DNA of 38,761 bases from Chitinophaga pinensis (GTDB taxonomy: Bacteria > Bacteroidota > Bacteroidia > Chitinophagales > UBA10324), in assembly GCA_945903305.1 (NCBI GenBank), contig CAMDOA010000019.1:1-38761 (forward strand), written 5' to 3'. Made by a program: the position numbers and the translations under genes. Positions 1 through 38,761 of this stretch are shown here, in pieces. Under the pieces are notes generated by a model, which searched no databases, had not been told where the DNA came from, and saw only the letters and a program-made list of their open reading frames with translations. Numbering within the stretch: position 1 is the first letter of the stretch; every line of letters begins with the position of its first letter.

Positions 1-116
1 ATCAACATAATAACATAACCCATAGCATTTCTCAAAATGGTCGAATAACTACCCCTAAATAGGTATTTCACCTTCTCAATCATCAAAAATTAACCAAAAA
101 CAGCTAAAATACTTTC

Positions 117-347
117 ATCTTTAACGCCGCGGAAGGCATCTTCAATGCCGCGGAAGGCATCTTCAATGCCGCGGAGAGCATCTTAAGTGTCGCGGAAGCA
201 ATCTTCAATGTCGCGGAACATATCTTTAATCCCGCGGAGCACATCTTCAATAAAGAACATAAAATCTTCAATGCCGCACAAGGCATCTTCAATAAAGAAA
301 CTCGAATCTTAAATGTCGCGCAACATATCTTTAGTAAAGAAAGTTTT
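117..347. repeat. Eleven tandem 21-bp units (minisatellite, heptad-coding in two frames)
   Basis: Eleven consecutive 21-bp units start at 117, 138, 159, 180, 201, 222, 243, 264, 285, 306 and 327, with no insertion or deletion although the copies have diverged. Each begins ATCTT; the well-conserved copies continue with a CCGCGG-centred core, and copies 7, 9 and 11 have AAAGAA instead. Read on plus the unit encodes the heptad IFNAAEG, but that frame has no ATG, GTG or TTG. Read on minus (355 to 104, TTG start) it encodes LKMPSAA-like heptads, 83 residues. Either frame would make an amphipathic helix. I cannot tell whether it is translated. The steady 21-bp register (two helical turns) also fits a DNA-level role. 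Confidence 0.85.
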
Positions 348-466
348 TCAATCAATATTTTTTAGGGTGTTCGTGTTTCTCCTCTTTCGCCTTGCAAGGG
401 TGTTCTCACCAGCAGGTTTTCCCGCGCTCACAAACTTAACTTTTCAAATTAACATCTCACCCAAGT
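348..466. other. Unexplained intergenic segment with short repeats
   Basis: This gap between the 21-bp array and the first gene stop contains AGGGTGTTC twice (364-372 and 397-405), its inverse AACACCCT at 469-476 just inside the neighbouring gene end, and a perfect palindrome CCTTGCAAGG at 390-399. No convincing gene, tRNA or terminator is visible. It could be the edge of a small dispersed element. Confidence 0.4.
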
Positions 467-1174
467 TCAACACCCTGCAGGAAGATATATGATACTTATT
501 TTCCATTTTCCGTTTTGTTTTATCCAATAAATACGAGTAAGATAATCGATGTAGGGAACAAGAAGTTCTGAATAAATGTAACCTGCGCTTTCGTTCAGAT
601 CCATTTTATACCAACCCTTAAAAGGATTTGCTTCACTGCCTTCGAACTCCGGAATATCAATGTAGTAGCATCCGTTGTTTATTGTTGAAATTATTTTTGA
701 AGTAGTATCGGGTTTTTCTCGAAGTCTTGCATTTGTCAGCACGAAGCAGTTACATTTTCCTTCTTCAATATCCATTTTATTCGTCAACGGATAAGTGCAA
801 AATGAATATTGGTTTTCAAGCATAGTTTTAAAAACTCCATCCTCATAATCAAAAGTTTCGTTGGTTACTTTTCTGAATCCGAAACGGAAATGGTGATGAA
901 AAAAATTCAGCATCTCTTGCTCGTCCTTTCGGTAAGAAATTAATTTCACAAGTTCTGATGGCTTCACCCAAACTTGCCGATCACCAACAGCAACATAATA
1001 AACCGAGTCAGCAAAAAATTCTTTCCAGTTATCGCTTGGTTTCAGCGAGTTGAATTTGTCCAGCGTTTGTGTAAATGATAAGTCGGTTTTGCTTTCATCA
1101 TTAAAATATTGTTGCTGCGAAAAAGCATATGAAATATGCAGGAGCAAACAAGAAAAAAGAAAAATGATTTTCAT
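467..1174 (-). CDS. Secreted protein with bacterial SH3-like domain
   Basis: This 235-residue protein starts with a clear Sec signal peptide (MKIIFLFSCLLLHISYAFSQ). I chose the ATG at 1174 because it overlaps the TGA of the upstream Kunitz gene as ATGA and begins the signal peptide; an in-frame ATG at 1198 would add eight polar residues ahead of it. The middle is a tryptophan- and phenylalanine-rich region of no recognised family. Residues about 140-205 look like a bacterial SH3 fold: LTNARLREKP, then an INNG turn, GWYKM and AGYIYSELL. Such domains often bind cell-wall or surface ligands. The overlap with the Kunitz gene suggests translational coupling, so the two probably act together in the periplasm or on the surface. 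The function is unknown. Confidence 0.8.
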   Translation of the reverse strand: MKIIFLFSCLLLHISYAFSQQQYFNDESKTDLSFTQTLDKFNSLKPSDNWKEFFADSVYYVAVGDRQVWVKPSELVKLISYRKDEQEMLNFFHHHFRFGFRKVTNETFDYEDGVFKTMLENQYSFCTYPLTNKMDIEEGKCNCFVLTNARLREKPDTTSKIISTINNGCYYIDIPEFEGSEANPFKGWYKMDLNESAGYIYSELLVPYIDYLTRIYWIKQNGKWKISIIYLPAGC

Positions 1175-1416
1175 TTGCAATTGCATTTGGCTTTGCATTC
1201 TTCCAGAGTTTTAAAGGGTACCTTGCCTCCGCATCCGCCCCAGGTGAATGACTCGCACTTTTTGGTTTTTGGGTTATAGAAATATCCTTCATACATTGCT
1301 TTGCATGGCCCGTGTTCGGGCTTCAATCGGCAGCGCGAGAATAGTGGGAGAGAACAGCTTGCAAAAAGAATTGAAATTATTCCGAAGGAAAGTATCAGCT
1401 GTAGAAAAGTTTTCAT
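1171..1416 (-). CDS. Kunitz/BPTI-type protease inhibitor lipoprotein
   Basis: This 81-residue protein has a lipoprotein-like signal (ILFASC, predicted lipidated Cys21) followed by one Kunitz domain at residues 29-78. The six cysteines (29, 38, 54, 62, 74, 78) are spaced 8-15-7-11-3, against 8-15-7-12-3 in bovine BPTI. The reactive-site loop reads GPCKA, identical to BPTI, so P1 is Lys39 and the expected target is a trypsin-like serine protease. The YFYNPKTKKC and GGC segments also match the family. I chose the ATG at 1416 because it begins the signal peptide; upstream in-frame codons add 21 polar residues. Its TGA overlaps the next start. Kunitz domains are mainly animal proteins and are rare in bacteria. 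The family call is firm; the biological target is unknown. Confidence 0.92.
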   Translation of the reverse strand: MKTFLQLILSFGIISILFASCSLPLFSRCRLKPEHGPCKAMYEGYFYNPKTKKCESFTWGGCGGKVPFKTLEECKAKCNCK

Positions 1417-1497
1417 GTTGAAATAATTTCTGTGTAAACATACTCGTCGGTCAGGCATAATTTCAAAATTGAAAAACAAATGCAGATTCTTTAATTC

Positions 1498-1534
1498 AAA
1501 AAAAATCCCGACTCAGAAAACTGAATCGGGATTT
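1498..1534 (-). terminator. Rho-independent terminator of the 163-residue periplasmic protein gene
   Basis: A 14-bp stem with one mismatch (1503-1516 with 1521-1534, AAAA loop) is followed on the minus strand by eight T residues. It lies 20 bp beyond the stop at 1555. Confidence 0.85.
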
Positions 1535-1554
1535 GGTGTATAATTTATAATTGT

Positions 1555-2046
1555 TTATTCCGTTTCATTGGTTGTTTCATCCTTCATTTCTTTAAAATCT
1601 TTAATGAAGTCTTTTCTTTTTGCTTTATAAACTTCTAATTGTTCCGGCTTTAATACACTTTGAATTTGCGCGTTAAAAATATTCATCGCTTGCTGTATTT
1701 GCGCTTTGCGGGTTTCAACATCGGTTACATTGGTGCGAACTTCGCGCAGCTTAGTCAATAAATTTGTTGAGGCAACATTTATTCTGCCGTTTTGTGCCTC
1801 ATCAGTGCCAATGTTCACTTTCATCCATTCAGTAATTTTTACTGCTATTTCTTTTGGCGAAACAGTGTTATGATTTTGGTTGGTAGTAGTTTGCTCACTG
1901 GGGCGATTAGTTGAAGGAGTAACTGTTGTTGTTTCCTTCTTCATCGGGTCTTTTTGATTTGTAGTGGTCGTTTGTTGCGCGAATAAATTGTTGCACATTA
2001 AAAGTGTTGCTGAAAAAGCAAGCGCTGTGAAAATGTTTTTTTTCAT
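1555..2046 (-). CDS. Small secreted, Thr/Gln-rich protein, possibly Spy/CpxP-like
   Basis: The protein has 163 residues. Residues 1-23 are a Sec signal peptide (ending NNLFAQ), and residues 24-62 are a low-complexity linker rich in Thr, Asn and Gln. Residues 63-163 are predicted helical, with the segment LKPEQLEVYKAKR that resembles the LTxxQ motif of Spy/CpxP-type periplasmic proteins. That assignment is tentative because only this motif supports it. The gene has its own strong terminator and stands between tyrS and the Kunitz pair. It is probably periplasmic, with a chaperone-like or stress role if the family is right. Confidence 0.75.
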   Translation of the reverse strand: MKKNIFTALAFSATLLMCNNLFAQQTTTTNQKDPMKKETTTVTPSTNRPSEQTTTNQNHNTVSPKEIAVKITEWMKVNIGTDEAQNGRINVASTNLLTKLREVRTNVTDVETRKAQIQQAMNIFNAQIQSVLKPEQLEVYKAKRKDFIKDFKEMKDETTNETE

Positions 2047-2179
2047 GATTTAACTTTTTTGATGTTTGATTTTTAAAAAATTTAATTGTAGGATTCAATT
2101 TGCCTTTCAAAGAATTCCTGATTAGCATTACAAAGTAAGTAAAAGTATTATTTAACGGCCAAAATATTATTTTATGTTC

Positions 2180-3472
2180 TTACTCCACCACAACTAAAAA
2201 ATAATTCTTCTTGCCTTTTTGAAGCAATAGGTATTTATTATGAATCAAATCATTCATCCCTATTTTATGTTCAGTTGATTCAATTACTGTTTTATTAATG
2301 CTTACTCCTTTACCAATCAAGGTTCGTTTGGCTTCACCATTCGAAGGGAAAAATTGAGTTTGATCAACAAGCAAATTCATAATGCCAATTCCATTCTCCA
2401 ATAATGATTTTGAAATTGTTTTTGTTGGCACACCTTCAAATATCTCACTGAAATCACGATCGCTCAATGTCTTTAACGAATCAGCAGTTGATTGTCCGAA
2501 TAAAATATCCGATGCTTTTATGGCTGATAGCAAATCATCTTTTGAATGCACAAAAGTGGTAATCTCCTCAGCCAGTTTCTTTTGAAGTATTCGTTTGTGA
2601 GGTTCAGCTTGGTGTAATAATTCCAACGCATCAATTTCATCCTTACTTAACAATGTAAAAATCCGGATGTATCGGCCTGCATCGGCATCCGCGGCATTCA
2701 ACCAAAACTGATAAAATTTATAGGGAGAAGTTTTCTTGCCATCCAACCAAATGTTTCCGCTTTCAGTTTTTCCGAATTTTGCTCCATCCGCTTTAGTAAC
2801 CAACGGACAAGTGAAGGAAAAAGCTTCATTACCTGCAGCCATTCTCCTTATGAGTTCAGTTCCTGTGGTCATGTTTCCCCACTGGTCACTACCACCCATT
2901 TGAAGTTTGCAATTGTAATGAGTGTACAACCAATAGAAATCATATCCCTGCAAAATCTGATATGAAAACTCAGTATATGAAATTCCGGTTTCCATTCTTC
3001 CCTGCACCGAATCTTTCGCAAGCATGTAGTTGATGGATAAATGTTTTCCAACATCACGAAGAAATTGTATGTACCCAAAATTTTTATACCAGTAAATATT
3101 ATTCAGAATCTCTGCCTGCGATGGTCCGGCCGAAAAATCCAGAAACTTTTCCAACTGAACTCGCTGGCAATTCAAATTATGCTGTATAGTTTCTTCACTC
3201 AATAAATTTCGCTCTGCCGATTTACCCGATGGGTCACCAATCATTCCGGTAGCACCACCAATAACAGCAATTGGTTTATGACCGCACAATTGAAAATGTT
3301 TGAGCAACATAATCGGAACCAGGTTTCCAATTCCAAGTGAATCAGCTGTGGGGTCAAAGCCCGCATAACCTGCAATACATTCGTTGGTCAGCAATTCCTC
3401 AGCACCCGGCATAATGTCCTGCAACATTCCACGCCACCTTAATTCCTCAATAAAATTTTTAGTTGGTTTCAT
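2180..3472 (-). CDS. tyrS: Tyrosyl-tRNA synthetase
   Basis: TyrRS charges tRNA-Tyr in the cytoplasm. The 430-residue length is normal for the bacterial enzyme. The class I Rossmann domain carries GFDPTADS (residues 38-45), GDPSGK (79-84), GGSDQWGN (193-200) and the KMSKS equivalent KFGKT (232-236). Residues about 363-430 form the C-terminal S4 RNA-binding domain (KRTLIGKGVSIN). The HIGH signature at 47-50 reads GIGN. The second histidine is often replaced in TyrRS, but loss of the first is unusual because it helps stabilise the transition state. I chose the ATG at 3472, which begins MKPTKNFIEEL; the in-frame extension to 3508 would start inside the promoter and upstream terminator. It is a single gene with its own promoter. 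Confidence 0.97.
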   Translation of the reverse strand: MKPTKNFIEELRWRGMLQDIMPGAEELLTNECIAGYAGFDPTADSLGIGNLVPIMLLKHFQLCGHKPIAVIGGATGMIGDPSGKSAERNLLSEETIQHNLNCQRVQLEKFLDFSAGPSQAEILNNIYWYKNFGYIQFLRDVGKHLSINYMLAKDSVQGRMETGISYTEFSYQILQGYDFYWLYTHYNCKLQMGGSDQWGNMTTGTELIRRMAAGNEAFSFTCPLVTKADGAKFGKTESGNIWLDGKKTSPYKFYQFWLNAADADAGRYIRIFTLLSKDEIDALELLHQAEPHKRILQKKLAEEITTFVHSKDDLLSAIKASDILFGQSTADSLKTLSDRDFSEIFEGVPTKTISKSLLENGIGIMNLLVDQTQFFPSNGEAKRTLIGKGVSINKTVIESTEHKIGMNDLIHNKYLLLQKGKKNYFLVVVE

Positions 3473-3481
3473 CAATTGGTT

Positions 3482-3508
3482 CAAAAATAGAAAAGGCGAA
3501 GAAAACAA
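3482..3508 (-). promoter_or_regulatory. Candidate Bacteroidota promoter for tyrS
   Basis: On the minus strand TTG (3508-3506), a 16-bp spacer and TATTTTTG (3489-3482) match the TTTG / TAnnTTTG pattern. The expected start of transcription is within a few bases of the ATG at 3472. The site overlaps the terminator of the upstream gene. Confidence 0.4.
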
Positions 3509-3521
3509 TTCTCCGCCTTTT
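3491..3521 (-). terminator. Terminator of the alpha-oxoamine synthase gene
   Basis: An 8-bp stem (AAAAGGCG at 3491-3498 with CGCCTTTT at 3514-3521), extended by two inner pairs, lies 21 bp past the stop at 3543. On the minus strand it is followed by CTATTTTTG, which is also the tyrS -7 element. Confidence 0.6.
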
Positions 3522-3542
3522 CAAAATGTTTACTTCTTGTTT

Positions 3543-4784
3543 TTAAACAGTGACCAATTTCTGTTTCAGATAAAAACCTGATTTTAGTTTTTCCGAAACT
3601 TCGCTGAAACAGTTTAATGTTGCATCAATATCAGCATCAGTATGTGATGCAGTCGGAATCAATCTTAACATCATCACGCCCTTTGGCACCACCGGATAAA
3701 CAACTACTGAAAGAAACACCGCATAAGTTTCACGAATATCCATAATCATATTCGCCGCTTCATTCGGATTGCCATTTAAATAAACCGGAGTAACGGGCGA
3801 ATTAGTTTTTCCAATATCAAATCCGCGATCGCGCAAACCTTTCTGCAACTTCATAACATTGCTCCACAACTTTGCTTTCAATTCAGGCTTCGAACGCAAC
3901 AATTCCAATCTTTTTAAATTACCAATCACCAATGGCATTGGTAATGACTTCGCAAAAATTTGTGAACGCATATTATAACGCAGGTAATCCGCTACCTGCT
4001 CATCGCTGCTGATAAAAGCACCGATGCTTGCCATTGATTTTGCGAATGTGCTGAAATAAATATCTATCTCATCCTGCACACCTTGCTCTTCACCTGTACC
4101 GGCTCCGGTTTTCCCCATTGTACCAAAACCATGCGCATCATCCACCAGCAAGCGAAACGAATACTTCTGCTTCATGGCAACTATCTCTTTCAATATTCCC
4201 TGATCACCACCCATGCCAAAAACACCCTCGGTAATAACCAATATCGCACCGCCCGATTCCGCAACAGTATCACTCGCGCGTTTCATTTGTTTATCAAAAC
4301 TCTCAATGTCATTGTGCCCGAACACCAAGCGCTTACCAATGTGCAAACGCACGCCATCAATAATACATGCATGACTTTCCGCATCATACACAATCACATC
4401 ACGGCGGTCAACCAACGCATCAATGGCCGATACCATCCCCTGATAACCATAGTTCAGCAACACAGTATCCTGCTTCCCCACAAACTCCGAAAGTTGTTTT
4501 TCCAGTTTCTCATGAATGTCCGAATTGCCACTCATCATTCGTGCGCCCATCGGCATTGCCAAACCATATTGCTCGGCAGCTTCAGCATCCGCCTTGCGCA
4601 CCTCCGGGTGATTGGCCAATCCCAGATAATTATTCAAACTCCAGATTATCCGTTCCTTCCCGCGAAAAATCATGCGGCTGCCAATTTCACCTTCCAGCTT
4701 CGGGAAAGTATAGTACCCATGTGCCACACTCGATAGTTTACCCAGCGGACCACGGTTCTGAAGTAATTTTTCAAATAAATCCAT
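3543..4784 (-). CDS. Alpha-oxoamine synthase, serine palmitoyltransferase-like
   Basis: This 413-residue fold-type I PLP enzyme would join an amino acid to an acyl thioester with loss of CO2. The PLP lysine is K249 in STFAKS. DDAHGFG (215-221) holds the PLP-contacting Asp and His, and His138 in ESHA is the ring-stacking residue. The family includes serine palmitoyltransferase, the first step of sphingolipid synthesis, and KBL, BioF and cysteate acyl-ACP transferase for capnine-type sulfonolipids. In Bacteroidota, serine palmitoyltransferase or cysteate acyltransferase is the likeliest role. No bio or threonine-degradation genes are nearby, which weakens BioF and KBL. It has its own promoter and terminator. 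Confidence 0.9.
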   Translation of the reverse strand: MDLFEKLLQNRGPLGKLSSVAHGYYTFPKLEGEIGSRMIFRGKERIIWSLNNYLGLANHPEVRKADAEAAEQYGLAMPMGARMMSGNSDIHEKLEKQLSEFVGKQDTVLLNYGYQGMVSAIDALVDRRDVIVYDAESHACIIDGVRLHIGKRLVFGHNDIESFDKQMKRASDTVAESGGAILVITEGVFGMGGDQGILKEIVAMKQKYSFRLLVDDAHGFGTMGKTGAGTGEEQGVQDEIDIYFSTFAKSMASIGAFISSDEQVADYLRYNMRSQIFAKSLPMPLVIGNLKRLELLRSKPELKAKLWSNVMKLQKGLRDRGFDIGKTNSPVTPVYLNGNPNEAANMIMDIRETYAVFLSVVVYPVVPKGVMMLRLIPTASHTDADIDATLNCFSEVSEKLKSGFYLKQKLVTV

Positions 4785-4819
4785 CGCTTTATCTCTTGTT
4801 TTTATTTTTTTAAAGTGCT

Positions 4820-4851
4820 CAAATGTAAATACAAAAAAGCTTTAGCTCAAA
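4820..4851 (-). promoter_or_regulatory. Bacteroidota-type promoter of the alpha-oxoamine synthase gene
   Basis: TTTG (4851-4848), a 20-bp spacer and TACATTTG (4827-4820) on the minus strand match the Bacteroidota TTTG / TAnnTTTG consensus exactly. The -7 box is 35 bp from the ATG at 4784. Confidence 0.6.
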
Positions 4852-5200
4852 ACCAAAATATTGTCACTCTGAGCATGTCGAAGTGATGGGGGTTCTTTTT
4901 TTGAATACAAAAAAAGGCGGGCTTTCCCTTACAATCTTTTTATTTAGCGAAGAAGTCTCATGTTGAGATTGTCGAAACACAAGCATTGCCTTTTTATATT
5001 ATCGTGAATCTTTTAAAGAAAAAAAGGATTTTCAGTACAATCCCTAACCCGGCTGCTGCACTCACATACTTCCATCATTTCACGCTGTATTAATTCTCTC
5101 CTATCAAGGAGGGTTAGGGAGGTGTCACGCTAGCTCAATTTTATTTAGTGCGAGCAGGGTCTTCCGAAGGAGACACTGATGAAAAAATATGTTTCTGTAA
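4852..5200. repeat. Repeat-rich intergenic gap
   Basis: No gene is visible in the gap between 4785 and 5257. It holds TTGTCACTCTGAGCATGTCG at 4861-4880, a near copy of which (17 of 20 bases) lies at 25101-25120. A looser variant with TGAGATTGTCGAA is near 4974-4986. An exact 10-bp inverted pair, TCCCTAACCC (5041-5050) and GGGTTAGGGA (5111-5120), is separated by 60 bp, with a small CTCCT/AGGAG hairpin next to the right arm. Together these look like remains of REP-like or MITE-like dispersed elements. Confidence 0.55.
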
Positions 5201-5232
5201 ATAAAACAGGCGACACTTTTCAGTATCGCCTG
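5201..5232 (-). terminator. Terminator of the retropepsin-M16 gene
   Basis: A 7-bp stem, CAGGCGA (5207-5213) with TCGCCTG (5226-5232), is followed on the minus strand by TTTTAT. It starts 25 bp past the stop at 5258. Confidence 0.6.
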
Positions 5233-5257
5233 CTTCAATTTTTATTCTGATTGAAAA

Positions 5258-8200
5258 TTATTTTGCAGGATACAAAACCACTTTACCGAAGTTTTTATCG
5301 TCGAAGTGTTTTGCGGCTAATTGTTTGAAATCGTCGCTTTTCAGTGCACCGATTTGTGCATCGTAATTTTTTATTTCCGATACTTTCTCATTGTCCTTTA
5401 TTCCATTAACAATCAGGTTTAACCAGAAACGATTTTCTTTCAATGCAGCTTCGCGCTCTTTCAGCATCAGCTCTTTTACTTTCAACAGATTTTTATCATC
5501 ACAACCATTCATCTGAATTTCAGCAATTACTTTTCTTGCTGCGCCAATCAGTGTATCAATATTTTCAGGTGAGCAACTGAAATAAACAATCATGCGGCAT
5601 TGCGATTTCGGATAATGAACCATTTGAGGCGAAGCTGAAACACCATACACACCACTCATATCTTCACGCAATGATTCGCGCAATTTTATATTCACTAGTT
5701 TCATAAATGCATTCAACTCGTTTCTGTTGTAACGGTTGTATTCAAACGAACTTAAATACAACATGGCAACAGTGCTTTTTGGCTCAGTACCTTTATAAAC
5801 TTTTTTATTAAAGTTACCGGCCATCCATTTGATGTTATTATCCTTATAAGTTTCGGTTTTTCCTTTTGACGGAATGCCGCCAATGTATTTTTCAACCAAT
5901 GGCTTCAGTGCATCAGCCGTTACACTTCCGACAAAAACAAAAGTGAAATCGGCAGGATCAGCAAAACGCTCACGATAAATGCTATATGCTTTTGACAAAT
6001 TTATTTCATTTAACACCTGCTCATTCATTGGTTTGTAGCGACTATTATATGAATACATAATGGAAGTTAATGAATCGGAAAACACAGCACCCGGGTCATT
6101 ATTTTTATTCTGCAACTGTGTATGCAATTGTGAAATGTAGGAATTGAATGAAGTAGAATCTTTTCGTGGTTCAGTAAAATAGAGATTGGCAAACTGCAAT
6201 AAATTTTCCAGATCTTTTACGGAGCTGCTTCCATCTAATCCTTCAGTTAATTCACCAATATTCGGAGTAATACTTAAAACCATATTGCTCACATACTTGC
6301 TTAGTTCAACATTGTCGTAATTTCCTAAACCGGAATTATCAATGATTCCATCAGCATTGTTAGCCGATTGAAAATCTGATTCAGGATACAATGATGTGCC
6401 TCCCCAACTGAATGCATTAAAAAGAATCTGATCGTTTTTAAAATCAGTTTGTTTGAAAACCACTTTTGCGCCATTACTTAAAGTCCATGTAGTAATTGAA
6501 TTATCAGCATCAGTAGTTTCATTCAAAACTTTGCCGACAGTGATTTTTGTGTCGGTTAATTTTTTATCAGAAACTTTATCAGCATAAGCAGTGAGTTTGG
6601 TTTCGTTCGCTGTTTTAAAAATATTTTTTACCTGCTCTTCGGTTGGAATAATTAAACCTTCTTTCTCGGGTGAGGTAACTACAATCACGCAATTTTTTCC
6701 GTCAGTAATACACGATGAAAACATGTTGTTTACTTCGTCTAAACTGATAGAAGGAATTAAATTTTTGGTTGCTTCAAATTCCCATTCAATACCCGGAATA
6801 GGTTCGTTTTCTAAAAAGTTGGCAACATACTCGCGCACCAATGATTTTGATTCGGTTTTATCTTTTTCGTTAAAAGAAGTTTCGTAATTACGAATCATCG
6901 CTTGCTTGGCTCTATCCAATTCAGTAGCTGTAAATCCGAAATCTTTCACTCGTTTTATTTCAGAAAGTATAGTAGTAAGACCTCTGTCAACACCATTATC
7001 TGGCACCACACAATAAGCACCGAAACTACCTTTCTCCCGAACAAGGCTTCCGAAAAATGAACTTGAAAAAGTAAATGGCGGATTGCTTTGCTGTAATAAT
7101 TCGTTGTAACGGTCATTGAGCATACTGGTGGCAATACTTGATATCAAAGTATTTCGGTAATCATTAATTGTTTTTGAAGGGGCAACAGGTTGCTTGTAGT
7201 AAAGCTGAACCACAGTATAATCAGCTTCTTTATCGCTGCACACCGAAACTTTTAAATCATTGTGATCAGGAACAGTATATATGGGGCGTGGTTTTTCATT
7301 TACCGGATTTGGGATTTCAGCAAAGTAACTTTTAATCAATGCTTCAATTTTATCTACATCAATATCACCTACCACAACTACCGCCATTAAATCAGGTCGG
7401 TACCAGGTGGTATAAAAACTTCTGATGGTATCGTAAGGCGCTCCCTCAATAACTTCTTTAGTTCCGATGGGTAATCGCTCAGCATATCGCGAACCGAAAA
7501 ACATAATCGGAAAATACTTGCGGCGCATTCTTTCATCAGCACCTTGTCCGAGCCGCCATTCTTCAATCACCACACCGCGTTCTTTATCTATTTCAGCACC
7601 ATCATTGGTTACTAAGTGCGCCCACTCTTTCAAAATCTGAAAACCTTTTAAAAATATTTTTGCAGTATCAGTTGGCAATTGCAACATGTAAACTGTTTCG
7701 TCGAAACTTGTGTAAGCATTCAGGTCGGCACCAAATCTTGTTCCGATAGATTCCAGGTAATCTACCAACTCACTCTTCTTAAAATTTTTTGTTCCGTTAA
7801 AACACATGTGTTCGAGCAAGTGCGCCAAACCTTGCTGGTTATCGGTTTCCATCATAGAACCGGCGTTCACGGCCAACCTGAGTTCACAACGGTTTTCAGG
7901 TTTTTCGTTGTGCTTGATATAGTAGGTCATTCCGTTCGGAAGTTTACCCATCCGTACTTTAGGGTCAACAGGAACATTGCTTTTTAAGTCAGGTGTTTGA
8001 GAATAATTATTCAGATTTGTATCTGTAGAGATATAGGAATTATTTGCGCCATCTTTAGGGTCAACAGGAACATTGCTTTTTAAGTCAGGTGTTTGATAAT
8101 AATTATTCAGATTTGTATCTGTAGAGATATAGGAATTATTTGCGCCATTTAAAATTGTTAATGTTCCAGCGTTCGGGTCAAACTGAAATTTTCCGAGTTT

Positions 8201-8599
8201 AGCCATTGCAGTTTGTCCTAATAGTAATGGTGCTTTAAGTTCATGAACGATGGAGGCCTCAACATTTATCAGTGTTAATCCAGAGAATTCAATTTTTCTC
8301 AAAATAATTTTTGTACCCTCTGAAATACTTCCAGTCGCATCTGTAAAATTTTCTTTACCCAGTAAATCTTCTGGTTTTAAATAACCATTCTTTAACATGA
8401 ATAATGCTTCAGTCAATGAAATAGAAACATCACTCGCTCCGGTATCAAAAATGAATCTGAGAGGTAAACCATTTACTGAGCAAGGAACTATATAGACTCC
8501 CCCTTCCTTTTGCATATTAATTGTAGTCTGTCCAAAAGAAAAATGAATTTGTCCGATTAAAATAAGAGTAGTAATAGTTGTTAAAAATTGTCTTTTCAT
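5258..8599 (-). CDS. Retropepsin-like aspartic protease fused to an M16 zinc protease
   Basis: The 1113-residue protein is exported (signal peptide 1-24). Residues 25-150 form a retropepsin-like domain with the catalytic FDTGAS (Asp52) and the downstream LLLGQTAMAKLGKF flap and strand pattern of clan AA proteases. Residues 152-214 are a linker made of two near-identical 32-residue units. From about residue 216 comes an M16 (pitrilysin/insulysin) domain with the inverted zinc motif HLLEH (260-264) and the third-ligand region ERGVVIEE (340-347), followed by the usual second, non-catalytic M16 half to the C-terminus. M16 proteins of this class normally start just after the signal peptide, so the aspartic protease is an added module. 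It may cut peptides or release the M16 part; both are inference. The ATG at 8599 begins the signal peptide, and an exact-consensus promoter lies just upstream. Confidence 0.93.
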   Translation of the reverse strand: MKRQFLTTITTLILIGQIHFSFGQTTINMQKEGGVYIVPCSVNGLPLRFIFDTGASDVSISLTEALFMLKNGYLKPEDLLGKENFTDATGSISEGTKIILRKIEFSGLTLINVEASIVHELKAPLLLGQTAMAKLGKFQFDPNAGTLTILNGANNSYISTDTNLNNYYQTPDLKSNVPVDPKDGANNSYISTDTNLNNYSQTPDLKSNVPVDPKVRMGKLPNGMTYYIKHNEKPENRCELRLAVNAGSMMETDNQQGLAHLLEHMCFNGTKNFKKSELVDYLESIGTRFGADLNAYTSFDETVYMLQLPTDTAKIFLKGFQILKEWAHLVTNDGAEIDKERGVVIEEWRLGQGADERMRRKYFPIMFFGSRYAERLPIGTKEVIEGAPYDTIRSFYTTWYRPDLMAVVVVGDIDVDKIEALIKSYFAEIPNPVNEKPRPIYTVPDHNDLKVSVCSDKEADYTVVQLYYKQPVAPSKTINDYRNTLISSIATSMLNDRYNELLQQSNPPFTFSSSFFGSLVREKGSFGAYCVVPDNGVDRGLTTILSEIKRVKDFGFTATELDRAKQAMIRNYETSFNEKDKTESKSLVREYVANFLENEPIPGIEWEFEATKNLIPSISLDEVNNMFSSCITDGKNCVIVVTSPEKEGLIIPTEEQVKNIFKTANETKLTAYADKVSDKKLTDTKITVGKVLNETTDADNSITTWTLSNGAKVVFKQTDFKNDQILFNAFSWGGTSLYPESDFQSANNADGIIDNSGLGNYDNVELSKYVSNMVLSITPNIGELTEGLDGSSSVKDLENLLQFANLYFTEPRKDSTSFNSYISQLHTQLQNKNNDPGAVFSDSLTSIMYSYNSRYKPMNEQVLNEINLSKAYSIYRERFADPADFTFVFVGSVTADALKPLVEKYIGGIPSKGKTETYKDNNIKWMAGNFNKKVYKGTEPKSTVAMLYLSSFEYNRYNRNELNAFMKLVNIKLRESLREDMSGVYGVSASPQMVHYPKSQCRMIVYFSCSPENIDTLIGAARKVIAEIQMNGCDDKNLLKVKELMLKEREAALKENRFWLNLIVNGIKDNEKVSEIKNYDAQIGALKSDDFKQLAAKHFDDKNFGKVVLYPAK
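7957..8148 (-). repeat. 96-bp tandem duplication in the protease linker
   Basis: Units 7957-8052 and 8053-8148 are each 96 bp and differ at one base, which gives Ser in one copy and Tyr in the other (NNYSQTP or NNYYQTP). The unit is in frame and adds exactly 32 residues between the retropepsin and M16 domains. The near-identity points to a recent event. Confidence 0.95.
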
Positions 8600-8622
8600 T
8601 TTGTCTGTTTTTTTAAGGGAAT

Positions 8623-8652
8623 CAAAAGTAACAATACCTTTTGCAGTTGCAA
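8623..8652 (-). promoter_or_regulatory. Bacteroidota-type promoter of the retropepsin-M16 gene
   Basis: TTG (8652-8650), a 19-bp spacer and TACTTTTG (8630-8623) on the minus strand match the TAnnTTTG consensus. The -7 box ends 23 bp from the ATG at 8599. Confidence 0.6.
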
Positions 8653-8697
8653 TATCTTCTGATGAGAATCGGAATATTTCTGATTAAAATTGCAGCA

Positions 8698-9129
8698 ATG
8701 AAAAAAACAATCATCACACCTGAATACAGAGTAATTTATAAATTGCTGAATAAAAAAAGTAAAATTGAAGGAACCGGAGCTTACGCATTGCAAACAATAC
8801 CGGCACGAAAAAAAATAGGCGACCTTGGCGGAGTAATTATAACTGAACGAGAAGCCATAAAGCGCCGGAAGAATGTAAAGCAAATAGCCATGGTTGATTT
8901 AGAAAACAATTTGGTGTTGGATGCATCAGTCAATCCAAACTCATTGCGCTACATTAATCATTGTTGCGAACCCAACAGTTACATCAGAGTAACAAAAAAC
9001 AGAGTAGAGTTTTATTCGCTTCGGAAAATTAATATTGGCGAAGAACTCAGCGCCGACTATGGCGAAACTCATCATCATGGAACTTTGCCTTGCAGATGCG
9101 GAGCAAAAAAATGCAGGGGATTTATTTGA
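8698..9129 (+). CDS. SET-domain protein lysine methyltransferase
   Basis: This 143-residue protein is a compact SET domain. GTGAYA (25-30) starts the fold. RYINHCCEPN (84-93) is the pseudoknot motif that binds S-adenosylmethionine, and GEELSADYGE (114-123) holds the catalytic tyrosine. CRCGAKKCRG (132-141) is a post-SET zinc-type cysteine cluster. Such proteins methylate lysines of proteins; the bacterial target is unknown. The SWIB/H1-like protein encoded 3.2 kb downstream is a lysine-rich candidate, which is speculation. I chose the ATG at 8698 because the extension to 8641 runs back through the divergent promoter region and adds 19 residues outside the domain. Confidence 0.88.
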   Translation: MKKTIITPEYRVIYKLLNKKSKIEGTGAYALQTIPARKKIGDLGGVIITEREAIKRRKNVKQIAMVDLENNLVLDASVNPNSLRYINHCCEPNSYIRVTKNRVEFYSLRKINIGEELSADYGETHHHGTLPCRCGAKKCRGFI

Positions 9130-9237
9130 AAATTGAATTAATTGGAACTCTTTTTTTTCGGCAGTGAGTTTTGTTAAGAACCAATGAACCAATAAACTAA
9201 TGAACCAATAAACTAATGAACTCTTAAATTATTTTCG
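9130..9237 (+). promoter_or_regulatory. cbs upstream region with short direct repeats and start-proximal motif
   Basis: The spacer has a 17-bp direct repeat of the AATGAACCAATAAACT type (about 9183-9220). It ends with TATTTTCG at 9230-9237, four bases before the cbs ATG. That box resembles the TAnnTTTG -7 element with a TTCG ending, so the mRNA would be nearly leaderless. No good -33 TTG was found. Confidence 0.35.
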
Positions 9238-9241
9238 CCGC

Positions 9242-10588
9242 ATGTATTACAACAACATTCTTGAAACAATTGGAAATACTCCACTTGTAAAGTTAAACAG
9301 TGTAATAAAAGGCTTGCCTTGCACCGTGTTAGCGAAAGTAGAATCATTCAATCCCGGAAATTCCATTAAGGATAGAATAGGAGTGAAGATGTTGCAAGAT
9401 GCGGAGAAAGCCGGATTGATAAAACCAGGCAGTACCATCATTGAAGGCACAAGCGGCAATACCGGAATGGGACTCGCGCTTTACGCAATTGCCAAAGGAT
9501 ACAAATGCATTTTCACCACTACGGATAAACAGAGTAAGGAGAAAGCCGATATACTTCGCGCAGTAGGAGCCGAAGTAATTGTATGCCCCACGAATGTGGA
9601 AGCCGAGGACCCACGCAGTTATTATTCTGTTTCAAAACGGTTGAGTGAAGAAACTCCAAATTCATGGAAACCCGATCAATATAATAACCTCAGTAATTCG
9701 CTTGCACACTACGAAGGCACCGGTCCTGAAATATGGAAGCAGACAGAGGGAAAAATCACTCACTTGGTTGTTGGTACAGGAACCGGCGGAACAATCAGCG
9801 GCACTGCAAAATATCTGAAAGAACAAAACCAAAACATTAAAGCATGGGCAATTGATACTTATGGTTCTGTGTTAAAAAAATATCATGAGACCGGGATACT
9901 GGATGAGAAAGAAATTTATCCATACATCACTGAGGGGATTGGTGAAGATATTTTACCTGCAAATGTCAACTTCAAACTCATTGACCATTTTGAAAAAGTA
10001 ACGGATAAAGATGGAGCCATCATGGCTCGCCGTATCACCAAGGAAGAAGGAATTTTTGTTGGTTACTCTGCAGGTTCTGCTGTGCAGGGCTTGATGCAAC
10101 TAAAAGATAAACTGAAAAAAGATGATTTAGTAGTAGTGATTTTTCATGATCATGGAAGTCGCTATGTAGGAAAATTATACAACGACGATTGGATGCGCGA
10201 GCGTGGTTTCTTAGAAGTAAAAACTATAAATGATTTAGTAAAAGGAAGAAGCGGAAAAATTATTTCCATTGCTCCGACACTAACAGTTGGCGATGCAATT
10301 GCGGAGATGAAGATGAATGAAATTGATCAGTTGCCTGTTATTGAAAAGGAAAAAGTAGTTGGTTCAATTACAGAAAGTAAAATATTTAATTTGTTGCTGG
10401 AAGATCATGATGTCAGAAAAAAATTGGTTGGTGATGTAATGGAAAAACCATTTCCTGAAGTGAGTATTGATGTAGCCGTTGAAAAACTATCGAAGTATAT
10501 CACCAAAGAAAACCCTGCTGTGCTTACCCGCGATGCAACCGGCAACCTGCATATCATTACCAAGTATGATATTATTTCGGCGATGTAG
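9242..10588 (+). CDS. Cystathionine beta-synthase with C-terminal CBS pair
   Basis: The 448-residue protein joins a fold-type II PLP domain (1-330) to two CBS domains (about 338-448). NPGNSIKDRIG holds the PLP lysine K43. EGTSGNTGMGLA (68-79) is the substrate and cofactor loop, and GTGTGGTISG is the phosphate-binding loop. Cystathionine beta-synthase condenses serine and homocysteine in transsulfuration. The CBS pair is the regulatory module of the eukaryotic-type enzyme and separates it from plain cysteine synthase. A cysteine-synthase-like activity cannot be excluded. The next gene follows after 9 bp, so the two may be co-transcribed. Confidence 0.92.
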   Translation: MYYNNILETIGNTPLVKLNSVIKGLPCTVLAKVESFNPGNSIKDRIGVKMLQDAEKAGLIKPGSTIIEGTSGNTGMGLALYAIAKGYKCIFTTTDKQSKEKADILRAVGAEVIVCPTNVEAEDPRSYYSVSKRLSEETPNSWKPDQYNNLSNSLAHYEGTGPEIWKQTEGKITHLVVGTGTGGTISGTAKYLKEQNQNIKAWAIDTYGSVLKKYHETGILDEKEIYPYITEGIGEDILPANVNFKLIDHFEKVTDKDGAIMARRITKEEGIFVGYSAGSAVQGLMQLKDKLKKDDLVVVIFHDHGSRYVGKLYNDDWMRERGFLEVKTINDLVKGRSGKIISIAPTLTVGDAIAEMKMNEIDQLPVIEKEKVVGSITESKIFNLLLEDHDVRKKLVGDVMEKPFPEVSIDVAVEKLSKYITKENPAVLTRDATGNLHIITKYDIISAM

Positions 10589-10597
10589 TTTTAATCA

Positions 10598-11377
10598 ATG
10601 ATTATTCACGACCAATTAAGAAGGGAATTACATTTAGAAAAATTCCCATCAAGAATTATTTCAGTCGTTCCATCCATTACTGAATTATTGTTTGATTTAG
10701 GGTTAAGAGAAGAGGTGGTAGGAATCACAAAGTTTTGCATTCATCCAGAAGAATGGTTTAGAACCAAACAAAGAGTAGGAGGAACCAAGCAACTGAAAAT
10801 TGATTTAATAAAATCATTGCAACCTGATTTAATTATTTCCAACAAAGAAGAAAACACGCAAAGTGATATTGAAGCACTCGGAGCATTTACACTGGTATAT
10901 ATCAGCGATATAAAAACTATTTATGATGCTTATAAAATGATAACTGATGTAGGAGCACTGGTTGGAAAAAAATCAGCAGCAGAAAAATTAATAGCAGAAA
11001 TTAAAACAACATTCAACAACCCGAAACAACAAACCCGAAACCCGAAACCAAAAGCACTATACTTTATCTGGCGAGACCCATACATGATTGCGGGTGGCGA
11101 TACTTTTATTTCTGAAATGATGAACAAAGCCGGATTTGAAAATGCAGTTGCACATCTTAACCGTTATCCTGAACTTAGCCTTGAACAAATCCTAAATCTT
11201 GATTCCGAAATCTTAATTCTTTCTTCCGAACCCTTTCCATTCAAACAAAAACATATTGACGAAATGCAGAAAATTTTTCCGGATAAAAAAATTATCCTTG
11301 CAAATGGAGAAATGTTTAGTTGGTACGGAAGCAGAATGAAACTCGCTCCTGATTACTTTCGCCAGCTGCAACAATAA
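10598..11377 (+). CDS. Cobalamin/iron-type ABC substrate-binding protein without a signal peptide
   Basis: The 259-residue protein has the helical-backbone metal-receptor fold of BtuF-like proteins: RIISVVPSITELLFDLGL (19-36), VVGITKFCIHPEEW, KSLQPDLIISNKEEN and a C-terminal lobe with LNLDSEILILSSEPF. It begins at the fold without a signal peptide, so it is probably cytoplasmic unless the start is wrong. No TonB receptor or BtuC-type permease is nearby. Residues around 142-153 (NNPKQQTRNPKPKA) come from a simple CCCGAAAC-type repeat, probably a slippage expansion in an exposed loop. Its role may be cobinamide or metal binding rather than classical import. Confident on fold, not on ligand. Confidence 0.83.
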   Translation: MIIHDQLRRELHLEKFPSRIISVVPSITELLFDLGLREEVVGITKFCIHPEEWFRTKQRVGGTKQLKIDLIKSLQPDLIISNKEENTQSDIEALGAFTLVYISDIKTIYDAYKMITDVGALVGKKSAAEKLIAEIKTTFNNPKQQTRNPKPKALYFIWRDPYMIAGGDTFISEMMNKAGFENAVAHLNRYPELSLEQILNLDSEILILSSEPFPFKQKHIDEMQKIFPDKKIILANGEMFSWYGSRMKLAPDYFRQLQQ

Positions 11378-11427
11378 ATTGATACTTACAAATAACTAAT
11401 CAACCAATTAACTTATAACTTAATCAA

Positions 11428-12078
11428 GTGATACAGGCAGTAAATGTTTCAAAAGCTTACGGAGATATTCAGGTATTGAAAGGCATCTCATTAAAAATTG
11501 ATAAGGGCGAAGTGGTTTCTATTGTGGGGGCATCAGGTGCGGGCAAGAGTACATTGCTTCATATCATTGGATTGTTGGATAGGCCTGATGGCGGTGAAGT
11601 AATTATTGATGATAACAATTTAGCGAACATGACTGACAGAGATCTTTCATCGTTTCGCAACAAGCATATCGGATTTGTTTTTCAGTTCCATCACCTGCTA
11701 CCTGAGTTTACTGCATTGGAAAATGTCAGTATTCCGGGATGGATTGGAAAACGAAATGATAATGAAGTGAAAGAACAAGCCAAAGAGTTGCTCGATTATT
11801 TGGGATTGAAGGATAGGTTTGATCACAAGCCATCCCAGCTTTCAGGAGGCGAACAACAGCGTGTTGCTGTTGCCCGCGCACTCATTAATCATCCGAAAGT
11901 GGTATTAGCTGACGAGCCATCGGGCAATTTGGATTCTGATAATGCAAGAGAGTTGCATGAATTATTTTTCCGGTTACGAAAAGAATTTTATCAAACATTT
12001 GTTATCGTAACACACAATGAAGAACTAGCAAAACTCGCTGACCGCGAAGTGACCATCAGAGACGGAAGATTGTATTGA
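11428..12078 (+). CDS. lolD: LolD-like ABC transporter ATPase
   Basis: This 216-residue ATPase has Walker [10 protein letters not shown] (34-42), the Q-loop segment [12 protein letters not shown] (84-94) typical of LolD, signature LSGGE (138-142), Walker B VVLADEP (158-164) and the H-loop VTHN. LolD powers release of lipoproteins from the inner membrane together with LolC/LolE, which are not in this window; orphan lolD genes are common in Bacteroidota. FtsE- or MacB-type ATPases are close relatives, but the [13 protein letters not shown] segment favours LolD. The start is GTG; no better ATG lies in frame nearby. Confidence 0.88.
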
Positions 12079-12201
12079 AATTCATTTTTGGAATTTATTA
12101 TTTCAGTAAAATTTATTTTGAAAAAGAATTTATTTTTTTCAAAAAATATTTTCCAGGCGGGAGATTTCACCTTTTTACTTATCCACGAATTAACAATTAT
12201 T

Positions 12202-12246
12202 TTTTCTCCAATGGAGTTGCGCACTTTTCATTGGGGAAAACTTTTT
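12202..12246 (+). terminator. Probable terminator downstream of lolD
   Basis: A 12-bp stem with one G-U pair (12202-12213 with 12229-12240) encloses a 15-base loop and is followed by CTTTTT. It lies 124 bp after the lolD stop in an otherwise AT-rich gap of 238 bp where no gene is seen. Confidence 0.5.
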
Positions 12247-12316
12247 AAATAATAAATGTGCTTTCAGGGGGCGAGTATCTTATTTCGAGGTCATCAAATA
12301 AAAAACCCATTTAATC

Positions 12317-12670
12317 ATGGCAACAAAAGCAAAAAAAGCTGCTCCGAAAAAAGCAGCAGCAAAAAAGAAAGCAGCTCCTAAAAAGAAAGCAGCCGCTAAA
12401 CCAAAAGCAAAATCAGCCCGCAAACCTAATGCAGCGTTTATGCGTCCATTAGCAATTGGTGCAGCCTTGCAACCGGTTGTTGGAAACAAACCATTACCTC
12501 GCACTCAGGTAGTAAAAAAATTGTGGGAGTACATTAAGAAGAATGGTTTACAGGATAACAAAAACCGCCGCATGATTAATGCAGACGCAAGCCTTAAAGT
12601 TGTTTTCGGTGGTAAAACACAAGTTAGCATGTTTGATATGGCTAAATTGGTGAACAAGCACCTGAGCTAA
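12317..12670 (+). CDS. SWIB-domain protein with histone H1-like lysine/alanine tail
   Basis: The 117-residue protein has an N-terminal tail (1-38) of Lys/Ala repeats (KKAAPKKAAAKKK) like the C-terminal tail of histone H1 and bacterial histone-like proteins, followed by a SWIB/MDM2 domain (39-117). Matching motifs are AFMRPLAIGAAL, GNKPLPRTQVVKKLW, YIKKNGLQD and NRRMINAD. Such fusions occur in Chlamydiae and many Bacteroidota and are thought to bind DNA and compact the chromosome. The high-copy Ala/Lys codons make the tail a simple-sequence DNA tract. It is a single gene with a strong terminator and is probably nucleoid-associated. Confidence 0.93.
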   Translation: MATKAKKAAPKKAAAKKKAAPKKKAAAKPKAKSARKPNAAFMRPLAIGAALQPVVGNKPLPRTQVVKKLWEYIKKNGLQDNKNRRMINADASLKVVFGGKTQVSMFDMAKLVNKHLS

Positions 12671-12690
12671 TCAGCAATAGATTTTTTTTA

Positions 12691-12725
12691 AAGAGGCTGT
12701 TCACAAAATGTGAATGGCCTTTTTT
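12691..12725 (+). terminator. Strong terminator of the SWIB gene
   Basis: A long stem (6 perfect pairs TTCACA/TGTGAA with AAA loop, then two G-U pairs, then AGGC/GCCT) ends in TTTTT at 12721-12725. It could also stop transcripts arriving from the NUDIX gene on the opposite strand. Confidence 0.85.
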
Positions 12726-12777
12726 CATTTAGATAAACCTGTAAAATAGTTTACCGGAAAAAAGTTTAATTAAATTT

Positions 12778-13434
12778 TCAGACTTTACTGTAGCGCATAA
12801 CATCCGCTACCGAAGCAAATGAGTTTTTTAATAATTCACTAACCTGATTTTGTTTAATCCATTTCACTTCAGTTATTCCTTCTTCTAACTGGGGAATAAA
12901 TGGAGCATCATCTGCACTTTTCATTTTAAACCAATAAGTATTTTTTAATATTCTTTTTTGACTTTCCCAGTAAGCATGCGTGGTAAACTCCTGTTTCCAG
13001 ACATAAAAATTTATAAGTGTTTCAACCGCAAAATTGTTAATTCCGGTTTCTTCTTTCACTTCGCGTTCAGCAGCTTTTATTTTTTCTTCATGCAACTCAA
13101 TTTTTCCTTTCGGTAAATCCCATTTATTTTTTCTGTAAATCATTAAAACCTCACCATTGTTATTTTCTACCAAACCTCCTGCAGCTTCAACAATTCTGAA
13201 TAAAGAAGTAAAGGCATTGCATAATTCTATCTCGTTATGATGATAAATAACACAAGCTATTTCGTAATTTTTATTTTCTAATCGTTCAATTACTTTCAAT
13301 AATTGTTTCTGGTCGATATAATATTCCTGCCTTAAATTCTTTGTAGCTAAATCGAGTGCTTCAAGGGATGGCAATACATATCCGTTGGTACATAAATACA
13401 AGGGGTTGTTTCCAATAAATATTTTATAAGGCAT
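12778..13434 (-). CDS. NUDIX hydrolase
   Basis: The 218-residue protein has a complete NUDIX box from G110 to I132, with the GX5EX7REUXEEXGU pattern (GKIELHE, then REVKEETGI). The domain begins about residue 80 (FRIVEAAGGLVEN) and continues to the C-terminus. The first 80 residues are an extra N-terminal region seen in several Bacteroidota NUDIX proteins, with no recognised motif. NUDIX enzymes cleave nucleoside diphosphates linked to another group; the substrate cannot be told from the motif. It is convergent with the SWIB gene and divergent from pyrE. Confidence 0.9.
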   Translation of the reverse strand: MPYKIFIGNNPLYLCTNGYVLPSLEALDLATKNLRQEYYIDQKQLLKVIERLENKNYEIACVIYHHNEIELCNAFTSLFRIVEAAGGLVENNNGEVLMIYRKNKWDLPKGKIELHEEKIKAAEREVKEETGINNFAVETLINFYVWKQEFTTHAYWESQKRILKNTYWFKMKSADDAPFIPQLEEGITEVKWIKQNQVSELLKNSFASVADVMRYSKV

Positions 13435-13602
13435 GATTAAAAAATTTAGGTATTCAATTTTAAAAATGGAGATGCCGATTTTATTTTCATTTAATGAAAA
13501 ATTATTTTCATGACCAATACAAATTAAAGTAAATTACTTAAGCCGGCAAACATCCTTTATAATAAATAAAAACACTTTCCTTTTAATTATGTTGCATTAA
13601 CA

Positions 13603-13631
13603 TTGCACATCTGTTAAAACAGATAGGTTTC
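13603..13631 (+). promoter_or_regulatory. Candidate pyrE promoter with palindrome in the spacer
   Basis: TTG (13603-13605), an 18-bp spacer and TAGGTTTC (13624-13631, one mismatch to TAnnTTTG) lie so close to the ATG at 13637 that the mRNA would be leaderless. The spacer contains the inverted repeat TCTGTT-AA-AACAGA (13610-13623), which could be an operator. Confidence 0.4.
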
Positions 13632-13636
13632 AATCC

Positions 13637-14284
13637 ATGATATTATCAAAATCTGTTGCGAATAAAACAGCCTCGCTGTTATTACAAATTAAATCGATAA
13701 AGCTAAATCTTCAGACGCCATATACCTGGGCAAGCGGATGGAATTCGCCCATCTACTGCGATAACCGGTTAACCTTATCTTTTCCTGAAATCAGAACATA
13801 TATTAAGGAACAATTGGCTGAAGTAGTAAAGAAAAAATTTCCACAATGTGATTGTATAGCCGGAGTGGCTACTGCCGGTATTGCACATGGCGCTCTAGTA
13901 GCTGATGTTCTGGATTTACCATTTATTTATGTTCGGTCATCAGCTAAATCACATGGTTTGACAAACATGATTGAAGGAAAAGTTTTGGAAGGACAGAAAG
14001 TGGTGGTGATAGAAGATTTGCTTTCAACAGGCGGCAGCAGTTTAAATGTGGTAAATGCCTTGCGCGCTGTTGACTGCAATGTGCTTGGGTTAGTTGCCTT
14101 GTTTACTTATGGTTTTGAAACTGCCGAAAATAATTTTCTGAATGCCGAGTGTCCGTTTTATACTTTAACTGATTATGATGTGCTGATAAAAAAAGCAGTG
14201 GAACAAGGTTATGTGGAAGCAACAGATATTGAAACACTAACTGCATGGCGCATGAAACCTGATGAGTGGAGCAAAGGATTATAA
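13637..14284 (+). CDS. pyrE: Orotate phosphoribosyltransferase
   Basis: PyrE makes orotidine 5'-monophosphate from orotate and PRPP in pyrimidine synthesis. The 215-residue length is typical. The PRPP-binding motif VVVIEDLLSTGGSS spans 122-135. The orotate and catalytic-loop region RSSAKSHGLTNMIEG (100-114) and the hood region TPYTWASGWNSPIYCDNR (27-44) are present. The ATG at 13637 follows a possible leaderless promoter. A DUF445 gene starts 7 bp after the stop, so the two form an operon. Confidence 0.96.
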   Translation: MILSKSVANKTASLLLQIKSIKLNLQTPYTWASGWNSPIYCDNRLTLSFPEIRTYIKEQLAEVVKKKFPQCDCIAGVATAGIAHGALVADVLDLPFIYVRSSAKSHGLTNMIEGKVLEGQKVVVIEDLLSTGGSSLNVVNALRAVDCNVLGLVALFTYGFETAENNFLNAECPFYTLTDYDVLIKKAVEQGYVEATDIETLTAWRMKPDEWSKGL

Positions 14285-14291
14285 CTGACTG

Positions 14292-14888
14292 ATGAATTAT
14301 CTGCTGATTCTTATTCCGATATTAAATGCATTATTTGCGTGGTGGATAATTGACAGCTTGTTGCTGTTTGTTTTTCGACCCTTTGATACGGTAAAAATTT
14401 TCGGATTATCCATTCAAGGAATTCTTCCTTCGCTGCAAAATGAAATAGCCCAAAAGGCGGCAGTTTGGGTAGAGCAAAATATTTCACCGGAGAAAATGGA
14501 AACCTTTCTGCTTTCAGAAAAAAACCTGAATGAGATGAATAAGTTTCTGGAAATAAAAGCAGATGATTTTATCAGAAATAAACTGACCGAGCGGATTCCA
14601 CTTTTAAATATGTTTATTACTGAAGGAATAATTGTTCAGGCCAAAACTGTATTGATTGAACAACTGCGTGATATGATTCCGGAACTAATAAAAAATATTG
14701 CGCCTAAGGTATCGGAGAATATGCAAATTGGAAAAATGGTGCAAACGAAAATTAATAATTATCCATTGCAACAGTTGGAAATGGAAATGAAAAGGCAAGC
14801 GAAAGCGAAACTTTTATTTATGAAAATTATTTTTTGCCTTGCTGGGTTTTTATTAGGCCTTATTGAAATTGCCCTGATAATTTCATAA
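14292..14888 (+). CDS. DUF445-like membrane protein
   Basis: The 198-residue protein has a hydrophobic N-terminal segment (3-27, LLILIPILNALFAWWIID) and a second near the C-terminus (172-198). Between them is a charged helical region. The start resembles DUF445 proteins (WW-I-LLFVFRPFDTVKIFGLSIQGILPSLQNE). The function of that family is not established. Both ends are probably in the inner membrane with the helical part on one side. It follows pyrE after 7 bp. Confidence 0.75.
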   Translation: MNYLLILIPILNALFAWWIIDSLLLFVFRPFDTVKIFGLSIQGILPSLQNEIAQKAAVWVEQNISPEKMETFLLSEKNLNEMNKFLEIKADDFIRNKLTERIPLLNMFITEGIIVQAKTVLIEQLRDMIPELIKNIAPKVSENMQIGKMVQTKINNYPLQQLEMEMKRQAKAKLLFMKIIFCLAGFLLGLIEIALIIS

Positions 14889-14951
14889 TTGGTTTAGTAA
14901 GACTATGCATTATTCAATGTTGAAAGCAACCGATGTTTTCTTTGCTCGCGA

Positions 14952-17900
14952 GTGTTGAAAAACCTAAATTGCAGCTTGAATTTCAAAACAGTTTTCACCT
15001 TGTTATTTAAAAGGTTTCTTGTTCAATTTATAAGTAGAAATATCGCTGAGTTTGAACTGCGGTATTTGCCTTGCATTGCACTTTGTTTTTTGCAATATAA
15101 CAAGTTGTTTTTTTCAAAGACTGCGATAATTATAATTTTTCACTTACTACTGACTATTCCGGTTTTAGCATCACCACCACCACCTACCAATGATGATTGT
15201 GCTAACGCAATTAATGTGGTTGTTAATGGGCCTGTTATAAGCGGCATTACACAGCAAGCATCTCTTGAGCCGGGTGAAATAATTGATTGTGCTCCTGTAT
15301 TGGTTACCCAAAGTGTTTGGTACTATTTTACAGCAACGGCCGCAAACATTTCTGTTTCTTTGACTTCTACTGCCGGAGCATGTTATTTTAGCTCGTCGAT
15401 ATGGGGAGCAAGTAATGGATGCCCGGCATCAACAGGATGCCATCCCCTATCTTGTCAATCTGCTTCATTTGGACCAAATACCTCAGCGCATGTACTAACA
15501 AATCTTACAATTGGCGCTAATTATTATATCCAGATTTTATATACCTCGGGCAGCGGAGGTTGTGGCGCTTCAGCAGGATTTGATGTTTCAGTTTCAACAA
15601 CTATTCCGGCAAATCCATCTAATCCACCTCCTGTTTCTACTTGCTCAACACCAACGGGTCCAATTTGTGTTTTAAATTTTATCCCAGGAACATACGCTCA
15701 AATTGCAGCTAATTGTACTTTATATAATAACCCTGCTGCTGCAAATAATAACAATGAAGTTTATCAGGCTTGTTTCAGTTTTACAGCACAGAATAGTTCG
15801 AACATTGATTTTCAAATGGCAAGTACTTCAACTTGCACCGGATTTTTTGTTTGGTTTAACTGGGAGTTATTTAATAGCTCTTGTAGTTCAATTGACTGTG
15901 GAACCTTTCCGGATATGAGTTCGAGCGGTTTAACCTGTGGAAATAATTATGAATTATGTATTTCTTATGAGATACCTGATCCTTGTGTTTATACCAGCAT
16001 TATTCCCTATATCACTGCCGTTCAGCCAATTTTAAATGTCACAGCTGCTGCAGGCAATTCATTAATTATATGTAGTGGATCTTCAACTTCATTAATTGCA
16101 AACGCAACAGGATATGTTGCGTATCAATGGACTCCTTCAACCGGTTTGAGTGCTACTACAGGTTCAACCGTTACTGCAAACCCAACCATTACTACAGTTT
16201 ATTCCGTTACCGGATTTGATGCCGGAGGATGTACGCAAACAGCAACAGTGAATGTGATCGTAAGGCCCATTCCGAATATTAATTTATCAGGAACTGTAAA
16301 TACCAGTTGCGGAAACGCAAATGGTATAATTAATAACACTACTAACGGAGGTGGTGCGCCATATACTTTTTTATGGAATACAGGTTCAACATTTGAAGAT
16401 TTATCCGGATTACTGGCTGGAACTTACACAGTAACCGCGACCAATTCGTTTGGATGTACTTCTTCAGCATCATTCACAATTAATAATGTTGGAAATTTTA
16501 CTGCCACATTCACTCAGGTTAATAATACATGTACTGGTGGTACAAGCGGAAGTATAAATGTAACGGTGCCTCCATGTGCACCTTATTGTCCTTACATTTA
16601 TTTATGGAATACAGGGGCTGTTACTCAGGATTTAGTTAATATTTTATCGGGTAATTATAGCATTACAGTTACGAATGGGGTAGGATGCACTTCGGTATTG
16701 AACCCAGTAATTACTTCCTTCTCTCCGCCAATAATTCTTTCATTTACAAATACCGGCGTCACTTGTTTTGGTGGAGCAACCGGAAACATTGATATGAGTG
16801 TAAGCGGCGGAAATCCGAACTATGCTTATGTGTGGAGCAATGGTGTTATTACTGAAGATAATCCAAATGTTTTTGCTGGTACTTATGCAATAACAGTTTA
16901 TGATTTATTGGGATGCAGCACGATTTCAAATACAACCGTCACGCAATTTCCTCCTATCAGTTTTTCATCGATTGCAACAAATATAACTTGTGGATCTTCT
17001 GCCAATGGTGCGGTTGATATATCAATTAGCGGAGGGAATCCGCTATATATTTTTAACTGGTCCGATGGGCAAACAACAGAAGATGCTGTTGGATTATCTG
17101 CAGGGCCTATTTCGGTAAATATTTTAGATCAGAGTGGTTGTTTTTATACATGGAATACAATTATTACCGGTGGAAGTAGTCCTGCAATTAGTTCAATCAC
17201 AACATACTCTTCATGTCTTGGGAATATAAATTTATCTGTTGCCGGTGGAACTGCACCTTATAATTATTTATGGAATACAACTGCAACAACGCAGGATATT
17301 TCAGGTTTAACAGGAGGCTCCTATTCCGTTACTGTTACTGATGCAAATATCTGCACACAAAGTTTATCAGTAATTATTGCCGCACCGAATACCAATGTAG
17401 TAACGCTTGTATCAGTAAATCCTACTTGCGGCGCAAATGATGGGGAAGCAGAAGTAAATGCAATATCCGGCGGAGGTGGACCATTTACATATTTATGGAA
17501 TAATGGTGGAACCGATTTTGAAATTGTTAATCTTTCTGCCGGAACTTATTCGGTTACAGTAACTAATTCATTCGGATGTACATCTACAACTTCTAATACA
17601 TTAGTTAGTCCGAACGGCCCTTCACTTTCATTTATGCAAAATAATGTTGTGTGTAATGGTAGTTCAACAGGAAGTATCAATATGACAGTCACAGGAGGTA
17701 CCGGACCATTTCTTTATAATTGGAGTAATAATTCAGTTGTTCAGGATCCTACAAATTTAAGTGCAGGTGCATATAATGTTTCAGTAACCGATGCAAACAA
17801 TTGTGTGGTTACCGGCAGTGTTGTTATTACACAAAACGCAGCAACAGTTTTAAGTCAAACATCTGTTAATTCAACTTGTAGTTTAGGTAATGGCAGTGTT

Positions 17901-20900
17901 GATTTAACAGCAGTTGGCAATGGTCCTTTTACTTATTTGTGGAACAATGCTTCAACTGATCAGGATCTTCCTTTTGTTGGTGCCGGAAATTATTCGGTGA
18001 CCGTTACTGATATAAATAATTGCACAAGCACATTATCATTTGTGGTAAATAATACACCAGGGCCTTCATCACTTTCGTTTAATCCTACTCCTGTATTTTG
18101 TAACGGGGCAGCAACCGGAATTATTGATTTAACAGTAATTGGAGGTATACCACCATTTACATATGCATGGAACAACGGCGCAACTACGCAGGATATTTCC
18201 GGCTTAACCGCCAATACTTATACAGTGAATGTAACTGATGCAAATAATTGCGTGGTTGGAAGTGGAATTATTATCTCACAGCCTGCGGCTAATGTTATTT
18301 CTGAAACACATGTAAATGCAACATGTGGATTATCCAACGGATCAATCAATCTTTCTGTTGCCGGACCAAATCCTCCATTTACTTATTTATGGAGCAATGC
18401 AGAAATCACTCAAGACATATCAATTCTTATAGCCGGAGCATACACTGTAACAGTTACGGATTTTAATTCTTGTACTAGCACACTCACTGTAAATATCAGC
18501 AACACAAGCGGACCAGTTTTATCAGAAACACATGTTGATGTTTTGTGCAATGGAAATAATTCAGGAAGCATAAACCTTTCAGTTGTTGGTGGAACAACAC
18601 CATACAATTATATCTGGAGCAACGGATCAATTATTCAAGACCCGCCAAATTTGATTGCAGGAAATTATATAGTCACGGTTACCGACTTCAACAATTGTCA
18701 ATCAACTTTAACAATTAACATTTCAGAGCCAACAGCCATAGCATTATCAGAAACACATATTGATGCCAGTTGCGGCACCGCAAACGGAAGTATAAATCTT
18801 ACGGTAGTTGGAGGCACATCGCCATACACATTTTTCTGGAGCAACACCGCAATATCAGAAGATATAAATTCAATTCCGGCCGGAACTTACACAGTAACAG
18901 TAGCTGATTTTAATAACTGCACAACTACACTCACTGCAAACATCAGCAACACAATTGGCCCAACATTATCAGAAACACATGTTGATGTTTTGTGCAACGG
19001 AAATAATACCGGAAGCATAAATCTTTCAGTTGTCGGTGGAACAACACCATACAATTATATCTGGAGCAACGGATCAATCATTCAAGACCCGCCTAATTTG
19101 ATTGCAGGAAATTACACAGTCACAGTAACTGACTTCAACAATTGTCAATCAACTTTAACAATAACTATTTCCGAACCAACAGCAATTTCAATCAGCGAAA
19201 CGCATGTTGATGCAAGTTGCGGAACATCAAACGGAAGTATAAATATTTCAGTTGTTGGTGGCACATCACCTTACACTTATTTATGGAGTAATGCAGCAAT
19301 CACCGAAGATTTATTAAACATTCCTGCCGGAGCATATACAGTTACAACAACAGATTTTAATTCGTGCACCAGCACACTCACTGCAAACATCAGCAACACA
19401 AGCGGACCAGTTTTATCAGAAACACATGTTGATGTTTTATGCAACGGAAATAATACCGGAAGCATAAATCTTTCAGTTGTAGGCGGACAAACTCCATACA
19501 ATTACATCTGGAGTAATGCTGCAACAACAGCTAATATCTCAACGCTAGTAGCTAACAACTATACTGTCACAGTAACCGACTTCAACAATTGTCAATCAAC
19601 TTTAACAATAACTATTTCCGAACCAACATTAATTACAATAAGCGAAACACATGTTGATGCAAGTTGTGGAACAGCAAACGGAAGCATCAATCTATTAGTT
19701 GTTGGCGGCACATCGCCTTACACATTTATTTGGAGCAATGCAGCAACAACAGCTAATATCTCATTGCTAACTGCTAACAACTACTCTGTTACAGTAATTG
19801 ATTTTAATTCGTGCACCAGCGCGCTCATAATTAATATTCAGAACGGTATCGGTCCAAACCTGAGTGAAACACATGTGAATTCTACTTGCGGAAACGCCAA
19901 TGGGGCAATAAATCTTTCCGTGGTTGGCGGACAAAATCCATATACTTATTCATGGAGTAATGGTTCAGTTTTTCAGGATTTGGTTTTTTTAAATGGAGGT
20001 AATTATTCTGTAACTGTAACTGATAATAATAATTGCACATCTTCACTTTCCATTTCTATTACAGGCAGTACAGCACTTGTATTACAATCTGTAGTTAATG
20101 AAGTAACCTGTTTTGGATTTAATGATGGCGCTATTGACTTAACGGTTAATGGAGGAACCGCTCCATATATTTATGATTGGAGTACCAATGCCACTACACA
20201 GGATTTATCCGGAATCAGTGGCGGAAATTATACTATAACAGTAACTGACTTTATCGGATGCACAACTGATGAAACCATTAATGTTGTTGAACATGCACAG
20301 CTTACACCAAGCCAAACACATGTGAATGAAACTTGCGGTCAATCAAATGGCAGTATTAATTTAAACACAGTCGGGGGTTATTTTCCATACACATTTTTGT
20401 GGAGCACGAATGCAGTCACACAGAATTTAACAGGAATAACTGCAGGAAATTATTCGGTAACCGTTACTGATTTTAATTTATGTACCGCTGTTTTAAATGT
20501 GGTGGTAACCGGAACTTCAGGACCAACCGCACAATTTGCAAACACAAATTTGTTGTGCAACGGAAGCGCAAGCGGAGCAATAAATTTAACCGTAGTTGGC
20601 GGCACGCTGCCTTACACTTATTTGTGGAACACCAATTCAACAAATCAGGATATCAATAATCTTTCAGCCGGAAATTATATAGTTACAATTACGGATGCAA
20701 ACAATTGCACAGGAACGGGCAACACTAACATCACTCAACCGAGTGCATTACAACTTTCCGAAACACATGTGAATGCTTCATGCGGAACTTCAAACGGCGC
20801 TATTGATTTAACAGTCATCGGCGGCACAACACCTTACAGTTTTATTTGGAGCAATGCTGCCATTACGCAAAATTTAACTTCGCTTGCTATTGGAACTTAT

Positions 20901-23078
20901 GATGTAACCGTTACTGATTTTAATAATTGCACTTCAACGCTTTCAATAAATATTATTAACGGAGGTGGAACACTCTCATTAAGTTTTATTTCAACAAATG
21001 AAACATGCAGCGCTGCAAATGGCGCTATTGATTTAAGTGTGAATGCCGGAACCGCACCTTACAATTTTATATGGAGCAATGCGGCAATTACCGAAGACCT
21101 GAATTTGATCAGTGCAGCAACTTATGATGTAACAGTGAATGACGCTGGCGGATGTTCAGCAACAATTTCAGTAATAATTTCCAATACTCCATCACCCCAA
21201 CTTTCAGTAACGCATGTTGATGAAACCTGTGGCAATGCAAATGGCTCTATTGATTTAACAGTGGCTGGAGGCACATTACCAATAAATTATTTGTGGAGCA
21301 ATGCATCAATAAACGAAGACCTTACTTCACTCGCAGCTAACAATTATACTATTACAGTTACTGATGCTAGCAATTGCACGGCAACTTTAACGGTTCAGAT
21401 TTTAAATTCAGCATCCCCGGTAATTAATCAAACACATGCTGATGAAAATTGTAACCAGGCAAACGGAAGTGTTGATTTAACAATCAGCAACGGAGCATTA
21501 CCAATTAATTTTAGCTGGAGCAATGGAGCGGTCACTGAAGATCTAACAAATCTTGCCGCTGGAAATTATTCGGTTACAGTTACAGATGCCAACGGATGTT
21601 CAGCTTCGCAAACTATTTTGTTAACAAATATTGCCGGACCACTATTGATTGAAGTACATATTTCAACTTCGTGCGGGTTAAACAATGGAAGCATTGATTT
21701 GACAGTAATTGGTGGCGTCGCACCTTTCAACTATTTATGGAGCAATGGTGCATTGACTCAGGATTTGCAAAACCTTGCGGCTAATACATTTGATGTAACC
21801 GTTACTGATGCAGGCGGATGTACTGCCGCACTTTCAGGAATTGTAATTAATACAAGTACTTCAATTCAGGTAAGTGAAACGCACACTTCATCCACCTGCG
21901 GAAATGCAAATGCTGGAATTGATATTACTGCTTCGAGCGGAAGTGCACCATACAATTATTTGTGGAATAACAATACGGTATCAGAAGATTTAACAGCTGT
22001 TTTATCCGGAAATTATTCGGTAACGGTAACTGATAATGCCGGATGTACAGCTTCAATAAATATTTCTGTAATTGATTTTGCAGGTCCGCAATTAATAATT
22101 ACACCCACTGCCACTTCATGTGGAAACAATGATGGAACGATTGACCTGACAGTAAACGGTGGAACAGCCGCCTTTAATTATTTGTGGAGCAATGGTGAAA
22201 TATCAGAAGATGTATTATCACTTCAGGGAGGAAATTATATTGTTACAGTAACTGATGCGAATGGATGTACCGCATCAATAAGTACTGATGTTATTGCTTC
22301 TACTTATCCTTTATTAAGCGTAAGTATTTCAGGTAATAATGGTTGCATTCCTTTGACTGTTTTATTTACAAACATGAGTACAAACTCGGTATCGTACACT
22401 TGGATTTTTGGTGATGGTTCAACTTCAAATTCTGTTTCTCCTTCATATCAATACAATCAGGTTGGAATTTTTCCGGTAATACTTATTGCAACGAGCACTA
22501 CAGGATGTATGGATACATTGGTTGTAGATACAGTTTCTATTTATGAAACACCTATTGCCAATTTTACTTCGGCACCATGGATGGATGCTACAACTTTACT
22601 ATCACTTGCCGACTTTCAATTTATTAATCAATCGGTTTTTGCTGCAACATATTTTTGGAGTTTTGGCGATGAAAATTATTCAGCCGATATGAATCCGAAT
22701 CATATTTATTCTGAGGCAGGTGAATATATGGTTACTCTTTACGCTTACAACGAAAACGGCTGCGCCGACACTGTTTCGTACGGACCATTTATTATGATTG
22801 CTGACGGTGAAATATTTATACCTAATACATTTACTCCAAACGGAGATAACTGGAATGATTTCTTTAAAGTTTATGGAACCGGAATAGATAATGTAAGTAT
22901 GCAGATTTTTGACCGATGGGGCGAAATGATATTTGATGGAAATGGAACATCGCCGCAGTGGGATGGCAGTTATCATAATACAAAATTGAATACCGGTGTA
23001 TATGTTTATCAGATTTCAGTAATTCGATATAATGGTTTAGTAATCAGAAAAACCGGTGATGTAACCTTGCTCAGATAG
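14952..23078 (+). CDS. Giant SprB-repeat surface adhesin, T9SS type B substrate
   Basis: The protein is about 2700 residues. There is no ATG before the first domain. GTG 14952 follows a possible -7 box (14937-14944), and TTG 15105 would start a tighter signal peptide (FFSKTAIIIIFHLLLTIPVLA). Domains in order: two Cys-rich beta-sandwich regions (about 75-365), an Ig-like domain, 27 SprB repeats of about 74 residues (442-2450; each has Y-x-W-S/N, then AGNYTVTVTD and N-x-C-T), two PKD domains with FGDGST and SFGDENYS (2453-2615), and a C-terminal CHU_C domain (IFIPNTFTPNGDNWNDFF, FDRWGE, WDGSY, GVYVYQI). That last domain targets proteins to the T9SS as type B cargo. SprB is a gliding-motility adhesin; this one is a likely adhesin, and gliding itself is not shown. 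Confidence 0.95.
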   Translation: MLKNLNCSLNFKTVFTLLFKRFLVQFISRNIAEFELRYLPCIALCFLQYNKLFFSKTAIIIIFHLLLTIPVLASPPPPTNDDCANAINVVVNGPVISGITQQASLEPGEIIDCAPVLVTQSVWYYFTATAANISVSLTSTAGACYFSSSIWGASNGCPASTGCHPLSCQSASFGPNTSAHVLTNLTIGANYYIQILYTSGSGGCGASAGFDVSVSTTIPANPSNPPPVSTCSTPTGPICVLNFIPGTYAQIAANCTLYNNPAAANNNNEVYQACFSFTAQNSSNIDFQMASTSTCTGFFVWFNWELFNSSCSSIDCGTFPDMSSSGLTCGNNYELCISYEIPDPCVYTSIIPYITAVQPILNVTAAAGNSLIICSGSSTSLIANATGYVAYQWTPSTGLSATTGSTVTANPTITTVYSVTGFDAGGCTQTATVNVIVRPIPNINLSGTVNTSCGNANGIINNTTNGGGAPYTFLWNTGSTFEDLSGLLAGTYTVTATNSFGCTSSASFTINNVGNFTATFTQVNNTCTGGTSGSINVTVPPCAPYCPYIYLWNTGAVTQDLVNILSGNYSITVTNGVGCTSVLNPVITSFSPPIILSFTNTGVTCFGGATGNIDMSVSGGNPNYAYVWSNGVITEDNPNVFAGTYAITVYDLLGCSTISNTTVTQFPPISFSSIATNITCGSSANGAVDISISGGNPLYIFNWSDGQTTEDAVGLSAGPISVNILDQSGCFYTWNTIITGGSSPAISSITTYSSCLGNINLSVAGGTAPYNYLWNTTATTQDISGLTGGSYSVTVTDANICTQSLSVIIAAPNTNVVTLVSVNPTCGANDGEAEVNAISGGGGPFTYLWNNGGTDFEIVNLSAGTYSVTVTNSFGCTSTTSNTLVSPNGPSLSFMQNNVVCNGSSTGSINMTVTGGTGPFLYNWSNNSVVQDPTNLSAGAYNVSVTDANNCVVTGSVVITQNAATVLSQTSVNSTCSLGNGSVDLTAVGNGPFTYLWNNASTDQDLPFVGAGNYSVTVTDINNCTSTLSFVVNNTPGPSSLSFNPTPVFCNGAATGIIDLTVIGGIPPFTYAWNNGATTQDISGLTANTYTVNVTDANNCVVGSGIIISQPAANVISETHVNATCGLSNGSINLSVAGPNPPFTYLWSNAEITQDISILIAGAYTVTVTDFNSCTSTLTVNISNTSGPVLSETHVDVLCNGNNSGSINLSVVGGTTPYNYIWSNGSIIQDPPNLIAGNYIVTVTDFNNCQSTLTINISEPTAIALSETHIDASCGTANGSINLTVVGGTSPYTFFWSNTAISEDINSIPAGTYTVTVADFNNCTTTLTANISNTIGPTLSETHVDVLCNGNNTGSINLSVVGGTTPYNYIWSNGSIIQDPPNLIAGNYTVTVTDFNNCQSTLTITISEPTAISISETHVDASCGTSNGSINISVVGGTSPYTYLWSNAAITEDLLNIPAGAYTVTTTDFNSCTSTLTANISNTSGPVLSETHVDVLCNGNNTGSINLSVVGGQTPYNYIWSNAATTANISTLVANNYTVTVTDFNNCQSTLTITISEPTLITISETHVDASCGTANGSINLLVVGGTSPYTFIWSNAATTANISLLTANNYSVTVIDFNSCTSALIINIQNGIGPNLSETHVNSTCGNANGAINLSVVGGQNPYTYSWSNGSVFQDLVFLNGGNYSVTVTDNNNCTSSLSISITGSTALVLQSVVNEVTCFGFNDGAIDLTVNGGTAPYIYDWSTNATTQDLSGISGGNYTITVTDFIGCTTDETINVVEHAQLTPSQTHVNETCGQSNGSINLNTVGGYFPYTFLWSTNAVTQNLTGITAGNYSVTVTDFNLCTAVLNVVVTGTSGPTAQFANTNLLCNGSASGAINLTVVGGTLPYTYLWNTNSTNQDINNLSAGNYIVTITDANNCTGTGNTNITQPSALQLSETHVNASCGTSNGAIDLTVIGGTTPYSFIWSNAAITQNLTSLAIGTYDVTVTDFNNCTSTLSINIINGGGTLSLSFISTNETCSAANGAIDLSVNAGTAPYNFIWSNAAITEDLNLISAATYDVTVNDAGGCSATISVIISNTPSPQLSVTHVDETCGNANGSIDLTVAGGTLPINYLWSNASINEDLTSLAANNYTITVTDASNCTATLTVQILNSASPVINQTHADENCNQANGSVDLTISNGALPINFSWSNGAVTEDLTNLAAGNYSVTVTDANGCSASQTILLTNIAGPLLIEVHISTSCGLNNGSIDLTVIGGVAPFNYLWSNGALTQDLQNLAANTFDVTVTDAGGCTAALSGIVINTSTSIQVSETHTSSTCGNANAGIDITASSGSAPYNYLWNNNTVSEDLTAVLSGNYSVTVTDNAGCTASINISVIDFAGPQLIITPTATSCGNNDGTIDLTVNGGTAAFNYLWSNGEISEDVLSLQGGNYIVTVTDANGCTASISTDVIASTYPLLSVSISGNNGCIPLTVLFTNMSTNSVSYTWIFGDGSTSNSVSPSYQYNQVGIFPVILIATSTTGCMDTLVVDTVSIYETPIANFTSAPWMDATTLLSLADFQFINQSVFAATYFWSFGDENYSADMNPNHIYSEAGEYMVTLYAYNENGCADTVSYGPFIMIADGEIFIPNTFTPNGDNWNDFFKVYGTGIDNVSMQIFDRWGEMIFDGNGTSPQWDGSYHNTKLNTGVYVYQISVIRYNGLVIRKTGDVTLLR
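16274..22306 (+). repeat. 27 SprB repeats (about 222 bp each)
   Basis: The region encodes 27 successive SprB repeats, counted by the Y/F-x-x-W core followed by the conserved VTVTD and Cys. The first unit starts near ISNLSG/SCGNANG and the last ends just before the first PKD domain. Repeats 1-9 and 17-27 have diverged; repeats 10-16 are much more alike. Confidence 0.9.
18501..19841 (+). repeat. 447-bp higher-order repeat within the SprB array
   Basis: Three units start at 18501, 18948 and 19395, and the next homologous boundary is at 19842. Each is exactly 447 bp (149 residues) and contains two SprB repeats. The segment ETHVDVLCNGNN and the following SINLSVVGG recur with high DNA identity, so the array grew by recent duplication of a two-repeat unit. 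Confidence 0.9.
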
Positions 23079-23100
23079 CCTGGTAATTTGAGAATTATAT

Positions 23101-24279
23101 TCAGTTTATATTTAAATAAATGGCTGCTAAATCAATTACTCTGACAAAAATGGGTTTGTACCAAAGTATGTAAGGTTTCACATCAGAAATTATATAGTAG
23201 GAGGGGAACAGAAAACAAACCGGGACGGTAACAAATAATATTTTTCGAATATCGGCTGTAGAAAAATAATTTTTTAAAACAAGTATTGAAATAAATATTA
23301 CCGGAAACATATAAGCACCGCTTCGGGTTTTATCGAAAACTGAAAAAGAACCTAAAGCAAGAATCAGCAGCAAACTGAATATAGAAACAAGCAGGTTGAA
23401 ATTTTTATACTTCCATAAAATAAAGAAAGTTAAAAGAACCGGAATCCAAAATCCTTCCAGGGAAGTCCATAGTGCCATACCCATAAAATCTGTATCAGAA
23501 AGCAAGGGCTTTAAACCTACATTGGAAAGTGGCGTGGATAATTGTGCTAATGATGCCAATAAAAATCTTCCGGATGCATAAAGCAGCAAGGAAAAAACGA
23601 CAACAGAAGAATTTAATTTGAAACTGAAAAACGATTTGAAACTAAATATTCCTTCCTCTTTTATTTTCCACCAGATAAACACCAGACCGCTGCTGATTAT
23701 GGCGCGTTCGTCAGTCCAGCAGGCGAGTTGAATAAAAATTAAAATAAGATAAGGCTGATTACTGAACATGGCTAGTAATAAAAATAAATAAGCGAACTCA
23801 TCGAACCAGGTATTAATATCGGTAAAACCAGCATGGCCTGCATATATGAAACCCAGACCAATTGTAGTTAACAAGCCTGTTATTGAATCTCCAGTTATTT
23901 TTTCAACGAAACGAATTGCAAAAAATAAAAACAAAATTGTGACAATAAACTGCAGCAGAAAAACCGCATAGTTTCCTAATTGGAAAACCTTTGCTATAAT
24001 AGGAACTGTTAAACGGAAAGTTTTTTTTGCCGCGTGTGAACCAGGTTCATAATTTGTTTGCGTGAATGGATGATCTTTTTTTTCATTAAAGGAATTCCAG
24101 TTTTCATCCTTCATGGCAGTAGGTAAATAAAAATAGGCGCCCGTTGAAAGTACTATAGAAATACAACTGAGCACTAAGACAGACTTAATGCGCCAGTTTT
24201 TTTTTGAAATTATTTTGTTACAAAGATGAATGATGTCATCCTGCATTTTGGATAAACTGAATGTATCTGCTGAGTGCAT
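23101..24279 (-). CDS. Polytopic membrane protein of unknown function
   Basis: The 392-residue protein has roughly nine to ten hydrophobic segments from residue 33 to the C-terminus and a periplasmic-looking loop around 55-90. I recognise no catalytic motif; a GT-C-like or polymerase-like role is possible but only by context. The gene follows the glycosyltransferase after 5 bp and is surely co-transcribed, so it may move or use the lipid-linked sugar made by that enzyme. A second in-frame ATG (residue 12) could be the start. Confidence 0.75.
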   Translation of the reverse strand: MHSADTFSLSKMQDDIIHLCNKIISKKNWRIKSVLVLSCISIVLSTGAYFYLPTAMKDENWNSFNEKKDHPFTQTNYEPGSHAAKKTFRLTVPIIAKVFQLGNYAVFLLQFIVTILFLFFAIRFVEKITGDSITGLLTTIGLGFIYAGHAGFTDINTWFDEFAYLFLLLAMFSNQPYLILIFIQLACWTDERAIISSGLVFIWWKIKEEGIFSFKSFFSFKLNSSVVVFSLLLYASGRFLLASLAQLSTPLSNVGLKPLLSDTDFMGMALWTSLEGFWIPVLLTFFILWKYKNFNLLVSIFSLLLILALGSFSVFDKTRSGAYMFPVIFISILVLKNYFSTADIRKILFVTVPVCFLFPSYYIISDVKPYILWYKPIFVRVIDLAAIYLNIN

Positions 24280-24284
24280 AAAAA

Positions 24285-25022
24285 TTACTTATTGTATTTT
24301 TTATAATCGCCTCGCGAAAATTGTTTTTCGATCCAGCAATACATTAAAATAAAAAAATAGCGGCTGCCCATTTCCTTAATTTTCAATTTCGATTCACCAT
24401 ATTTTCTGTTTGTCCAGCTATTTGGGATCACGGTGTATGAATAGCCTCTGATGATTGCTTTCAACGGAAGTTCCAATGTTAAATTAAAATGCGGCGATAA
24501 AAAGGGTTTGACACCTGCTATCACTTCTTTGCGATAAAGTTTAAACGCGTTGGTGGTATCGTTGTATCTGATTCCCATAAAAATTCTGACAATAGAATTG
24601 GCAATCCGGTTAATTATTTTTTTTAACCAGGGATAATCAATCACTTTTCCGCCTTTGATCCAGCGACTTCCGAAAACACAATCAAAACCTTCCTGCATTT
24701 TATTATAAAACCGGATCAGATCTTCGGGGTCATCAGATAAATCGGCCATCATTACTGCCACACAATCGCCTTTAAATCTTTCCAATCCATAACGAACAGC
24801 ATATCCAAATCCATTAGGCCCGGCATTTGTGTAAAAAGTGAGTGTAGGAATTTTTGTTTGTAAGCCGGATAAAATTTTTTCAGTGTTGTCTTTTGAATTG
24901 TCGTTGACCACAACAATTTCATGATCAATATGATGCTTGCTTAATGTTTCATACAATTTAGAAACCGTTTCCGTAATACTTCCTTCTTCGTTATAAGCAG
25001 GCATTACAACACTTAATTTCAC
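24285..25022 (-). CDS. GT2 glycosyltransferase, dolichyl/polyprenyl-phosphate mannosyltransferase-like
   Basis: The 245-residue protein is a GT-A family 2 enzyme that starts at VVMPAYNEEGSI. VVNDNSKDNT (38-47) binds the nucleotide sugar, and MMADLSDDPED (91-101) is the DxD-type motif. The region FGSRWIKGG and the C-terminal NRKYGESKLKIKEM are typical of DPM1-like enzymes, which load a sugar onto a polyprenyl phosphate. There is no clear C-terminal membrane pair, so it probably sits on the inner face of the membrane. The start is GTG. It heads a two-gene operon with the membrane protein downstream. Confidence 0.88.
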   Translation of the reverse strand: MKLSVVMPAYNEEGSITETVSKLYETLSKHHIDHEIVVVNDNSKDNTEKILSGLQTKIPTLTFYTNAGPNGFGYAVRYGLERFKGDCVAVMMADLSDDPEDLIRFYNKMQEGFDCVFGSRWIKGGKVIDYPWLKKIINRIANSIVRIFMGIRYNDTTNAFKLYRKEVIAGVKPFLSPHFNLTLELPLKAIIRGYSYTVIPNSWTNRKYGESKLKIKEMGSRYFFILMYCWIEKQFSRGDYKKYNK

Positions 25023-25125
25023 TTCAGTCCGGTTTTTATTTTTTAAAATTTAACTATTGAAAAAATTCACTATCAACAATTTAACATTTACCAATTATAA
25101 TTGTCATAATGAGCATGTCGCGGTA

Positions 25126-26832
25126 TTACTTCATTTCATTCATCCGAATTTTTCTTCCTTTAAAACTTTTGCCGTCAATAGCTTTAATCATTTTATTCAC
25201 CGATGATTTATCAATTTCAACAAACGAGTTTGCATCTTTCAAATCAATTTTGCCCAGCACTTCTTTTTTCAAATCGCTCATGTCCAAAATAAACTGAAGG
25301 AAACTTGCTTTATAAAAACCATCCTTGGTTCCGATATTTACAAACAGTTTTGCATAATCACCATCAGGATTGTATTCTTTTTTTCTGCCTCCATCACGAT
25401 CGTCACGATCGCGTGTTCTGCCTGAGTCCCTTGACCTTTCACCATCTCTGCCACGCTCACCATCACGGGTACTGAATCTTTCTCTTGAAGTACTTCTTTC
25501 CATTTCACGCAGATTTAAATCTTCTGCATTTTCATAATATTTCAGGAAACGATCAAATTCCAATGCTGCAACCCGGGTAAGCACTTCTTCCTTGCTCATG
25601 TCGGCAAATTTTTCCTGCAACATGGGTAAGTAGTTTTCATAATCACCATGAGAAATATCGGTATTCAATAATTTTTCCATTCCATAAAAAAATTGTTTAC
25701 GGCATACATCTTTCCCTCCGGGTATTTCTAGTTTATGAAACGGAGATTGTGCTAATTTTTCTATGGTTTTAAGTTTATATAAATCGCGCTTGGTTATTAT
25801 GCTTAAACAAATTCCGGTTTTACCCGCACGGCCTGTACGACCGCTTCGGTGAGTGTAAACTTCGGATTCATCGGGCAATTCAAAATTTATAACATGTGTT
25901 ATATCTTTTACATCAATGCCGCGCGCAGCCACATCTGTTGCAATTAAAAGTTGTAATGATTTATTTCGGAAAGCACCCATTACTTTATCGCGCTGACCTT
26001 GTGAAAGATCGCCGTGCAAAGCATCAATATTGTAACCTTCACGGGTTAGTTTTTCAGAAATATTCTGGGCATCAATTTTTGTGCGGGTAAAAATTAAACC
26101 ATAAATGCCGGGATGAAAATCAATGATTCTCTTTAATGTTTCGTACCTGTTTTGATTGGCAGTTAAATAATACTGGTGGTCAATATTTTTATTTCCGCTA
26201 TTTACTTTTCCAACAGAAATTTCCACCGGATTTTTCATGTACTTGTTGCTCACCTTTCTGATTTCAGGCGGCATAGTTGCACTGAACATCCACATGCTGT
26301 CACGATTAATCGTTTGCTTACAAACAAATTCAATGTCTTCTTCAAATCCCATGTTCAGCATTTCATCAGCCTCATCAAGTACAACATATTTTATTTGCTG
26401 AAGATTGATTGCTTTTCGCTCAATTAAATCAATTAAACGACCAGGAGTGGCAACCACGATTTGTACACCTTTTTTTATGCTTTTAATCTGGTCGCTGATA
26501 CTGGCTCCACCATATACAGCCTGTACAAATACCTGTGCACTGAATTTTTTATAGCTCTGAATATCTTTTACAATTTGCATGCACAACTCCCTAGTAGGGC
26601 ACACAACCAATGCTTGCGGAGTTTTTCTATCATGATCTATCAATTGCAATAGCGGAAATCCGAATGCAGCTGTTTTTCCGGTTCCTGTTTGTGCAAGACC
26701 TAAAAAATCTTTTGTTCCGGCAACCAGTACTGGTATTGCTTTTTCCTGTATGGGGGTGGGTTCTGTAAATCCGAGCGCTTCAATGGCTTGTAAAAGCTGA
26801 GCGTTTAATCCTAAATCCTTAAACGATGACAT
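25126..26832 (-). CDS. DEAD-box RNA helicase with DbpA-type RNA-binding domain
   Basis: The 568-residue helicase has the Q motif GFTEPTPIQ (21-29), Walker A AQTGTGKT (47-54), PTRELCMQ, TPGRLIDL, DEAD (153-156), SAT (184-186), the ARGIDVKDI region and HRSGRTGRAG. The linker at about 445-487 is rich in Arg, Asp and Ser (RERFSTRDGERGRDGERS). The C-terminal 80 residues (YAKLFVNIGTKDGF, then GRKIRMNEM) form the DbpA/CsdA RNA-recognition domain. Such enzymes remodel RNA in ribosome assembly and cold response. A TACTTTCG box lies 14 bp upstream of the ATG. Confidence 0.95.
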   Translation of the reverse strand: MSSFKDLGLNAQLLQAIEALGFTEPTPIQEKAIPVLVAGTKDFLGLAQTGTGKTAAFGFPLLQLIDHDRKTPQALVVCPTRELCMQIVKDIQSYKKFSAQVFVQAVYGGASISDQIKSIKKGVQIVVATPGRLIDLIERKAINLQQIKYVVLDEADEMLNMGFEEDIEFVCKQTINRDSMWMFSATMPPEIRKVSNKYMKNPVEISVGKVNSGNKNIDHQYYLTANQNRYETLKRIIDFHPGIYGLIFTRTKIDAQNISEKLTREGYNIDALHGDLSQGQRDKVMGAFRNKSLQLLIATDVAARGIDVKDITHVINFELPDESEVYTHRSGRTGRAGKTGICLSIITKRDLYKLKTIEKLAQSPFHKLEIPGGKDVCRKQFFYGMEKLLNTDISHGDYENYLPMLQEKFADMSKEEVLTRVAALEFDRFLKYYENAEDLNLREMERSTSRERFSTRDGERGRDGERSRDSGRTRDRDDRDGGRKKEYNPDGDYAKLFVNIGTKDGFYKASFLQFILDMSDLKKEVLGKIDLKDANSFVEIDKSSVNKMIKAIDGKSFKGRKIRMNEMK

Positions 26833-26846
26833 TACTAATTTTTTGG

Positions 26847-26854
26847 CGAAAGTA
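26847..26854 (-). promoter_or_regulatory. Start-proximal TTACTTTCGCC box of the helicase gene
   Basis: TACTTTCG (26854-26847 on the minus strand) resembles the TAnnTTTG -7 element with a TTCG ending. It leaves a leader of about 7-14 bases before the ATG at 26832. The same motif precedes the THUMP methyltransferase and, as TATTTTCG, the cbs gene. Confidence 0.35.
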
Positions 26855-27021
26855 AGCTATTGTTAATGGCTTTAAGGTTCAAATTTCATAATAGTTAAAG
26901 CTGAACCGGATTATAACAAGAAATTTATTTCAACTCTCGCTTTATCTGTCAGATGTTCAATAATATATATTGAAAATAAATTTTTTAAAAAATAAAATTT
27001 AGCTCAGCAATAAAGCTTAAT

Positions 27022-27270
27022 TTATTCGTGAGTTCTGACGGTCAATTTTAATATTGAATCTACTTGTTCTGCAACCGCTTCATCTTCTAAAGCCTGCTTG
27101 TATTTTCTGATTTTTGAATCAAGCATGGTTAACTCGCATTGGTGAATTTCTATTTGCGTTAAGTGAAAATTCCGTTGCTGCTGAAGCGAGTAAATAGTGG
27201 GTTCAATTAATATGTTTTTTCGAATAATAATATCCTTTCCTTTTGAATTATCGGCCAACAACTGTTTCAT
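27022..27270 (-). CDS. Small coiled-coil protein of unknown function
   Basis: An 82-residue ORF with a normal ATG and no close competitor on either strand. Residues 30-70 are helical with heptad-like spacing (LTQIEIHQCELTMLDSKIRKYKQALEDE), so it may form a coiled coil. There is no signal peptide or recognised family. The flanking gaps of 190 and 220 bp hold no other gene. It is probably real on composition, but the evidence is limited. Confidence 0.55.
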   Translation of the reverse strand: MKQLLADNSKGKDIIIRKNILIEPTIYSLQQQRNFHLTQIEIHQCELTMLDSKIRKYKQALEDEAVAEQVDSILKLTVRTHE

Positions 27271-27420
27271 TTTTCATCAACTTTTTTCAAATGTATTGGT
27301 CAGAAATTATCACTATTTCATTCATTTTATATTGAATTAACATTAGCAAAATGAACTGTCTTTATTCAGTCTATACAAGCTAACATCCTCATGTTTCTTA
27401 ATTTGTTTTTTTTGATTATG

Positions 27421-27464
27421 ATTTTACTTTCAGAACCGACGGATAAATAAACTGAAAGTAAAAT
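27421..27464. repeat. Perfect 13-bp inverted repeat (stem-loop)
   Basis: ATTTTACTTTCAG (27421-27433) and CTGAAAGTAAAAT (27452-27464) are exact inverse complements with an 18-base loop. It sits 27 bp beyond the YkgJ-type gene stop at 27492. Neither strand has a T-run right after it, so it is not a typical terminator. A second, 7-bp pair (ATTAGCA / TGCTAAT) lies next to the stop codon. Confidence 0.7.
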
Positions 27465-27491
27465 TTCATGACTGATTAGCAGCCTCAGATG

Positions 27492-27980
27492 CTAATAAAT
27501 TTTCTTCAAACCCTCCACCACTTCAGCCACCGCAGGGCAAATCATACTGTTGTGATAAGTGATTTTTAATTTTTGAAGTTGATTCCGTTGTTGAGTGTGC
27601 GGATAATCGGCACAGGCGTTTGGTTTTGATTCATAAACAGAACAATAATTATCCAAACCTAAAAACGGACAGGGCATTGCTTTAAAAACTGCATCACCAT
27701 CTTCATCAATCCGCAAAAACTTATCGAAAAAAACAGAAGGTTTTAATTTAAAATGACCGGCCAATCGTTCAATATCCTTGTTTTTTAATAGTGGACCAGT
27801 GGTTCGGCAACAGTTTGCACATTCTAAACAATTAATGTGCTCAAATGCCTGATCGTGCAACTCATTAGTTAACTGGTCCAGGCCTTTTGGTTTTTGCTTT
27901 TTAAATTTTTCAAAAAGCTTTTTCGTTTCAGTTTGCTTCAGTTTCGCATTTTCTATCAGCTTCTGATACTCAGGCAACAT
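27492..27980 (-). CDS. YkgJ-family cysteine-cluster protein
   Basis: The 162-residue protein has CLECANCC (C51, C54, C57, C58) and further cysteines in MPCPFLGLDNYC, NACADYP and MICPAV. This is the pattern of the YkgJ/Fe-S oxidoreductase family (zinc- or iron-binding). The first 40 residues are a charged helix. The function of the family is poorly known. It lies 20 bp after the S1C protease gene on the same strand and may be co-transcribed with it. Confidence 0.85.
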   Translation of the reverse strand: MLPEYQKLIENAKLKQTETKKLFEKFKKQKPKGLDQLTNELHDQAFEHINCLECANCCRTTGPLLKNKDIERLAGHFKLKPSVFFDKFLRIDEDGDAVFKAMPCPFLGLDNYCSVYESKPNACADYPHTQQRNQLQKLKITYHNSMICPAVAEVVEGLKKIY

Positions 27981-28000
27981 GAATTGTAGTAAACTAAAAC

Positions 28001-29458
28001 TTATTTATAATTGATAGTAACAAAACCATCCTGAAGCCAAACATTACTGGAAGTATAAAATTTAAATTTATAATCAGCGGCATCATAAAAAGTATACTCA
28101 ATGTAAAAGGCGCTTTTGTCTGGGTCTATTGTATAGGTTTTTGTTTCAACAAAATCATCGTAATCTTTTCCCTTCTTTTTATAAATGTCAAGGGTAATTC
28201 CGCTTGTTTTCAATGCTTTGTCCTGACCAACCCAAACATATAAATAGCTTCCGCTTTTGCTGATATTAAATACGCTACCGGCATTGGCGCAACTGTTCAG
28301 GTAATCTAAATCAGTACAGAAATTCACTTTTGCATCTATGTAATAAAAGGTACTGCTTGGATCGTTGTAATCAATATTCAAACCTCCGTTTTTATCCTTG
28401 ATAGTTACATGACCATCATTAATCCATTTTTCTTCATTGTTATAAACTCTCACTTCATAATCACCTGATGAGCTGAAAAAATAATCGAAATAAGTAGCAA
28501 CTAAAGTTGGTTTAATTGTAAAATTTTTTGTTTCAATAAACTGGTCATATTTTCCGGTGCTTCCTTTTTTATATACATCTACAATTATTCCGGTCGATTG
28601 AATTTGTGTGGTTCCATTATCAACATAAACCGTAACATTTCTGCCACCACTCACTATATTAAACACGGTACTTTCCGTTACAGGATATCCAGCATCATCC
28701 ACGCTTTCGCAAAAGGTTACTTTTGAACCAGCGTATAAATCAGAAGTTGTTGTGTTGTTGTTTGAAGTATTGTTGTTATTGTTAGAAACCACTGTTTCAC
28801 TACCATCTTCCGGAGGAAATTTATAGGCATTAACCGGTTCAAGAATGTTCAGGTTTTTAACGCTTACTGCAAAATTCAAATTCTGACCACTCTCTAAATA
28901 GTAGGTAACAACACCAAGTGCTTCACCCGTCATATTCATTAGCGGACTACCACTATTGCCGTGAGATATTGGTGCTGTAATTTGAATTGTTTCGCCCATT
29001 TTATCATCAGCACGAACTGAGGATACAATTCCATCAGCTACTGATTTTTCCAATCCCAGAGGGTTTCCAATAATAAAAATCTTTTCTCCTTGTTTAGGAG
29101 AAACAGAATTCATTTTTAAAAAAGGAAATGTTTCGTTCAATTCATTTTTAACTACAAATTTTATTAAATCACTTTCCTTACTCCAACCAATCACATTCTC
29201 AACAAGGTAAGTTTTATTGTCGGAAGTTTTAATTTTTGCTTTAGAAGCGCCCTGAAAAACATGGTAATTTGATAAAGCAGTACCGGTAGAGGTTATGAAA
29301 AAACCGGTTCCAACAGCATATTCATTACCGGATGCATCGTATGTTGTGATTTTAAAAATGGAGGGCGAACACTTATCAATTAGGGAGGTCAGATCTAATT
29401 GAGCTGTGGCCAGTTCACTTGAAAAAGCAATTAATAATAAGAATAGCAGTTTTTTCAT
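28001..29458 (-). CDS. S1C (HtrA/Do-like) serine protease with a duplicated C-terminal domain
   Basis: The 485-residue protein has a signal peptide (1-20) and a trypsin-fold domain (25-205). The catalytic triad is His66 (SNYHVF), Asp97 (KESDLIKF) and Ser169 (HGNSGSPL, where many relatives have GNSGGP). There is no PDZ domain, which HtrA proteins normally have. After a poly-Asn/Thr linker (225-239) come two copies of an unrecognised domain of about 115 residues (about 241-358 and 367-485). They share VxFC, an STVFNI/GSVFNI strand, VYKK/IYKK and a W-x-x-DG-x-VTI end. The tail may bind substrate or the surface. It is periplasmic or secreted; the substrate is unknown. Confidence 0.9.
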   Translation of the reverse strand: MKKLLFLLLIAFSSELATAQLDLTSLIDKCSPSIFKITTYDASGNEYAVGTGFFITSTGTALSNYHVFQGASKAKIKTSDNKTYLVENVIGWSKESDLIKFVVKNELNETFPFLKMNSVSPKQGEKIFIIGNPLGLEKSVADGIVSSVRADDKMGETIQITAPISHGNSGSPLMNMTGEALGVVTYYLESGQNLNFAVSVKNLNILEPVNAYKFPPEDGSETVVSNNNNNTSNNNTTTSDLYAGSKVTFCESVDDAGYPVTESTVFNIVSGGRNVTVYVDNGTTQIQSTGIIVDVYKKGSTGKYDQFIETKNFTIKPTLVATYFDYFFSSSGDYEVRVYNNEEKWINDGHVTIKDKNGGLNIDYNDPSSTFYYIDAKVNFCTDLDYLNSCANAGSVFNISKSGSYLYVWVGQDKALKTSGITLDIYKKKGKDYDDFVETKTYTIDPDKSAFYIEYTFYDAADYKFKFYTSSNVWLQDGFVTINYK

Positions 29459-29662
29459 TTCATTTTTATTTTGGCTGTGAAAATAATTGTTAAAATTAAA
29501 TTCTCGATATAAATACCGTTGAAATTTGAATATTTATCGGTAGATAAATGAATTGGGTTGTTTGATTAAAGAATTCTCCCAAGTAAATATGTTGCACACT
29601 AAAAATGCAGTTAAATAGTTTCTGTAATTTTAAAACATTTAACAATTTTTGGTGTAGAAAAA

Positions 29663-29690
29663 TTTGTGAAATAATAAAAATTTAAACTTG
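29663..29690 (+). promoter_or_regulatory. Possible promoter of the DUF885 gene
   Basis: TTTG (29663-29666), a 16-bp spacer and TAAACTTG (29683-29690, one mismatch to TAnnTTTG) lie 38 bp before the ATG at 29729. The spacing is a little short. The rest of the 270-bp gap upstream is AT-rich, with nothing else seen. Confidence 0.3.
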
Positions 29691-29728
29691 CTTTAGTCCT
29701 GAATAATGAATTTATAAATTTAAATTTA

Positions 29729-31492
29729 ATGAAGGGTAAAAGTTTAATTGTAGCCGTTTTGTTTATTAGTTCTGCAATTGTTTTTTCAGGATGCGACAGA
29801 TTAAAAAATAAGTATAATCAAAACGAATCATTCGAAAATTTTAAGAAATTATTTATTGAATCGGTATGGAAGAATAATCCCGATTGGGCATTGGTAATGG
29901 GAAATCATGAATATGACGAACGACTTGAAATTCCTTCGAAGGAAAACCGGATTCGGAAAACTGATGTATATAAATCATTATCCGATAGCTTAAAAAAGTA
30001 CGACTGGAAAAAAATCACTCCTGAAAACACCGTTGATGCCAGAATTATGATGAATTTTCTGGAAGAGTATAATTGGAAAATTTATGAGCTTAAAAGTTTT
30101 GAATGGAATCCAGCTGAATATAATGTGAGCGAAGGATTTGATCTCATTTTGGGAAACAGGAATATGAGCCTGGAAAAAAAATTAGTTATCATAAGCGAAC
30201 GGTTACGGCATGTGCCTGAATATTATATAGTTGCAAAAGCAAATATCAGAAAGCCGACCATAGAACATACTGATTTGGCAATACTGCAAAACTCAGGAGC
30301 ATTATTACTTTTTGAAAAAAACATACCTGATAGTTTGGAAATATCTGATTTAAGTGATAATGAAAAATCGGAGCTTACTAACCATTTAACGCAAGCGAAA
30401 TCGAGCATTCTGGAGTACATTATTTTTTTAAAAAAAATAAAAGCGTCCATTTCAAAGGAGTCGGGTTTATCCCGATCATTCCGGATCGGTAAAACACTTT
30501 ATGAAAAAAAATTCAAATTTGAAATGCAAAGTTGTTTTTCTACTGATGAAATTTACACTAAAGCCATTGATCATAAAAAGGAAATTCATTCCAACATGCT
30601 TAACCTTGCAAAACAGTTGTGGCCGAAATATTTTTCAAATACTGTAATGCCTGAAGGGTTAGAATCAGTAAAAAAATTGATAGATACTTTAAGCTATAGC
30701 CACTGTGTTGCTGACTCATTATTGTCGGAAGTAAAAAAGCAAATTCCGGAACTGACGAATTTTATTTTGCAAAAAAAATTATTTGAACTCAAAAATTTTA
30801 ATCCGCTGGAAGTGCGCGAAACACCCTTGTATATGCGTGGCAGCGGAGCGGGTGCAAGTATAAATGCGCCTGGGCCTTATGATAAAAATGCAAAAACATT
30901 TTATAATGTAACGCCATTATATGACTATACTGACGCGGAAGCTGAAAGCTACTTAAGAGAGTATAATTATTGGACTTTACAGATTTTAAATATACATGAA
31001 GCTATTCCGGGGCACTACCTTCAATTATGTTATGCGAATCAAGTGGACGATTTAATAAAATCGGTTTTTCAGAATAATGCCATGATTGAAGGATGGGCGG
31101 TTTATGCAGAAAAAATGATGATGGAAGAAGGGTATGGGAATAATGAACCCGAAATGTTGCTCATGTATAACAAATGGCATTTGCGCTCTACCTTGAATGC
31201 AATTCTTGATTACAGTGTTCATTGTTTGAACATGAGTGAAACTGAAGCAAAAAAAATGTTAACCGAAGAGGGATTTCAAACCAATGCAGAAGCCAATGGC
31301 AAATGGAAAAGAGTGACATTGACTCAGGTTCAATTGAGCAGTTATTTTTCCGGTTATACTGAAATTTATTCTTTACGCGAAGAGAAAAAAAAAGAAGCTG
31401 GAAAAGATTTTTCGTTGTATGATTTTCACAATCAATTTTTATCATATGGCAGCATTCCGGTTAAATATATTTGGGAATTGATGGTGAAATAG
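29729..31492 (+). CDS. DUF885 metallopeptidase-like lipoprotein
   Basis: The 587-residue protein has a lipoprotein signal (IVFSGC, Cys22). It is DUF885 throughout, with the motif HEAIPGHYLQ (H423-E424 and H429), which is the HExxxGH-like zinc-binding site of the family, and GWAVYAEKMMMEE downstream, which supplies the glutamate ligand. NVTPLYDYT and YMRGSGAGAS also match the family. DUF885 proteins are thought to be peptidases; the substrate is unknown. It is probably anchored in the outer or inner membrane facing the periplasm. It converges with the GNAT-SRPBCC gene 28 bp away. Confidence 0.9.
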   Translation: MKGKSLIVAVLFISSAIVFSGCDRLKNKYNQNESFENFKKLFIESVWKNNPDWALVMGNHEYDERLEIPSKENRIRKTDVYKSLSDSLKKYDWKKITPENTVDARIMMNFLEEYNWKIYELKSFEWNPAEYNVSEGFDLILGNRNMSLEKKLVIISERLRHVPEYYIVAKANIRKPTIEHTDLAILQNSGALLLFEKNIPDSLEISDLSDNEKSELTNHLTQAKSSILEYIIFLKKIKASISKESGLSRSFRIGKTLYEKKFKFEMQSCFSTDEIYTKAIDHKKEIHSNMLNLAKQLWPKYFSNTVMPEGLESVKKLIDTLSYSHCVADSLLSEVKKQIPELTNFILQKKLFELKNFNPLEVRETPLYMRGSGAGASINAPGPYDKNAKTFYNVTPLYDYTDAEAESYLREYNYWTLQILNIHEAIPGHYLQLCYANQVDDLIKSVFQNNAMIEGWAVYAEKMMMEEGYGNNEPEMLLMYNKWHLRSTLNAILDYSVHCLNMSETEAKKMLTEEGFQTNAEANGKWKRVTLTQVQLSSYFSGYTEIYSLREEKKKEAGKDFSLYDFHNQFLSYGSIPVKYIWELMVK

Positions 31493-31520
31493 CCAGTGAT
31501 TGCAATTATTTCATGAGATA

Positions 31521-32423
31521 CTAAAGTTCAGAAATTTCTTTCACCTGAACCAAAATCGGATTCCAGCCTTCACCATTGTTGTAGCTTTCTTTGTACCTGC
31601 GTTCGCCATCGGCAACGGTGTTGTAATCGCCTTGCGTAACAATTAAAATTGTTTGCCCGTTTTGTTCACTCAAATCATATGTAACAGTCAAATAATTTTC
31701 CGGAATATCCTCCATTGATTTATTGTTTGGGTCAAAAACTGAGTAGGTCAAATGTTTTCCGGTTTCAATTTTCAAAATGTTTCCTTTCACAAAAATTATA
31801 TTCTTTCCCTCATAATCGGCTTGCCATAATAAAGTGCTGCCAGCTTTCCAATCCGAAACAGTTTCGCAACCGAACATATATATTTTTGTTTGTTCAGGAT
31901 TTGTTAGTGCATCCCAGACCTTTATTGCAGGTGCGTTAATAGTGATTGTGTTTCTTATGATTCGTGGTTCTTGCATTTTATTTTTTTTAAAATTATTCCA
32001 TGCAGCAATAGACATTTCAAATTTTATTTCTCCTTTATTTACTACTCCAGCATTTATCCAACCCGATTTCATATAAAAAATTTCAGCGCGTGTATCAGGT
32101 GATGTTCCAAGCCAAACAGTTTTATCTGTTATACTGAAATACCAATCCATCATCAGGTTGTGAAGTTTTCTACCGATTCCTTTTTCAGCAAAATCAGGTT
32201 GAACAAACAAGGCCCAAATATTATTTTCCAATAAATCAACTATTGAAAATCCGACAATCTTGTGTTACACTTCGCATACCCAGCCTTTTCCTCTGACTGT
32301 TAAAAAATTTTCACAATCAGCAGCGGTTACTAATAATGGATTTGATAAAACATTTTCTTTTACCGAATGACGAACAATCTGAATTTGTTTAATATCATCA
32401 ATGGTGGCTTCTCTGAAAAGCAT
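31521..32423 (-). pseudogene. GNAT acetyltransferase-SRPBCC gene broken by one in-frame stop
   Basis: From ATG 32423 the frame runs MLFREATIDDIKQIQ (GNAT start) through GKGWVCEV, then TAA at codon 53 (32267-32265), then HKIVGFSIVDL and on to 31521 without a further stop. The GNAT acetyl-CoA motif FAEKGIGRKL follows at about codons 78-87. From codon 150 (MQEPRII, ATG 31976) an SRPBCC/AHSA1-like domain follows (ITINAPAIKVWDALTNPEQ). A GAA-to-TAA or CAA-to-TAA change is the simplest explanation; a sequencing error is possible. The SRPBCC half could still be made from ATG 31976 (151 residues), or from TTG 32231 with part of the GNAT domain. Confidence 0.85.
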
Positions 32424-32464
32424 TTTTATTTCTTAAAATATTTAACTTTCAAATTCACCATTCA

Positions 32465-33634
32465 CTATTCATTAACTTCCTGATATTTTTTTCCGGCATA
32501 CAAATCATAACCAAACAACTTGCAATCAATTTGCGCATTCATAAATCTGATTTTTCGTTTTGGTTTCAGCCCAATGAATTTCGCGGCATCTAAATTTCCG
32601 GTAAATACAAAGCCTTTGTAACCACTGCACTTTCGTTTCATAAAGTTGCCAATGGTTTTATATAATTCAATCAGTTCATCATCACCTCCGCCCATTCTAT
32701 CTCCATAAGGAGGATTCATTATCACAATTCCTTTTTCATCTGGTACATGTGTGTCTTCAACAGCACATTCAACAAAATCTATAAACTCACTTACACCGGC
32801 AGCTTCGGCATTCAACTTCGCATCACGAATGGCATCGGGATGAATATCGGTTGCTATGATTTTAAAATCAATGGTGCTTTTTGATTGCAATGTGTTTTCA
32901 TAATCCAGGTCACGATAATATTCTTCTTCGTTGTAATCTTTAAAATGCTGGAACGAAAATTCTTTTCTCAAATATCCGGGATAGCGATTCAAAGCCATGA
33001 GTGCCGCTTCAATGGCAAATGTTCCGCTACCACACATTGGATTTACAAATGTTGAATTCATATCCCATTCAGTTGCCATAATAACTCCGGCGGTTAAATT
33101 TTCCTGCATCGGAGCTGCGAATGGAAACTTGCGATAGCCACGCTTGTTCAATGAAACTCCTGATGTGTCAAGATAAAGCGAAACATCATTGTTATCCCAA
33201 AACACAAACACCACGGCGCCGGTGCGCTCACTGCCACTATCAGGACGATAGCCAAACTTGCGACGGAAGCGGTCAACAATTGCATCCTTGCATTTCAGAT
33301 TGGTATAAAGAGTTGTGTTTATAGTTCCGTTGCGTGTGAAAGAGGTAACAGCAAACTGTTCATCCTTGCGCAAATAATTTTCCCATGGAACTTCCGATAC
33401 TTTGTTGAACAACTCGTTGGCATCAGCAGCTTTTACTTTCTTAATCATCCACAAAACTTTACTCGCACTTCGCAAAAAATAATTCAATCGAATGCAATCG
33501 TTCATGGTTCCTTTTATTTCCACGCCATTCGGATGTTCCCATGTAATAGTATATCCGAGCGCTTCCACTTCGGCTTTTAAATACGGAGTTACATAAAGCG
33601 GACAATTAATAAGTATGATGGAAGGTTGTTGCAT
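32465..33634 (-). CDS. THUMP-domain class I RNA methyltransferase, RlmL-like
   Basis: The 389-residue protein has an N-terminal ferredoxin-like and THUMP region (about 1-160), a SAM-binding motif PMCGSGTFAIEA (199-210), ATDIHPDAI, and the catalytic NPPY (307-310). This is the architecture of RlmL (YcbY N-terminal half) and YpsC, which methylate guanine N2 of 23S rRNA. The RlmK half found in enteric bacteria is absent, as is usual outside Proteobacteria. A TACTTTCG box (33648-33641) lies six bases upstream of the ATG. Confidence 0.9.
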   Translation of the reverse strand: MQQPSIILINCPLYVTPYLKAEVEALGYTITWEHPNGVEIKGTMNDCIRLNYFLRSASKVLWMIKKVKAADANELFNKVSEVPWENYLRKDEQFAVTSFTRNGTINTTLYTNLKCKDAIVDRFRRKFGYRPDSGSERTGAVVFVFWDNNDVSLYLDTSGVSLNKRGYRKFPFAAPMQENLTAGVIMATEWDMNSTFVNPMCGSGTFAIEAALMALNRYPGYLRKEFSFQHFKDYNEEEYYRDLDYENTLQSKSTIDFKIIATDIHPDAIRDAKLNAEAAGVSEFIDFVECAVEDTHVPDEKGIVIMNPPYGDRMGGGDDELIELYKTIGNFMKRKCSGYKGFVFTGNLDAAKFIGLKPKRKIRFMNAQIDCKLFGYDLYAGKKYQEVNE

Positions 33635-33640
33635 GTGCGG

Positions 33641-33648
33641 CGAAAGTA
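33641..33648 (-). promoter_or_regulatory. Start-proximal TTACTTTCGCC box of the RlmL-like gene
   Basis: TACTTTCG (33648-33641 on the minus strand) lies six bases before the ATG at 33634, so a transcript from it would be almost leaderless. It is followed by CCGC, as at cbs. Confidence 0.35.
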
Positions 33649-33756
33649 AGCGGTTGTGATTTAACGAGATGAATGAGTATTCTTTCCTTCAATAAAAAGA
33701 AACTTATAACAGTGAAAATGATATATAATTAATAATATTCTCTTATTTCAGGTAAA

Positions 33757-35964
33757 CTAGATTTTAACTCCCATAATTAAAATATCATCAACTTGTTCGT
33801 TTCTGCCTTTGTATTTATTATGAAATTCGTATAAATAGTTGCGTTGATTCAACATATTCAAATTCTGGATTTCTAATATCAGTTCTTTGAACTTAGCCTT
33901 TGTAAGTTTCTTATTATTCAGTCCTCCGAATTGATCGGCATATCCATCAGAAAATAAATACAAAGTATCGCCTTTTTGAATAGGTACCTTGTGGTTAGTA
34001 AATGGATGCATGGTGTCATATTTTCCAACCGGTTGCTTATCTCCTTTGATTTCAATTAATTTATTATCTCTTAAAATCCAGATAGGATTATTTGCACCGG
34101 ACCATTGCATCTCACCTGTTTCAATATTTAATGCACATAGTGAAATGTCCATTCCATCCTGAACATTTTCATTTTCATCTTTACTGAAATCTTTAACAAT
34201 GAGTTCAGCTACTTTGTCAAGAATAAGTGCAGGTTGAATAATATTAAATTCTTTGACTGTTCTGTTTAATGCGTTGCTACATACTACACTAACTAATGCA
34301 CCAGGAACTCCATGACCAGTACAATCACATGCGGCAAACAATACGAGACTATTATCAATAACAGGACTTTCCATCCAATAAAAATCTCCGGCAACAATGT
34401 CTTTTGGTAGGTAAAGTATAAAGCTGTCTTCCAAATATTTTTTAACTACTCTTGGTGGCGGTAAAATGGTTGCCTGTATTCTTTTAGCATATTCAATTGA
34501 TTCAAGTATTTCATTTTTCTGACCTACTACTAAACTTTTTTGTTTTTCTAATTCCTCTGCTTTTTTCTGAATAATAATTTTTTGCTTATTAATTAACCTA
34601 TATCTGTTGTATAAAAACAGAAAAAAAACAAAGACCATAATTAGTGCAACAATCAGGTAAATGTTATTCTGACGGGCACTTTTAAGTTTTAATTCGTTAA
34701 ATGATTTGTCCTTATTTAAAAGAGCAATTTCCTTTTCCTTTTTATCATTTTGGTACCGAGCTTCAATTTCGTGAATAGCATTGCTGTTTTCGACATTTAC
34801 CAATGAATCATTGTAGTATTGAAAATCATCAAGACTTTCAAAGGCTGATTTAAAATTATTGTTATCGTAATGAATCCATGCCTGTGTTTTGTATAATTCT
34901 GATAACAATAATAACCGGTTAGTGTTGCTATTTTTTGCCTCTATTAAAGATTTTTCAAGATATTCTAATGCTAATTTATAATTACCTGTTTTAGAATAAT
35001 ATTTTCCATAATGTAAGTAAATTGTAGATAATTTTTTATCGTAATTATGAAGTTTGCTAGTCTCTAATGATTTATCTAGATATTCCTTTGCCTTTTTATA
35101 ATTTTTTCCTGATAAATAATGATGAGCAACATTCCCCAACATCATTCCTTCCATCGGATAGTTTTTTAGCTCACTAAAAATTTCAAGTGAGCGTAAACTC
35201 ATGTCAATATCTTTTGCTGAATCACCTAACTGATAATAGATATCAGCACTAAGATAGAGACCTTCAGCTTCAAGTTCGCGGTCATGAATTAATTTTCCTA
35301 AATCAATAATTCGCAAATAATATTTTAGAGCTTGTTGATGATCATTCTGTCGTTTAAATACCGACCCTATAAAATGCAATAAATGTCCGTATTCTTTATC
35401 AGCAATTTTATTGTTTTCGAAATAAAGTTCAGACCTTAAATAATCGGCCATTGCATTTTTATAATTTCCTGTTTCATACCAGGCCCTTCCTCGATACATA
35501 TATATACTCGATTCGGTTTTGCCTCCGGTTTTCGGATATTCTTTAAGTGCTTCATTCAGTATTTTTATGATTTCTTCTTTCGAAAAAAAATGAAATAATG
35601 TTTTCGCTTTTTCAAGTTTTATTTCAGCTCTGAGTTCAGAATCAACTCCGGGTTTTGTATTTGATAGAGCTCTTTTAAATGCTTCTGCAGACAAATTTTT
35701 ATTTCCTTTTTTTGCTAAATCTTTTGCAAGCAATCGATAGCTGTATATTCTTTTTCGTATATCCTTCAATTTGTTTATCGATTCAGCGAAAGAGTTTAGA
35801 GAATAATTTTCATTGAATGGAATGCTGTCATTTAAATCCTTAATAATTTCTATCTGAGAAATGGTGAGTGTCGAGTCTGTAAATTTTGTTTGACCTTGGG
35901 CGTTAAATTCAATTACTGAAATCAAAAGCAGAAAAAGCATACAAAATATTTTTGCTGATTGCAT
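33757..35964 (-). CDS. TPR-containing SpoIIE/PP2C-type phosphatase sensor
   Basis: The 735-residue protein has a signal peptide (1-22), an extracytoplasmic array of TPR repeats (about 75-400, e.g. AWYETGNYKNAMADY and GKYYSKTGNYKLALEY), one membrane helix (435-453), a coiled coil (455-495) and a cytoplasmic SpoIIE-type PP2C domain (500-735) with DIVAGDFYW, ACDCTGHGVPGA (metal site, 546-556), GANNPIW and FSDGYADQFGG. This layout, common in Bacteroidota, links a periplasmic or outside signal to Ser/Thr dephosphorylation, often of an anti-sigma antagonist. No kinase or antagonist gene is adjacent. Confidence 0.93.
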   Translation of the reverse strand: MQSAKIFCMLFLLLISVIEFNAQGQTKFTDSTLTISQIEIIKDLNDSIPFNENYSLNSFAESINKLKDIRKRIYSYRLLAKDLAKKGNKNLSAEAFKRALSNTKPGVDSELRAEIKLEKAKTLFHFFSKEEIIKILNEALKEYPKTGGKTESSIYMYRGRAWYETGNYKNAMADYLRSELYFENNKIADKEYGHLLHFIGSVFKRQNDHQQALKYYLRIIDLGKLIHDRELEAEGLYLSADIYYQLGDSAKDIDMSLRSLEIFSELKNYPMEGMMLGNVAHHYLSGKNYKKAKEYLDKSLETSKLHNYDKKLSTIYLHYGKYYSKTGNYKLALEYLEKSLIEAKNSNTNRLLLLSELYKTQAWIHYDNNNFKSAFESLDDFQYYNDSLVNVENSNAIHEIEARYQNDKKEKEIALLNKDKSFNELKLKSARQNNIYLIVALIMVFVFFLFLYNRYRLINKQKIIIQKKAEELEKQKSLVVGQKNEILESIEYAKRIQATILPPPRVVKKYLEDSFILYLPKDIVAGDFYWMESPVIDNSLVLFAACDCTGHGVPGALVSVVCSNALNRTVKEFNIIQPALILDKVAELIVKDFSKDENENVQDGMDISLCALNIETGEMQWSGANNPIWILRDNKLIEIKGDKQPVGKYDTMHPFTNHKVPIQKGDTLYLFSDGYADQFGGLNNKKLTKAKFKELILEIQNLNMLNQRNYLYEFHNKYKGRNEQVDDILIMGVKI

Positions 35965-36105
35965 GCTGTAATAATAAATAAAATTGTTTCAAGAAGTTTT
36001 TAAAAACTGTATCCTTACATTCTCAGAATTAAATAATAATTAATATGAGTACTGAATTTAACCTTATTAATAAATTAATTTTTCTTTGTCAATTATCATG
36101 ATATA

Positions 36106-37341
36106 ATGACTTCAAAAAAATTAATAGTAATTGGTGGAGGCGCTGCGGGTTTTTTTTGTGCAATGAATGCTGCGCGATTGAATCCATTATTGAAAGTGAT
36201 GATTGTTGAGAAGAGTGGAAATGTTTTACAAAAAGTGAAAGTGAGTGGAGGTGGACGATGCAATGTCACTCATGCATGTTTTGATATTGATGAAATGGCA
36301 AAGTGTTATCCGCGTGGTGAACGATTTGTGCGAAAGGCATTTCATCAATTCTTTACCACTGATACTATTGAATGGTTTGAAGGCAGGGGAGTGGCTCTGA
36401 AAACTGAAGACGATGGCAGAATGTTTCCACAATCAAACAACTCACAAACAATTATTGATTGCCTGGTGAAGGAGATGCATGATTATAAAGTTGAATTGCA
36501 ACTTTATCATTCGGTAGAAAAAATTGAACCGATTGAAAATGGATTCAATGTTTCATTTAAGAATGGAGAAATGATTCATTCGGATTTTGTGATGATTGCC
36601 TGCGGAGGGTTTCAAAAAATAAATCAGTTTGAGTGGTTAAATAATCTGGATTTGAAAATTGAGACACCTGTTCCTTCGTTATTCACTTTCAATTATCCAA
36701 AACATCCATTAAATAATCTGATGGGAATTGCTGCACCGAATGCATCAATCAAAATTACCGGAACAAAACTTTCCTCTGAAGGACCCATACTTATTACTCA
36801 TTGGGGATTGAGTGGTCCTGCTGTTCTTCGTTTGTCGGCTTTCGCTGCAAGAGATTTAGAAAAATTGAAATATAAATTTTCTGTAATTGTAAACTGGTGT
36901 GCTGAATTCAATGAGCAATCTTTTGTAAAACAGATTCACAAACAGCGAAAGTTGTTTCCGGCAAAGAAACCTTCGAACGGAAATTTTACCGGCCTGGCTT
37001 TTCGGTTTTGGGAGTTTATGTTGTCGGAATCAGGAATAGATGATGCAAAAAAATGGAGCGATTTAACAAGTATATCAATTAATAAACTCGCTAAAAACTG
37101 TTGCGCTTATGAAATGAATGCTGAAGGTAAAACAACTTTCAAAGAGGAGTTTGTAAGTGCAGGTGGAATTGCTTTAAGCGAAATTGATGCAAATACTATG
37201 ATGAGTAAAAAGTATCCCGGATTATATTTTGGCGGAGAAATTTTAGATGTGGATGGAATAACGGGAGGATACAATTTTCAGCATGCATGGACGAGCGGCT
37301 TTGTGGCAGCAAAAAGTATTGTGAAGCAAAGCGCTGAATAA
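36106..37341 (+). CDS. HI0933/YhiN-family FAD-dependent oxidoreductase
   Basis: The 411-residue flavoprotein begins with the dinucleotide-binding loop VIGGGAAGFFCA (8-19) and has VSGGGRCNVTH (46-56), which is diagnostic of the HI0933/YhiN family, DDGRMFPQ (101-108), HWGLSGPAVL and the C-terminal FAD-binding EILDVDGITGGYNFQHAW. Family members are annotated as NAD(P)/FAD-dependent oxidoreductases or dihydrouridine-type flavoproteins; the reaction is not settled. It diverges from the SpoIIE gene. Confidence 0.93.
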   Translation: MTSKKLIVIGGGAAGFFCAMNAARLNPLLKVMIVEKSGNVLQKVKVSGGGRCNVTHACFDIDEMAKCYPRGERFVRKAFHQFFTTDTIEWFEGRGVALKTEDDGRMFPQSNNSQTIIDCLVKEMHDYKVELQLYHSVEKIEPIENGFNVSFKNGEMIHSDFVMIACGGFQKINQFEWLNNLDLKIETPVPSLFTFNYPKHPLNNLMGIAAPNASIKITGTKLSSEGPILITHWGLSGPAVLRLSAFAARDLEKLKYKFSVIVNWCAEFNEQSFVKQIHKQRKLFPAKKPSNGNFTGLAFRFWEFMLSESGIDDAKKWSDLTSISINKLAKNCCAYEMNAEGKTTFKEEFVSAGGIALSEIDANTMMSKKYPGLYFGGEILDVDGITGGYNFQHAWTSGFVAAKSIVKQSAE

Positions 37342-37408
37342 TTTTATTGTTTGCATTACAAATTTCTATTTTTAAAAATGGAATTTCGGTTCAAAAAAAA
37401 ATGAAAAA

Positions 37409-37618
37409 ATGATTTCTGAAGAGGATGTTAGAAAATTGGCTTTAGCATTTGCCGGTACTATTTAACTTCCTCACTTTGAAAGAACTTCTTTCAGAGTGAA
37501 TAAAAAAATATTTGCAACGATGGATACTAAAACCAGGCAAGTGGTTTTAATGTTATCAAAAATTGACCAGTCAGTTTTTTGTTCGTTTGATAAAGCAATT
37601 ATTTATCCGGTTCCGAAT
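37409..37618 (+). pseudogene. MmcQ/YjbR-like gene remnant
   Basis: From ATG 37409 the frame reads VRKLALAFAGTI, then TAA at 37463-37465, then LPHFERTSFRVNKKIFATMD and on to DQSVFCSFDKAIIYPVPN. This is a good match to the N-terminal two thirds of MmcQ/YjbR proteins, where GTIELPHFE is expected, so GAA has probably become TAA. The 3' end is missing: after YPVPN the DNA becomes the antisense of the truncated MmeI-like gene. Confidence 0.85.
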
Positions 37619-38490
37619 ATTGCCGGGTTTACATGCCGCCAGTTTTTCCATGTAGCTACATCAAGCAAACTCAATTCTTGCTCTGTTAATTCAATCGCAA
37701 TTATTTTTTCAAATATTCCTCCGTTGAAATACTCAACACCTTTATATCTTCCTGCGGGTGTTTCGCCTTCTTCGTTCATTGTACGAAACAACCCACCAAT
37801 CAAATCATAATTATTTGCTTTCCTCTCTATACATTCTTCAATAAGTCTTGTAAAAATTTTATCGGGCAGTAATCCAACATCTTCAGCAAACATCGCAATG
37901 ATGCATTGCAGACAATAGCGTAATGCATCTTCACGAGGAATGCGACGCTTTACCATACTGTTAAACATGGCTGCAATTTTTTCAGCAGCTTTTTCTGTTA
38001 CATTTTCTCTGTCTTTCCCGAATACAGGCTTTTCAATTTCAGGAAACAGAAAAGTCAATGCATGATAGCGTGTATCAAGTTCAGCAAGAAAAAGTTTTTC
38101 TTGTGGCTCGTATATGTCTTTATCAAAATCATAAATCCAGAACTCATCAAAGTTGCAGAGCATTACATACTTCGGACGGTTCGGTACTAACTGTGTCCAA
38201 TAAGTAAATGCCTGTTGCAGATGAAGTGTTAAATCTTCATCGCGCTTTTTCATTTCAATTAATACACGGGGCTTCCAAACTAAATCTGCGAATGATGTAG
38301 TTTTCTTTTCTTCATTCCTGATTCTGAATTCACATTCAGCACCTGCGCCTTTAAGTCCTTCGGGATAACCAAGTGCTGTAAATAAATGATCGAGAAAAAT
38401 ATTCGCTTCACCTTTTTCATCGCCTTTAATATGTTTGGCACAATAGCTTTTAAAATCTTTTAAGGCAATTTCAATATCAGTTGTTTTCAT
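37603..38490 (-). CDS. Truncated MmeI-like type IIG restriction-modification protein (N-terminal part)
   Basis: The 295-residue ORF has the N-terminal nuclease-like region of MmeI-type enzymes (residues 1-150; VLIEMKKRDEDLTLHLQQAF contains the E-x-K core of the nuclease fold at E78 and K80) and the helical connector (LQCIIAMFAEDVGLLPDK, YFNGGIFEKI). It stops at VNPAIFGTG. In full enzymes NPAIFGT leads into LFQ..MD and the methyltransferase and target-recognition domains, about 600 residues more, all missing here. The end is the deletion junction, so the protein is very unlikely to restrict or methylate DNA. Confidence 0.88.
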   Translation of the reverse strand: MKTTDIEIALKDFKSYCAKHIKGDEKGEANIFLDHLFTALGYPEGLKGAGAECEFRIRNEEKKTTSFADLVWKPRVLIEMKKRDEDLTLHLQQAFTYWTQLVPNRPKYVMLCNFDEFWIYDFDKDIYEPQEKLFLAELDTRYHALTFLFPEIEKPVFGKDRENVTEKAAEKIAAMFNSMVKRRIPREDALRYCLQCIIAMFAEDVGLLPDKIFTRLIEECIERKANNYDLIGGLFRTMNEEGETPAGRYKGVEYFNGGIFEKIIAIELTEQELSLLDVATWKNWRHVNPAIFGTG

Positions 38491-38580
38491 TCCTTCAAAT
38501 AAATAGAAAACAAAAACTTAATCTTAAATAATTAACAAACATTAAAATGCAAAATGTATCAAGTGGCTTAATCTTGCTTC

Positions 38581-38761
38581 ATGCAATTGCTGAAGAGTTA
38601 TAAAAAAGGAAAAATCATCATTGAGTTTTATAAATGGGGCGCCGAAGCCATGAAAATAAAAATCATATTTCCCAACTCTTTTACTTCACAATTTATTTGC
38701 GCTTATGATGAGCGGTTAGCTGAGTATCCTCCGGCAAAAAAATTTATTCAGGAAACATTAG
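38581..38761 (+). CDS. Partial gene of unknown function running off the right edge
   Basis: From ATG 38581 the frame stays open to the window end, giving 60 codons (MQLLKSYKKGKIIIEFYKWG at the start). The composition is normal coding for this genome. I do not recognise the family, and there is no signal peptide. The 90-bp gap upstream, shared with the truncated R-M gene, holds nothing certain. Confidence 0.5.
   Translation, partial: MQLLKSYKKGKIIIEFYKWGAEAMKIKIIFPNSFTSQFICAYDERLAEYPPAKKFIQETL

Follow-up and report, generated by a model that had tools for sequence, protein, structure and literature searches.

Can a single exported chain carry two proteases of unrelated catalytic mechanism, and if so, how might such a chain have come about? 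The question is raised by one gene in the window (the whole 38,761-nucleotide stretch of DNA that was analysed), in which the original prediction had placed an aspartic protease motif (DTG at residues 52–54) and a metalloprotease motif (HLLEH at residues 260–264) on one secreted protein. Frame check and translation gave a frame without internal stop (Table 1), and the DTG and HLLEH motifs begin at residues 52 and 260, respectively, of the 1113-residue chain. Pfam matched the aspartic families gag-asp_proteas (residues 38–132, E = 2.9e-10; score 41 bits, cut-off 28.2) and Asp_protease_2 (E = 2.4e-9), as well as Peptidase_M16 (residues 230–348, E = 2.2e-25) and Peptidase_M16_C (two stretches, E = 1.1e-44). 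Since both enzyme families are found by Pfam, the two motifs are not chance matches, a possibility also ruled out by the predicted fold. Motif positions and Pfam thus agree with the predicted pair of unrelated catalytic domains on one chain. The N-terminus, read by eye, is hydrophobic and ends in FSFGQ, which suggests that the protein is probably exported.

Table 1. Features of the fused gene and its upstream neighbourhood (positions in the window).
Feature	Position	Strand	Basis
Whole fused gene, retropepsin–linker–M16 protease, 1113 aa	5258..8599	-	ORF, Pfam
M16B single-chain zinc protease, residues 215–1113, PqqL/FusC-like	5258..7957	-	Pfam, PDB matches, motifs
H260xxEH264	7808-7822	-	motif positions
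Linker, residues 151–214, two 32-residue repeats	7958..8149	-	96-bp direct repeat, pLDDT
Retropepsin (clan AA) module, residues 25–150	8150..8527	-	Pfam, alignments A1/A2, AlphaFold2, APRc match
Catalytic D52-T-G	8438-8446	-	motif positions
Putative signal peptide, residues 1–24, which would have come with the retropepsin cassette	8528..8599	-	hydrophobic start, by eye
Ancestral M16 upstream region, retained	8600..8652	-	aligned with four same-genus relatives, clearest in L005
Divergent SET-domain gene, neighbour kept in 3/4 relatives fetched	8698..9129	+	Pfam SET (E = 8.3e-16), synteny

The aspartic part has the features of a clan AA (A2-like) retropepsin, namely one D-(T/S)-G in a domain of about 120 residues and the second-half h-h-G motif of the fold (LLLG at residues 125–128). 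The D and G of DTG are invariant across the 66 rows of alignment A2, which holds the window and 65 of 83 module loci (the other 18 were left out for shortness, by no formal rule). The window module also has all 12 residues, catalytic D and G included, that are invariant in A3, an 80-member alignment from which it was left out and in which aspartic-protease families of Pfam match every member; the NCBIfam model TIGR02281 (clan_AA_DTGA) scored 35.8 bits on the fused chain, below its curated cut-off of 57.95. In the AlphaFold2 model of the module, mean pLDDT of 10-residue blocks lies between 81 and 98 (model residues 1–120), and Foldseek/VIA ranked APRc, lentiviral proteases and Ddi1 as its best matches. 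APRc, the Rickettsia conorii protein RC1339 (5c9b, 5c9d, 5c9f), is the top solved-structure match of the module profile (E = 2.2e-11) and the best fold match of the predicted model (Z 14.7, 123 aligned, rmsd 2.9); each has a single DTG per chain. The two differ in that they share 18–21% identity in structural alignments, that the window module shows two hallmarks of its Bacteroidota family, an ‘EALFMLKNGYL’ region and the motif LLLGQ(S/T)A, and that the solved APRc chains, unlike the window protein, lack a metalloprotease. The model also matched, with Z 12.5, the C-terminal domain of Rv0977 (4ehc), taken to be a related PE_PGRS domain.

The metalloprotease part consists of two fused M16 halves, as indicated by the two M16_C stretches and by an alignment with 9ldy over M16-part residues 1–895. 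In M16 enzymes, HxxEH is followed by a Glu about 76 residues on; H260LLEH264 and E340 are both present and align with 9ldy and PqqL, and E340 is the probable third zinc ligand. The PDB matches were 9ldy (E = 1.9e-170), PqqL 6ofs (5.8e-88) and 6brs/6b03 (about 3e-54). Although PqqL (6ofs), FusC (6b03, 6b05) and 9ldy match this part at near full length, with the HxxEH and ERGV regions aligned, none of these chains has a retropepsin. The NCBIfam equivalogs YfmH, pitrilysin and PqqF were rejected, with scores far below their cut-offs. Pairwise dN/dS of the M16 part was 0.045–0.090 in pairs with G000 as against 0.049–0.109 among the others, and, with the caveat that dS was saturated in every pair except one, constraint on the enzyme looks unchanged.

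Where the two parts met can be read from the relatives. All five same-genus genomes contain an M16 orthologue (79–84% identity) without a retropepsin, aligning only from fused-chain residue 200 on (in G002 in two pieces), and in each of the four relatives whose M16 starts were read, a plain signal peptide leads directly into AQT or AQN. Similarity to the M16 part resumes approximately at the end of that signal peptide, which argues that the incoming cassette replaced nothing else of the M16 gene. SET and CysK genes lie upstream of M16 in the window and in three of the four relatives fetched. A TTG-N19-TAnnTTTG match at 8623–8652 on the minus strand, presumably of the Bacteroidota promoter type, is one found against 1.64 expected by chance, so that it is its conservation that argues for a promoter; a sigma-70 type scan returned 19 promoter-like sites against 15.2 expected, too close to chance to be informative. 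The stretch 7950–8150, which the original prediction had singled out for a check of frame and assembly, is open and consists of a 96-bp unit present twice in tandem (7957–8052 and 8053–8148) with one mismatch. The repeat pair encodes the linker, of which residues 152–214 are predicted to be disordered (pLDDT <50, AlphaFold2 model residues 128–190). GC3 is 0.21 in the retropepsin module and 0.34 in the M16 part.

Judged by its sequence relatives, the retropepsin is a widespread, scattered and partner-swapping module of Bacteroidota, with records that include Bacteroides and Prevotella, and the window gene would therefore be a further pairing made by a promiscuous cassette. The order of signal peptide, module and variable partner (signal peptides judged by eye) is that of the window gene, but the partners are other domains: TPR, FISUMP, SH3-like, Lcl_C, MORN, FKBP or NAGPA. 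In Flavobacterium luteum (L063, TPR partner), identity over the module is 72% and the similarity runs into the signal peptide, starting at residue 9 of the fused chain; in a Crocinitomicaceae protein (L071), FKBP stands behind the signal peptide and retropepsin. The nearest relatives in the module tree have TPR, FISUMP, SH3-like or Lcl_C-like partners (74 rows, being the 65 A2 loci, the window and eight family-scan loci; 28 of 71 inner branches open). Partner labels come from single Pfam scans of 42 module proteins and L063, the remainder having been read by eye (for example most TPR-before-module rows, L035, L041, L070, L076, L078, L083, L087, L092 and L096); L074, L075, L085 and L103, for which Pfam gave no partner, were likewise labelled by eye. 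No protease partner was recognised among the 42 proteins, so the family does not imply a shared peptide pathway. HxxEH occurs in none of the 83 module ORFs, although a partner could be missed in six that are truncated by the edge of a locus or contig (L069, L070, L121, L122 and L145 at their start, L105 at its end). Across the family at large, the module often lies C-terminal of its TPR partner, where it cannot be shed from the N-terminus, which speaks against self-cleavage. In viral_contigs, 41 pattern matches contained three module relatives: two are almost complete, at 52% and 40% identity, the third is a short match, and HxxEH is missing from the ORF of each. A phage-borne origin does not explain the window gene.

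Among the matches listed, the retropepsin–M16 pairing was seen in this one genome only: no second fusion appeared in overlapping samples of 99, 396, 395 and 395 genomes, where two scans covered best matches only (one of these with two candidates scored per genome) and another up to 11 candidates. Some loci of the module survey coincide with loci of the family-level scan. None of the 15 other family genomes sampled contains the module, yet its ten best other matches (56–62% identical) all lie in other families of the same order. An ancient fusion common to the group thus finds no backing in the same-genus, family and wider genome scans. The original prediction knew of no described protein with this pairing; nor did the top-ranked matches of our literature searches describe one, or a partner-swapping retropepsin module of Bacteroidota, and the available portion of a clan AA survey says nothing on bacterial fusion partners (PMC2642776).

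The account that we favour, with a probability of about 0.5 as a whole, begins with a cassette of signal peptide, retropepsin of about 126 residues and tail. In the lineage of this genome, the cassette would have taken the place, in frame, of the signal peptide on an exported PqqL/FusC-like M16 protease, whose upstream region and complete enzyme were left untouched. The linker would have been doubled by a 96-bp duplication at the joint. Retropepsins require two DTG halves, so that two exported chains would meet through their retropepsin domains, and the dimer would most likely cut, in cis or in trans, the disordered linker. Cleavage would free a normal M16 enzyme, with approximately the N-terminus that its relatives obtain from signal peptidase, together with a small retropepsin dimer, and the enzymes may then act separately. 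The structural and evolutionary part of this account is very probable. Self-cleavage is more tentative, with odds somewhat below even, and is suggested by analogy with APRc, PecA and retroviral proteases. APRc autoprocessing is reported to depend on its Asp, and APRc dimers form (PMC4140852). PecA (PE_PGRS35), an aspartic protease of the mycobacterial surface that forms part of a multidomain chain, is described as cleaving itself (PMC6819658), but differs in partner and secretion route; the likeness drawn here is one of description.

Alternatively, the proteases may stay tethered, the retropepsin making the first cuts and the M16 chamber degrading the peptides, or the retropepsin dimer pairing two M16 enzymes, with the long linker providing reach. 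We regard this as possible but doubtful. The 64-residue linker, mostly disordered and lengthened by duplication, would suit it, as would the description of M16 enzymes as clam-shell peptidases, with presequences and other peptides as the substrates of several members (PMC12731061). A precedent is RimBK, where a bacterial retropepsin-like protease, likened to the window module by description, is likewise N-terminal to the enzyme it works with: the fusion is reported to have protease activity and to act on polyglutamylated ribosomal protein, the polyglutamate being made by the partner, RimK (PMC11957791). The lack of any recognised protease among the 42 partners does not favour tethering, however, nor does the account by which APRc, like the HIV-1 and XMRV proteases, releases itself from a longer chain (PMC4140852).

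It is unlikely that the module is a passenger, or serves non-proteolytic peptide binding or dimerization, having been gained by chance with the signal peptide and being neutral to an M16 enzyme that works as before. Occurrence in one genome among the matches listed, the kept upstream side and the seemingly unchanged M16 constraint would all fit; the retention of the A3-invariant residues and the Pfam matches throughout A3 point the other way, albeit weakly, because a very young fusion would keep such residues anyway. That genes of different places or organisms were joined in error is very improbable: the draft source genome (138 contigs, 2.6% estimated contamination), the absence of the fusion from all five same-genus relatives, the lower GC3 of the module and a near-perfect repeat at the joint, where assemblers can slip, would be compatible with an artefact, but M16-side and SET-gene-side sequence flank the insert as in three relatives, so that an artefact would take two errors, the reading frame continues unbroken, the M16 signal peptide is cleanly gone with the joint close to its old end, the repeat copies differ at one base, and neither a leftover M16 orthologue nor a second retropepsin module was found in the assembly. 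A chimera of two joined contigs was judged unlikely on the same grounds. The original prediction had named absence from close relatives and an assembly error as the signs of a false fusion; the former was observed, whereas the latter is not supported, and the fusion looks real and young.

The favoured account, in which the cassette replaced the M16 signal peptide, lets the birth of a two-protease protein be seen before and after the event, with the same upstream side and the same M16 enzyme, with and without the retropepsin. The locus also draws attention to an aspartic protease module that changes partners across Bacteroidota. It is tempting to go further, although we consider it somewhat unlikely, and to suppose that a mobile cassette of export signal and self-acting retropepsin spreads in this phylum by taking over the signal-peptide position in secreted proteins that are otherwise unrelated (M16, FKBP, FISUMP, TPR, SH3-like, MORN and Lcl_C), each of which would thereby be released or controlled by the retropepsin. 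If so, the cassette would be a cellular counterpart of retroviral polyprotein processing, and the window gene a freshly made example whose unfused ancestral gene remains in sister species. Should the module indeed free or control its partners, retropepsin inhibitors would offer a direct test, and many exported proteins of Bacteroidota would be processed by an enzyme resembling HIV protease.

The fused gene encodes one chain in which a retropepsin-like domain is followed, across a linker, by a full M16 zinc protease. Both motifs named in the original prediction, D52-T-G and H260-L-L-E-H264, were confirmed in this chain, and the 1113-residue frame stays open through 7950–8150, the stretch singled out for checking, which is the linker repeat. 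The third zinc ligand of the M16 part is most likely E340. This part aligns nearly end to end with solved single-chain M16B peptidases (E 1.9e-170 with 9ldy, 5.8e-88 with PqqL 6ofs and about 3e-54 with 6brs/6b03).

Features of the window and of other loci carrying the retropepsin module or the M16 orthologue
Feature	Position	Residues	Details
Tandem repeat near contig start	116-342		21-bp units; 8.5 copies at 116-293, 75% matches; longer-period repeat rows extend the tract to 342
Fused gene	5258-8599 (-)	1-1113	open frame
Hydrophobic start	minus strand	1-24	ends FSFGQ
Retropepsin-like domain			Pfam gag-asp_proteas E 2.9e-10; Asp_protease_2 E 2.4e-9
Linker	7957-8052, 8053-8148	151-214	two 96-bp unit copies, one-base difference
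M16 protease, full			Pfam Peptidase_M16 E 2.2e-25; two M16_C stretches, E 1.1e-44
TTG-N19-TAnnTTTG	8623-8652		just upstream of start codon
2708-aa protein	14952-23078 (+)		SprB repeats (24 stretches), PKD, CHU_C type IX secretion signal; three 447-bp tandem copies in its DNA
TPR protein	L156:153-1673 (G843:C87)		two retropepsin-like modules in one chain: LDFGCDG at expected DTG in the first, MIFDTGA in the second
Crocinitomicaceae record	L071:4420-5550		signal-peptide-like start, retropepsin, FKBP_N, FKBP_C; another enzyme with the cassette
NAGPA protein	L045:685-1866		phosphodiester glycosidase, then retropepsin module
Two adjacent module genes	G839:C103:426-791 and 1127-1492
M16 orthologue of a relative	G056:C41:339529-342261		one in-frame TAG

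The retropepsin of the window scores under the cut-off of NCBIfam family TIGR02281. Among PDB structures, a profile built from 16 such domains retrieved APRc of Rickettsia (5c9d, E 2.2e-11) and, with a weak score, Ddi1 (E 0.01). AlphaFold2 modelled residues 25–214 (66 rows) with confidence over the module, where the mean pLDDT of 10-residue blocks is 81–98 up to model residue 120; the linker is predicted to be disordered, with model residues 128–190 under 50. APRc was the top match of this model (Foldseek E 5.8e-10; VIA-align Z 14.7, 123 aligned, rmsd 2.9), lentiviral proteases, Ddi1 and the Rv0977 domain ranking behind it. All 66 aligned modules share the catalytic D and G, and the window's module has 12/12 of the residues invariant in an 80-member alignment to which it does not belong.

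In Bacteroidota this domain is a module joined to various partner proteins. One genome_contigs scan yielded 463 relatives from 520 pattern matches; 80 were kept, and Pfam found aspartic-protease families in 80/80 and TPR_2 in 42/80. When 42 module proteins, two of them from viral contigs, were scanned individually, the partners were TPR (8, two under family cut-offs), SH3-type (5, three under), FISUMP (3), Lcl_C (2, one under), MORN (2), FKBP (1) and NAGPA (1), and 20 proteins had no Pfam partner. The module lies either ahead of or behind its partner, and HxxEH occurs in none of 83 module ORFs, six of which are truncated at a locus or contig end. A quick tree of 74 modules groups that of the window with three others (SH-aLRT 96), two from TPR proteins and one from an Lcl_C-like protein (label under cut-off). 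All 12 partner labels together require at least 27 changes on this tree against a minimum of 11, although every one of 200 shuffles required more (mean 48.1), and strongly supported branches force only one to three changes per label. Partners have therefore been switched beyond the minimum and are also partly inherited. Some architectures look stable, for example TPR ahead of the module in Bacteroidales. The two-module chain of L156 is possibly a natural covalent retropepsin pseudo-dimer. Two records titled Clostridiaceae (L066) and Clostridia MAG (L095), on contigs labelled Bacillota, hold modules 66% and 61% identical; since L066 is nearly identical in the tree to a Flavobacteriaceae record (L070), mislabelled or contaminated bins are likely.

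An M16 orthologue is present in 5/5 same-genus genomes (79–84% identity; in G002 as two pieces on two contigs), and alignment begins only at residue 200. In the four starts that were read (L004–L007), a plain signal peptide leads straight into AQT or AQN and the beginning of M16. When these were aligned with the window, the stretch immediately ahead of the start codon was best shared with L005, recognisable in L006 and L007 and weaker in L004. It includes TTG-N19-TAnnTTTG, a promoter type of Bacteroidota; since the window has a single match of this kind and chance would give 1.64, conservation carries the weight. G001, G003 and G004 share the window's upstream gene order (SET, CysK and those that follow), and these genes were not found near M16 in G005. 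M16 similarity restarts at residues 200–201, within 1–2 residues of the expected end of the relatives' signal peptide as judged by eye. Together with the retained upstream sequence and neighbours, this indicates that a signal peptide, retropepsin and tail took the place of the ancestral signal peptide. From its residue 9, inside the signal peptide, to residue 153 the incoming piece resembles L063 (Flavobacterium luteum), and it resembles L067 up to residue 166. GC3 is 0.21 in this piece, 0.34 in the M16 part and 0.24–0.44 in 16 other window genes, a modest hint of a foreign source. The linker was duplicated when the parts were joined, or later. Pairwise dN/dS of M16 is 0.045–0.090 in pairs with the window and 0.049–0.109 among the others, dS being saturated in all but one pair, and the enzyme therefore looks constrained.

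The fusion would be an artefact if assembly had joined two genes, but ancestral sequence flanks the insert on both sides, the reading frame runs through intact, the exchange of the signal peptide is clean, the two linker repeat copies differ and the assembly (3.12 Mb, 138 contigs, 99.2% complete, 2.6% contaminated), of which the window is one whole contig, yielded neither a second module nor a second M16 orthologue. Other M16 matches there are two distant proteins only (33% and 29%), so that the fused gene is the sole copy of the orthologue found. The repeat copy number in the linker could be wrong. The fusion is probably real and recent.

As far as seen within the searches made, this genome alone has the fusion. 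In 99 genomes, that of the window among them, the matches listed include two besides the fused gene that reach the retropepsin part (G084 and G025), both without M16. In a phylum sample, 184/395 genomes match at E <= 1e-20; among the matches listed, with two candidates scored per genome, none but the fused gene spans both halves, and G632 carries just the module, in a frame of 193 residues. A search with the module itself (E <= 1e-3) gave matches in 24/396 genomes of the order, counting that of the window, and in 0/15 other genomes of the family; apart from the window's own there were 26 matches, none in an open frame longer than 698 residues, which leaves no room for this M16 beside the module. 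A module profile matched 21/395 genomes of the class at E <= 1e-8, and none of its 22 other matches lies in a frame longer than 689 residues. These four samples overlap. The original prediction knew of no described protein with this pairing, and none appeared among the open-licence literature matches listed, in titles and abstract starts; nor was anything found there joining retropepsin with Bacteroidetes or gag-asp_proteas with Peptidase_M16. In an M16 review (PMC12731061), the words 'aspartic', 'fused' and 'additional domain' are absent.

Retropepsins work as homodimers. In the most likely mechanism, two exported chains would pair via their retropepsin domains, and the paired enzyme would then cut the disordered linker and free a normal M16. 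Precedents are APRc, which forms dimers and shows catalytic-Asp-dependent autoprocessing (PMC4140852), PecA, a surface protease that cleaves itself (PMC6819658), and RimB, which occurs fused to RimK in a hybrid with protease activity (PMC11957791). Alternatively, the two enzymes may be permanently tethered, or the retropepsin may be a passenger domain. The pairing is new and both parts are known kinds of enzyme; the module behind the fusion is a more interesting object than the fusion itself.
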